Origin: a virus
Reading direction: 5' to 3' (one strand)
Length of the DNA stretch: 40,996 bases
IMG/VR virus record: IMGVR_UViG_3300019873_000001
Location: 1-40,996 of that record
Below are positions 1 to 40,996 of the stretch, one piece after another. Position 1 is the first letter of the stretch, and the number at the start of each line of letters is the position of its first letter. The translations under genes and the position numbers were made by a program. The notes under the pieces were generated by a model that was not told the DNA's origin, did no database searches, and saw nothing but the letters and a program-made list of their open reading frames with translations.

Positions 1-86
1 ACCAAATCAATACACTTATCAGGTAAAGTTTTCATAAATTCTAGGCAATCCACATTATGTATTTTATTTAATTCTAGTTCTTTCAT
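1..86 (-). CDS. DPPY-type DNA methyltransferase, 5' end only (cut by window edge)
   Basis: These 28 codons start with ATG at 86-84 and are identical to the N-terminus of the methyltransferase at 38720-39413. The window edge cuts the gene before its DPPY motif. Its TGA/ATG overlap with the 31-codon gene upstream matches the arrangement of the full copy. It is the version B end of the same gene, not a second complete gene. Confidence 0.75.
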   Translation of the reverse strand, partial: MKELELNKIHNVDCLEFMKTLPDKCIDL

Positions 87-178
87 TTCTTTCTGCGGAC
101 AAAGTAACGATCTCTACTGGGACGAAAGCCAAATGATATGTCCCACAAGTACTTTAAGATTCTATTAAGAGTTTTCAT
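83..178 (-). CDS. 31-aa basic small protein (version B copy)
   Basis: This short frame encodes a very basic peptide (R/K-rich C-terminus ending RRKK). Its ATG overlaps the stop of the MT-A70 gene, and its TGA overlaps the ATG of the DPPY methyltransferase, both as ATGA. The copy at 39410-39505 has the same length. Differences between copies are three silent changes plus S/D, G/D and I/V, and no frame breaks, which supports real coding. The function is unknown; a nucleic-acid-binding peptide is only a guess from the charge. Confidence 0.6.
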   Translation of the reverse strand: MKTLNRILKYLWDISFGFRPSRDRYFVRRKK

Positions 179-747
179 AATTCAATATCACTTTTAACTT
201 CATTTCCCCACGCCGACCATCCATCAAGAGGATTTTCATTAAATAGATTCCTGCTTCCATTATTGCGGGCGAAAAGTTCTATTCTGGGTAAATCTCCGCA
301 AAATTCTACGATTCTTTTTCTTACAATGTCTGGTTTCCTTGAATGCTCCTCTCTTGTAGTTTCAATAATGCTTGAAATCTTGTTGCTGATTTTAGGAGCT
401 TTGCCCTTTACACCGATTAAACATACTTCCGCATTTGACTTAGTGTACCAACCCACCCCGAAGAAATTACTCCCATTTTTATTTTTCTTTATCCAAGTGA
501 ACCCGACTGTCTTGTATTCAAACCCCCATGCTTTTATTACATCTAACGCCTCTTGAAGTTTAGGGAATGTCGCCCAGAGAAACAGAATACAATTATCGTC
601 TGCCATTTCCGCTATCGGTAATTTACAAATATCTTCGTTAGCCATAGTTGGATAATGTGCATTTGCGGTCGCTTGTATATTTCCCATGTTCCGGTAAGCC
701 CATGGCGGATCAGCGTAAATTATTTGATATTTCTTTATTTCATCCAT
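175..747 (-). CDS. MT-A70 family adenine methyltransferase
   Basis: This 190-aa protein is predicted to methylate adenine N6 in DNA using SAM. The MT-A70 catalytic DPPW motif is at residues 13-16 after a YA dipeptide. It also has the family's internal blocks: LFLWAT, a WGFEY block followed by FTWIKK, EHSRKPD near residue 133, RIELFARN, and a GWSAWGNEV-like end. The length is normal for a single-domain phage member. It lies between the 61-aa and 31-aa genes with overlaps on both sides. Version A of this locus (39.4 kb) lacks it, so it is an accessory cassette. A longer relative is at 34849-35718. No partner endonuclease is visible, so protection against host restriction is the likely role. Confidence 0.85.
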   Translation of the reverse strand: MDEIKKYQIIYADPPWAYRNMGNIQATANAHYPTMANEDICKLPIAEMADDNCILFLWATFPKLQEALDVIKAWGFEYKTVGFTWIKKNKNGSNFFGVGWYTKSNAEVCLIGVKGKAPKISNKISSIIETTREEHSRKPDIVRKRIVEFCGDLPRIELFARNNGSRNLFNENPLDGWSAWGNEVKSDIEL

Positions 748-920
748 TCGGGCTTATATTTTATAAAAAGTTGTTTCATCTTTTCTCTATCAATTTCTTC
801 TGCGGGATTTTCTTCTATTATTGGTGAGAGTTTCTTGTCTAGGTCTTTAGTAACTACAAAAACATCTCTCTTGGGATCGTAGTAGCCGTCAATTTTCTTT
901 TCGCCTTTTTTATTTTCCAT
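735..920 (-). CDS. Hypothetical 61-aa protein (allele of 39492-39689)
   Basis: No known family was recognised. It is clearly homologous to the 65-aa protein at 39492-39689. Both share a basic start, a GY(Y/M)D motif, LSP near the middle, (D/E)xID(A/R)EKMK and an ending of KYxPxWM. It overlaps the MT-A70 start by 13 bases. Strong divergence from its counterpart with conservation of pattern suggests a real, fast-evolving early protein. Confidence 0.65.
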   Translation of the reverse strand: MENKKGEKKIDGYYDPKRDVFVVTKDLDKKLSPIIEENPAEEIDREKMKQLFIKYKPEWMK

Positions 921-923
921 ATT

Positions 924-1238
924 TTAAGTAATTATTTCTCCAGTCGCCCTATCAATTTTAATTATTTTTAACTCAGTAAGCCTTTCAGGTTTAGGAAAAG
1001 GATTTTCCGTACTTATTCTCCAATTAGGTTTATTCTCCATCTTAAAAAGAGTAATGAGGTATGGTTCTTTAGAAATCGCATTCGTCTGTGCACGTTGTTC
1101 TTTTCGCTCCTTCTTTGCCGCTTTTCTCTCTGCCTTTTGCTCCGGCGTTAATTCAGGTTTTGGTTTTGCCAATTCTTCTACTTTCTTTTTATCTTCCTCT
1201 GATAAAATTGTAGCACTTAAATTTATTCCTTTTTTCAT
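924..1238 (-). CDS. Hypothetical 104-aa charged protein (version B only)
   Basis: The function was not recognised. Residues 15-52 are highly charged (K/E/R-rich, probably a helix or coiled coil), followed by a C-terminal segment ending in a DRATGEII motif. In version A the same slot holds an unrelated-looking 119-aa protein (39686-40045). It is the first gene of the version B early operon, followed at once by the 61-aa gene. No Shine-Dalgarno sequence precedes the ATG. Confidence 0.6.
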   Translation of the reverse strand: MKKGINLSATILSEEDKKKVEELAKPKPELTPEQKAERKAAKKERKEQRAQTNAISKEPYLITLFKMENKPNWRISTENPFPKPERLTELKIIKIDRATGEIIT

Positions 1239-1503
1239 TTTTGCTCATTTTATTTTTAATAAAGTACAGCCCCCACTTTGTGCCTTGGATACCACATTAG
1301 AGCGACCTATCTACACAATTGCATTATCTTTAGTTCCATAATAGCCCAGCATTATTACGATGTCAGATATTTAATACTCTGCTAACCAAGTCGGAGTTGT
1401 CAGTGGGGAGGACATTGCTCCAATTTCGCCAGCAGATTATTTCTAGGGAGCGTTTTACGAGGTGCTACCTAAATCTCGTTTCATTGTGATTGTAAAAACG
1501 CAA

Positions 1504-1533
1504 AAGTCCCCAGCTCAATTAAGGCGGGGACTT
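1504..1533. terminator. Bidirectional rho-independent terminator candidate
   Basis: AAGTCCCC (1504-1511) pairs with GGGGACTT (1526-1533) around a 14-base loop. T-rich sequence follows on both strands (TTTTGCG on minus, CCGGTTTT on plus). Confidence 0.5.
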
Positions 1534-1540
1534 CCGGTTT

Positions 1541-1629
1541 TATGTTTCGTAAAACAACTACACACTACAACAAATTCGCCTGAAAAGCAAACCGAGGAAT
1601 ATGCAAATGTTTTACTTTTACGAAACATA
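1541..1629. repeat. Perfect 14-bp inverted repeat with 61-bp spacer
   Basis: TATGTTTCGTAAAA at 1541-1554 is the exact reverse complement of 1616-1629. The spacing is too long for a simple terminator. Paired regulator sites, a long-range hairpin or a recombination-type site are possible. It is present only in version B. Confidence 0.7.
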
Positions 1630-1719
1630 CCTAAATTATAGAGCAAACAAGGGTAAATGCAAGTGGAAAAGCTGTTAATAAACCAATACAAAACAAAAAT
1701 AAAACAAGTCAAGTATAAA

Positions 1720-1793
1720 ACGCAGAAAGCCGGCGATTTTACGCCGACTTCTGATTCATATATGAGGTGTAGAGCCGCATAATAAGCGGGTAC
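1720..1793 (-). ncRNA. Candidate small RNA with own promoter and terminator
   Basis: A sigma70-like promoter (1800-1828) would start transcription near 1793, running leftward. About 40 bases on, a perfect minus-strand 9-bp stem (1727-1735/1742-1750, one G-U pair, 6-base loop) is followed by TTTCTGCGTTTTA. Inside lies a small hairpin, CCGC-loop-GCGG (1774-1788). The result would be a roughly 70-nt RNA or a terminated leader in front of the early genes. This is inferred from sequence only. Confidence 0.4.
1727..1750 (-). terminator. Rho-independent terminator
   Basis: A 9-bp GC-rich stem with an ATTTTA loop on the plus strand. On the minus-strand RNA the single mismatch becomes a G-U pair, and a T-rich tail follows, so it acts leftward. 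Confidence 0.6.
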
Positions 1794-1799
1794 TGCTAC

Positions 1800-1828
1800 A
1801 TTATACACTAAAAACACAAAGGGGGCAA
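1800..1828 (-). promoter_or_regulatory. Sigma70-like promoter for candidate small RNA
   Basis: On the minus strand: -35 TTGCCC (1828-1823), 17-bp spacer, -10 TATAAT (1805-1800). The -35 lies inside the 1822-1840 hairpin. Confidence 0.5.
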
Positions 1829-1840
1829 GGTTATTGCCCC
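1822..1840 (-). terminator. Terminator-like hairpin
   Basis: GGGGCAA (1822-1828) pairs with TTGCCCC (1834-1840) around a 5-base loop. On minus it is followed by CTTTGTGTTTTTAG, an imperfect T tract. Confidence 0.5.
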
Positions 1841-1896
1841 GATCATGCCATGAAATGTGCAGGTGCGAAAAGATTAAACGCCCTGCCCCAAAAAAG

Positions 1897-1925
1897 TGTC
1901 GGGGAAAATTAACAAAGACCCGACA
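1897..1925 (-). terminator. Rho-independent terminator
   Basis: TGTCGGG (1897-1903) pairs with CCCGACA (1919-1925); on minus, CTTTTTT follows. A further imperfect hairpin without a T tract lies just left of it (1859-1886, GCAGGTGCG/CGCCCTGC). Confidence 0.6.
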
Positions 1926-1939
1926 GTAAAATTATATAA

Positions 1940-1970
1940 AAAGCGTGGGAAGAAGTCCAACCCACGCTTT
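1940..1970 (-). terminator. Strong rho-independent terminator ending the late operon
   Basis: AAAGCGTGGG (1940-1949) pairs over 10 bp with CCCACGCTTT (1961-1970). On minus it is followed by a T-rich stretch (TTTATATAATTTT). It lies after the last small late gene (2006-2092) and is the first of several stops in series. Confidence 0.7.
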
Positions 1971-2005
1971 GTTTCCGAACTCTACGTCCGAGTCGGATAC
2001 CTCCT

Positions 2006-2092
2006 TTAAAGCATTAAGAGAAGAATTACTACTCCAAAGAACAATGTGCAACCAATAACCTCAGGAAGCCATTGAACGATTTTTTCTTTCAT
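2006..2092 (-). CDS. 28-aa single-pass membrane peptide
   Basis: ATG at 2092, TAA at 2008-2006. The first ten residues are hydrophilic, then a continuous hydrophobic segment (about residues 12-28, rich in V/I/L/F) fills the rest. It lies just before the terminator array, downstream of another tiny membrane gene. The function is unknown; a lysis-accessory or host-membrane role is a guess from position. Confidence 0.45.
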   Translation of the reverse strand: MKEKIVQWLPEVIGCTLFFGVVILLLML

Positions 2093-2101
2093 AGGCGTTG
2101 C

Positions 2102-2206
2102 TTAGTTAAAAATAAAGAACACCAGAAACACTGCGACAAAGATTAAGAAACAAATGATTTCAAACAACCATTGTCTGACCCACATTTTGATTCTAAAGCG
2201 GTTCAT
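2102..2206 (-). CDS. 34-aa single-pass membrane peptide
   Basis: A basic N-terminus (R/K, two W) is followed by a hydrophobic stretch over about residues 14-33. AAAGGA lies about 5 bases before the ATG, one of the few Shine-Dalgarno-like sequences in the window. It is the second of a pair of tiny membrane genes at the end of the late transcript. The function is unknown. Confidence 0.45.
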   Translation of the reverse strand: MNRFRIKMWVRQWLFEIICFLIFVAVFLVFFIFN

Positions 2207-2222
2207 GATGTCCTTTCTACAG

Positions 2223-2271
2223 TGTCCAAACCTGCTTCGCAAGGCGAGCAGGCGAGGAGCATATCCGGACA
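2223..2271 (-). other. Structured intergenic hairpin
   Basis: Outer TGTCC/GGACA arms (2223-2227/2267-2271) enclose a CCTGCT...AGCAGG stem (2231-2252). It is higher in GC than its surroundings, lies between two late genes and lacks a T tract. Confidence 0.35.
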
Positions 2272-2292
2272 GTGAGGTTTGTTTGTGTCCGT

Positions 2293-2541
2293 CTAATCCG
2301 CACCTTCCGCCTCCTTTGGGGGATTGTTAGCGGGAGTTTTAGGCACAAGAACCTGCGGCTCGCCTCTCGTGTCAGCTTGATGGGTTTCATGTTTTCCTTT
2401 CTTTTGGTTTACGTATGCATTGAGACAATTTATGTCTTTGCATATCCAAGTCTCTACTCCATTACTGCACTGCATGGCGATTCTTGGATAACGATTGCCG
2501 CAGATTACGCATGTTCTCAGGTCGTGGTTTTCAGGTGGCAT
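2293..2541 (-). CDS. Small zinc-ribbon-like protein, 82 aa
   Basis: Four cysteines in two pairs (CVIC near residue 11 and two more near residues 34 and 39) suggest a bound zinc. The C-terminal 40 residues are hydrophilic, with P-rich ending, and probably disordered. It is the last gene of more than 60 codons on the late transcript, after a terminator at 2585-2607, so it may have partial independent expression from AT-rich sequence near 2570. No family was recognised. Confidence 0.55.
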   Translation of the reverse strand: MPPENHDLRTCVICGNRYPRIAMQCSNGVETWICKDINCLNAYVNQKKGKHETHQADTRGEPQVLVPKTPANNPPKEAEGAD

Positions 2542-2584
2542 AGATAGTTTATGTGAAGGACGTTTCTTCTATTATATATAAAAG

Positions 2585-2607
2585 AAAAAATCCCGACTAG
2601 CGAGATT
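2585..2607 (-). terminator. Rho-independent terminator
   Basis: AATCCCG (2589-2595) pairs with CGAGATT (2601-2607, one G-U pair on the minus RNA) around ACTAG. Reading leftward it runs into TTTTTTCTTT. Confidence 0.6.
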
Positions 2608-2672
2608 TCTTCTGAGTCCTTATTTGTTTCTCCCATGTTCTCCAGTCGTGACCAGAGAATAGTTCGAAAGTA

Positions 2673-2825
2673 TTATTTTACCCTATAAAACAAGAAAATA
2701 AAAACAACTGCTAGGATAACAGCGAGAATGTACCACCAAATACAACCTTTAGGTTTATCGAAAGGTCGATGTTCAATAGCTTCATTCAAGGCACTTTCTT
2801 TTATTTTGTCTATGTTATTTCTCAT
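2673..2825 (-). CDS. 50-aa C-terminal-anchor membrane protein
   Basis: About 27 charged N-terminal residues are followed by a W-rich hydrophobic span (residues 30-47) and a short basic tail. It lies directly downstream of the putative endolysin and before a terminator, so it belongs to the lysis end of the late operon. No family was recognised. Confidence 0.5.
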   Translation of the reverse strand: MRNNIDKIKESALNEAIEHRPFDKPKGCIWWYILAVILAVVFIFLFYRVK

Positions 2826-2835
2826 TTAATTTTTG

Positions 2836-3885
2836 TCAAACTGCCAGATTTAACTGAGCAAAAGTTAACGGACCAACACGTCCATCGGGAGATAAGTTAT
2901 GGGCTAACTGAAATTTAACCACAGAAGCTTTAGTGATATTTCCATAGATGCCATCAAACCCTAAATTACTTGGATAATAGCCTCCTTTCTGCAGATATTG
3001 TTGCAGTTGCCGCACTTCTTCATTTTTATCTCCGAATTTCATATTTTTTGTAAAGACAAAAGTTGGCAGTTCTCCACTTTCATAAATAAATTCCATTGGA
3101 TACTTAACTAAGAAATTTCTAGCAGTGAAAAAACTTCTTGAAATGTATCGCACAGATAACCCTCCAAAGTGAGCGGAATCTTCTATCCTGATATATTCTT
3201 CGCCGTCTATCAGTCCGCAATCCACGGCCGTTACTGAATGTCGCGAAGCCCGCGAACCATAAGGGTCAGCCAAGTTCTCCCTTATTTTCGGGTAAAGTGT
3301 AGACCATTCGGCAGAGGTAAAAAAGAACCAGCACATAATTCCCTTGCCGGTAGTTTGTATTGTTGAAGCTACCCTGTCAAAATCTCCGCTCGGAATGGTG
3401 ATATGACTGCCTAGGACGAATCCTTTAGCGACTTCTTTAGCAAAGTTGGAAACTGTTACGGAGTCCGCTTCCTGTATCTGGTTACTGCGGGAAATAGCTT
3501 CAAGGGAAATTCCTTTACTTTGCCAGATATCAAAAGCGTCGTTGCCTATCATTCCTTCGGCTGGCTTGTTTATCCGATAAAAATAGATGGAATTAGGGGA
3601 AAATTGCAGAAACGTCTCTGTCTTTAACCAGAAATTTATCAGAGCGAGTTTGGCGACTGTAAATGCAACACACTTACTCGTGAAAAACTGATTAAGAATA
3701 GGAAAACTCCGCCATTCATTACCAGCGTTAGGGTCTTTCTCCACCCATTCTATAGGGTTGATTGCTCCTACGAACTCTGTTTGTAGGTAGTCTTTAGCTT
3801 TCTCCTCGTCGCTACGTAAATCCGAAGCCCCTTGATAGCTGTCGTAGAATTTATCTATCTCATTTTTTAGGTTATTTTTATTCAT
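2836..3885 (-). CDS. Papain-like cysteine peptidase with peptidoglycan-binding domain; putative endolysin
   Basis: A 349-aa protein likely to cut or bind the cell wall at lysis. The N-terminal domain (about residues 40-265) shows a papain-like layout: NQ at 65-66 before Cys72 in SKCVAF, His216 in a SRHSV block, and Asp236 in EDSAHFGG. Residues 283-347 are a classic PG_binding_1 repeat (GDKNEEVRQLQQYL, FDGIYG, AVxxFQ-like, DGRVGPLT). There is no signal peptide, so export would need the holin. It follows the holin and two tiny zinc-type genes. A virion-associated or receptor-processing peptidase is an alternative. Most phage lysins are muramidases or amidases, so this domain pair is unusual. 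Confidence 0.7.
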   Translation of the reverse strand: MNKNNLKNEIDKFYDSYQGASDLRSDEEKAKDYLQTEFVGAINPIEWVEKDPNAGNEWRSFPILNQFFTSKCVAFTVAKLALINFWLKTETFLQFSPNSIYFYRINKPAEGMIGNDAFDIWQSKGISLEAISRSNQIQEADSVTVSNFAKEVAKGFVLGSHITIPSGDFDRVASTIQTTGKGIMCWFFFTSAEWSTLYPKIRENLADPYGSRASRHSVTAVDCGLIDGEEYIRIEDSAHFGGLSVRYISRSFFTARNFLVKYPMEFIYESGELPTFVFTKNMKFGDKNEEVRQLQQYLQKGGYYPSNLGFDGIYGNITKASVVKFQLAHNLSPDGRVGPLTFAQLNLAV

Positions 3886-3912
3886 CTAAATCATTACTAA
3901 AATCTTCTATCT

Positions 3913-4008
3913 TCACCACTGCGTAGCATTCCTCACAGAGAAAATGGATGCCTTGTTAGTGCATACATCGCACGTCGGTATTTTAGTTTTTTCTTCATTT
4001 TGTGTCAT
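3913..4008 (-). CDS. 31-aa small protein with one CxxC
   Basis: ATG at 4008, overlapping the end of the preceding 53-aa gene by 14 bases. It has one CDVC motif after a charged start. It sits between holin and endolysin. The function is unknown. Confidence 0.35.
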   Translation of the reverse strand: MTQNEEKTKIPTCDVCTNKASIFSVRNATQW

Positions 4009-4156
4009 TTTGATTCATCAACCTCAAAAAACAAGATTGGCACGCAAAGATTGAAGCCCCGATAACGAATTCAAGTTCCCACCTAAAAGACTGTCCGCAC
4101 ATTCCACAGACATTCCGCAAAAGTTTACTATCTGCTCCTTTCTCTTCTCTTATCAT
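3995..4156 (-). CDS. 53-aa zinc-ribbon-like protein
   Basis: Two cysteine pairs (CGMC near residue 17 and CQSC near residue 39) frame a small beta-type core, typical of a zinc ribbon. It starts 4 bases after the holin stop codon. The function is unknown. Confidence 0.5.
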   Translation of the reverse strand: MIREEKGADSKLLRNVCGMCGQSFRWELEFVIGASIFACQSCFLRLMNQNDTK

Positions 4157-4160
4157 TTAT

Positions 4161-4403
4161 CTATTTTACACTAACAGTCGCTTTTGTGCCGCTATATAAG
4201 CCAGCCGCCGAAAGTCCAGCTAGAACACCTTGCAATGCGATTGCTCCCGTTAACGCAAAATCATTTAGGAGCCACACCCCGACAACACCTAGCACGATAG
4301 CTAAAATTGGAGCAAAACGACTAGTCATGCCTATTTTTTTAATTGCCGCTACAACACCGACTATAATTGGAATGAGAACGAGAAACATTGGGTTAATATC
4401 CAT
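4161..4403 (-). CDS. Holin-like membrane protein
   Basis: An 80-aa protein with an N-terminal hydrophobic segment (about 5-22), a second (32-48), and a weaker third ending in GLSAAGLYSGTKA. This is the composition and size of small phage holins, which open the inner membrane and release the endolysin. It lies immediately upstream of the peptidoglycan-active gene and has its own extended -10 promoter at 4441-4446. The assignment rests on topology and position. Confidence 0.6.
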   Translation of the reverse strand: MDINPMFLVLIPIIVGVVAAIKKIGMTSRFAPILAIVLGVVGVWLLNDFALTGAIALQGVLAGLSAAGLYSGTKATVSVK

Positions 4404-4440
4404 AAATTTAATTCGTAAATTACTAATAATCTCGACCTAC

Positions 4441-4446
4441 ATTATA
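4441..4446 (-). promoter_or_regulatory. Extended -10 promoter upstream of holin
   Basis: The minus strand reads TGA-TATAAT, an extended -10, with transcription expected to start near 4434. No clear -35 was found. It would allow separate timing of lysis genes. Confidence 0.45.
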
Positions 4447-4453
4447 TCATTTT

Positions 4454-4906
4454 TCAGTAGCTTCCAATTCCGAACGATTCACTAACAAAGTCCAATTCTT
4501 CCGTTTTAAGTGGATTTACTTTTATACTGATGCTGTCCCGCAGTTTGTACATTCCCACCTCGATTCTTTGAGGCACAGTAACATTCTGTATTTCCTTTGA
4601 ACATCCCTTTGTGAAGTGAGTAGCTCTGTCCGACACATCCCACAATTCGCCTGTTTCCGTGTTCTCTAATTGCCTGCTCACTACCAAATATAATTCTTTG
4701 GAGGAACAATACTCCACTTCATAATTCAAAGTATATCCTTGTCCGATACTGGGAGAAATGACTTTATAGGGCTGGACAACCTTTAACCAATTAGCAGGTT
4801 GGATAATAAGAAATGAAGCGTAAACAGCTACTATTGCTAAAAAAAGGGTAGCATAAGAAACAACCTGTGCCATTCTTTCTTCAGTTATTCCTAGAATTGT
4901 TTTCAT
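4454..4906 (-). CDS. Membrane-anchored protein, 150 aa, lysis region
   Basis: One hydrophobic segment (about residues 14-36) follows a short cytoplasmic start. The remaining 110 residues are soluble and predicted beta-rich, with two cysteines (about residues 68 and 102), so probably outside the membrane. Its ATG overlaps the stop of the 80-aa gene upstream (ATGA). The topology would fit a spanin-like or superinfection-blocking protein, but no family was recognised. Confidence 0.55.
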   Translation of the reverse strand: MKTILGITEERMAQVVSYATLFLAIVAVYASFLIIQPANWLKVVQPYKVISPSIGQGYTLNYEVEYCSSKELYLVVSRQLENTETGELWDVSDRATHFTKGCSKEIQNVTVPQRIEVGMYKLRDSISIKVNPLKTEELDFVSESFGIGSY

Positions 4907-5145
4907 GCTTTTGCGGAAAGTAAATTCAATAATTGGGAAAGAACATAGACTAAAATTATTCCTATGGCGCTGTAAAGAATCTTGGTTAAAAAGGCTACTT
5001 TGTCTTCTAATGCTTTGAATTCTTTTTGGCTGACATAGTCATTCTTTAAGTCAAGGTCAATCTCTTTAACTTTCTCCTTAATAAAAGCGATGTCGGATTG
5101 CACTATCGCTAGGTCTATATCTTCTTGACGCTTGTTGTATTCCAT
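4903..5145 (-). CDS. XhlA-like helix plus C-terminal membrane anchor, 80 aa
   Basis: A charged amphipathic helix with heptad-like spacing (residues 5-52) is followed by one hydrophobic span (56-76). This resembles haemolysin XhlA-type lysis accessory proteins that sit beside holins. Translation of the next gene is coupled through ATGA. The assignment is by architecture, not by a clear motif. Confidence 0.5.
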   Translation of the reverse strand: MEYNKRQEDIDLAIVQSDIAFIKEKVKEIDLDLKNDYVSQKEFKALEDKVAFLTKILYSAIGIILVYVLSQLLNLLSAKA

Positions 5146-5155
5146 ATCATTTTGA

Positions 5156-5401
5156 TTAACCTGCTTCCAACATATTGTGATTATAATTTCTCATTGAACT
5201 TACTGAAAATTTACTATCTTGAGCTCCTGAACTACCACACCAAATTACTGGATAATTAGGAATAATATTTGGACTATACGGAATATAAATAGTATTCTCC
5301 TTCGGCAGTAAATCCTTCAACTCTTGCAATTTTCTTTCCAGTTCCTTTATTTCTTCCTGAACACATTGGAAACATTTTTTATTGTGGTTGCATTTATTCA
5401 T
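5156..5401 (-). CDS. Hypothetical Cys-rich small protein, 81 aa
   Basis: The start at 5401 is preferred over an in-frame start at 5461, because the latter would run deep into the upstream gene. The N-terminus has C-x5-C-x2-C, then a charged helix (LERKLQEL), a proline/tyrosine-rich middle and a low-complexity end. The function is unknown. Confidence 0.5.
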   Translation of the reverse strand: MNKCNHNKKCFQCVQEEIKELERKLQELKDLLPKENTIYIPYSPNIIPNYPVIWCGSSGAQDSKFSVSSMRNYNHNMLEAG

Positions 5402-5402
5402 A

Positions 5403-5588
5403 TTATTTTCCTTTAACAGGGAATTTCTCCATGCTTGACTTAAAAGCATTAGCGGGAACATCCCCTATTTTGTAAGTAGGTTCGGTCTTGCCTTCCACTT
5501 TCAGGTTGATATTGAACACATAAGCCACTGCAAGCCCTACTACGATTATAACTATTGTCCACGTTAAACCTTTTTCTACACCATTCAT
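5403..5588 (-). CDS. 61-aa membrane protein
   Basis: One hydrophobic span at about residues 9-27, with a hydrophilic C-terminal 35 residues presumably outside. Part of a run of tiny membrane genes between fibre and holin. The function is unknown. Confidence 0.5.
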   Translation of the reverse strand: MNGVEKGLTWTIVIIVVGLAVAYVFNINLKVEGKTEPTYKIGDVPANAFKSSMEKFPVKGK

Positions 5589-5607
5589 GTTATTTTAGTT
5601 AATTATC

Positions 5608-5853
5608 TCATAGAATATCTGATAAATCTTGCTTAAAGGCGGCATTGGAAGCGGTGGCTGCGGCGACTCCCGCTTCATATCGCAGTATCTCCTGTTTTAT
5701 GACATCCAATATCCAATTCTTTGAATACGTGCTTGGCGTAATAGGATTAGGAATTGCCTCTCCCTGTTCGTTAGCGATTGTTGCATGATAACCCGTAGCT
5801 TCTAAGAATCTAGCCACCTTGTCATTAGGAATTGAAAGTTGTATCGTTGCCAT
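5608..5853 (-). CDS. Hypothetical 81-aa protein downstream of fibre genes
   Basis: A soluble protein with alternating strand/helix pattern and an alanine-rich helix near residues 58-72. It is preceded by AT-rich sequence without a Shine-Dalgarno. Proteins of this size in this position often help fibre assembly, but nothing in the sequence proves that. Confidence 0.5.
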   Translation of the reverse strand: MATIQLSIPNDKVARFLEATGYHATIANEQGEAIPNPITPSTYSKNWILDVIKQEILRYEAGVAAATASNAAFKQDLSDIL

Positions 5854-5895
5854 TTGTTTATTATATTATTAACTAATAATTAACATTATACTATA

Positions 5896-5970
5896 TTATT
5901 TTCCAGCATGAATAAAGTTTCCTAATAAAATTGCTATCGCTACTACTAAAATTATCAAAAATATAATCAT
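5896..5970 (-). CDS. 24-aa membrane peptide
   Basis: An almost entirely hydrophobic peptide (I/L/V/A over residues 2-17). Its ATG overlaps the stop of the 141-aa gene as ATGA, the usual coupling in this genome, which argues for real translation. The function is unknown. Confidence 0.4.
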   Translation of the reverse strand: MIIFLIILVVAIAILLGNFIHAGK

Positions 5971-6392
5971 GCTGATGCCAAGAAATATAGAACCCATAGT
6001 TCAATAACGCCTGCTGTTAAAGCTGCCGTTCCAATAGTAAATGTTATTTGTCCTGCTCCTGTTATTTTTTTTGGAACAGCAAAAGAGGTTACTGTTAATA
6101 AAACTACATTTAACCCCAAACTTGCTTTAGCCGTTGCCGCAAGTAAGGTGGTAGTAGAACCACCTGTGCCAGAACATCCGATAGCTACTGTCGCTAAACC
6201 TGCTGACGTAACGGCTGTAGTAACATTTACCGCACCCCCAACCAACACTGCATTCGCTGGAATGGTAGTATTAAATGAAGCTCCTGGCGTTATAGTACTA
6301 ACTAAACCTCCGTCAACTGCAAAACTATATTTAGCCCAAGCTATACCCATACTTCCATTCAACCCATTTGTTCCCATATAAAATATACCCAT
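5967..6392 (-). CDS. Putative minor structural protein, 141 aa
   Basis: Rich in Gly, Ala, Thr and Val with alternating beta pattern and few charges, as in phage decoration or fibre-tip proteins. It starts one base after the stop of the S74 fibre gene. No specific family was recognised, but a virion surface role is likely from composition and neighbours. Confidence 0.5.
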   Translation of the reverse strand: MGIFYMGTNGLNGSMGIAWAKYSFAVDGGLVSTITPGASFNTTIPANAVLVGGAVNVTTAVTSAGLATVAIGCSGTGGSTTTLLAATAKASLGLNVVLLTVTSFAVPKKITGAGQITFTIGTAALTAGVIELWVLYFLASA

Positions 6393-6393
6393 G

Positions 6394-9228
6394 TTATTTT
6401 TTCTTAATTTGTTCTTGTAATTCTTGAATAGCTCTGATTAAAACAGGCACAAGTTTCTCATAATTGATTCCCATTTTACCTGTGGTCGGTGTGGTGAAAG
6501 TTACTTCGGGAATTATCTTTTCAACTTGCTGGGCGATTAAACCTACCTGTCTGCCTTCCCCCATATTCTTCCAATCTTCTTTGAAGGTGAAAGAAACAGG
6601 ATTGAGAGCCATCACTTCTTTCAAGCCGTAGTCTAGGGTATTGATGTTCTCTTTGACTGTTTCGTCTGACACAGGAGCAGTAAGCACACCGCTAGCGTCC
6701 GCTATCACTGCTCTTGAACCTGTGCCTGCAAGATTATTGATAAGAACAGTCCCAGTTGAATTGATACGCATTCTTTCAACCCCAGAATTTGTCAGACACG
6801 TAACAAATGACATATAGGTAGGCACATTACCTCCTGTCACTGTTCCTTCCGAAACCATATCAATGCCTCCACAATATGTGTCTGTCCCATTGGCATTTCT
6901 AGCTAGTATTTCTATACTCATCAAATAATCTCCCGTTACCACTACAGTCGGAGAGGCAGCTGTGCCTCTTGCTTTATAGAAATCAATCTTTGGTCTGTCG
7001 TAAGTATGTGTAGAAGAATAATTTGAAATGTTAAAAGTTGTTCCATTATTGTTCAGACCTGCACCATCTAATGAGAATTGCACTTCCGCAGTAGGAACAA
7101 TTCCAACCCCAAATGCTCCGCCTATCACTGTCAATGTATTATTTACTTGAGTTAGTGTTACATCTCCATTGTCCCAGTTGATTACTCCACCTTCTGCTAG
7201 GAATAAATCGGAGAATTGCAAAGCAGTTGTTCCAAGCGCTGCTCCATCATTGGAAGTTGGAGAGAGGTTAGTAGTGATAGTCGCAGAAGTAAGCACCCAA
7301 GCCGAAGCAGTAGACGCTCCTACAAAAGTATTCCCCGCATCTATTCTAGCTAAATTAGCGTCCGAAACCGCAGTATTTAATTGAGCTAAAGTGAATGTTC
7401 CAAGGACTGCCGCGTTACCTACAGAAGTAATATGTCCAGTAAGGTTTGCATTAGTGGTAACAGTCGCTGCATTGCCTGTTACAGAGCCAACAATTACATT
7501 TGTAACTTCAAGGTCTGTGAACCATCCTTTTGTAACTCGTGTTCCTGTAACACCAATAGAACCAGACATTGTTATTGAGTTAGTTCCTAATGCAAGATTA
7601 CCTCCTGATACAGTGAAACCGCCAGTTGCGGTTGCTACTGTAATGTTTGCTGTGCCATCAAAATTAACCCCGCCAATAGTTCTGGCATTCTGTAAAGCGG
7701 TTGCAGTTCCAGCGTTACCTGATACTGTTGTCTGGTCGCCTGTGTTTGCGCCACTTACTGATACAGCCCCTGCTCCTATGGTCAATACCGAAGTATTAGC
7801 AACATTTGCTGTTAACGTAAGCGTCCCTGTATTTACTGTTAATGCGGTAGTTAAGGTAGCGTTAGACACAGTGCCAGCGTTCCCTGTTATGCTTCCTACG
7901 ATAGCGTTAGACACTGTTATATCAGTAGCCCAAAGTTTAGTTAATCGCGCTCCCGTTGCTCCTATCGTCTGCCCAACTGTCTGGTCGGTAAGAACTGCAC
8001 CAGAAAGAGAAGTCAGGTAAGTATTAGTATCAAGAGCAAAAGTGCCAGCCCCAGTCATCTTCACAAAAGATGTGGAAACGTAAGTAAGTCCTGCGAGAGA
8101 GGTTAAGCTCGCCGAAGATGCTTGTTTTCCTGTGAATTGTGTTTGAATCGCACTTGTAACCCCTTTTAAGTAAGTAAGTTCAGTTAAAGAAGGGTAAGTG
8201 GCAACGGCTAACGATACGATATTCTTGCTTCCGTCAGTTGCCAATAACTGTGAAGCGGTTAAATAACTTCCTGTTATGGAAGTAGAAAAAGTTGGCGAAG
8301 CTAGCGGTGCTTTGGTGTTAAGTTGCGTCTGTATTGAGCTAGTTGCGTCAAGATAGATTAACTGTGTCTGAAGTGCCGAAGTAACCCCTTTAACGTACGA
8401 CAATTCTGTAAGAGAAGGATAGGTGGCGGTAGTAAGAGAAGCGACTGATGTTGTAGTATCGAAGTACGCTATTTGGTTGATTGTTCCTACGATTGAAATT
8501 ACAATATCTCCACTGCCTAAAAGCGAAGTAGAGTTTATAGTTTTTATTGTAGTTCCGCTTATTAAGGTATTTTGCTTAGCGTTTAGTGCATTTTGTAGGT
8601 CTGTTTGGCTGGAAAGTGTGCCTGTAATAGAACCCCATATACTATTACCTCCTTCACCGTTATTTTGTCTATTTATTAAAAATTGAGTACGCTGGTCAAG
8701 GATGCCAATAGCTCGGTTTAATCTAGTTTCATCTACCAATCCATCTAATCCAGCCACTTGTGTTCGCTCTATTTTAAGTGAGTTTTTTTCGCCCCTATTT
8801 ATTTCCTCTACCACCTCCAGTCTTTTTAAGATAAAAGGTTCTGCTTTAGGAATTTTAGACAAAACATCTTCCACGATTTTAGTTTCATCTGCATCTTTGC
8901 CGTCTTGCGGTTTCATTGACTCTATTTCTTTCATTAAAGACTTAGTTTCTTTTATCTTTGCAGTAAATTCGGCTAGAACTTCTTTTTTTACTCGTGATGT
9001 TTCACTTGAAACGTTCCTTTCTAGTTTAGCGTTCTCATCCAATGTTTTTTGTAAGAGGGAATTGACTACTTGCTTGGTTTCGGCAGAAAGATTTTGAAAC
9101 TCATCCTTGGACTTCTTAATAGTTTCAAGCACCACAGTTAAAAACTGTCTTACCTCTGCTGGGGTAAGAGTATCGTTTTGCAAGAGTTTTAGAAGGTCTT
9201 TTAATTTTTCTAATTTGTCTGAGGGCAT
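6394..9228 (-). CDS. Tail fibre/spike with C-terminal S74 intramolecular chaperone
   Basis: This 944-aa protein is the probable receptor-binding fibre. Residues 1-155 are a charged coiled coil, likely the virion attachment. The middle is built from repeats: TYPSLTEL...KGVTSA...QTQ blocks occur several times, and TGNAGTAT/ARTIGGVNFDGTANI fibre repeats follow. The last 91 residues are a peptidase S74 domain with the self-cleavage Ser854-Asp855 (SDETVKENI), GLIAQQVE, and an end in a trimeric coiled-coil helix. Known S74 domains fold the trimer and then cut themselves off, so the mature fibre should end near residue 854. It belongs to the late structural operon. Confidence 0.85.
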   Translation of the reverse strand: MPSDKLEKLKDLLKLLQNDTLTPAEVRQFLTVVLETIKKSKDEFQNLSAETKQVVNSLLQKTLDENAKLERNVSSETSRVKKEVLAEFTAKIKETKSLMKEIESMKPQDGKDADETKIVEDVLSKIPKAEPFILKRLEVVEEINRGEKNSLKIERTQVAGLDGLVDETRLNRAIGILDQRTQFLINRQNNGEGGNSIWGSITGTLSSQTDLQNALNAKQNTLISGTTIKTINSTSLLGSGDIVISIVGTINQIAYFDTTTSVASLTTATYPSLTELSYVKGVTSALQTQLIYLDATSSIQTQLNTKAPLASPTFSTSITGSYLTASQLLATDGSKNIVSLAVATYPSLTELTYLKGVTSAIQTQFTGKQASSASLTSLAGLTYVSTSFVKMTGAGTFALDTNTYLTSLSGAVLTDQTVGQTIGATGARLTKLWATDITVSNAIVGSITGNAGTVSNATLTTALTVNTGTLTLTANVANTSVLTIGAGAVSVSGANTGDQTTVSGNAGTATALQNARTIGGVNFDGTANITVATATGGFTVSGGNLALGTNSITMSGSIGVTGTRVTKGWFTDLEVTNVIVGSVTGNAATVTTNANLTGHITSVGNAAVLGTFTLAQLNTAVSDANLARIDAGNTFVGASTASAWVLTSATITTNLSPTSNDGAALGTTALQFSDLFLAEGGVINWDNGDVTLTQVNNTLTVIGGAFGVGIVPTAEVQFSLDGAGLNNNGTTFNISNYSSTHTYDRPKIDFYKARGTAASPTVVVTGDYLMSIEILARNANGTDTYCGGIDMVSEGTVTGGNVPTYMSFVTCLTNSGVERMRINSTGTVLINNLAGTGSRAVIADASGVLTAPVSDETVKENINTLDYGLKEVMALNPVSFTFKEDWKNMGEGRQVGLIAQQVEKIIPEVTFTTPTTGKMGINYEKLVPVLIRAIQELQEQIKKK

Positions 9229-9274
9229 TTCTTCATTATTTAGGGCTTGACTTTATAATCGTAATATGCTATAC

Positions 9275-11173
9275 TTACCCTATGGAAACATTACGAGTCT
9301 TTTTACTAACTGTTTTATTTGTAGCAGTCTTTATGGTTATATCTTTATTTTCTGGGCTTAAACGGCTTTTTAGTGGTCGGATTTGAGCTTTAATTTCAGG
9401 TGGGATAATACCTTTTTTGAGGTCATTTTGTATCTTTAATCTCTTAGCGTCTGATAGGGTGTCAAGCCATTTAGAAAGTTTTAATTTGAACGTAGGACTC
9501 TGATAAATTTTCTTAATAAGAACAGCCAATGCTCCGCCAAGAGGAGTAGTAAATCCTGAACCTGTTAAGAATGTAATAACGTCTGCCGCAGAAATGGTCG
9601 CTCTTGTTAATCCTCTAGTTGAACGAGTTTCTACTGCATCCTGAATGGAACGTGCGGTAGCAACATTATTATTTAATTTATTTATGTCAGCTCCTGTACT
9701 TTTTTTAACTTCAGTTTCAATGAAACTTCTCAAATTAGCTCTAATATTGTCTAATCCAGCTTTAGCCACGCTTTCCTTAACATCCCCTGTAGCTTTATAT
9801 AATGAAAAGTGTTCATCTAATAGTTCTTTAGCTCTTTGTACATTTTCCAAAGTTATGTTTTTCTTTTTTAGTAATGCGTCTAACTCTTGATTAGCTTTTT
9901 GTAATCCTGGTGTGTCATTTATCTGCTTTTTTATCGCCTTTAACGCTTCTTCATAGCGTGGAACATCCTTTGCTTTATATATATTTGACACTTTCTTTAT
10001 TTCTACTCGAACGGCATCATAATTTGTTCTGAAAAAATCATCTACTGCTTTGATTGTCTCTGGTAGTGTATTATGAATTAAATTATTATCAGCCATAAAT
10101 TTCCCCACATCATTCCCAGTAGATAGTGAGATATTTTTTACATCTCCTTGTGTCAAGTCTAACGCTTTAGTAACTTCTGTATTTACTATTCTATCTGTAG
10201 TCGGCAATACATCTTTCGTTATATTACCAGCGAGTTTGCTATCCGTTATACCTTTTAATCCTACTTTTAATGTGTCAGTCAATCCAGACGATAGTCCAGA
10301 CAAGCCAGTTTTTATTTCTGTCGCCATCAATTTTCCATTATTCAAAACTTGCTCGGGAGTAACTTTTGTAAAATCACCGAACATACTCGTATATTTATTA
10401 GCTAGTTCCTGAAAACCATGTTCTATAAAGTTATTCGCACCATCGCTAACAACCTGTTTGGCAACAGTGGGCTGATAAATTTTAGCAGATGGGTTGCTAT
10501 AAACAGCTTCAGGTTTATAGTCGCCCGATGCGATATATTTATCTTGCATTTTTACTGTATTAGCGGTCGTTCCATTTTGCTCAAAACCAGCTTCTACATC
10601 TGCAAGTTTCGCTTTATTATGAGATAATAGTTTGTTAGCAACATTCTTTGTAAGTGTAGCAACATCCGCTATTGCTTGAACATCACCAGTTAAACGAACA
10701 GAATTAGCAACTGCGTCCACAGAGTCTTTGAAATTTTGGTCAGTATCATATAGGTGCGTAACATCTTGAACAGTTTTGTTTGAACCAATAACATTACCGA
10801 TTGCTTTAATTGGTGTTGATTCGGATAGCCATTTTACTCCCGCACTAAATCCTTGAACAACTTGCTTGACTCCCGGAATCTTCATAGCAGTTTGTTCTAT
10901 CGCATTAGCCGCTAAACCAGCGCCTTGACCGAATGTTTGAACACCTTTTTCTACTATTGAAGAATCTGGTCTACTTAAAATACCCCCAGTTCTTTCCACT
11001 CTAGTGTTCAAGTCGTTTTTTAATCCTTCTAAAAAGGAAGGTTCTTGAACTTCTTGTTTTTGAGGCAATACACCAGTTCTAAAATTAGTAATTGCCTGAG
11101 TTACTTCCTGTTGGGATTTTCCATTTTGTAGTCCCCATTTTATTATTTGTTGTTCTTTATCGTTGAAAGCCAT
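9275..11173 (-). CDS. Putative internal virion/ejection protein, 632 aa
   Basis: A long, mostly helical protein with heptad-like K/E/L stretches (about residues 370-480) and alanine/glycine-rich segments (about 75-180), but no enzymatic motif. In podovirus genomes, genes between connector and fibre with this make-up usually encode proteins ejected with the DNA. The following 628-aa gene is similar in size and style. The assignment is from composition and position. Confidence 0.5.
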   Translation of the reverse strand: MAFNDKEQQIIKWGLQNGKSQQEVTQAITNFRTGVLPQKQEVQEPSFLEGLKNDLNTRVERTGGILSRPDSSIVEKGVQTFGQGAGLAANAIEQTAMKIPGVKQVVQGFSAGVKWLSESTPIKAIGNVIGSNKTVQDVTHLYDTDQNFKDSVDAVANSVRLTGDVQAIADVATLTKNVANKLLSHNKAKLADVEAGFEQNGTTANTVKMQDKYIASGDYKPEAVYSNPSAKIYQPTVAKQVVSDGANNFIEHGFQELANKYTSMFGDFTKVTPEQVLNNGKLMATEIKTGLSGLSSGLTDTLKVGLKGITDSKLAGNITKDVLPTTDRIVNTEVTKALDLTQGDVKNISLSTGNDVGKFMADNNLIHNTLPETIKAVDDFFRTNYDAVRVEIKKVSNIYKAKDVPRYEEALKAIKKQINDTPGLQKANQELDALLKKKNITLENVQRAKELLDEHFSLYKATGDVKESVAKAGLDNIRANLRSFIETEVKKSTGADINKLNNNVATARSIQDAVETRSTRGLTRATISAADVITFLTGSGFTTPLGGALAVLIKKIYQSPTFKLKLSKWLDTLSDAKRLKIQNDLKKGIIPPEIKAQIRPLKSRLSPENKDITIKTATNKTVSKKTRNVSIG

Positions 11174-11183
11174 ATATTTTAAG

Positions 11184-13070
11184 TTAGTAATAGTTAGATG
11201 GGTCTATTGGCATATTATCAGGGCTAAATGTTGTATTTATTATACCTTGTTCATCTTGGGTTAAAATTGTTCCCTGTGAAAGTAATATCGCTCTACGGGT
11301 AAGGTCTTGAATACTTTTGAGTTCAGTTTTGAAAGTTCCTTCATCTATATTCCATATTCCAGTCCCATTTCCTTTACCATCTTTAATTTCCCAATCATTT
11401 ATTGCCGAAGCGGAATTTGCCAAGATATTCAGCTCTCCTTCGCTTAAAGCGCCGAAAGTCGCTCCCCTTGCCTTTGCGGCGATAAGTGAATCAAGCGTAA
11501 GACCTGAAACGAGTTTGTGGACACCACCTGCGAAACTTTGACCTAAACCAGAGAGCATTGAATAAGCGTCAAATGGAAGTTCCAATAATCCCACACCAGT
11601 TAAAGCTTTTCCTGCAGTTCCCCGAAATCCTTTCGGAGTTCTTGAAAGAATATTAGTACCAACTCGTGAAGGAAGCCCATTGTTAGTTAATAAGGCATCT
11701 ACAGCTTCAATTTTATCATTCATTATCGGAATACTAGATTTAGCATTTTGTAATGCACTTGCCGTAGCTTTTTTTTCTGCCGCAGTTGGTTCACCTAGTA
11801 AACTATTTTGTTTTTGTAGATTTGCAAGTTGCTGTTGTTTAATTTGTACATCTAGTTGAAAATTTGGGTCTTTAACCTGCGAGATGAGATTTACTAAATC
11901 TCGTTGGTAAGTTGGAGATTTTATATCAAGTCCCATTATCTTTGCTCCGAGCGCAGATTGCCCATTGGCAAAAGCCATTTTAGCGTAAGATTTTCCATCC
12001 ACTAGCATTGCGTCTCGTTCTTGTAAAGCCCTCGCTTCTTGTTTATCCAATACATCTAGTTTTCTTTTTTGGTCAGCCGTGGCAAACTCATAGACTTTAG
12101 TTCTGACTTCTCTCTTAAAATCAAATTCATTTTGCGCTTCTTCGGAATAAATCTTAAACAGGCGGTCTAAACTATCATTAGCCATCTCTAGGTTGCCCTG
12201 GGCTGCAGAGAGTTGCGCTTGAACAGGAAGTGCTGCGATAGCAGTTTCTCGCCCTATCTCTGCCTGTTGTCCACCAATGATGGCTTCTGGTATTCCACGT
12301 CCCTGACCTGTTAAAGAAAGTTGGTTGGCTTGTCCTTTAGCCACTATTCCATTAAGTTGTCCTGTCAAGTCGCTAACTGCTTGCTGTTTTTCTTTGATGC
12401 CTAACTGTTTTTGTAGTTTTCTATCTATGTCCGAAGCTGATTCTTTTTGGTTGTAATCTTTCAATAGTTGCGAAATGTAGTCCTCTTGTGTGCCTTTCTG
12501 TTCAGCTTCTAAATCTAATCTTTGCTGTTCAATCGGAGTGGGAATGTCCATTGAATAATCTGTTACCTTTGGTTCAGGAAAAGTAAGTTTAGTATTACTC
12601 GGACTAAGATCCTGCACGCCCATGACATTAGTTGTGGGGCTGCTAGTAATACCTGAAGCAAGATTAGACCTTTGAACAGAATTGGTTTGTGTTGAAGTTC
12701 CGCTAAGATTTTGGAATCCGCCAGTTGCTACTTGATTAGCTACTGCGGGACTTAAAAGATTTATACTTGAACCGCTAGCAATAACTTTCCCTTGGGCGTT
12801 GTATGCCTGTCCTTTATAAACTGGAGGAGGAGTACTATTAGAACGAGTGCTATAAGCGCCCGGCTGGCTTGAGGTGGTGTCGGCAAGCCCTCCGCTAGAT
12901 GCTTGTTTTGCCACGGCGGGTGATAAAAGATTTGTACTAGTTTTAATAGTTCCTCCTGAAGACATACTTGGAAGAGATAAATTAACTTTGGGAAGAGGCG
13001 CAACTTTAAGAGGGCCGATAAATCCCGGCTGTCCTGCTTTTGGAGCTGTTTTTTTTACTGTTGTTGCCAT
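11184..13070 (-). CDS. Putative internal virion/ejection protein, 628 aa, with internal duplication
   Basis: The N-terminal 160 residues are low-complexity (S, T, P, G, Q). Two near-identical blocks occur there, NLLSPAVAKQASSGG and NLLSPAVANQVATGG, about 56 residues apart. Residues 180-430 are a long charged helical region. A hydrophobic patch lies at about 490-530. It lies next to the 632-aa gene. A structural or DNA-ejection role is inferred. Confidence 0.5.
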   Translation of the reverse strand: MATTVKKTAPKAGQPGFIGPLKVAPLPKVNLSLPSMSSGGTIKTSTNLLSPAVAKQASSGGLADTTSSQPGAYSTRSNSTPPPVYKGQAYNAQGKVIASGSSINLLSPAVANQVATGGFQNLSGTSTQTNSVQRSNLASGITSSPTTNVMGVQDLSPSNTKLTFPEPKVTDYSMDIPTPIEQQRLDLEAEQKGTQEDYISQLLKDYNQKESASDIDRKLQKQLGIKEKQQAVSDLTGQLNGIVAKGQANQLSLTGQGRGIPEAIIGGQQAEIGRETAIAALPVQAQLSAAQGNLEMANDSLDRLFKIYSEEAQNEFDFKREVRTKVYEFATADQKRKLDVLDKQEARALQERDAMLVDGKSYAKMAFANGQSALGAKIMGLDIKSPTYQRDLVNLISQVKDPNFQLDVQIKQQQLANLQKQNSLLGEPTAAEKKATASALQNAKSSIPIMNDKIEAVDALLTNNGLPSRVGTNILSRTPKGFRGTAGKALTGVGLLELPFDAYSMLSGLGQSFAGGVHKLVSGLTLDSLIAAKARGATFGALSEGELNILANSASAINDWEIKDGKGNGTGIWNIDEGTFKTELKSIQDLTRRAILLSQGTILTQDEQGIINTTFSPDNMPIDPSNYY

Positions 13071-13079
13071 ATATATATT

Positions 13080-13322
13080 CTACACTAATGTAAACCGATT
13101 CGCTGAACTACAAAGATATAAAACTCCGCCTGACTCTATAATTTCTCCTACCTCACAAACTAATGGAGGAAAATCATAATGCGGAACTTTAAGTCTTGTA
13201 TTAAACCGTGAAAATTTGTTGAAGTCTTGTGATCCTGAAAAATTATTTCTGTAAACCTCTTGTGTCAGGGATTCTAAATCATTTTTGAGGGCTTGTAATT
13301 GTTCTTGCGTATTTTTATCCAT
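13080..13322 (-). CDS. Hypothetical structural-region protein, 80 aa
   Basis: An N-terminal helix (residues 1-25, coiled-coil-like) is followed by a short beta-rich module. It starts within the last codon of the 583-aa gene. A small attachment or chaperone role for tail parts is possible. Confidence 0.5.
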   Translation of the reverse strand: MDKNTQEQLQALKNDLESLTQEVYRNNFSGSQDFNKFSRFNTRLKVPHYDFPPLVCEVGEIIESGGVLYLCSSANRFTLV

Positions 13323-15073
13323 TAAATTGTACTCATTGGAGTGGCTAAAGTCTCCAAACTTGTTATTTCTAATCCTCCAGTAGACTCAAATCTAAATAAA
13401 AACTCTTTGCCTGACTTAAAATCTACTGCGTTAGTCTCGTCTCGTAAAAATGTTTTTGAAATTGCTCCAACTGTATTAAAAGTGCCGATAGTGGTAAAAC
13501 TTGTCGCCCCGTCTATTTTGTATTTTACTGCCAAACTTTCTCCAGTCGCTAATTTTCTGAAAGAAACTTTTATCTTGTCTAGTCTTTTTTCAATATCCGA
13601 ACTGCCGTAATTTTGTATTTGTGTTTCTAAAATAGAAGTGAAAGAATACAAAGCTGTATCGTCAGTTTTATCTATACTTCCGTCTCCACTATGAGCCATA
13701 AAAAAGAAATTGCCCGCAGAACCAAAACCTTGTATGCCTGATGTTGTGATATTTTCGGAAATATAATCCAGCGAAAGGGCGTAGGGATAATTGACATTTT
13801 TTCTGCCGAAAGACCAAAGTCCTTCGTTGTATTCTGTGCCTATGTCATTGGTCATTATTTTTACCGAAAAGAATAGACGGTTATTCTTGATCGCTTTACT
13901 TAAAGGTATTCCTATGCCATTCAATTTTTGAGTGAATACTTCTTTTAAGACTTGCGGAACTCCGCCTGAATATCCCTGAATTATCATTGAACCTCGCCCT
14001 GCGCCACTAGCATTATTTAAATATCGGTCAGTAATACCTACCAACATTCCCTCCACATTGTCTAGCACTCGCAATTCTCCCTCGCCCCAGTCAATTACTT
14101 CTTGTACATCGGGGGAGTAAAGATTCCATAGAAAAACTTTACTCACACCGTTATAAATATTTATCGGTGAACAGCCGATTGCCATATAGTTGCCAAAATT
14201 GCACGCTGAAGTTATTTTTAAGTTAGTTGGAAGTTTGAGGGCTTGGTCTTGGACTGTTCCACTTGGATAGATTCTTACTACGATGTTGTTGTAAAAAATA
14301 TATCCATTATCATCTTTAGCGATTATGCCTTGCGCATTGCTTGAAATTGTAACAGAAGTATCAGCGACAGTAGTTACTCCGATAGTGCAAGCTGTACCTG
14401 TGGCGGATGAAGTAGTTGTCGCTTTTGTGCCTGTTGAATAATTATATCCTGGCTCTAATAGGGTAACTGTGGCAACCACTCCGCCCGCAGTAACTGTTGC
14501 CACGATAGCTGTTCCACCCGAACCTCCACCTATATATAAAATGTCATTTACATTGTACAGAGTGCCGCCAGCAACTACTGAAATAGCTGTAATTGTATTG
14601 TAGACCGTGCCGACTATACCTGCTGAATTGGTTATTGAAGGCGAACCCGATAGTAGTCCCCATTTCCATACTTGGGTTGTACCTTGAAAGCCCCATAGAT
14701 AATTTTTGTATTCTAGCAATGTGCCGCTCTTGACTGCTCCATTGCCTTCTGAAGACGCTGGGAGAGTCCAGTTTCCTTGCGTAGCGTCTGCTTTATAAAC
14801 AATTTTAGTAAGTCCCCCAGCAGTCTGTCCTAAACCATAAAGTTTAGCGGACGCTGAAGCGTAGAGGAAATCTTTTACAGCATATTGTTTCATTCCTATT
14901 CCCGTGTTTCCGTCATTTGTATCTGCCTCAAAACTTCTATAAGGGCTTAACCGATTCGGATTGGTAAAAATATCAAAGTGTTTTGCTATTGAAAAACCAC
15001 TCTGCGAAATAGCGCGAGGATCATCGCTAATCCCGGAATACCAACTGTTCTGTTGTGTTCCTTGTGGTTGCAC
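13322..15073 (-). CDS. Putative tail hub/needle-type structural protein, 583 aa
   Basis: Starts at GTG directly after the preceding gene. Predicted all-beta with repeated G/Y/W-containing strand patterns suggesting a propeller or barrel; residues 160-235 are a Gly/Thr/Val-rich insert. It follows the connector and a Gly-rich protein, where podoviruses encode tail-tube or plug proteins such as P22 gp10. No diagnostic motif; the call is from order and composition. Confidence 0.5.
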   Translation of the reverse strand: MQPQGTQQNSWYSGISDDPRAISQSGFSIAKHFDIFTNPNRLSPYRSFEADTNDGNTGIGMKQYAVKDFLYASASAKLYGLGQTAGGLTKIVYKADATQGNWTLPASSEGNGAVKSGTLLEYKNYLWGFQGTTQVWKWGLLSGSPSITNSAGIVGTVYNTITAISVVAGGTLYNVNDILYIGGGSGGTAIVATVTAGGVVATVTLLEPGYNYSTGTKATTTSSATGTACTIGVTTVADTSVTISSNAQGIIAKDDNGYIFYNNIVVRIYPSGTVQDQALKLPTNLKITSACNFGNYMAIGCSPINIYNGVSKVFLWNLYSPDVQEVIDWGEGELRVLDNVEGMLVGITDRYLNNASGAGRGSMIIQGYSGGVPQVLKEVFTQKLNGIGIPLSKAIKNNRLFFSVKIMTNDIGTEYNEGLWSFGRKNVNYPYALSLDYISENITTSGIQGFGSAGNFFFMAHSGDGSIDKTDDTALYSFTSILETQIQNYGSSDIEKRLDKIKVSFRKLATGESLAVKYKIDGATSFTTIGTFNTVGAISKTFLRDETNAVDFKSGKEFLFRFESTGGLEITSLETLATPMSTI

Positions 15074-15074
15074 T

Positions 15075-15872
15075 TTATAGAGCTCTTGGATTCATCAATA
15101 CCCAAACCGACCCATTATAAACACATAGGCAAAACATATTCGCTAAAATATCATTATTGGAGAGCGCCGTACTCACAGCTTTCACGATGGCAACCGCCCC
15201 TGTGCCATTTACATTCAAAGTAGATGCGCCAGTGTTAGCGGTATTAGCTTTGAGCACTACTATCATTCCTGTTGTTAGAACTGGAACTGGAGATAAAGTT
15301 ATAACGTAGTCATCAGTAGAACCTGCGTCCGTGGCAAAATTAGTTGCCCCTGTTTGTAGCGCAATCGCTCCGCTAAAATTAGGAAAACTAAATGTCTTGT
15401 TTGACGCGGCTATCAAAGACAAATCTAAAATTCCTGCAAAAGAAAGACCCGGTTCGAATAAAAATATCTTTCCTTTTGCTCCCGACCCAGTTACACCACC
15501 GCCAGTGATAACAACATTTCCCCCACCTCCTGTTCCGCCTCCGTCGCCTCCATTGATTGCTATTGACCCTCCAATATCACCCGTAGAAGTACCTCCTAAA
15601 AGACTAATCGTCGTTCCAACACCTGCTACGCTGGGAGGCGTTACAACAATCTGGTTCGCTGATAAATCGCTTATTTTAAGAACACTATTTTGAAGAAGTT
15701 TACCAGTCGTTCCATCAAATCTTGTAATGGCGTTATCGTCAGCAGATGCGGGAAAGATTGCGCTAATTGGTATTTTCTTCGTAATTAGGTTAGCGACATC
15801 CACGATGGGTAGTACATCTGCATCAAGGGGAGTAGTGTAATTGTTTAAATCCGTTATTTTTAAGTCTGCCAT
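15075..15872 (-). CDS. Gly-rich tail fibre-like protein, 265 aa
   Basis: The N-terminal 50 residues resemble virion-attachment segments (LKITDLNNYTTPLDADVLPIVD). A glycine-rich stretch follows (about residues 88-140: INGGDGGGTGGGGN), then a beta-rich C-terminal domain with NTGASTLNVNG. Similar fibre proteins carry this 'TTALTLNVNG' type of block. It is probably a second fibre or adaptor. Confidence 0.6.
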   Translation of the reverse strand: MADLKITDLNNYTTPLDADVLPIVDVANLITKKIPISAIFPASADDNAITRFDGTTGKLLQNSVLKISDLSANQIVVTPPSVAGVGTTISLLGGTSTGDIGGSIAINGGDGGGTGGGGNVVITGGGVTGSGAKGKIFLFEPGLSFAGILDLSLIAASNKTFSFPNFSGAIALQTGATNFATDAGSTDDYVITLSPVPVLTTGMIVVLKANTANTGASTLNVNGTGAVAIVKAVSTALSNNDILANMFCLCVYNGSVWVLMNPRAL

Positions 15873-15876
15873 ATAT

Positions 15877-16011
15877 TTAAGGTTTAGCTTGGTTAATCAT
15901 AAGTGGAGTAACAAGAACTATCTTGCCTCCTGTTTCTAATAATAAAAAACTACTACTTTCTTGTAATAAAAATATAGAGGAAAAATTTGTAGGTTTGTCT
16001 TGATTTATCAT
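15877..16011 (-). CDS. 44-aa small protein in structural operon
   Basis: Its ATG overlaps the stop of the 241-aa connector gene as ATGA, and it ends 5 bases before the fibre-like gene. Leucine/serine-rich with one weak hydrophobic segment. The function is unknown. Confidence 0.45.
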   Translation of the reverse strand: MINQDKPTNFSSIFLLQESSSFLLLETGGKIVLVTPLMINQAKP

Positions 16012-16733
16012 CTTGGGCTTCTATGTTTAACTTGTAATACATTTGGCTCATCTGTTTCTCTCGTAGCGAAATAGTCTTCTAACTTCTGCTCTTCCTTTTG
16101 AAGTTCCACACTTAACGCCTGTAAATTGGGAAGTCCCAATGTAAATGCGGCATCGTAAGCACTCGCCACAACAAATCCTCTATGTAAATCGTCAGCTACA
16201 CCAGGTGCTTTAGTTGTATCGGTAGCTACAAAATATGAGGGTGAACGTTGAAAATAGTATTTAATTCCTGCGGTTACTGAAGTAGCTGGTTTTGGATAAA
16301 GTTTTATCACATTGTCGGCTATTTTGTCATAGTAAAGAGGAAGCCCTGCCGTTTTATTCCATTCGTCTAGTGCTATGCCACCTAGTTGCGCTTGGTCTAT
16401 TGGAATAAGCTGTCTATAAAACCCTGTAACGTCTAAAATGTCTATTCTAGTAAGATTGGTGATTCTATTTCCTTGCTCATCAGTTAAGAAAGAATATTCA
16501 GCTACATTTGCTGTAAGATTTGATACCCCAATAGGTAGTTTAGTGTGATTTGTATCATCAAGTTGAAATTTCTTATCATTGCCTTTTCCATAAGTAAAGA
16601 TTTTATTAAGCCAGTCGTTTGAGGAATTTACGACCCGTGAGGTCGCCCATTGGTTTGCGTCAACTCTAGCCATTGCTCTAGTTCGTTGTAAAATTCCCGT
16701 ATCATTGATTGTATCTGAAAAAGGTATGCTCAT
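16008..16733 (-). CDS. Head-tail connector / tail tube protein, 241 aa
   Basis: The size, alternating beta pattern and C-terminal helix rich in Q/E (residues 205-225) resemble podovirus head-completion or tubular proteins (P22 gp4 or T7 gp11 type). The middle has LIPIDQAQL, KLYPKPATSV and a KYYFQRSP strand, as in that group. It follows the capsid genes and is coupled by ATGA to the coiled-coil gene upstream. Confidence 0.55.
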   Translation of the reverse strand: MSIPFSDTINDTGILQRTRAMARVDANQWATSRVVNSSNDWLNKIFTYGKGNDKKFQLDDTNHTKLPIGVSNLTANVAEYSFLTDEQGNRITNLTRIDILDVTGFYRQLIPIDQAQLGGIALDEWNKTAGLPLYYDKIADNVIKLYPKPATSVTAGIKYYFQRSPSYFVATDTTKAPGVADDLHRGFVVASAYDAAFTLGLPNLQALSVELQKEEQKLEDYFATRETDEPNVLQVKHRSPR

Positions 16734-17266
16734 TGTCTTTTCTTAAAGTTATTCTTAAAGTCAACCAAGTGATTAAAAATCGTTGCTTGTATCTCGCCAT
16801 CTACAAGTTGCAGACTTTCATTGTCGTCAAACTGGTCTTCCAGAAATGGTTTCATTAACTCTCTGCCAAGCGGGATTATTTTATCGGAGAATTTCTGAGC
16901 TTTAAGAGCGATTTTATTTCTTTCAGTTTCTAGTTCTTCTTTCTTTTTTTTCAACTCATCATACTTGGTATGCAATTCTTGCGGAACTTGTTTCATCATC
17001 CTGTCAAAGATTTCTTTCTTTAACGCATCCATCTCTTTAATAGCTTCGTCCACTTTCGCTCCGACTACTTTTTGTTTCTCGTTTATATCGGCAATTTCTA
17101 CTTTCTTTTCTTCTTCCTGAATTTTCTTATCAGTTTCCTCCATTTCCTTTTCAAGTTGTTCTATTTCTACCGATTTTGCTCTGCCAATTTCCACCAACTC
17201 TCCTTTTTTTGTAAGAAGGTCTTTTAGTTTGGAATTCTGAATTGTTACTACTTTTGGGTAAAGCAT
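16730..17266 (-). CDS. Coiled-coil protein, 178 aa
   Basis: Residues 10-135 are nearly all K/E/I/L heptads, a long coiled coil with a hinge near 60. The remainder is globular. It lies between the glycosyltransferase and the connector. A structural or assembly role is plausible; no family was recognised. Confidence 0.55.
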   Translation of the reverse strand: MLYPKVVTIQNSKLKDLLTKKGELVEIGRAKSVEIEQLEKEMEETDKKIQEEEKKVEIADINEKQKVVGAKVDEAIKEMDALKKEIFDRMMKQVPQELHTKYDELKKKKEELETERNKIALKAQKFSDKIIPLGRELMKPFLEDQFDDNESLQLVDGEIQATIFNHLVDFKNNFKKRQ

Positions 17267-17267
17267 T

Positions 17268-18353
17268 TTATTTATTCATTATACCACTATTAAAGAGAGA
17301 CTCATACGCTTCACGCCACAAGGGAGCATTTTTTTCTATGGAATAATTTTCTACGACATATTCCTTTGCTTTACGTCCCATTTCTCTGCGTGATTCCTTG
17401 TTTGTTATCAACTGTTCCATTTGAAATATCCAACTTTCTGTGTTGGTAGCCAGCAATAAGTGTTTAGCATCTTTGGAATTAACTTCATAGGGGCTATCTT
17501 TGGTTGAAAAACTCTGTCCTATGGTTGGGATTTCTAACATGGAATTTTCCAAGAACTTCAGATTTGACTTGCATCTATTGAAATACGATTCATATCTAGG
17601 AATAATTACTATATCTAATTTTAATTCGTTCAAGTATTGGTAATAAATATCACTACTAACAAAAGAGTGCCATTCTATATTTACTTTATTCCAAAAAGCA
17701 TACTCATCTACGTAAAGTTTCTTGTAGATTTCATTATCGCCTTCCGGTGGTAGTGAAAGTAGAACTAGGCGAACTCTCGGGTCGTGTTGGTAGTGTTCTA
17801 TGATAGGTTTTAGCACTTCTACGTCGGAGGTTACACCCACGCTTCCAGTTATACCTATTCGCACAATATCTGTTTCGTTTTTAAGCGGTTCTGGGTAGTA
17901 GAAAGGGTCTACACAATTTGGCAGGACTACTACGTTTGGGTTGAGTTCAAGATATTCCTTTTTAAGAAATTCCGTAGAGCAAGTTATGAGGTCGGCTTCT
18001 TTAACAAAGGTATCTATGCTTTTATTCAGTGTGTCTAGTCCTCGCTTTACTTTCTCCTCGTTCATATACTCATTGAATTTGAAACCATTGTAATCCTTGA
18101 AAGTATCATCGTTGTCAGCGACTATCTTTTTACCCGCTTTCTTTAGAGCGCGTGCCGCCGCCAAAGCTTCAGCTCTTTCGGGACGATGAAAAACTACAAC
18201 ATCCGCATCAACTAATGCCTTGGCTTTTTGTTCTGGGGAAATTCTTTGGAGAGTCAGCGTTGTCCTATCTCCGTCCCAGCCATTTTCTTGCAGAGGAAAT
18301 AGACACCTTACATTAAAACACCCCTCGTATGAACTCATGAAGTAAACTTTCAT
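17268..18353 (-). CDS. GT4-like glycosyltransferase in capsid operon, 361 aa
   Basis: A GT-B fold is indicated by an N-terminal Rossmann-like half (VYFMSSYEG, DADVVVFHRP, KIVADNDD, LITCSTEFL, VVLPNCVDP) and a C-terminal half (VRIGITGSVG, a long loop, NLKFLENSMLEIPTIG, then REMGRKAKEYVVENYS). The LKFLENSMLEIP block corresponds to the donor-binding region of GT4 enzymes. It probably transfers a sugar from a nucleotide sugar. Its place between capsid and connector genes, with ATGA coupling, suggests sugar addition to virion proteins. Confidence 0.75.
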   Translation of the reverse strand: MKVYFMSSYEGCFNVRCLFPLQENGWDGDRTTLTLQRISPEQKAKALVDADVVVFHRPERAEALAAARALKKAGKKIVADNDDTFKDYNGFKFNEYMNEEKVKRGLDTLNKSIDTFVKEADLITCSTEFLKKEYLELNPNVVVLPNCVDPFYYPEPLKNETDIVRIGITGSVGVTSDVEVLKPIIEHYQHDPRVRLVLLSLPPEGDNEIYKKLYVDEYAFWNKVNIEWHSFVSSDIYYQYLNELKLDIVIIPRYESYFNRCKSNLKFLENSMLEIPTIGQSFSTKDSPYEVNSKDAKHLLLATNTESWIFQMEQLITNKESRREMGRKAKEYVVENYSIEKNAPLWREAYESLFNSGIMNK

Positions 18354-18589
18354 AATTTTTCTAGCGCTTCGGTTATCTTCCTGTTAATAATCTCCTCAAT
18401 TTTTCGACTAATCATTTCATCTATCTTGGAAGTTTTTGCTGGCATTATTGGTGTTGGTATAACTTCTGATTGCATTTCTTCTGGCTCAACTGGCTGAATT
18501 ATTTGTCTAGTCTTTGGATTGATGATATTCCCACTAGGGTCTATCCTGACACTTTCCTTTTTTATATTTGGGGATATTACGACTGGCAT
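18350..18589 (-). CDS. Hypothetical 79-aa protein after major capsid gene
   Basis: Proline-rich, probably disordered N-terminal half, then a C-terminal helix (residues 53-79; alternating I/E/K). It may be a small decoration or assembly factor. It starts right at the foot of the hairpin at 18590-18648. Confidence 0.5.
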   Translation of the reverse strand: MPVVISPNIKKESVRIDPSGNIINPKTRQIIQPVEPEEMQSEVIPTPIMPAKTSKIDEMISRKIEEIINRKITEALEKL

Positions 18590-18648
18590 AAATTGTTTTC
18601 TAATTTAGTGATGTTCCGCAATTAGATGTGGACACCACTAAACAATTT
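18590..18648 (-). other. Stem-loop between capsid gene and next gene
   Basis: AAATTGTTT (18590-18598) can pair with AAACAATTT (18640-18648), and alternatively TTTAGTG (18604-18610) with CACTAAA (18636-18642), with TGTTCC/GGACA inside. The two outer pairings share bases and so compete. No T tract follows. mRNA processing, 3' protection of the capsid message or translation control of the 79-aa gene are possible. Confidence 0.45.
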
Positions 18649-18663
18649 AAATTAAATTGATAA

Positions 18664-19569
18664 TTAAGCCGCTGTCAAAAGCGAAACTCCTGCGTTATCT
18701 CTATTCTCTACTACGCCATAAAGTAAATCGGCTGTAGTTAGAGTTGAAAGATAATCGGGAATGTAGTTTGACTGCACACGAACGCCATAGCGTCCTGTCA
18801 TGCTACTACCTAATGAACCACCACTACCTAGTGGTGAGGTTGCAAAATGTAGCGCGTCTCGGTGAGCAAGCGCATTGTATCGTCCAGCCGTTCCTGAAAC
18901 GTATTGCACGTTGTTGGAAACGTAAACCGGAATACCATACAAAGAAGCGCGAGGTGTCTTGGCTGTCGGGTCATTGACGGGTGAGTTCACTGCCAAGGAG
19001 AACTTATCAATGTTTTGGATTTGTTTCCAAAATACGGAAGGAGAAAGGAAGAAAGCAACGTCAGAAGACGTGTCAATTCCTACAGACTCCAAAGCTGAAA
19101 TTGCCGCGCGAATATCAGAGTCGGCTAGGTTTGCAGTTGAAGCGCCTACTACTGTGCTAAACCCTTGGAATAGGGATGCCAGAGCAACTTCCAACTTCTT
19201 TGCCATCGTGTACCCTGAACTCTTTGCATATCTCTCTTGGAGATAGTATGAGTGTTTAACTTGGGCGGCTTCGCGGTCTTCTATTGCGAAGGATACTTCA
19301 TACCATTGGTCTACTGTCAAAGTAATTTTAGTGTCCGTTGGGGCATTTAAAGTTACTGCAGTAGCTACCACTTTTGCATTAGCGCCAAATTCAGATAAGT
19401 TTGGAGTATAAAGAGCTGAACCTCCACTTGCTAGTTCTGAAGAACGGTCTACGAAAAAGTCCGCTATCAGAAGTTTCAGTTTGAAGAATTCATTTATCTT
19501 ATCTCCCCAGAGTAACGGGATGTTCACGGCGAGCGTTGTACCCGTCATTGTTGTGGTTGGGAATGCCAT
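18664..19569 (-). CDS. Major capsid protein (HK97-fold type)
   Basis: A 301-aa protein after the scaffold gene. It has an N-arm with T/L repeats, a DKINEFFKLKLLIADFF helix, a central helix-rich domain (SGYTMAKKLEVALASLF), AISALESVGID and SPSVFWKQI typical of the P domain, IYGIPVYVSNNV, and an end in beta strands. Order (terminase-portal-scaffold-coat) fixes the role. There is no N-terminal protease domain, so a separate scaffold is used. Absence of a visible prohead protease suggests a non-cleaved coat. Confidence 0.8.
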   Translation of the reverse strand: MAFPTTTMTGTTLAVNIPLLWGDKINEFFKLKLLIADFFVDRSSELASGGSALYTPNLSEFGANAKVVATAVTLNAPTDTKITLTVDQWYEVSFAIEDREAAQVKHSYYLQERYAKSSGYTMAKKLEVALASLFQGFSTVVGASTANLADSDIRAAISALESVGIDTSSDVAFFLSPSVFWKQIQNIDKFSLAVNSPVNDPTAKTPRASLYGIPVYVSNNVQYVSGTAGRYNALAHRDALHFATSPLGSGGSLGSSMTGRYGVRVQSNYIPDYLSTLTTADLLYGVVENRDNAGVSLLTAA

Positions 19570-19608
19570 ATATTTTCGACTAACACATTATGTTTTTAAT
19601 GTTAGCTA

Positions 19609-20136
19609 TTAGATACCCATAACTTTCTTAAATGCTTTTTCGTGTTCCTCGCGGGACATATCTGGCTTGATTAAGGATTCATCTTCCGATTCACCTGAAC
19701 CTTTTGAAGCACCAAGTTTAGCTTTTTCCTTCTTTTCTTTCTCTTTCAGCGTCGTCTGATAAGAGAGAAATAGAGGGTCTTTGATTGCCTCTTGCAGAGT
19801 CATGTCTGCGCCTTTGGCAATAACTTTCGCCTTTTCGATTTCTTCATCTGATAGTCCGCGAGCAATTAGTTTGAGTTCTTCTGAAAGTTGTGGGTCATTG
19901 TTAACGGGAAGCTTAGCTTCTTTCAGAGCTTTTAACTCTGCTTCAGCTTTTGTAGCTCTACCGATAGCGTCTTTAGCAAATTTCTTTGCTTTTTCCGCTT
20001 CTATCTTTAGAACTTCAGTGTCTTCCTGTTCACTGGTTTCGTTGCTATTGGTAGCTTCGTGAACCTCTGTGTTTGTGTCCACAGCGACATCTTCAGCTTC
20101 GTCAGCCATAGATATTTGATGGTTTATGCCTCTCAT
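19609..20136 (-). CDS. Putative scaffolding protein, 175 aa
   Basis: Very acidic N-terminus (about 45 residues rich in E/D/T), a coiled-coil middle (K/A/E heptads, 42-75) and a basic/acidic C-terminal tail: the usual composition of scaffolds. It lies directly before the coat gene. The start at 20136 overlaps the TGA of a 20-codon frame as ATGA; an in-frame ATG ten codons in (MADEAED) is an alternative start. Confidence 0.65.
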   Translation of the reverse strand: MRGINHQISMADEAEDVAVDTNTEVHEATNSNETSEQEDTEVLKIEAEKAKKFAKDAIGRATKAEAELKALKEAKLPVNNDPQLSEELKLIARGLSDEEIEKAKVIAKGADMTLQEAIKDPLFLSYQTTLKEKEKKEKAKLGASKGSGESEDESLIKPDMSREEHEKAFKKVMGI

Positions 20137-20195
20137 CGGGCGTTAGTCGGTTTATGCAGAGCCGATTTGCGGTTAAATGGGTTTATTGACATCAT
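20133..20195 (-). CDS. Possible 20-aa leader peptide before scaffold
   Basis: A basic 20-codon frame whose TGA overlaps the scaffold ATG exactly as in many other gene pairs here. It may only serve to couple translation. Too short to be sure. Confidence 0.3.
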   Translation of the reverse strand: MMSINPFNRKSALHKPTNAR

Positions 20196-20199
20196 TGGT

Positions 20200-20271
20200 C
20201 TAAACTGTTCCAGTAGTTTCAGTACCTACTACCGGCTCTGGTGTTGGTTCTGTCTTTTTTTCTTCATCCAT
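20200..20271 (-). CDS. Possible 23-aa acidic peptide
   Basis: Starts with ATG after AT-rich sequence; E/T/P-rich, similar in style to the acidic start of the scaffold. Could be real or a relic. Apart from this and the 20-codon frame, the 20137-20285 gap shows nothing. Confidence 0.25.
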   Translation of the reverse strand: MDEEKKTEPTPEPVVGTETTGTV

Positions 20272-20285
20272 AAAATTATTATTAC

Positions 20286-20483
20286 TTATTTATAATCACG
20301 ACCTAGTTTCGTTCTTCGTGGTTTGCCTACTCCTCTTGTCGCGTGAAATTCAGCTATACCTTTAGCGATTGATCCTACATTATAACTAAAGTTGCGAATG
20401 GACGGTCCTTTAGTGGTAGCTGGCAATCCCGCACTTGGCGAAGCCCAAAATTCTTTTGTGAAATTGCTTACTTTTTTTCTCAT
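20286..20483 (-). CDS. Hypothetical basic protein, 65 aa
   Basis: Very basic (R/K at both ends), with a glycine/serine-rich middle. It lies between an HNH endonuclease gene and the scaffold. The function is unknown; the charge would suit DNA contact. Confidence 0.5.
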   Translation of the reverse strand: MRKKVSNFTKEFWASPSAGLPATTKGPSIRNFSYNVGSIAKGIAEFHATRGVGKPRRTKLGRDYK

Positions 20484-20948
20484 TTATTGTTTTATTGCTA
20501 AATTATTGAATAATCCTTGCGACCTTTGATTATATGCTTTTGATGCTTCTTTGGGAGTATTAAAATATCCAATATGAAATACTTTTCCAAATGACGAGAT
20601 CTGTGCCACCCATCTCTTAGATTGTTTTTTGAAACTTACTCCTTTCAAACCACTTTTATTATCCCTACGGATGTTGCTATTCCATTGATTCTCTGAACGA
20701 GTTGCTATTCTTAGATTATTCCTACGATTATCCAACCGATTTCTGTTTATATGATCTGTGTCCATACCATTCGGAGTATCTACGATTTCTCTATGCATCC
20801 ATATCGTTTTTCTTTTTCCTTCACTATTTCTGCCATTCCTTACAGCGTATCCAGTACTAGAACAATACCACGAGAATTGATTCAATTTATCAAAATCTTT
20901 TTCATCGACCATTGCATATTTATTTTTTGTCAATTCTATTCTCTTCAT
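20484..20948 (-). CDS. HNH homing endonuclease with AP2-type domain
   Basis: A 154-aa free-standing mobile nuclease. The HNH core spans residues 52-90 (MHREIV, DTDHINRNRLDNRRNNLRI, ending ENQWNS). The C-terminal AP2-like DNA-binding domain spans 99-145 (SGLKGVSF, W, GKVFHIGYF, EASKAYN). It sits within the portal-scaffold interval, 4 bases after the 74-aa gene, and is a likely insertion. A relative with the same domain order is at 28212-28673. Confidence 0.85.
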   Translation of the reverse strand: MKRIELTKNKYAMVDEKDFDKLNQFSWYCSSTGYAVRNGRNSEGKRKTIWMHREIVDTPNGMDTDHINRNRLDNRRNNLRIATRSENQWNSNIRRDNKSGLKGVSFKKQSKRWVAQISSFGKVFHIGYFNTPKEASKAYNQRSQGLFNNLAIKQ

Positions 20949-20952
20949 CTTG

Positions 20953-21177
20953 CTATCTCGCTACATTTATCTGATCCTTTTCTTTTGGTTTGGGTGTAAA
21001 CATTATTTCTAAATTATTAAACGCAGCATCTATCACCTCTTTGGCGTCCGCAACTGCATAAGGTTCTTCTCTATCCATTAACCTTCGCACGGCCTCATCT
21101 TTTAAGTATTGTATCAGATATTCATGGACATTATTCTTTGTATCGGTGTCTTGGTAAAATTCTTGGAGACTTTTCAT
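20953..21177 (-). CDS. Hypothetical 74-aa protein downstream of portal
   Basis: Helical, acidic/basic mix; the start overlaps the portal stop as ATGA. Small helical proteins in this position are common in phage packaging operons, but no family was recognised. Confidence 0.5.
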   Translation of the reverse strand: MKSLQEFYQDTDTKNNVHEYLIQYLKDEAVRRLMDREEPYAVADAKEVIDAAFNNLEIMFTPKPKEKDQINVAR

Positions 21178-22976
21178 TGCGGTAATGGATTGGCCTGCAA
21201 GGACATCGGACTAGGTATAGGTTTTTGCATCATTTGATTCTGTTGCATAGTTTCCGCATCCTTCTTTGCTTTCTCATTTATAGCGCCAGTAATAGATATG
21301 GGCGAAATTCCTGCCCCAGACAACTCAATAATCCTAGTTAATAGCTGTGAAGCTACTGGATCTTGCGAAAGATTAGGATTAGATGCGTAAGTTATTAAGA
21401 TATTGTTTAAGGATTCGAGTGTCGCCGCTTTATTTCTCTGTTCACCGGTTATATTTACTGTAACTTTAGCTTTGAGATTCTTGTAGAAATCTTTGGGGAT
21501 TTTAATGAATCTTTGAGATTTAGTCTGTTTAATAAATTCATCGTAATTTTCTATCCAACCATCGTACTCTTCTTGGGTTACCATTTTACCTGATAAGATT
21601 TGTTCAATCGCACGCTGGTTAGCTTCTTTGGCAGTAAATTTGTCGTCTATTGTTTTAAGTTCTTCCGGCGAAAAATCATAAGCAAGGATATGCTCTCGGT
21701 TTAACTTTGAAGATAAATAGGGCATCACCCAATCTTCAATAATCTCGGTTATAAATATGCCAAGTTCTTGCTGTAAAGTTTTAAACACACTGTTTGATTG
21801 TTGTAAAACAGTGGCTTGTAATCTAAAAGGCGTGCCACTTGGTGGTGTTTCACCTCTCTGCGCGGCGTAAGCTGATGTAGTTTTCTCTAACTGATCGTAC
21901 CATTGAGTGATTAAGAGTCCATATTGATTGAGTCCGCCGCTAGGTAATAGATTCAGAGCTTCTATTGGTTTGCCTTCTTCAGTTTCTAATATCGTACCAT
22001 CATCTGTTTCTGTTAAGAGGTTTCTGCCTTTAAGTTTCTTTGAAGCGGATTGTCCGATTACTTTTGTAGTGTATTCCATCGCCCTGTATTGTTTCAGCAC
22101 CGCATCATTAGTCCATACTTGGGCTTCCTCACCTTCTTCCATTACGCCGACACCAAAACTTCTCCCGGCTTTAGGTTTCCTTGCCAGATATTTATACACT
22201 CTCTCCGTGTCATCTTCGCAATAAAGTTTCTCATAAGTTTCAAAGCTGTCGGTCTTACCAGACTCTACTGGGTTACCGGCGATATAATAAAGTTGGTAGC
22301 TGAATGTCTTTTCATCCTTTGATGTATATTTTTCACCTATCGCATCCTTGTAAGTAGCATAACTAAACTCGCCTCGTATCTCATAGATTGGCACACGCTT
22401 GCTTGATCCGCTATTCTTTAACTTATCTATCACCTTATCCACGTTCTTCCATTCGGTCATTTTAGAAAGTTCATTGGCGGTCATCCAATGCGTCTCCACT
22501 ATCGCACCTTTGATTATATTTACTTGGTCGGTTAAAGTGTTTTTCCACTCTGGTAGTTCCAAAGTAAGCTCTTTGTCTTTCATTACCTTTTTTACCAATA
22601 GAGAACCATACCGAGTGTGCATATCCCGCATATCGTTTAATGTTTTGGCGAAATTGATTTCTTTCATCCATACATAAATATCCTTTGAAAGAAGCCAACT
22701 CTCTAAATAGTGATTAGCGTCATCCGAAGTTATTTGAATATCTTTAGTGTCAATATCTTTAGCGGAATTTTCTACATCGCAAATAGCATTTAGAACTTGG
22801 AAGAAAGGTTTTTCCCTGCCCAGTTCATCTTTCTGTCCATTAAGATACTTCGAGTTGTTATAGTACTCAATCGTTTTTATTTGTTTCTTTTGAGAAAATT
22901 TCAACCCATCGACTAAGTCAATAGTTTTATCGTAGTTACCCTTGATGATTTCCAACTCTTGTTTAATAGTTAGCAT
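21174..22976 (-). CDS. Portal protein
   Basis: A 600-aa protein that should form the twelve-subunit ring for DNA entry. Evidence is its size, the place right after the large terminase, a mixed alpha/beta core with MRDMHTRYGSLLVKKV, QLYYIAGNPVESGKT and QYGLLITQWYDQLEKTTSAYAAQ segments, and a long C-terminal helical region ending in M/Q/P-rich sequence. The ATPP/GTPFRLQAT block resembles podovirus portals. It is coupled to the 74-aa gene by ATGA. Confidence 0.75.
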   Translation of the reverse strand: MLTIKQELEIIKGNYDKTIDLVDGLKFSQKKQIKTIEYYNNSKYLNGQKDELGREKPFFQVLNAICDVENSAKDIDTKDIQITSDDANHYLESWLLSKDIYVWMKEINFAKTLNDMRDMHTRYGSLLVKKVMKDKELTLELPEWKNTLTDQVNIIKGAIVETHWMTANELSKMTEWKNVDKVIDKLKNSGSSKRVPIYEIRGEFSYATYKDAIGEKYTSKDEKTFSYQLYYIAGNPVESGKTDSFETYEKLYCEDDTERVYKYLARKPKAGRSFGVGVMEEGEEAQVWTNDAVLKQYRAMEYTTKVIGQSASKKLKGRNLLTETDDGTILETEEGKPIEALNLLPSGGLNQYGLLITQWYDQLEKTTSAYAAQRGETPPSGTPFRLQATVLQQSNSVFKTLQQELGIFITEIIEDWVMPYLSSKLNREHILAYDFSPEELKTIDDKFTAKEANQRAIEQILSGKMVTQEEYDGWIENYDEFIKQTKSQRFIKIPKDFYKNLKAKVTVNITGEQRNKAATLESLNNILITYASNPNLSQDPVASQLLTRIIELSGAGISPISITGAINEKAKKDAETMQQNQMMQKPIPSPMSLQANPLPQ

Positions 22977-23014
22977 ATTACTTAATTATATTCTCACGTA
23001 AATATAAAGGCAAG

Positions 23015-23167
23015 CTATCGAGAGCTTTTACTATCAAATCTTTGTCTCGCTTCCATTCTATCTAACCTCTCAACGGGGTCTAAATCTTCGTGTAATGGTT
23101 TATTATCTTTAAAGTAAACACTTTTTATCAAATCGTATTCTTCTTTATCATTTAATGTTGGTCTCAT
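23015..23167 (-). CDS. 50-aa acidic/basic small protein between terminase and portal
   Basis: Its ATG overlaps the large terminase stop (ATGA). A charged helical protein with a conserved-looking DPVERLDRMEARQRF block. The function is unknown; the position suggests packaging. Confidence 0.5.
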   Translation of the reverse strand: MRPTLNDKEEYDLIKSVYFKDNKPLHEDLDPVERLDRMEARQRFDSKSSR

Positions 23168-24396
23168 CGTTGTGGTTGTAGATTTCTTAATCTTGATAAC
23201 ATTCTATCAGCTTTTTCAGCTTCCATATCTAATCCAACATTCTTCATCATAATTACGTAGCGTAAGGCATCGAGTAAATGGTCGTTGGCTTTCACCGGAT
23301 TTTCATTTTCATTCCTATCACCTTTTTCATCATCATAGGAGTACATTTCTAATTCAGCAATCAAGTTTACGCACTTCTTGTTTATCATTAGCTTGCCTGT
23401 AACAAATGCTTCTTTAACTTTATTTATCCCAGTGATGATACTTCCTTTCCCTTTGACAACTTCTCGCACATTTATATTTCTCTGTTTAAGTTCTTCTATG
23501 CCGCCCTGATTCTCTGGGTCAGGATAAACTTCATCAAACTTATTTCCTTTTACATAATCCGCTATCACTGCGTCTGTTCTCTCTCGCTTATACCATTCAT
23601 CTTCTACCCAGAACTTCTCCTTGGCAAAGTAAATGCTCAATACTCCCGCAGGATTTCTAAATCCAAAATCCACGCCGCCTAGTTTCTCGTAAGTATTCTC
23701 CGGTAATGTTTCGTATAAGTGTTTCTCTCTGCTAAATTCTTTATAAACCAGTCCTTGCGTTTTCTGAAAGCTCGCCATGTATTCCTGTTCAAATCGCTCT
23801 AAAGGTAGCGTAGCTTTAGCATTATCTATTTCCTCCTTCGGCACAAATGGATTGTCATAACTTGTGAAATGAAAACTCTTGTAGTCTTTGTCTTTCAACT
23901 CTTCATTGAATAAATCGTAGAAGTGATTAAATCCTTTTGGAGTAGAGACAAACATTGTTCCGCCTTTTGTATCTGTTAGTGTTGGTCGTAATACTTCCTG
24001 CCAGCCTGTCCAAAAGTTCCTCATTGAAGCTACCTCGTCTAAAATAATAAAATCAAATGCCTGTCCTCGTAAGTTCTCTATGGCTTCCCAACCTCGTAAT
24101 ACAATTAAACTTTCCGTATTGTCCTGTGTCTTGACTGTGAACTCTAAACTAGGCGCTTCTTTTACTTTTAACAGAATAGGTTGCAATTCTTTCTTTAACA
24201 TTGCAAAAGCAATATCTCTCGCTTGCTGAATGGTAGGTGCTATGTAAGCTATCTTTACACTCTTAGCAAATGCTTTCATCAGCATTATCTCTACCGCTAG
24301 AGTAGTTTTACCCCAACGCCTACCACAATTAAGAACCTTAAATCTTGCTTTACTCTTGGCTACTGTCTTTTGATTCGGGTGCAATGCGTATGCCAT
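23164..24396 (-). CDS. terL: Terminase large subunit
   Basis: The 410-aa DNA-packaging motor. The ATPase has Walker A GRRWGKTT (25-32), Walker B FIILDE (116-121) and motif III FVSTPKG (149-155). The RNase H-like nuclease begins with GGVDFGFRNPAG (Asp243) and carries a later acidic residue in NDHLLDALRY near residue 378. The length is slightly short but complete. It starts inside the end of the small terminase gene (47-base overlap) and heads the packaging/capsid series. Confidence 0.92.
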   Translation of the reverse strand: MAYALHPNQKTVAKSKARFKVLNCGRRWGKTTLAVEIMLMKAFAKSVKIAYIAPTIQQARDIAFAMLKKELQPILLKVKEAPSLEFTVKTQDNTESLIVLRGWEAIENLRGQAFDFIILDEVASMRNFWTGWQEVLRPTLTDTKGGTMFVSTPKGFNHFYDLFNEELKDKDYKSFHFTSYDNPFVPKEEIDNAKATLPLERFEQEYMASFQKTQGLVYKEFSREKHLYETLPENTYEKLGGVDFGFRNPAGVLSIYFAKEKFWVEDEWYKRERTDAVIADYVKGNKFDEVYPDPENQGGIEELKQRNINVREVVKGKGSIITGINKVKEAFVTGKLMINKKCVNLIAELEMYSYDDEKGDRNENENPVKANDHLLDALRYVIMMKNVGLDMEAEKADRMLSRLRNLQPQR

Positions 24397-24682
24397 AAGA
24401 TTCAGCTAAATCTTTATCTAATAACAAAACTTGAGTTATACCAGTTGCTTCTGTTTTACTATCAGGCATTCCTTCAGCCATTTTCCATACAAAATCTAAA
24501 TCTTGTGTTTTAAGCCATTCTGCCTTCTCTTCATCTGACATATTCTGTAATAATTCAGCCGCCATAGTCTTCATTTTCTTTCCCTTTCTTGCACCGCCAG
24601 GATTTCCCGATTGCCCTTTTTGAAATTGATATTGCTTCAACCAATCATACTGCTTCTTATGTTGCTCTTGAGTATTTTCCAT
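24350..24682 (-). CDS. Putative terminase small subunit (DUF5681-like N-terminus)
   Basis: A 110-aa protein with FQKGQSGNPGGARKGK near residues 20-35, the motif of a family often encoded beside phage terminases. A helical middle follows. It directly precedes and overlaps terL, so a small terminase or adaptor role is likely. An extended -10 lies 7 bases before the ATG, so its mRNA may be leaderless. Confidence 0.6.
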   Translation of the reverse strand: MENTQEQHKKQYDWLKQYQFQKGQSGNPGGARKGKKMKTMAAELLQNMSDEEKAEWLKTQDLDFVWKMAEGMPDSKTEATGITQVLLLDKDLAESYGIRIAPESKDSSQE

Positions 24683-24689
24683 ATCATAT

Positions 24690-24695
24690 ATTATA
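24690..24695 (-). promoter_or_regulatory. Extended -10 promoter for packaging operon
   Basis: The minus strand reads TGT-TATAAT, with 7 bases to the ATG of the small terminase gene. The expected start is at or next to the A of ATG. No clear -35 was found. Confidence 0.5.
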
Positions 24696-25293
24696 ACACT
24701 TGTTTCAGTTTATTGGTAGTTTCTAATTCTTTCATTTGTTCTTGACTTATCCAGGCAGTACCCTTCCATTTGACAATATATTCATTTTCTATTCTCATGC
24801 GGTCTTGCCCATGTATTATTTCTCTATTGAGGCTATGTACCGGTAAATCAGGAGTGAATTCACTATATTTATATCCATCGAGCCACTTTGTCTCTAACAT
24901 TATCGCCATATTTTTATCGTGGACTCTTGGAAGATTTGGCAATTCCTTTGTTACAAATTTACCCATATAGTGAAAATTATTTTTTGTCAATACCACATTT
25001 CCTTCTATGGCGAACAATTCATCAAAGAGTGAAATATCTTTTATGAGAGTGGAATCCATTAAAAAGATAAACTCCTCGTACTTTTCTTTTCCCCTTTCTA
25101 TACAGGCGATTTCCCAGCCATTCCAATCATTTACAATTATATCATATTGTCGGTCAAAGTATGATAAATCTGGGTGGTAATTATCGTTGCTTACAATTAA
25201 AATATCGTAAGGCGTTTTCTCTATACTTTCTAAACAATCTTTTAAGAAAGCGGAAGTATATTTACTTGTTCCAATGACTATTCCTTTTTTCAT
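24691..25293 (-). CDS. Putative GT-A type glycosyltransferase, 200 aa
   Basis: The N-terminus GIVIGTSKYTSAFLKDCLESI and ILIVSND resemble GT2 family starts. FIFLMDST near residue 77 would be the metal-site strand. It is shorter than most GT2 enzymes and lacks a clear second motif, so this is a guess. It is coupled by ATGA to the FkbM gene and closes the sugar island. The terminase promoter overlaps its last codons. Confidence 0.45.
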   Translation of the reverse strand: MKKGIVIGTSKYTSAFLKDCLESIEKTPYDILIVSNDNYHPDLSYFDRQYDIIVNDWNGWEIACIERGKEKYEEFIFLMDSTLIKDISLFDELFAIEGNVVLTKNNFHYMGKFVTKELPNLPRVHDKNMAIMLETKWLDGYKYSEFTPDLPVHSLNREIIHGQDRMRIENEYIVKWKGTAWISQEQMKELETTNKLKQVL

Positions 25294-26042
25294 ATCGTTA
25301 TGATTAAATCAGGAAGCCCTACACGTTTTACAATTCTATACCCATCTTTTTCTATAACTCTCTTTAATGTCTCACTTATATCTTTTCTTGTGGCGAAAAA
25401 ATCTCCATGAGAGGTAAACTTTCTATCAATAAATATATCGTGAGTGTCCTTTAGAGCTTCTTTCATTATTTCCCTATCCACATCTCCATGCCATTCACCC
25501 CTAAAGTGTTTTACTAAATTAAGATATGGCTTGAACTTTATTAATATCTGCCCTTCCATTCCTTCTGTATCACTTTTAAGTATGTCTATCTGGGGGAATT
25601 TGTATATGTCCATTATGTCTTTTAGAGTAGATGCCTTGACCTTTATCTCGCCTATTTTCTCTGAACCCATTGGAGAGAATAAGTCCCACCTAAAGTTTCC
25701 ATCCACGTGTCCATTACCCGCCCATTTACAGACATTAAACGTAACTTCCTTTCGGTCATCTCCGATTATTGCTTCTTCCACATAAATAAGTTTATTGTCT
25801 GTGTTTATTTTAGCATATTTCATCAATTCCGGTTCAGGTTCGCAGACAAGTATCTTGGCTTCGGGATAGAACTTTTGAAATTGCACACTCGCCGCACCCA
25901 AGTTTGCTCCTATATCTACGATGTATTGAATATTTTTATCGTAGTCAAAAAGTTCGGCAATTTTGTATTCGTCTTCGGTAATCACCGCAGTTTCGTGAGC
26001 AGTAGCGCAAAGTTCTAAGACTTTACTTGCTTGGAGCATCAA
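25290..26042 (-). CDS. FkbM family SAM-dependent methyltransferase
   Basis: A 250-aa protein. SAM-binding motif I VDIGANLGAASV (about 43-54) and acidic VCEPEPE follow; then ILKSDTEGMEGQIL (about 155-168), the diagnostic FkbM block. FkbM enzymes O-methylate sugars or small metabolites. It lies between two glycosyltransferase-type genes with ATGA coupling on both sides, so a methylated sugar is a reasonable product. Confidence 0.85.
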   Translation of the reverse strand: MMLQASKVLELCATAHETAVITEDEYKIAELFDYDKNIQYIVDIGANLGAASVQFQKFYPEAKILVCEPEPELMKYAKINTDNKLIYVEEAIIGDDRKEVTFNVCKWAGNGHVDGNFRWDLFSPMGSEKIGEIKVKASTLKDIMDIYKFPQIDILKSDTEGMEGQILIKFKPYLNLVKHFRGEWHGDVDREIMKEALKDTHDIFIDRKFTSHGDFFATRKDISETLKRVIEKDGYRIVKRVGLPDLIITI

Positions 26043-26902
26043 TAGACAATAGTTTCATAAAATTTCAAAGCAACATCTCCTGTTGCAGCTAGATATTTGC
26101 GTTGGGTATGGTAGGCGGCATGCACCATAAGAGCATCACCACAAAAGAAATTAGGTCGCCCTAGCTCTTCGGGTATCTGATACGCCAACTGTGGTTCTTC
26201 GATATAGCCAGGTCTTAATTTATCCTTACCGAACCAACATATACAACAAATAGAAAATCTTTCGTAATCACTAAGTGTCCGACTAGGCAGGTAGTATGCG
26301 CTTAATGTTCCTTTTAGATAATGTTGTTTAAAAGTTTCGTGGATATGGTCTGCAAATCTACCATCAGAATAATTGAATGGGTCAAGATAAGCATAGTCAG
26401 GGTCTGCCTTTGTATATCGTCTCACACTACCAGCCTCCTCACTCAAAGCCCCATTATCCTGATGCCACGAATTACAAATTGTGCTATTGATTATGTTTGG
26501 ATAAATTAGAAAAGCATCGGGATTGTCTATCCTTGCCTTGCATATCTTTTCTATCGCGTCATCGGCGCACCAGATTATATCGTCATCAAATCTTATGTAA
26601 ATCGTATCGTCATCGTGGGTATTCACGAAGAACTTATGAGTTTGTAAAGCGTTGTAAGTTTCCCAAGTGGGAGTAATGGGTTCACCTAGTCTGTAAATTT
26701 TTACCTTCGGGTTCTCTGCCTCCATTGAGGTGAGGTAATTCCCATCCTCTTCGTCAACTGTATTCATCCATAATTGCCAATTTTCAACCACGCCATTTTT
26801 TATCTTGCGATAGATAAAATGCTTAAAAATATCTAAATATTTTTTTCTTCCGGCTGGCGTGCAAATCACAACCTTGTAGGTCTGTCCATTATGCGTAATC
26901 AT
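26039..26902 (-). CDS. GT-A type glycosyltransferase, 287 aa
   Basis: Starts with VVICTPAGRKKYLDIF and has IRFDDDIIW near residues 103-111, a DxD-type metal/nucleotide site after a 100-residue Rossmann-like half. The C-terminal half (PGYIEEPQLAYQIP, FCGDALMVHA) fits an acceptor domain. It is translationally coupled to the HNH gene upstream and the FkbM gene downstream. Confidence 0.65.
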   Translation of the reverse strand: MITHNGQTYKVVICTPAGRKKYLDIFKHFIYRKIKNGVVENWQLWMNTVDEEDGNYLTSMEAENPKVKIYRLGEPITPTWETYNALQTHKFFVNTHDDDTIYIRFDDDIIWCADDAIEKICKARIDNPDAFLIYPNIINSTICNSWHQDNGALSEEAGSVRRYTKADPDYAYLDPFNYSDGRFADHIHETFKQHYLKGTLSAYYLPSRTLSDYERFSICCICWFGKDKLRPGYIEEPQLAYQIPEELGRPNFFCGDALMVHAAYHTQRKYLAATGDVALKFYETIVY

Positions 26903-27393
26903 GATTTAATTTTTTTATCATTATCATATTTACTATGGCACTTAACACATAAGCGAATCCAGTCTGTTATTTCTCTTTTATACTCTCCGCTTTTGTTCGC
27001 CCAGTGTATTTTATGCCCTCTCAACCCAGTTTTACCGCAATGCTCACAAGTATCCGGCTTGCCTAAATTTTTTTTCACCCACGCGTGCAATCCTGAATAA
27101 CCTACATCATCACCCATCCATTTATAACACTTTTCACCGCTCAGAGCTTCGCTTAATTTTCTTCTATGTTCTAAACTCTTCTCAGGAGGTTTTTTTCTGT
27201 TAGGATATTTTTTGCCCTTTTTGGATAGACCAATTTTTCTTCTCCATTCTTCCGAAACTATCCTACCCATTAGCGCATTACTTAATTTTTTCCTTGTTTC
27301 TTTAGAAAACACTCTACCCTTACTCAACTCACTCAGTTTTTTCCTAGTTTCTAATGAAACTGGCTTCGTTCTAATATAAACTCCGCTTGGCAT
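26899..27393 (-). CDS. NUMOD3-HNH homing endonuclease
   Basis: A 164-aa protein. Three NUMOD3-like helix repeats (ETRKKLSELSKGR, ETRKKLSNALMGR, EHRRKLSEALSGE) precede an HNH zinc nuclease (CEHCGK near residue 117, HKIHWANKSGEY, RLCVKCHSKYD). Its first 14 codons overlap a 39-codon Cys-rich frame, as if it had inserted into that gene. A likely self-mobile element. Confidence 0.85.
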   Translation of the reverse strand: MPSGVYIRTKPVSLETRKKLSELSKGRVFSKETRKKLSNALMGRIVSEEWRRKIGLSKKGKKYPNRKKPPEKSLEHRRKLSEALSGEKCYKWMGDDVGYSGLHAWVKKNLGKPDTCEHCGKTGLRGHKIHWANKSGEYKREITDWIRLCVKCHSKYDNDKKIKS

Positions 27394-27470
27394 TTTATTT
27401 CTACCCTTGTTCTACATCCAACTTGCAAGAAAGATGTAGAGCAAGAGTTGCAAGTTAATTTATAATCCAT
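27351..27470 (-). CDS. Cys-rich 39-aa protein, perhaps truncated by HNH insertion
   Basis: Starts LTCNSC and continues to VEIKC, reminiscent of Com-like zinc proteins of Mu-type phages but missing the second C-pair. After about 27 residues it reads into DNA shared with the HNH gene in another frame. An extended -10 lies 6 bases before the ATG. Probably the remnant of a small zinc protein. Confidence 0.4.
   Translation of the reverse strand: MDYKLTCNSCSTSFLQVGCRTRVEIKCQAEFILERSQFH
27407..27456. other. Interleaved inverted repeats (pseudoknot geometry)
   Basis: Arm 1: 27407-27418 with 27433-27444 (12 pairs, one G-U on the plus strand or one mismatch on minus). Arm 2: AACTTGCAA 27420-27428 with TTGCAAGTT 27448-27456 (9 perfect). 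The arms interleave as in an H-type pseudoknot. It lies inside the Cys-rich frame just upstream of the HNH gene. Confidence 0.55.
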
Positions 27471-27476
27471 GCCTAT

Positions 27477-27482
27477 ATTATA
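27477..27482 (-). promoter_or_regulatory. Extended -10 promoter upstream of Cys-rich/HNH genes
   Basis: The minus strand reads TGT-TATAAT, then 6 bases, then ATG at 27470: leaderless spacing. It overlaps the stop codon of the methyltransferase gene. Confidence 0.5.
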
Positions 27483-28212
27483 ACACTTTCCGTACATAAG
27501 TAAAAGGTGCAACCTTGGTAAATTTAGCACTTTCCATATCCTGCGGTTTCATCCAAGGCGCTGTTGCACCGTATTTCAATTCAAGTGGAGTGAACTTGCG
27601 AGCTATACTCAATCCACAACGATAGGGTAAGTGTGCTCCATGCACATCCTTGTTTGTTCCTAAATTAAGTATATCATAGCCCATTTCCTTGAAATCATTG
27701 ACTAATTGCCGTTCGGGTGGACAAAATACCCAACCATCTTTTACCTCATAAGATATATTGGAATAACCTAAAGCACGCTCTGTTGGTAAAAGGTTTGTAT
27801 CATGAAAAACAAAAATAGTCTTATCGGTAATAATACCTGCTCGGCGAAGGTTTTGAAACGCACAAAGTTCCGCTTCGTATGCGTGGCAGTCGAAGAATAC
27901 CAAATCAACCGGCTCATTGCCTAAATCTTCGGGAGTTACATCTGCTGTGTTTTTAACAATTACAACGTGGTTGTCTCCTTGTTTTGGAATAACACCATCA
28001 ACACCCCAATCAACAGTATAGACCGTGCCATTATCTATTGCTTCACAAAAGTTTCTAGCGCTATATCCCGGTACACCACCAAACTCTAAAATTCGCCTAA
28101 TGCGGGTAACTCGTATCAAAGCAAAAAGTAACAATGCCTCATCGTCTTGGATAGGGCCTGGATTGCTCTGCTCTGACGCTTGCCTTAAATGACTTAAATT
28201 ATAGACAACCAT
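27478..28212 (-). CDS. Class I SAM-dependent methyltransferase, 244 aa
   Basis: RILEFGGVPGYSARNF (about 38-53) is a motif I variant, followed by VYTVDWG. DLVFFDCHAYEAEL and IFVFHDTN resemble the Methyltransf_24/cephalosporin-hydroxylase-like group. The target is unknown; neighbouring sugar genes suggest a sugar or lipid acceptor. Confidence 0.65.
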   Translation of the reverse strand: MVVYNLSHLRQASEQSNPGPIQDDEALLLFALIRVTRIRRILEFGGVPGYSARNFCEAIDNGTVYTVDWGVDGVIPKQGDNHVVIVKNTADVTPEDLGNEPVDLVFFDCHAYEAELCAFQNLRRAGIITDKTIFVFHDTNLLPTERALGYSNISYEVKDGWVFCPPERQLVNDFKEMGYDILNLGTNKDVHGAHLPYRCGLSIARKFTPLELKYGATAPWMKPQDMESAKFTKVAPFTYVRKVL

Positions 28213-28673
28213 TAAACTGTTCTAATAAAGTTAGGGTATAATAATTTCTCCCCATTTTTTCTTGCTTTAATAGCTTCTTCCTGCGTATCAAAATCACCCA
28301 GATTATATTTTTTCCAATTTTTCATTATGTATGCTTCCCATTTACCAATTTGGTGATAAAATCTTACTCCTACATGTCCGCTTTTATTATTTTTCTTCTT
28401 CGGACTATTAAATATATTTTCGCTCTGTGTACATATTCTTAGGTTACTTCGTTGATTATTTAATTTATTTCTATCTATATGGTCTGTTACCATTCCTATC
28501 GATAATTTCCCTAAAATCTGCCTCTGCATCAAGATTTTTTTCCCTTTATTGTTTTTCCACTGCTCCCTATAAGCATATCCGAAATTATTTATTCTCCACA
28601 CATATTTATTTAACTCATCAAAATCTTCATCATCAACTAGTATTATTTCTGTTTTGGTCTTTATTTGTTTCAT
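28212..28673 (-). CDS. HNH homing endonuclease with AP2-type domain
   Basis: A 153-aa relative of the protein at 20484-20948. HNH core VTDHIDRNKLNNQRSNLRI then ENIFNS; AP2-like C-terminus (SGHVGVRF, W, YNLGDFDTQEEA). It overlaps the 3' end of the RGP gene by 41 bases, so its insertion has replaced or extended the last codons of that gene. Confidence 0.85.
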   Translation of the reverse strand: MKQIKTKTEIILVDDEDFDELNKYVWRINNFGYAYREQWKNNKGKKILMQRQILGKLSIGMVTDHIDRNKLNNQRSNLRICTQSENIFNSPKKKNNKSGHVGVRFYHQIGKWEAYIMKNWKKYNLGDFDTQEEAIKARKNGEKLLYPNFIRTV

Positions 28674-29556
28674 TAACTAAATTATACCACAATGCCCTTT
28701 TCTTACGCAACTCATCAAAAAATGGATGTCCATTGTAATTGTCGGGGTCTTTATAAAAATCTTCCCCATGTAAAATCCCCACTGCTTCTTTTGCAAGACT
28801 TGTAAAGACATTACTAGCCCGCAGGTGGTTTACTCTCGCATAACCTGAAACTATGCCCCAGTTTAGTCTTGCAAAATCTTTAACAATTAAAACTCCGGCT
28901 AGAATATCATCCCACCTTTCTGCACCTTTAAATTGCCCGACTGGAGCAAAATAAATATAAGACAGAGCTTCCCGCTTAAAGCAGAGGTTCATCCCACACA
29001 TTGGAAAGAAAATCCCCTTCGGTATTATACCTTTATAATACAAGGGTTTAAAGTCTTTTGGAGTTAGAAGTTGAGTTGGCGCATCATAGTCCGGTGTCCC
29101 CTCCCACACGCCATGACTTAACATCACTTGCGCCTCTTCCCTAACTTTATATGGGAAGCCCCTCATATATGAATTGGTAGACGTTGAGAGCCACGATATC
29201 GGCACTTTGCGATTAAGTTGGTCTATGTGGTCTTGGATAGGATCACCGATTGGAAAACAATCATCATCGGTTGTAAAAATATATTCTATATTAGGCAAAT
29301 GTTGAGCAATGTATTTGAAACCAAGTTGTCGAACTCCGGCGCAATAATTAGAAATTAAATTATCTTCATCTAGTTCTTTCGTGTTTAAAAAACCTTTATC
29401 GCCGTTCATAAATTGAATGTAGGGTATATCGCCATCTACTACAATCAGAAGTTCCACATTGTGTTTCACAAATAACACTTTCCATGCCTCTATAAAAGCA
29501 TTTATGCTTTCAGGGCGAATTGTCGGCACAACTACTGCTATATTTTTTATAGCCAT
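28633..29556 (-). CDS. Reversibly glycosylated polypeptide (UDP-arabinopyranose mutase, GT75) homologue
   Basis: A 307-aa protein. Strong family blocks: TTDDDCFP (95-102), MRGFPYKVRE (131-140), SHGVWEG then PDYDAPTQL (147-163), IPKGIFFPMCGMNLCFKRE (178-196), RWDDILAG, and a C-terminal HLRASNVF...EAVGI block. In plants this family interconverts UDP-arabinopyranose and UDP-arabinofuranose. Here it sits beside an RmlB-like dehydratase (10-base overlap), so it should supply or use an activated sugar. The C-terminal 14 residues overlap the HNH gene. It could instead act as a glycosyltransferase. Confidence 0.85.
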   Translation of the reverse strand: MAIKNIAVVVPTIRPESINAFIEAWKVLFVKHNVELLIVVDGDIPYIQFMNGDKGFLNTKELDEDNLISNYCAGVRQLGFKYIAQHLPNIEYIFTTDDDCFPIGDPIQDHIDQLNRKVPISWLSTSTNSYMRGFPYKVREEAQVMLSHGVWEGTPDYDAPTQLLTPKDFKPLYYKGIIPKGIFFPMCGMNLCFKREALSYIYFAPVGQFKGAERWDDILAGVLIVKDFARLNWGIVSGYARVNHLRASNVFTSLAKEAVGILHGEDFYKDPDNYNGHPFFDELRKKRALWYNLVNETNKDQNRNNTS

Positions 29557-30557
29557 TTTTTGTTTTCAGGCAACAATGTCCAACTAACTAGCTTTCTTAA
29601 TGTTTCCTCAAAACTCATAGGATATGAAAAACCAACTTTTTTAAGTTTTTCACCTGATAAGCGATATGCCAAATCATGCCCCGGTCGGGAACGATGCCAA
29701 GAAATCAACTCTATCTTTGGCTTTTTACCCATTATTTTACCTATCATACGAGCAAAATCATCATTTGCAATTTCCATATCTCCTACAATATTCCAACAAC
29801 CTAGCGAGGCATCTATTTTATCTAGTTTTTCATTGGTTTTCTCTAAAATGAAATGGAGAGCTTGGGCGATGTTTCTAGCGTGTAAATAGTGTCTAGTTCC
29901 TGATTTTGTTAAGTCCGCGTTTGCATGGATTTGAATTACTTCATCATTCAAAATTTTTCTGATACAAATTGGCACAAACTTTTCAGGGTGCTGGCGTTCG
30001 CCTATTACGTTCATCGCATTAGTTATATTTATCGACAAGCCATAGGTGTTAGCATAAGCCCTGCAAATTGCCTCCTGCGCGTCTTTACTAGCAGAATATG
30101 GATTCCCAGCATTATGCCTATCCCCCTCTTTATAAGCCACACCATCTTCGGCTGTGCCGTATGCCTCGTCGGTAGAAAATTGTATAAACTTCTTTAATCC
30201 CTTTAATTCCCTAGCCCATTCCAATATCGTCAAAACTAATTTAACATTGTTTTCTATAAAAGGGACTGGGTTGGCGATACTTCTATCCACATGGCTTTCA
30301 CTGGCGAGGTTTAAAATATAATCCACTTCGCCTATCTCTTGTTTTACTCCGTGAGACAAAGGTTGTTGTAAATCCACCGCAAACATCTTTACCCTATTTG
30401 CGTCAAATGCTTTGATATCTCGTAGTCTGTCCATACCGGACGCCGCGTAAGTTAGTTTATCTAACACAATAATTTCCCAATCCGAGTTCTTCAAAAAGTG
30501 TTCTACAATATGATGCCCGACAAATCCTGCTGCGCCTGTAATACAGATTTTAGTCAT
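29547..30557 (-). CDS. RmlB-like NAD-dependent sugar-nucleotide dehydratase/epimerase
   Basis: A 336-aa SDR-extended enzyme: GAAGFVG (8-14) for NAD, STDEAYG with the dehydratase pair Asp130-Glu131, catalytic Tyr154/Lys158 (PYSASK), NVIGERQHPEKFVP, HYLHARN, and RPGHD near the end, all as in dTDP-glucose 4,6-dehydratase. A UDP-xylose-type enzyme is less likely because of the TDE motif. Full length. It overlaps its neighbours on both sides. Confidence 0.85.
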   Translation of the reverse strand: MTKICITGAAGFVGHHIVEHFLKNSDWEIIVLDKLTYAASGMDRLRDIKAFDANRVKMFAVDLQQPLSHGVKQEIGEVDYILNLASESHVDRSIANPVPFIENNVKLVLTILEWARELKGLKKFIQFSTDEAYGTAEDGVAYKEGDRHNAGNPYSASKDAQEAICRAYANTYGLSINITNAMNVIGERQHPEKFVPICIRKILNDEVIQIHANADLTKSGTRHYLHARNIAQALHFILEKTNEKLDKIDASLGCWNIVGDMEIANDDFARMIGKIMGKKPKIELISWHRSRPGHDLAYRLSGEKLKKVGFSYPMSFEETLRKLVSWTLLPENKKWL

Positions 30558-31206
30558 ATAATTCTTTTAATTTTAGCATAAGTTCCTGTGGATTTCCAAC
30601 CTCTACAACAGGTATAACTCCTATCACAGACTCATCATTTCCGCCTTTCATAAGTTTATCTCCGAAGTATATACAATCTTTTTTATTCCATTCCATTTGA
30701 CGTATAAAGCGTTCTATGTTCTTACCCTTCGTACCATCCTTTCTAGTATAGTCTAAACAGGTTGTTCCAGCTATCCTACATTCTAGCTTATTATTCAAAA
30801 ATGGCTTATCTTTTAGTATCTTCTCTCGTATCTTTCCTGTGGGGTCATATGTCTTTTTCAATTCTATGGGAGCGTTATGCCCCACCAAACTCAATGCTAT
30901 CAAACAACCTCTATCATCTATCATATCTGGCTTGACTTCCACTATTTTATTTATGTGGTTTAGTATCTTTTTCTTTTCATTTTCTGTTAAGGTTTTTTTC
31001 CATAAATAGGTATCGTTGCCAGATTGCGCCATCGTAATACATTCCAAGTTATTTAACTGATCCCTCATTCTTTCTTTCTGCGCGCCGCTTATAACTACGA
31101 TATTATGTGTTCTTCCTAAATGTTGCAATACCTCTAACATTTTATCTGAAATATCCTGTCGGGATTCACAAACAGTATTGTCCATATCTAGGAAGAGGTG
31201 TTTCAT
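30550..31206 (-). CDS. Phosphomannomutase-like HAD family protein
   Basis: A 218-aa protein. HAD motif I DMDNT (7-11), ISGAQKERM (39-47), a cap with YDPTGKIREKI (120-130), and FGDKLMKGGND (181-191), matching eukaryotic-type PMM proteins (DKTxxGGND). Likely interconverts hexose 6- and 1-phosphate or is a sugar phosphatase. The substrate is unknown, but the adjacent RmlB-like and cytidylyltransferase genes need sugar 1-phosphates. Confidence 0.75.
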   Translation of the reverse strand: MKHLFLDMDNTVCESRQDISDKMLEVLQHLGRTHNIVVISGAQKERMRDQLNNLECITMAQSGNDTYLWKKTLTENEKKKILNHINKIVEVKPDMIDDRGCLIALSLVGHNAPIELKKTYDPTGKIREKILKDKPFLNNKLECRIAGTTCLDYTRKDGTKGKNIERFIRQMEWNKKDCIYFGDKLMKGGNDESVIGVIPVVEVGNPQELMLKLKELYD

Positions 31207-32195
31207 AATGAATCTTTAATCCGTTGTCTTAATGAGGCACTCGAATATGTGTGCTGGCGACTGTTAAAAATAGTTTTAAGTGGTAAATTATCTCCTGTGA
31301 ATGGTTTGCCTTTATGGTCTTCACCTATAATTCTAACATCTGGTCTTACATTTTCTAATATCTTTAACAAATCATTTTCTGTTTTATATACAATAATGTT
31401 ATCAATATATCTGTTCCCAGATAAAATAATTAACCTTTCCTCTACTGTCATTATAGGTTTATTTTTTTCAGGTCTTTCAATACTAGGGTCTTCATGCAAT
31501 CCCACAATTAGGTATTCACAATATTGTTTACATTCTTGGAATGTCATGCAGTGTCCTGCATGAACAAAATCCCATGCACCAAAAGTTATCCCAACCTTAA
31601 AATTAAAATCTATTGCGTCATGTTTTTTACAGTTGCAGCTTATACAAAGAGGTTGGATATTTATAATTCTATCAGTTCCGCCTTTACTAATCGGTAAAAT
31701 ATGGTCTCTTGTCAATTTCCAATGTTGCTTTCCCCACAATTCCTTTAAACGACTTTCAGGAATACCACACCTAGCGCAACAATAATTAAATTCTTTTTTC
31801 TTTCTATCCCAATCTGCTTCCGTGTATGTGCCCATAATTCCTTTCTTAAGAAGTCTCCTTTTTCGTGTAAGTTCTAGCATTTTTGGAGCAAACTTTTTAC
31901 GAGCTCTCTTTAAGGATATTCTACCCTGTTCCGTTTTACTCCATCTCTTGATTCGTTCTGCTATTTTTTTCTTAACTTCGGGCTTCCGCCTCTTAATTCT
32001 CCGCACCTCATAATCACGTTCCTTATATCTTGGATATCTAATTTCTTTTTGTCGTTTTAAGTTATTTGTATATGTGCAACTTCCTTTTTCAAAAACACTT
32101 CCACACCTTATGTTTCTAGGAGTATTGGATATAAATTCCTTCTCACAATCAACACATAATCTTTCTCTAGGAAATCCCTTCAAACCTTTCCTCAT
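31203..32195 (-). CDS. HNH endonuclease / cytidylyltransferase chimera
   Basis: A 330-aa single frame with two unrelated parts. Residues 1-195: basic, with CVDC, then an HNH zinc nuclease (CCARC 139-143, LTRDHILPISKGGTD 161-175, CISC 184-187). Residues 199-330: a TagD/RfaE-type nucleotidyltransferase (VGITFGAWDFVHAGH with HxGH at 212-215, HEDPSIE, VEERLIILSG, VRIIGEDH, and a C-terminal SSASLRQRI). The second part lacks its own ATG, so the mobile nuclease seems fused to its N-terminus. It is unknown whether both work. Confidence 0.8.
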   Translation of the reverse strand: MRKGLKGFPRERLCVDCEKEFISNTPRNIRCGSVFEKGSCTYTNNLKRQKEIRYPRYKERDYEVRRIKRRKPEVKKKIAERIKRWSKTEQGRISLKRARKKFAPKMLELTRKRRLLKKGIMGTYTEADWDRKKKEFNYCCARCGIPESRLKELWGKQHWKLTRDHILPISKGGTDRIINIQPLCISCNCKKHDAIDFNFKVGITFGAWDFVHAGHCMTFQECKQYCEYLIVGLHEDPSIERPEKNKPIMTVEERLIILSGNRYIDNIIVYKTENDLLKILENVRPDVRIIGEDHKGKPFTGDNLPLKTIFNSRQHTYSSASLRQRIKDSL

Positions 32196-32476
32196 TTTAC
32201 TCCACTTAACAATAATTGAACTTGTCCAATAACCAAAGCGTGATACATTTCACTCCCTTCAGCACAATTTTTAATCAAATTCAAATCACTCTCATCTACT
32301 TCCACTTTGTCTTGGCTAAATAGTTTTTGCGCCAAGAGATATAGTTTCATTTTTCCTGTTACTTTAGAGGTCAAAAGACAATTTGAGAGTGCCTTACCTA
32401 GAGTTAGATTCTCCCCATCCTGTTTCAGCTCTTTGCCAGCGAAATCTTTTAATATTGTGTTTGCTTGAATTATCAT
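32192..32476 (-). CDS. Conserved-looking early protein, 94 aa
   Basis: The start at 32476 is chosen over an upstream in-frame start because TATAAT lies exactly 6 bases before this ATG (leaderless spacing) and the upstream part overlaps another gene. Contains DFAGKELKQDGENLTLGKALSNCL and a KMKLYLLAQKLF helix. Function not recognised. It is followed by the HNH/cytidylyltransferase gene (ATGA). Confidence 0.6.
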   Translation of the reverse strand: MIIQANTILKDFAGKELKQDGENLTLGKALSNCLLTSKVTGKMKLYLLAQKLFSQDKVEVDESDLNLIKNCAEGSEMYHALVIGQVQLLLSGVK

Positions 32477-32478
32477 GT

Positions 32479-32658
32479 TTATATTATAAAACTTTTTAGT
32501 AAACTTCGCAATCTCGCCGACCAAGAGATTGGTTTTGATTCTATCACTTTTGGTGTAGGTATGGGTGGAGTTTTTGACCATTCAACGAGTGCTTCAAGGT
32601 TCGCTCTTTTTTGAATCTCATCTTTTATTGACCACGACTGCGGATTAAATTCTTTCAT
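32479..32658 (-). CDS. Hypothetical 59-aa protein
   Basis: Its start overlaps the stop of the 92-aa gene as ATGA, and it ends 2 bases before the next gene. Helical start, a TPPIPTPK hinge, and a basic end (RLRSLLKSF). The function is unknown. Confidence 0.55.
   Translation of the reverse strand: MKEFNPQSWSIKDEIQKRANLEALVEWSKTPPIPTPKVIESKPISWSARLRSLLKSFII
32483..32511 (-). promoter_or_regulatory. Sigma70-like promoter giving leaderless mRNA
   Basis: On minus: -35 TTGCGA (32511-32506), 17-bp spacer, -10 TATAAT (32488-32483), 6 bases, then ATG at 32476. Confidence 0.55.
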
Positions 32659-32933
32659 TTCTCTTCAGATAATTTCTTTATAATCTTTTCTATTGCCGAA
32701 TTAAATCCTTTTGCAAAAGAATACATACTTGCTTCCACTCTACTATATCCTGCGTGCGGCGATTCTTTTTCTTTCAGAGCTTTAATCTCCTTTATCAATT
32801 CTTCCTTAATTTCTCTTTTCGCCTCCGCCCTGTCAAGACATCTGAAACATAGTCCTTCTTTAGAATGAACGGCAAAATTCTTCATAGTGAAACAGCCTTT
32901 GCATTGTCTTAATTCTAATTCTACGTCATTCAT
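32655..32933 (-). CDS. Zinc-binding small protein, 92 aa
   Basis: Two CxxC pairs (CKGC near residue 10, CFRC near residue 29) form a probable zinc ribbon, followed by a charged helix (AKREIKEELIKEI). In the cluster of tiny early genes; function unknown. Confidence 0.55.
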   Translation of the reverse strand: MNDVELELRQCKGCFTMKNFAVHSKEGLCFRCLDRAEAKREIKEELIKEIKALKEKESPHAGYSRVEASMYSFAKGFNSAIEKIIKKLSEEK

Positions 32934-32937
32934 ATAT

Positions 32938-33081
32938 TTATCTCTCTATGAGAGCGGGGGTACTTTTAATTAAACAAGCGAAGCAATAACTTTTTCTATT
33001 ACTACCCTTTCTGGTATAAGACCAAGCATGAATGCCATATTTACAAGGAAACTTTTGAATAATTTGTAAAATCTTTTTCAT
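32938..33081 (-). CDS. 47-aa Cys-containing protein
   Basis: Basic, with Cys13 and a CFAC pair near residue 33, perhaps zinc-bound. The gap to the next gene is 4 bases. Function unknown. Confidence 0.5.
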   Translation of the reverse strand: MKKILQIIQKFPCKYGIHAWSYTRKGSNRKSYCFACLIKSTPALIER

Positions 33082-33092
33082 TTTCTTTTAAT

Positions 33093-33245
33093 CTACGCAA
33101 CTAACTTTGATAATTTATCCACCAATCTTAAAAATTCTTTATCGGTGACGGCTGTGGTGCTTTCCCATTTTTCCAATTCTTCTATTAGAATATGGGAGAT
33201 TTTTGCTCTAGGAGCTTCGGTAAATCTTTTTGGTAGTTCTTTCAT
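33093..33245 (-). CDS. 50-aa helical protein
   Basis: Two short helices with K/E/L pattern; ends at TAG, 11 bases before the next ATG. Function unknown. Confidence 0.5.
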   Translation of the reverse strand: MKELPKRFTEAPRAKISHILIEELEKWESTTAVTDKEFLRLVDKLSKLVA

Positions 33246-33277
33246 TTCTTTATACTCTTGATAAATCTTTTAATAAA

Positions 33278-33445
33278 CTATTCAAGTTTTATTTCTGTTC
33301 TGCGATTTTTTATTTCTTTTAAGACATAAACGCCTATCTTTCCATCATCACGCAATTCTTCAAAGTTTTCATAACCCTCAAAATACTCTTCCCCTTCTTC
33401 TCCTTGACATTGCACGAAAATAACTTTAGGATATTTTTTTGACAT
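33278..33445 (-). CDS. 55-aa acidic small protein
   Basis: Contains a run of glutamates with glycine (residues 16-24) between beta-like segments. It overlaps the 128-aa gene by 20 bases. Function unknown. Confidence 0.5.
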   Translation of the reverse strand: MSKKYPKVIFVQCQGEEGEEYFEGYENFEELRDDGKIGVYVLKEIKNRRTEIKLE

Positions 33446-33812
33446 ATTTTTCTAAATTAAATTCTAATAATTTTTGGTTCACTTCTTCGGGGAAAAAATT
33501 TACTTCCTTAAAATGCTTCCCTTTTGTATTCCATTCTCCTTTTCCTTCTACCAACTTTTCAAGAGCTACGACCATCTCTTCTTCATTATTTCCTCCATAT
33601 TCTTCAATAAAAGGTTTAATTAGAAATCTATTCTTGTTCACACCTTTAAGAATTAAAAATCTATAAAGAAATGCTACCCCTTGCCACTTACCTGTTTCCT
33701 TTCCTCGCAAGTTTTTAGAACCATCAATCAATTCTTGATTATAATAAATTTTCTCCCATAAAATGGGAGCGCTGATTTTTTTGTGTATATAGACTATTTC
33801 TGGTTCATTCAT
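33426..33812 (-). CDS. Hypothetical 128-aa early protein
   Basis: Soluble alpha/beta protein with no recognised motif. The upstream 45-aa membrane gene overlaps its ATG. Probably an early-region accessory protein. Confidence 0.5.
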   Translation of the reverse strand: MNEPEIVYIHKKISAPILWEKIYYNQELIDGSKNLRGKETGKWQGVAFLYRFLILKGVNKNRFLIKPFIEEYGGNNEEEMVVALEKLVEGKGEWNTKGKHFKEVNFFPEEVNQKLLEFNLEKYVKKIS

Positions 33813-33946
33813 ATATTTTTAATAATATACACCGCTAACGCTCCTCCTATCCAGCCAAAGTGCCAAGCGTAAGTAGGGAAGGAATAAGAACACCCGTAAG
33901 TAAGGACAGCTAGAATAATAGCTGGAATGCTTATTAAGTATTTCAT
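33809..33946 (-). CDS. 45-aa membrane protein
   Basis: An N-terminal hydrophobic segment (3-17) ends near a cysteine (YGC), and a second hydrophobic segment lies at 27-43. ATGA overlaps on both sides. Possibly a host-membrane or superinfection factor; function unknown. Confidence 0.5.
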   Translation of the reverse strand: MKYLISIPAIILAVLTYGCSYSFPTYAWHFGWIGGALAVYIIKNI

Positions 33947-34383
33947 AATAATTTCTTGTAATGCTCAATTTTCTCTAAATATACTTCGGCGGTCCATTTT
34001 GTGTAGGCGGTTTTTAGGATGTTTAGCATAATTACTTTTTCTTCGCCGAGCTTTATTCCATAAATATATTGGTTGCCGGAAAGATTGATGTTGCAGTTAA
34101 AGCATTGCGTATGAACATTGTCTTCATCAAAGTATAACGCGAGTCCGCCGACTGATTTTGGAATGAAGTGTCCGGCGTGCGCCCCGCTACCTTCACATCT
34201 TCGTGAACAAGTGAAACAAATGTTTTTATCCCTCTTCTTAATATAATCAGAAAATACTTTCCATAATTTTCTTTTAAGAATCGGAATCTTCTGCTTACTT
34301 TTCTTGCGTAACTTTGTCCGTTTCAATGTATCGTGATAATACTTCTGATAATAAATCCCTATCTTCCTTTTTTGTGTATTCAC
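33943..34383 (-). CDS. NinG/Rap-like HNH nuclease
   Basis: A 146-aa protein starting at GTG. Basic N-terminus (K/R-rich, residues 1-40), then LWKVFSDYIKKRD, a zinc pair CFTC (57-60), AHAGHFIPKSVGG (69-81) and TQCFNCNINLSG. This is the layout of NinG-type recombination nucleases, which act at branched DNA. Its N-terminal 30 codons overlap the 56-aa gene upstream, so a later start is possible. A homing role is the alternative. Confidence 0.75.
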   Translation of the reverse strand: MNTQKRKIGIYYQKYYHDTLKRTKLRKKSKQKIPILKRKLWKVFSDYIKKRDKNICFTCSRRCEGSGAHAGHFIPKSVGGLALYFDEDNVHTQCFNCNINLSGNQYIYGIKLGEEKVIMLNILKTAYTKWTAEVYLEKIEHYKKLL

Positions 34384-34465
34384 AGGACAACATAAAGTTT
34401 GAATGTCCTTGACAGTTTTTGTGGTCGTTGAATGCCGGTATTGGTTCGTATGTTTTTGTGTTCAT
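34295..34465 (-). CDS. Hypothetical 56-aa protein
   Basis: Its ATG overlaps the stop of the nuclease-like gene upstream (ATGA), which favours translation. It has two Cys and an acidic helix. It runs 89 bases into the NinG-like gene in another frame, so one of the two starts is doubtful. Confidence 0.4.
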   Translation of the reverse strand: MNTKTYEPIPAFNDHKNCQGHSNFMLSCEYTKKEDRDLLSEVLSRYIETDKVTQEK

Positions 34466-34845
34466 ATAAATTCGTTAAATTTTATAAAACTTGTAATGGG
34501 ATAAATTCTTCTTGGTTGTTTCCTGAATGTATCATGGAATTTTCCTTTTTCTAAAACATCCAACCACTGCCAGTATTTATCATCGCTTCCTTTTTCTTTA
34601 ATAACTAGACGAATTCTTATTCCTGTAAGCGTCCAGAATCCCATCCTAGTCATTATTTGCCATCTTGGTAATCCATGACCCATAAAAGGAGGAGGAGTGT
34701 ATGGTTCTTGGTGTTTAACTTCATTAACTACCCAAGTCCCATTTTCCATTGTAATAGCGTCAGGTTGAAAACATTTTATCTCCCTTTTATTACATTCTTG
34801 TAGAAACCATTGCTCGGCTTCAATCCCTTCTTGTATTATTCCCAT
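34462..34845 (-). CDS. PD-(D/E)XK nuclease-like protein, 127 aa
   Basis: A helix with E (GIEAEQWFLQECNK), then PDAITMENGTWVVNEVKHQE (residues 28-47), a D...ExK pattern like the PD-(D/E)XK active site. Might be a Holliday-junction or VRR-type nuclease for recombination. The motif is suggestive only. Confidence 0.45.
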   Translation of the reverse strand: MGIIQEGIEAEQWFLQECNKREIKCFQPDAITMENGTWVVNEVKHQEPYTPPPFMGHGLPRWQIMTRMGFWTLTGIRIRLVIKEKGSDDKYWQWLDVLEKGKFHDTFRKQPRRIYPITSFIKFNEFI

Positions 34846-34848
34846 AAA

Positions 34849-35718
34849 TTAAACTTCATTTCCCCAAACTTGCCAACCTTTTATTTTTTCTCTTGCGAAT
34901 AATTCTATACGATTCCCTGGCGATATTGCTTCTATCATTTCCCTGAATTCTTTAGGTTTTTCTGAGTGTTGCAGGCGAGGATATTCAAACCAAGTAGTAT
35001 CAATTCTTTTATTCGCTTCTAGTGTTCCCCTACGACAGAATAAAAGGTGTTCCGTTGTTTGCACAAATGTTCCCCCTAATCCAATACCATGTGGCGGTTT
35101 TACCCATGTCAATAAACAACTAGGTTCAAATCCCCAAGCCCTAGCAATATCATAACTTTCTCTTATATATTTATTTATCACCCATAAATATAAGTGAGCA
35201 TTTTCATCGGCTAGGTTTTTAACAGGTATTGCTGTTATTTCTTCTATTGACATTGTTGGGTAAAGTAAATCCTTGCTTTCTTCACCACTTCCCCAGTCGG
35301 GACCCGCTTTAACATCCCATGGCGGATCGGCATAAATAACTTGAAATTTACCAGTTGGTAATTCATTTATTAAGTCTATTTTCTTTGGTTCAGGAAGATA
35401 CAGTGTTATCAATTTATTCCATGTGAGGTTTTTCCCTTCTGGCATACTACCAATTTCAGGATATTTTTCATAGGCTTTAATCGCATAATGAATAGTCCTA
35501 CTAGCTATGCCTAAAGATTCTGCAAGCCCTTGCACAATCTTTTGTCCGTATATTTTATTTCTTTCAAAGTTCTTATTTTCTTCAGAAATCCTTTTTCCCA
35601 ACTCCCAATATCCCTCTACCAAAGCCCACCTAGATGTAAAAACTGCCTCCGTGATAATTGCCTTGCATTCTTCTACCAGTGCCTCATACCATTCTTCGTT
35701 TTTGATAATGATAGGCAT
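34849..35718 (-). CDS. DUF1016-N / MT-A70 fusion adenine methyltransferase
   Basis: A 289-aa protein. Residues 10-90 match the DUF1016 N-domain pattern (ALVEGYWELGKRISEE, YGQKIVQGLAESLG, helix-turn-helix-like SRTIHYAIKAYEKYPE). Residues 125-289 are MT-A70: DPPW (131-134), LYLWV, FEPSCLLTWVK, HSEKPKEFREMIE, RIELFARE, GWQVWGNEV. A probable orphan N6-adenine methyltransferase; the N-domain may give DNA specificity. Distant relative of the version B enzyme at 175-747. Confidence 0.85.
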   Translation of the reverse strand: MPIIIKNEEWYEALVEECKAIITEAVFTSRWALVEGYWELGKRISEENKNFERNKIYGQKIVQGLAESLGIASRTIHYAIKAYEKYPEIGSMPEGKNLTWNKLITLYLPEPKKIDLINELPTGKFQVIYADPPWDVKAGPDWGSGEESKDLLYPTMSIEEITAIPVKNLADENAHLYLWVINKYIRESYDIARAWGFEPSCLLTWVKPPHGIGLGGTFVQTTEHLLFCRRGTLEANKRIDTTWFEYPRLQHSEKPKEFREMIEAISPGNRIELFAREKIKGWQVWGNEV

Positions 35719-35725
35719 AAAGGGC

Positions 35726-36064
35726 TTAAATTACATCTAAATCGCTTGTAGGGGCTTTAGCGGGCTTCTGCGGGGCTTCTGCGGGCGTATCTAACTCCAC
35801 TTCTGCCAACTTCGCCAATACTCTTAAATCTTCTTCAAAACACAGGACTATGCTTCTACGGGATTTTGCGTTGTCCGTGTGGTCAATATACGCATCCATT
35901 AACTTGGCTGAAAGGAACTTATCACCTTTAGGCGAAGTCTTAGTCCAAGCCGACCCTATTGTTTCGTACTTCTCGCCTATTTTTGCGCTTAATCGGTGAG
36001 TAGGCGCTTTTTCATTCTCGCTTGGCTTGCTACGAAATACTGAAAAGTTTTTAATAATTATCAT
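35726..36064 (-). CDS. DUF736-like small protein, 112 aa
   Basis: Contains YETIGSAWTKTSPKGDKFLSAKLMD, the DUF736-type pattern (IGxxWxKxSxKGxxYLSxKLD), with an acidic proline/alanine-rich tail ending DLDVI, like tails of single-strand-binding proteins. It follows the annealing-protein candidate by 1 base. A DNA-binding replication helper is inferred. Confidence 0.55.
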   Translation of the reverse strand: MIIIKNFSVFRSKPSENEKAPTHRLSAKIGEKYETIGSAWTKTSPKGDKFLSAKLMDAYIDHTDNAKSRRSIVLCFEEDLRVLAKLAEVELDTPAEAPQKPAKAPTSDLDVI

Positions 36065-36065
36065 T

Positions 36066-36500
36066 TTAGAATATATCTACATCATTTCCTTCTAATGGGT
36101 CAACACCTTCGTCTTGGTCTTTTTTATTCTTGGCATTGTATTCTTTACGACCTGTGGTTGTTTTTTTTATCTCATCAATGCTGGCGATACTTTCAATAAC
36201 TCCAATTCCCATAAAAGCTAAAGCCCTTCCAACTGCCGAAGTTTCGGCGTTCTCTAAAGCTGAAGTTTTGTTTATGTAGCCCTCGCCCCACGTTGCCTGC
36301 GAATAGCCCGTAAACGTCTGTTTCTCATTCGGCTTAACTATTGCTTTAATTATAACAGTATCCGCCTCTGGCGCACTTACTAATTCTGTCGTTATTGAAC
36401 CTTCAGGGTACTGTTCGTTAAAGTAAATCACCCGATCCGCCACGAGGACATATTTCTTGCCTTTGAAGTCTATTGCTTTTTCTTCTAAATTTTTAGCCAT
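36066..36500 (-). CDS. Putative single-strand annealing protein, 144 aa
   Basis: Shows KYVLVADRVIYFNEQYPEG near the start, VIIKAIVKPN, and TSALENAETSAVGRALAFMGIG (100-121); the ETSAVGRAL block is shared with phage ERF/Rad52-like annealing proteins. Acidic tail. Sitting next to a DUF736-like protein fits a recombination pair. Family assignment is from memory of motifs. Confidence 0.5.
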   Translation of the reverse strand: MAKNLEEKAIDFKGKKYVLVADRVIYFNEQYPEGSITTELVSAPEADTVIIKAIVKPNEKQTFTGYSQATWGEGYINKTSALENAETSAVGRALAFMGIGVIESIASIDEIKKTTTGRKEYNAKNKKDQDEGVDPLEGNDVDIF

Positions 36501-36573
36501 AAATTATAATTCCTAGAATTGCTAACATAGTGAAACTTGTCAATAAAATTGTAACGCCTAGTTCTTTATTCAT
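36493..36573 (-). CDS. 26-aa membrane peptide
   Basis: One hydrophobic span fills residues 7-25. It overlaps the next gene start by 8 bases and the previous stop by a few. Function unknown. Confidence 0.4.
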   Translation of the reverse strand: MNKELGVTILLTSFTMLAILGIIIYG

Positions 36574-36763
36574 TTGATATCTCGCTCGTGTCTAAAAGTT
36601 CATCGACCATTTCTTGTAATCCATCTTGGGCGGCGGCTGGCACTTGCCCGTCTTTCAAGTTATATTTCCTGAAAAGATATTGACCATCGGCGCGCGTAAT
36701 CCTGACTTCGATGCCTTGGTTTGACCATTCATCTTCTAATTGTGATTGATTTGAGTAAGACAT
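36566..36763 (-). CDS. Hypothetical 65-aa protein
   Basis: The ATG at 36763 is preferred because it follows the previous stop by 4 bases and has the AAATATATG context seen at many starts; a longer frame would overlap the upstream gene. Acidic C-terminus. Function unknown. Confidence 0.55.
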   Translation of the reverse strand: MSYSNQSQLEDEWSNQGIEVRITRADGQYLFRKYNLKDGQVPAAAQDGLQEMVDELLDTSEISNE

Positions 36764-36767
36764 ATAT

Positions 36768-36989
36768 TTATTCAGGCGTATAGCCGAGCGGGAGATTTTC
36801 TCCATAAGGGTTGTGTAATGCTTCGTTGTCAGAAGGGAATGCACGGTACAGCTTTTGGTTCACGGTGCGGAACGCCTGTATAAGTCTGTTTTGCTTTTCG
36901 CACTCGTAGCAATGTTCGGTGAAAGTTTGGTGGTAACCGGCTTTATGCTCGCTCTCTAAAAAATCTCTTTCTTTTTCTAATGTTTCCAT
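36768..36989 (-). CDS. Hypothetical 73-aa protein
   Basis: Helical, with HxxxCxxC (residues 25-32) that may bind metal, and a Pro/Gly-rich end. Lies between two small early genes. Function unknown. Confidence 0.5.
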   Translation of the reverse strand: METLEKERDFLESEHKAGYHQTFTEHCYECEKQNRLIQAFRTVNQKLYRAFPSDNEALHNPYGENLPLGYTPE

Positions 36990-36990
36990 A

Positions 36991-37128
36991 TTATTTTTCT
37001 ATTTTTTCTTTTAAGACAGAACGCACGACCTCCGCCTCGGAAATATCTCCCTCCTTGGCGGAGCGTTCTATCCATTGCTTATAATCCTTTGGTATCAAAA
37101 CTTTTAAGATAACCTGTTTTGTTTTCAT
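36991..37128 (-). CDS. Ribbon-helix-helix DNA-binding protein, 45 aa
   Basis: A strand (QVILKVLIP), helix (KDYKQWIERSAKEG), turn (DIS) and second helix (EAEVVRSVLKEKIEK): the Arc/CopG fold. A dimeric repressor is likely; a 15-bp palindrome at 37974-37988 is a candidate operator. Confidence 0.6.
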   Translation of the reverse strand: MKTKQVILKVLIPKDYKQWIERSAKEGDISEAEVVRSVLKEKIEK

Positions 37129-37141
37129 AAATTAAAATAAA

Positions 37142-37909
37142 TTAAAATAAATCATAAATCCCACTTTCTTGGCGGGCTTTTTCTAAAGTGCCGAAATGTC
37201 TTGCGTAAGTTGTGTAATGAGGCAGTATTCCTGTTCCTAAATCTGAGTATCTTGGTATTCTATTTTCTTCTCGACTAAAGATGTTCAAAAATTCTTTCAG
37301 AGTTTCAGGATTATACTTCCATACTGTAAACTTGCTAGGTTTAATTTCTTTTGGAGTAAGGTTGGCGATTTTCAAAGCATTATGAAAAGTTTTGAAAGTT
37401 CGTCTGATATATCTCAAGTATTTTTCTCCATCAGTGGATGCCACAAACTCCGCGATAGCAGGTGTATGTCCTAGTTCAGTCGCCACTGACTTTATCTTTT
37501 CAATAATCTGGTCGGGGCAAGAACCTTTTTTGTTTTTCATTTCCAAAGTTTCTTTTTTCCCTTGAGTGGTTCTGTGTGGGTTCGCCAATAATCTTTTCAG
37601 TCCCTCCGCTTGCATTGCTTTTCTTTCCTCAAAAGAAAAGTTTTTCATAAATCTCATTCGTGCTTCATCTCTACAAACTCGTGAAATCAATTTTGTCTTG
37701 TGCATAAGTTGAAACCTATCCTTATATTCTGTCGCACTAATTTTATGTTTTCGAATATGTAAAGCCAGATTGTAGTGTAATTCTCCGCAGATATGACATT
37801 GGATCTTGCTTTCATCTTTAGACTGCAATATACAGCCCAAATACCCAAAACCGCCTTCAACCTTTTTCAAGGGTTCTTTGTATATATCTATTGGTATTAA
37901 ATCTTCCAT
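37142..37909 (-). CDS. MucR-like zinc protein with HNH-associated repeats, 255 aa
   Basis: Residues 36-66 have CHICGELHYNLALHIRKHK then EYKDRF, as in Ros/MucR regulators. The C-terminal half has two repeats of the type found beside homing nucleases (LGHTPAIAEF...YIRRTFKTFHNAL and DLGTGILPHYTTYARHFGTLEKA). No HNH catalytic motif is visible, so it is probably a DNA-binding regulator. A -10 lies 6 bases before the ATG. Confidence 0.6.
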   Translation of the reverse strand: MEDLIPIDIYKEPLKKVEGGFGYLGCILQSKDESKIQCHICGELHYNLALHIRKHKISATEYKDRFQLMHKTKLISRVCRDEARMRFMKNFSFEERKAMQAEGLKRLLANPHRTTQGKKETLEMKNKKGSCPDQIIEKIKSVATELGHTPAIAEFVASTDGEKYLRYIRRTFKTFHNALKIANLTPKEIKPSKFTVWKYNPETLKEFLNIFSREENRIPRYSDLGTGILPHYTTYARHFGTLEKARQESGIYDLF

Positions 37910-37915
37910 AATTTC

Positions 37916-37944
37916 ATCCTAGCATATACCTTTCCCTAGTGCAA
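37916..37944 (-). promoter_or_regulatory. Extended -10 sigma70 promoter, leaderless spacing
   Basis: On minus: -35 TTGCAC (37944-37939), 17-bp spacer, TGC-TAGGAT (-10 at 37921-37916), then 6 bases to ATG. Confidence 0.6.
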
Positions 37945-37955
37945 GCCCTAGCCCC

Positions 37956-37988
37956 ATTAAGTGTGTTAATAACTTTCTTGTCAAGAAA
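37956..37988 (-). promoter_or_regulatory. Second promoter with palindromic operator over -35
   Basis: TTGACA (37984-37979), 17-bp spacer, CTTAAT (37961-37956). The -35 lies in TTTCTTGTCAAGAAA (37974-37988), a 7+1+7 perfect palindrome. Confidence 0.45.
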
Positions 37989-37993
37989 AGAGG

Positions 37994-38701
37994 TTATTGA
38001 TTAGCTTCAAAGAATGCTCGGGCGAATTTTGCAGGTGTAATACTCCGTCTTGTTTGACGGTCAAACTTTCCAAATGCTTCAGGGTGAATATCTTTGCTTT
38101 TCAAATAATCAAATTTAACTCCAAGTGTATGGAGCGTGCTGTTTGTTTTGGCCTTAGCTCTGGCTTCTTCAGTCATTGGTATTGGCGATTTTTTCGGCTC
38201 ATTAAAATTTCCCCACAGAGCTGTTCTTTTTTGATACGCTTCGCCGAACTCCCACGGGTCAAAAGTAAATGCCGGAGTGGAGAGAAACTTTTTAAGAAAC
38301 CCGTGATAAGGATTTTCCAAAGCCCAGAACTGTAAAGGGAGGGTTTTCTTAATGGTATTCTGCTCCACTTCCATACAAGACCAGATTATGTCTAGGCACA
38401 TTCTTACGCAAGCCATACCTTCTTTTAAGTCCCTGGGTGTTTTGGCATTCGTCCGAGCGAATGAAAACATAGTGCAAGGAGGCGCGGCGAGTATGCCGTA
38501 AATAGCGGATTTCATTATGAGCAACCCTTTTTCGCTGGTAATTTTATCTTTCCCGACAAAAGTAATATCGTCTTTTCCAATTATGGTTTTCAAAATATCG
38601 TATTCAGGCAAGGTAATGGTATAAACTTTATACCCCGCGTCTTTATAAGGTTTCGCCCAACTTCCTGTTCCCCCACATAAATCTAAAATTATCTTTTTCA
38701 T
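37994..38701 (-). CDS. Cytosine-5 DNA methyltransferase-like protein
   Basis: A 235-aa protein. Motif I LDLCGGTGSW (6-15), motif IV APPCTMFS with Cys76 as nucleophile, motif VI as ENP (129-131) instead of ENV, a YQKRTALWGNF block and a C-terminal TPAKFARAF. Shorter than standard Dcm enzymes, so the target-recognition part is small. Probably an orphan phage enzyme; base preference unknown. Confidence 0.7.
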   Translation of the reverse strand: MKKIILDLCGGTGSWAKPYKDAGYKVYTITLPEYDILKTIIGKDDITFVGKDKITSEKGLLIMKSAIYGILAAPPCTMFSFARTNAKTPRDLKEGMACVRMCLDIIWSCMEVEQNTIKKTLPLQFWALENPYHGFLKKFLSTPAFTFDPWEFGEAYQKRTALWGNFNEPKKSPIPMTEEARAKAKTNSTLHTLGVKFDYLKSKDIHPEAFGKFDRQTRRSITPAKFARAFFEANQ

Positions 38702-38719
38702 TTCATTACTAATATCTTC

Positions 38720-39413
38720 CTAAAATAAGGTGTTGCTTATGCTTTTAATTCTTGCTTCGGCGATTTTGCAGTATTTAGGGGATATTTCACAGCCGATGTA
38801 GTTTCGCTTATCTAATTTACACGCTATTGCGGTGCTACCGCTTCCTAGAAATGGATCAAAAATAATTTCTCCTTCTTTGGAATAATCTCGCAAGATTTGT
38901 CGCATCAACTCTATCGGTTTTTGAGTAGGGTGATATCGTTCTTCTTTATTCCTGCCCATTTGTTCTTGTAGCATCCCGTTCCATTTCCATTTATATTTTC
39001 TTATTGCGGTTTTGAAGGATGTCCACATAAGCTCACAATCAGCAAAAAAACTTTCTCCATTGTCTTTATCCCAAACCAACCAACAAGAGGAATTACTTAA
39101 ATGCTCTACAAAATAATTTCCACCGAAGATAATTTGATTTTTGCTTATTCGCATCATTTCTTCGAATACTTCTTTATTCGGGATTTTAGTATCATCAAAT
39201 CCCAAGTAACTTTTGGGGGCGATACTCCTTGTATGCCCACCTTTACCGAACGGCTTTGCCCCGCCGACTTCAACTCTCTCTCTCGATTGGCTTACCCACG
39301 TTTATTCCATACGGCGGGTCTGTTAGTACCAAATCAATACACTTATCAGGTAAAGTTTTCATAAATTCTAGGCAATCCACATTATGTATTTTATTTAATT
39401 CTAGTTCTTTCAT
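38720..39413 (-). pseudogene. DPPY-type DNA methyltransferase, split at a (GA)n tract (possibly phase-variable)
   Basis: The ATG at 39413 opens 47 codons with VDCLEFMKTLPDK and LTDPPYGI (catalytic DPPY at 32-35) and stops at TGA 39272-39270. The rest continues one frame over: GGHTRSIAPKSYLGFDD, ISKNQIIFGGNYF, PTQKPIELMRQIL, DPFLGSGSTAIAC (SAM motif I) and NYIGCEI, to 38720. The switch lies at an 11-base GA run (39274-39284). One extra GA unit, or one base less, would join both into a normal 230-aa N4/N6 methyltransferase. Either slippage switching, a strain mutation or an assembly error. Confidence 0.8.
39274..39284 (-). repeat. (GA)5G dinucleotide tract inside methyltransferase
   Basis: GAGAGAGAGAG on minus. 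The up- and downstream reading frames differ by exactly the amount restored by adding one GA unit. Confidence 0.85.
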
Positions 39414-39505
39414 TTCTTTCTGCGGATAAAGTAACGACCTCTACTAGGACGAAAGCCGAATGATATGCTCCACAAATACTTTAAGATTCTATTAAGAGTT
39501 TTCAT
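39328..39505. repeat. Right copy of diverged direct repeat (version A)
   Basis: Counterpart of 1-178. Marks the left branch point between versions A and B. Confidence 0.9.
39410..39505 (-). CDS. 31-aa basic small protein (version A copy)
   Basis: Same length and overlaps as 83-178; TGA overlaps the methyltransferase ATG. The substitution pattern between copies is mostly silent or conservative. Unknown function. Confidence 0.6.
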   Translation of the reverse strand: MKTLNRILKYLWSISFGFRPSRGRYFIRRKK

Positions 39506-39689
39506 TTGGCATCCATGAAGGACGATATTTCTTAAATAATAATTTCATCTTTTCTGCATCAATATCCTCTAGTGGATGTTCTGACTCCTGTGGTGAAAGA
39601 ACTTGGTCAGGATCGGCAGTTATGACATATACACCCCTTGCTTCATCCATATATCCTTCCACTCTTCTTTTTTGTGGTTGTTTTTTCAT
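39492..39689 (-). CDS. Hypothetical 65-aa protein (allele of 735-920)
   Basis: Shares GYMDEARG, VLSP, EDIDAEKMK and KYRPSWM patterns with the 61-aa protein of version B. Overlaps neighbours on both sides. Function unknown. Confidence 0.65.
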   Translation of the reverse strand: MKKQPQKRRVEGYMDEARGVYVITADPDQVLSPQESEHPLEDIDAEKMKLLFKKYRPSWMPNENS

Positions 39690-40045
39690 TTAAGTAGTTT
39701 AGTTTTTGCTTCTTCTAAAGGTAATTCCAAGACTTGCGGATTTTTTCCCGCCAAGGATGCTACTTGTTTTGCATCAAACAGGGCGTCTCTTAATTTTTTA
39801 TCCACTCCTTTAGCGCGAATTTCGTTCCAATCATCATCGTCCAGCGTATGTGTCGGATTCCACCCCATAGTTTCATTATACGCGGGTTGAATCTCTTGTA
39901 TATTCTTTCCTATTAACGCCAAACCATTACTAAACACGCCCCTCTCCTCCGGATGTAGAAACAAATAGTATGCCTTGTGTGCTTCGTCAGCTTCTATAAC
40001 TAAATACTGCTCTTGCCTAAACCCTGTGATTATCTTTATTTTCAT
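39686..40045 (-). CDS. Hypothetical 119-aa protein (version A only)
   Basis: Alpha/beta start (MKIKIITGFRQEQYLVIEADEAHKAYYLF over residues 1-29, abridged: IKIITGF, LVIEADEAHKAYY), then a helical end. Occupies the slot of the 104-aa gene of version B. Coupled by ATGA to the initiator-like gene. No family recognised. Confidence 0.55.
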   Translation of the reverse strand: MKIKIITGFRQEQYLVIEADEAHKAYYLFLHPEERGVFSNGLALIGKNIQEIQPAYNETMGWNPTHTLDDDDWNEIRAKGVDKKLRDALFDAKQVASLAGKNPQVLELPLEEAKTKLLK

Positions 40046-40737
40046 TGGAATGCTATTTTGGGCTTTTCTTTTTGTTTGCCCTTTAATTTTAATATCCCAG
40101 CTTCAAGAGACGACCATTTCTCTAAAAGTTGTGTCGGACTGATAATTGTAGGTAAATACTCTAGTTTATTCGTTTTGGGTAGAGTATTCTCAATTACATT
40201 CTTTATTCTTTCAAACCCAAAAAGTGAAATAAGCTCCGCGCATGCACTTCTTTGGTTGGGTCGTTTGTAGAAATTCTTTGCATTTGGGTTGATTGCTTCA
40301 AAGGACTTTATAAGAAGATTTATCTCCTCCAAACCCTGTTTGGTGTCTATTCTGTCTTTGTCTACTGTTACTGTCTTATTAGATTCTACATTTTCGTTAG
40401 GAGATTCTACATTTTTGTTGAATCTAATAGATTCTACATTTTTGTTGAATCTCTTTTTGGCTTTCATCACTCTGATACTCAATCCATAAGGGGTTCTGAT
40501 TTTTTTGATATAGCCCTCCGCTTCTAATTTATCTAGGTTTCTTGAAATAGTCATCTCTTCTACTCCATCTGCCATATCCTTTAGTTTGATTGGTTTTCCA
40601 CCTAAAACCCAACCCATACCCGCATCATCTATTTTTGTAATTTTATCTATGAGCCACATAAACTCCCAAACTGCGGAGCTGATCCTTTTTCTATGTCCAT
40701 CTTTTAACAAACCATTTGAAATAGTGATGTAATACAT
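40042..40737 (-). CDS. Replication initiator-like helix-turn-helix protein, 231 aa
   Basis: The start at 40737 (MYYITISNGL) is preferred; a longer frame from a TTG at 40812 would begin inside the -10 element. Residues 15-100 form a winged-helix-type domain (GHRKRISSAVWEFMWLIDKITKID, GGKPIKLKDMADG, TISRNLDKLEAEGYIKKIRTPYG). A linker with repeated FNKNVES motifs follows, then a helical C-terminus. Phage replisome organisers share this layout and carry their origin inside the gene, and here iteron-like DNA repeats lie in the linker. Absent from version B. Confidence 0.6.
   Translation of the reverse strand: MYYITISNGLLKDGHRKRISSAVWEFMWLIDKITKIDDAGMGWVLGGKPIKLKDMADGVEEMTISRNLDKLEAEGYIKKIRTPYGLSIRVMKAKKRFNKNVESIRFNKNVESPNENVESNKTVTVDKDRIDTKQGLEEINLLIKSFEAINPNAKNFYKRPNQRSACAELISLFGFERIKNVIENTLPKTNKLEYLPTIISPTQLLEKWSSLEAGILKLKGKQKEKPKIAFQ
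40381..40452. repeat. Iteron-like repeats, candidate replication origin
   Basis: AGATTCTACATTTTTGTTGA followed by ATCT at 40402-40425 and 40429-40452 (identical 24-mers, 27-bp period), plus a partial third copy at 40381-40401. The 40420-40434 junction is a GAATCTA-A-TAGATTC palindrome. Located inside the initiator-like gene. Confidence 0.6.
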
Positions 40738-40811
40738 ACTCGACCCAAAAATGAAAATACTACCGCCCTCTTGGGAGATAGCGATAGTATCTTCATCCCA
40801 AGAGTATATCA

Positions 40812-40817
40812 ATTATA
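40812..40817 (-). promoter_or_regulatory. Extended -10 promoter of early operon (version A)
   Basis: The minus strand reads TGG-TATAAT; transcription would start near 40805, about 68 bases before the chosen initiator ATG. A 30-codon frame starting at ATG 40797-40795 lies in this leader and overlaps the gene start, perhaps as a leader peptide. Confidence 0.55.
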
Positions 40818-40870
40818 CCAAAAATTCGGCAAGGTAAATATCTTCCAAGTGAATTAAAAGTGGATAACTC

Positions 40871-40996
40871 TAAAACGCAGAAAGCCGGCGATTTTACGCC
40901 GACTTCTGATTCATATATGAGGTGTAGAGCCGCATAATAAGCGGGTACTGCTACATTATACACTAAAAACACAAAGGGGGCAAGGTTATTGCCCCG
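40871..40996. repeat. 126-bp exact direct repeat, terminal copy
   Basis: Identical to 1716-1841; contains the second copy of the candidate small RNA, its terminator and its promoter (40955-40983). It joins version A to the late-operon terminator array in the circular reading. Confidence 0.95.
40875..40948 (-). ncRNA. Candidate small RNA, second copy in terminal repeat
   Basis: Same sequence as 1720-1793. In version A this RNA would lie directly upstream of the initiator-like gene and could act as a terminated leader for it. Confidence 0.35.

Follow-up and report, generated by a model that had tools for sequence, protein, structure and literature searches.

The DNA analyzed here (hereafter the window) is a single virus record of IMG/VR type, 40,996 bases long, whose genes lie on the minus strand. 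It probably represents a circular ~39.2 kb phage genome that was opened at a locus varying between strains and written with one variant of that locus at each end. The main result is an assembly artefact on top of ordinary phage mosaicism, and the record is best understood as a circular phage of ~39.2 kb whose early locus exists in two alternative forms; it should not be taken for a 41 kb genome endowed with both a replication initiator and an MT-A70 methyltransferase. Gene counts, pangenomes, and completeness estimates that take the record as a 41 kb genome would be wrong.

In plus coordinates, the record has the order X-B-Y-core-X-A-Y, in which two duplicated flanks, X and Y, enclose the alternative gene sets A and B. 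Both flanks reach a contig end, and their order and orientation are kept. The flank copies are as follows.

1-178, minus strand: flank X, B-side copy, holding the 31-aa gene (86-178, stop 83-85) and the first codons of the downstream DNA methyltransferase (alignment, ORF, tblastn)
39328-39505, minus strand: flank X, A-side copy, with the 31-aa gene at 39413-39505 (stop 39410-39412) and an ATGA overlap with the methyltransferase start (39411-39413)
1716-1841, minus strand: flank Y, B-side copy, with a promoter-like TATAAT, a 5' hairpin, and a terminator (fold z -4.4)
40871-40996, minus strand: flank Y, A-side copy, truncated by the contig end

BLAST self-comparison of the window bears out both alignments claimed in the sequence-only reading. 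The copies of flank X align without gaps at 171 of 178 positions (E 1e-78), with bases 1-99 identical and all seven differences (100, 111, 119, 131, 141, 142, and 149) lying in bases 100-178, and the copies of flank Y are identical over 126/126 bases (E 3e-60), with mismatch beginning at 1715/40870. The only other self-match is a 58-bp stretch (756-813 against 39525-39582, 76% identity) located inside the 61-aa and 65-aa genes. Given these E-values and the single additional match, chance can be excluded as the source of the flank duplication. The conservation of flank X is coding and corresponds to the 31-aa gene; a conserved RNA structure was ruled out in this flank, which folds no better than its shuffles. 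The minus strand of 1720-2000, spanning flank Y and its upstream region between the end of the lysis genes and the early operon, displays a series of promoter-like boxes and terminator hairpins, reminiscent of small promoter-RNA-terminator units.

Between the flanks lie the genes of version B, at the start of the record, and those of version A, at its end, with a methyltransferase gene common to both versions adjoining flank X.

175-747, minus strand: version B, MT-A70 adenine methyltransferase, 190 aa (PF05063, E 2e-27)
735-920, minus strand: version B, 61-aa protein
924-1238, minus strand: version B, 104-aa orphan protein
1239-1715: version B, non-coding stretch, 5' of the 104-aa gene on the minus strand
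1500-1640, minus strand: version B, candidate small RNA with TATAAT, an extended hairpin with 14-nt perfect arms (1541-1554/1616-1629), and a terminator hairpin
38720-39413, minus strand: N4/N6 DNA methyltransferase common to both versions, its frame broken at (GA)5 39275-39284
39492-39689, minus strand: version A, 65-aa protein
39686-40045, minus strand: version A, 119-aa protein, initiator partner in the position of lambda P, with homologues immediately following the initiator gene in other phages
40042-40737, minus strand: version A, O/DnaD-like replication initiator, 231 aa from ATG 40737 (256 aa from TTG 40812), matching phrog_7498
40377-40452, no strand assigned: version A, three 22-24-nt direct repeats, iteron/origin candidate, inside the initiator gene (codons 96-121)

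The two versions had been described as different gene sets. Both do carry the genes then listed, but their contents overlap: the 61-aa protein of B is a homologue of A's 65-aa protein (48% identity), and the 31-aa gene encoded in flank X, whose products are 90% identical between the A and B copies, had been missed. Versions A and B hence have two homologous genes in common, in the same order, and the stop of the 31-aa gene overlaps the start of the next gene, the DNA methyltransferase. An IMG/VR scan with the 61/65-aa pair returned no relatives; the one relative was found through the 31-aa gene, in IMGVR 3300020020_000061 (L151), where a 62-aa gene (59% identity to the 61-aa protein of B, 47% to the 65-aa protein of A), a 31-aa gene, and a methyltransferase follow each other in that order, without MT-A70. 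Because the shared genes keep their order in both versions, and this order recurs in L151, A and B are, as judged from gene content, allelic versions of one locus.

The 31-aa basic protein, GFRxSRxRYFxRRKK, occurs in three different phages (86-178 and 39413-39505 in the window, L128:17790-17882, and L151:5001-5093), each time with the next gene directly behind it and its start overlapping. Intact relatives of the broken-frame methyltransferase are present in L012, L041, and L086, and the (GA)5 break could reflect either an assembly error or a switchable repeat. Among annotated phages, DNA similarity to the early region is limited to a patch of this methyltransferase in Staphylococcus phages, and none was detected for 1239-2300.

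An assembler faced with an unresolved strain bubble would open a circular phage genome at that point and keep both variants at the contig ends. On the minus strand, read 5' to 3', the true order would be the lysis genes, flank Y as an intergenic promoter/terminator element, A or B, flank X with its 31-aa gene, the methyltransferase, and the remaining early operon. Within the bubble, the A arm would comprise the O/DnaD-like initiator with its own iterons, its 119-aa partner, and the 65-aa gene, and the B arm the structured RNA, the 104-aa gene, the 61-aa gene, and MT-A70. The circles that can be built from the window measure 39,155 bp (core and A) and 39,327 bp (core and B), compared with the 38,892 bp of a relative bearing direct terminal repeats, which supports the earlier proposal of a circular genome of about 39 kb. 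This relative, IMGVR 3300012168_000002 (G002; record of 39,015 bp), is probably near-complete, since it carries a 123-bp direct terminal repeat; its only copy of the locus is of type A, and the MT-A70, 61-aa, and 104-aa genes are all absent from it.

The geometry of the record agrees with such a bubble in most respects. Both alternative segments are bounded by flanks X and Y, with order and orientation conserved, and the joint k-mer graph of both circles branches only at X and Y at every k tested (55-127), with the branching k-mer starting exactly at window position 1 at k=99. The overlaps at the two ends, however, do not have one common length (99 vs. 126), and they are therefore not the signature of one single-k bubble; a common overlap length is to be expected only from single-k assembly without trimming. 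Multi-k assembly or trimming could account for the inequality. The values 99 and 127 belong to a common multi-k setting, and the observed overlaps of 99 and 126 adjoin them. The assembly event itself we infer from this geometry. De Bruijn assemblers are unable to phase variants separated by more than k, or to decide which sides go together (PMC11443906). The window resembles de Bruijn strain-variant bubbles in having two alternative arms between common flanks, both written at contig ends, and differs from them in that the arms diverge by whole gene cassettes instead of single-base variants.

The contig as written does hold both versions, and its duplicated flanks could be real repeats, as in a genome truly carrying A and B, either in tandem duplication on a circle or at opposite ends of a linear molecule. 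Such a genome is nonetheless highly improbable. If the molecule were linear and ended at base 1, the methyltransferase would be truncated after ~28 codons even though its other copy runs on, and the opposite end would fall inside the promoter/terminator element. Contig ends of this kind, one within a gene and one within a duplicated element, argue against a real genome terminus. A circle, in turn, requires an unseen Y-to-X join, and only one version is present in the relative that carries direct terminal repeats.

Version A appears, from its sequence, to be a lambda O-P-like replication module. Its initiator belongs to an initiator/loader family, matching the DnaD-like helicase loaders of phrog_7498 (E 5e-22), and its homologue in G002 matches Phage_rep_O (PF04492, E 6e-22) and TIGR01610. 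The predicted structure of the version A initiator is of low overall confidence (pLDDT 59) and yielded no significant match, with only weak winged-helix resemblances. The direct repeats sit in a disordered, low-confidence linker (residues 92-133) that connects the two predicted domains. Of nine homologues, eight carry repeats within the gene, which in each case exceed all 30 shuffles and differ in sequence from phage to phage; the ninth is a fragment. The 119-aa partner is conserved in eight phages and is adjacent to the initiator in the relatives examined. Its model is confident (pLDDT 93), and it has no match among solved or viral predicted structures, nor detectable similarity to known families.

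The iterons of the lambda origin (ori-lambda) are located in the middle of the O gene (PMC3985674). The version A initiator shares with this system an N-terminal winged-helix-type domain, mid-gene repeats, a helical C-terminal domain, and a downstream partner gene, and its relatives in G002 and L142 match Phage_rep_O. Unlike lambda O, however, the initiator in the window matches a DnaD-like helicase loader family, and not PF04492, and for its 119-aa partner no similarity to known families or structures could be detected. The DnaD-like (XkdB-like) loader of Geobacillus phage phiOH2 is 45% identical over residues 27-125 of the 256-aa initiator; this likeness is restricted to the N-terminal domain, whereas the C-terminal domain is common to the relatives found here. 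By analogy with lambda O, the version A initiator would bind to the iterons that its gene contains, a putative origin, and together with the 119-aa protein, a presumable helicase loader given its lambda P position, would bring in the host replicative helicase in the manner of lambda O and P. In this module, an O/DnaD-like initiator whose gene contains iterons is paired with a conserved helicase-loader candidate that has no structural match. In L136-L142, proteins of this ~119-aa family immediately follow O/DnaD-like initiators with swapped N-terminal domains, again with no match to a known fold, making the family a candidate helicase-loader family.

Version B lacks the initiator, the 119-aa partner, and the in-gene iterons of version A, and no initiator or helicase was recognized with Pfam and PHROGs among the larger early core proteins scanned, which leaves core plus B with no recognized replication start. 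Without a recognized initiator, B makes an odd full substitute for A, and whether it belongs to the same core is the main doubt. The geometry, the circle sizes, and the shared gene order uphold the proposed locus swap between co-existing strains, with both paths written into one contig, but the membership of B in the same core does not share that support.

The MT-A70 protein of B is a clear member of PF05063 (96.5 bits against a curated cut-off of 23.9, profile positions 1-172 of 172). It is 98% identical in amino acids to a gene of IMGVR 3300019873_000003 that occupies a different genome position; the gene thus acts like a mobile cassette among these phages. Its placement exactly at the overlapping junction of the 61-aa and 31-aa genes looks, in the sequence, like a one-gene insertion. 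The common core encodes a further MT-A70 protein, joined at its N terminus to a DUF1016-like part (34849-35718), and B strains would therefore carry two MT-A70 genes. A search of B for defence systems with PADLOC matched only the methyltransferase itself. The 104-aa protein has no relatives in IMG/VR, Pfam, or PADLOC and only sub-threshold matches in PHROGs and NCBIfam. The RNA candidate folds stably (MFE -48.6, z -5.9), and Rfam returned no family either on the whole window or, at a loose threshold, on 1-2400. A search for relatives by its inverted repeat gave eight matches; the six inspected had unrelated inter-arm sequence and looked like chance.

The absence of a recognized initiator from core plus B is what would be expected if B came from another phage of the sample, a mosaic one with only X, Y, and perhaps neighboring patches in common, and was joined to this core by the assembler through Y. 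The relatives of this phage group lend some plausibility to such an origin. They hold cassettes at high DNA identity in otherwise unrelated contexts, as illustrated by an MT-A70 gene at 91% nucleotide identity elsewhere in the relative G004, and this same phage has its own DnaD-like initiator and DnaB-like helicase in the slot just before the same 31-aa gene. Two recent exact exchanges would nevertheless be needed, one per flank, and flank X is diverged yet homologous (seven differences in 100-178) and in the right position. Trinucleotide composition, for its part, does not set A or B apart from the early core and did not discriminate a native version. On balance, a foreign origin of B is unlikely, though it warrants consideration, and strain variants of one circular genome are still the preferred reading.

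In B, the slot before the 61-aa and 31-aa genes is occupied by the orphan 104-aa gene and the stretch with TATAAT, long hairpin, and terminator, and this region may serve replication, regulation, or neither purpose. B may stem from a phage that differs in part from this one, rely on some other replicator, or have one of an unrecognized kind. That B is a functional replacement of origin and initiator, with the 104-aa protein and the structured 140-nt RNA as an unrecognized replication system, is very unlikely; if it were, co-existing strains would swap the whole replication start ahead of the 61/65-aa and 31-aa genes. B could also derive from the A phage by replacement of the initiator and its in-gene iterons, with the rest of the shared operon kept, and so be defective in replication or dependent on a helper. 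B has intact-looking small genes, promoters, and the RNA candidate, however, and is not a plain deletion, and since iterons act in cis a helper could not easily replicate B unless it had an origin of its own, making such a derivative extremely improbable.

Under the preferred reading of two strain variants in one contig, the locus is a slot at which closely related environmental phages appear to swap entire replication modules. Terminase relatives (47-65% identity) were found in genome bins labelled nzgw (L158-L160), probably denoting New Zealand groundwater, and one of these is labelled Candidatus Nomurabacteria, hinting at a host from the candidate phyla radiation. Elsewhere in the window, a single ORF (31203-32195) encodes an apparent fusion of an HNH endonuclease (residues 107-197) and a cytidylyltransferase-like enzyme (residues 201-328), as if a homing endonuclease had been inserted in frame.

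Follow-up and report, generated by a model that had tools for sequence, protein, structure and literature searches.

A row of promoter-like sites and terminator-like hairpins, including a candidate small RNA, between the late and early genes of a tailed phage

Results

Gene organization and two early-region alleles

The window, by which we mean the whole stretch of DNA analysed, spans a 40,996-base virus record. No DNA similarity to annotated phages was found, and the terminase reaches a best identity of 30.7% among 50,697 phage records, with no annotated close relative found for this phage group. Family matches revealed a terminase, an endolysin, a holin, a DnaD-like loader and an MT-A70 methylase, all encoded on the minus strand, and the candidate element is therefore to be read on that strand. 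It sits between the lysis genes, namely the holin-like gene (4161-4403) and the endolysin-like gene (2836-3885), and the early genes. The first-pass annotation had placed it between the late and early operons, and the family matches bear this out, the labels "late" and "early" being taken from the putative gene functions.

The early region is present in two versions. Allele A (1-1715) carries the MT-A70 methylase (175-747) and the ORF 924-1238, and allele B (39328-40870) carries the DnaD-like gene (40042-40812) and the ORF 39686-40045. The contig start (1-178) shares 96% identity with 39328-39505, with the first 99 bases exact, while the segment 1716-1841 at the allele branch point recurs as an exact 126-bp copy at the contig end (40871-40996), with no identity continuing leftward of this repeat. 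The interval originally marked as the element coincides exactly with this repeat, the length of which probably reflects an assembly overlap rather than biology. The record is a lasso and not a simple linear genome, and one circular population with two early-region alleles is its simplest reading. The two alleles part directly after the tail of the terminator-like hairpin T4 and share the sequence upstream, so that, as had been claimed, the unit precedes the early genes of either version, and T4 marks a module border.

Read along the minus strand of allele A (2010 down to 1495), the gap presents in order the hairpin T1, a TATAAT (1936-1931), the hairpins H2 and H3, the TTTCATGGC linker, the hairpin T3, a second TATAAT (1805-1800), a CCGC/GCGG hairpin, T4 and the early region. 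We term the predicted transcripts of the first and second TATAAT RNA-1 and RNA-2, respectively.

Predicted structure of RNA-2

The promoter-like site of RNA-2 (1800-1828, minus strand) consists of TTGCCC (1828-1823), a 17-nt spacer and TATAAT, just as first annotated, and agrees with 10 of the 12 sigma-70 consensus positions, this consensus being assumed for the host. It has no TGn extension. The -35 hexamer scores only 4/6 and lies entirely within the 3' arm of T3 (1840-1822), and part of the promoter score is thus a by-product of the hairpin. From this site a transcript of 75-80 nt is predicted (1718-1794, minus strand), the start and end of which we infer from the motifs. It contains a small CCGC-loop-GCGG hairpin (1775-1789) without a T tract behind it, and would be closed by T4 (1726-1751), the stem of which has 10 pairs, 6 of them GC. 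In keeping with an intrinsic terminator, this GC-rich stem is followed by a T-rich tail, CTGCGTTTTA, in which the T tract is interrupted. Hence the motifs of the transcript of about 70 nt with a 9-bp hairpin and T-rich tail, as originally described, are indeed present, with a longer predicted product, one more pair in the stem and a broken tail. The predicted 77-nt RNA (1794-1718) folds at -25.7 kcal/mol with a z of -3.96, which was equalled by 0 of 200 shuffles.

Several other identities were considered for the same stretch. A 100-aa ORF (1515-1817) spans the A/B junction and has no PHROG match, and the longest ATG ORF contained entirely in RNA-2 has 13 codons, with no ribosome site evident; we rejected both protein-coding readings. 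A tRNA/tmRNA search found none, and Rfam gave no match in the window at gathering score; at E values up to 5 over 1240-2100 it gave five matches, all far under their gathering scores.

Chance occurrence of the promoter-terminator layout

When the flanking hairpins were kept in place and the intervening 70 nt were shuffled 20,000 times, 1.3% of shuffles contained a promoter scoring 10/12 or better between T3 and T4, and 9.7% one scoring 9/12 or better. Shuffling of 1241-2010 (n=1000) yielded at least two promoter-terminator units of a loose kind in 0.6% of cases and a unit of a strict kind in none, compared to two of each in the real sequence, the strict thresholds having been set after the element was seen. 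The same region holds three terminator-like hairpins against a shuffle mean of 0.49, with 1% of shuffles reaching three. Over 1-5000, terminator-like sites are somewhat in excess (8 against 4.0 expected), and promoter-like sites show no general excess (15 against 12.3).

A competing reading is a passive boundary, in which T1, H2, T3 and T4 form a stack of terminators separating the late operon from the early one. The promoter match would then be accidental, made up of a TATAAT in AT-rich DNA and a hairpin arm whose letters spell TTGCCC, with no RNA-2 product. The excess of terminator-like hairpins, the ordinary promoter count and the -35 hexamer inside a hairpin arm are all consistent with this reading. 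Against it, a promoter of such quality at this place is expected in only 1.3% of shuffles, and both H3 and the CCGC/GCGG hairpin lack the T tract of a terminator. We consider the passive boundary a serious competitor, though with less than an even chance of being right.

The predicted RNA-1 unit and its likely counterparts in relatives

Immediately upstream, T1 (GCGTGGG/CCCACGC, 1943-1967, minus strand) stands behind the last late genes. The second promoter-like site of the gap, TGGACT-17-TATAAT (1931-1959), also scores 10/12. The predicted structured RNA-1 (1810-1928) comprises H2 (1897-1925), with a TGTCGGG/CCCGACA stem and a 15-nt U-rich loop, followed by CTTTTTT; H3 (1859-1886), formed by GCAGGGCG and CGC-A-CCTGC without a T tract behind; the TTTCATGGC linker; and T3. 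Its folding z is -3.59.

The near relative IMGVR_UViG_3300019873_000002 (G001) shares the late end of the window, with 92% identity over 2200-2662 and 84% over 2037-2205. T1 is conserved there, with the letters ACAAAGCGTGGGTT matching at 14/14, as is TATAATTTT of the RNA-1 promoter-like site (9/9). Past TATAATTTT the letters differ, but both sequences fold into successive hairpins whose loops are U-rich, with a terminator-like hairpin at the end; the G001 counterpart folds with a z of -8.22. A second relative, IMGVR_UViG_3300012168_000002 (G003), has TTTACA-18-TATAAT (11/12) behind its last late genes (an amidase, L095:6074-6604, and the ORF 5746-6006), followed by one hairpin with the loop TTTCTACAAATT, then TTTCATAAGC, and then a terminator-like hairpin. 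The layout of TATAAT, hairpin, TTTCAT linker and terminator in RNA-1 is found at the same place in all three phages. The return of the linker and loop letters in relatives speaks against a purely passive boundary, and the position of the G001 hairpin row between convergent genes, where termination alone would suffice, speaks for it.

A hairpin-TTTCAT-terminator descriptor gave 4 matches in 1,181,387 bases, 3 of the 4 at the RNA-1 places of the three phages. As shuffled sequence gave 2, 6 and 10 matches, the count is no rarer than chance and proves nothing; only the position of the three matches counts. Local alignments of the units are not significant (P 0.092 for the window and G001, 0.091 for G001 and G003, and 0.85 for the window and G003), so RNA-1 rests on position, anchors and layout. 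No MAFFT alignment of the three units was obtained, and Rfam found nothing in six relative loci. An IMG/VR pattern derived from G001 and G003 gave 47 matches, of which only those two have stem, terminator and no ORF; because the pattern was made from these two, this indicates rarity and not homology. Taken together, RNA-1 is likely, but not proven, to be a real structured RNA with counterparts in G001 and G003.

Search for relatives of RNA-2

The first-pass annotation had looked to conservation of the promoter and stem in relatives, which is largely absent for RNA-2: no relatives were found by pattern scans of IMG/VR or among 50 related records. Exact-letter scans of IMG/VR, which miss copies with altered letters, gave 0 matches with TACCCGCTTATTATGCGG and 3 with ACCTCATATATGAATC, all within long ORFs; records very close to that of the window were possibly left out of the searches. 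Comparison of 1640-1990 against the 50 related records gave only five matches of 15-43 nt; the two of these that touch T4 or its tail fall within ORFs (405 and 404 aa). At the RNA-2 place, G001 has no such unit, and a convergent epimerase gene starts there. Following the neighbouring ORF 924-1238 led to no relatives, and the endolysin and 2293-2541 each led only to G001. Homology of RNA-2 to other units was tried and rejected, with P 0.054 for the allele A unit downstream, 0.52 for G001 and 0.13 for G003; the P of 0.016 for RNA-1 is the best of ten compared pairs and is not convincing. This lack of conservation is a further point in favour of the passive boundary.

A structure hot spot and similar units across the group

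Folding of 1019 windows of 120 nt revealed a structure hot spot at about 1430-2030, which contains 6 of the 16 minus-strand windows with z < -3, and two more lie in the allele B leader (40711-40870). The mean z is -2.23 in the 10 windows of 1480-2010, compared to -0.40 in 91 other intergenic windows. Elsewhere, the most strongly folding windows genome-wide were found at 19911-20070 (minus strand, z -5.32 and -4.66), inside the ORF 19609-20136, and an intergenic window at 36991-37110 (minus strand, z -4.06) holds a hairpin CTCCGCC...GGCGGAG.

A survey of the gaps in 50 pieces taken from 27 records of relatives (94,868 bases scanned on both strands; some of the pieces share as much as 1 kb, and coverage of some records is incomplete) found 15 promoter-terminator units against a shuffle mean of 1.85 (maximum 4 in 20 shuffles), and 8 stricter units against 0.35. 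RNA-2 was left out of this count because it lies inside a called ORF. Two of the units stand directly before portal-like genes (G021 and G028), and a third occupies a terminase-portal gap in front of a 53-aa ORF. RNA-2 agrees with this tendency among the related phages to place promoter-terminator units in gaps.

An extended -10 element, TGnTATAAT, occurs in the terminase-portal gap of 24/72 loci (for example L064, L071, L065, L066, L012, L037 and L044). Several of these gaps show, within the next 50-70 nt, a stretch resembling GCCAACAGAARGACTGGGG and, directly before an ATG, a hairpin with T's; this is possibly a leader RNA. Moreover, TTATCCAC(A), the DnaA-box word, precedes promoter-like sites of initiator or portal genes in several phages, at about 3620 in L142, at about 4465 in L095 (minus strand), at 40867-40860 in the window (minus strand) and in the terminase-portal gaps of L096 and L098.

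Allele-specific sites downstream of T4 and a leader before the replication initiator

Behind T4, each allele has a promoter-like site of its own. The allele A unit (1501-1640, minus strand) consists of a TATAAT (1640-1635), an inverted repeat (1541-1554/1616-1629) and a terminator-like hairpin (1536-1501). In allele B (40731-40817, minus strand), an extended -10-like TGGTATAAT (40817-40812) is followed by a 20-bp leader hairpin that adjoins the DnaD-like gene at its likely ATG (about 40737).

These sites bear on the attenuated leader that the first-pass annotation had offered beside an early regulatory RNA. In that reading, early transcription would begin at the 1805 promoter, and T4 would act as an attenuator that lets polymerase pass once the early genes are required. 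Such a leader is expected to have a gene directly downstream with no promoter between, whereas in the window the TATAAT sites at 1640 (A) and 40817 (B) intervene, which makes the reading weak for RNA-2. Nor does a gene start close behind T4, the likely ATG of allele B lying about 135 nt on and the first ORF of allele A about 480 nt on, and no antiterminator signal was identified. The location of the early genes downstream of T4 in both alleles agrees with attenuation, as do the relatives' promoter and terminator-like hairpin units directly before portal-like genes and the stable hairpins before initiator genes described below. On balance we judge it quite improbable for RNA-2, which at the level of motifs is a fair candidate for the small RNA of the earlier proposal; the term "attenuated leader" suits the adjacent downstream RNA well, and better than the element originally named.

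By following the boundary through relatives of the ORF 39686-40045, we found a very stable hairpin (z -4.0 to -6.6) directly before the replication-initiator gene in 6/8 phages or alleles examined; L145 and L146 have no such hairpin (z -0.04 and -0.19). In L142 (3693-3775, plus strand), L144 (3679-3760, plus strand) and G003 (L095:4300-4395, minus strand), the leader forms one structure column for column, with 28 pairs and 96.4% of cells paired in an alignment made by MAFFT on letters alone, the structure being derived from the same three sequences. Fifteen of the 28 pairs are changed on both sides, compared to 5.4 in shuffles, and 0 of 500 shuffles reach 15; sliding the alignment by 1-3 columns reduces the paired cells to 42-52%. 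The gene behind the leader is DnaD-like in L142 and L144, and in G003 its best match is to O-like initiator families. Rfam had no match on L142, L143 and L095, and a covariance model of the leader, run on 58 sources (947,709 bases), recovered no new member, only the three sequences from which it was built and the reverse strands of these. In an unfiltered search of the window, the two best matches of the model were 40807-40731 in allele B (E 0.22) and 1630-1535 in allele A (E 1.6). Both scores are weak; the places are telling, the former at the start of the DnaD-like gene and the latter at the same relative position.

Discussion

We propose that RNA-2 is the last member of a short row of promoter-hairpin-terminator units occupying the late/early gap in this tailed phage, an assignment that we regard as close to an even call. 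Late transcription would end at T1-T3. Initiation at the TATAAT of 1936 would give the short RNA-1, ended at T3, and RNA polymerase starting at the TATAAT of 1805-1800 would make an RNA-2 of 75-80 nt with a small hairpin and stop at T4. The terminators of the row would thereby prevent late transcripts from entering the early region, and the promoters of the row would yield short structured RNAs. The early genes would be transcribed from sites of their own past T4. Any regulatory action of these RNAs is putative.

The proposal draws support from the 10/12 promoter between two terminator-like hairpins, from the rarity of the unit layout in shuffles, from the CCGC/GCGG hairpin with no T's behind it, a feature superfluous in a plain stack of terminators, from the folding hot spot together with the RNA-1 layout upstream that is also present in G001 and G003, and from the excess of promoter-terminator units in related gaps. 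It is weakened by the lack of a relative among the records searched and the broken T4 tail, by a -35 of 4/6 within the T3 arm and the ease with which 9/12 promoters arise, by the absence of the TGn seen in a third of the related terminase-downstream gaps, and by the location elsewhere of the genome's most strongly folding windows. Pairing of RNA-2 with the phage's own gene starts is at shuffle level as well (best -25.9 kcal/mol against a shuffle average of -25.7, P 0.48). Altogether, we place the small RNA a little ahead of the passive boundary, at slightly better than even between the two, with the passive stack close behind.

Among known phage-encoded small RNAs, lambda OOP and P22 sar are antisense to known neighbours (PMC12197685). 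RNA-2, which is predicted from motifs, would resemble both in being a short RNA with its own promoter near the replication/early region, and differs in that no annotated opposite-strand gene, target or relatives were found for it. Its predicted order of promoter, short RNA, terminator and downstream operon is also that of the lambda 6S RNA. The latter is made behind pR', ends at the terminator tR', precedes the late genes and is opened by Q, whereas the RNA-2 unit precedes early genes that have their own TATAAT sites. In phage HK022, the put RNA forms two stem-loops close behind an early promoter, and the put sites prevent termination; RNA-2 likewise has two stem-loops close behind its promoter-like site, but the second is itself terminator-like. 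Intrinsic terminators at operon ends are GC-rich hairpins with T-rich tails, similar to those behind the last late genes of the window, which, unlike plain operon-end terminators, are interspersed among promoter-like sites and among hairpins that lack a T tract.

A wider reading, which we hold to be rather unlikely, is that the whole late/early gap works as an RNA switch, in which the row of RNA-1 and RNA-2 ends the late operon and a conserved leader outside Rfam holds the initiator through control of termination or translation. The modelled leader would wrap the start codon and end in a GC stem followed by U's. It appears to be kept across phages with O-like (G003) or DnaD-like (L142 and L144) initiators, and may be echoed in both alleles of the window.

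Terminase relatives (47-65% identity) were found on three contigs from binned genomes, of which one is named Candidatus Nomurabacteria and two only "bacterium", and a Patescibacteria host may be considered as a lead only. The label "nzgw" in the isolate names presumably stands for groundwater. The hosts of these viruses are probably uncultured. If RNA-2 is made, this phage group, for which no annotated close relative was found, would gain a small RNA. The initiator leader next door is a more interesting object than RNA-2 and the more useful lead, as its 15 two-sided changes among 28 pairs point to a testable RNA control of phage replication.
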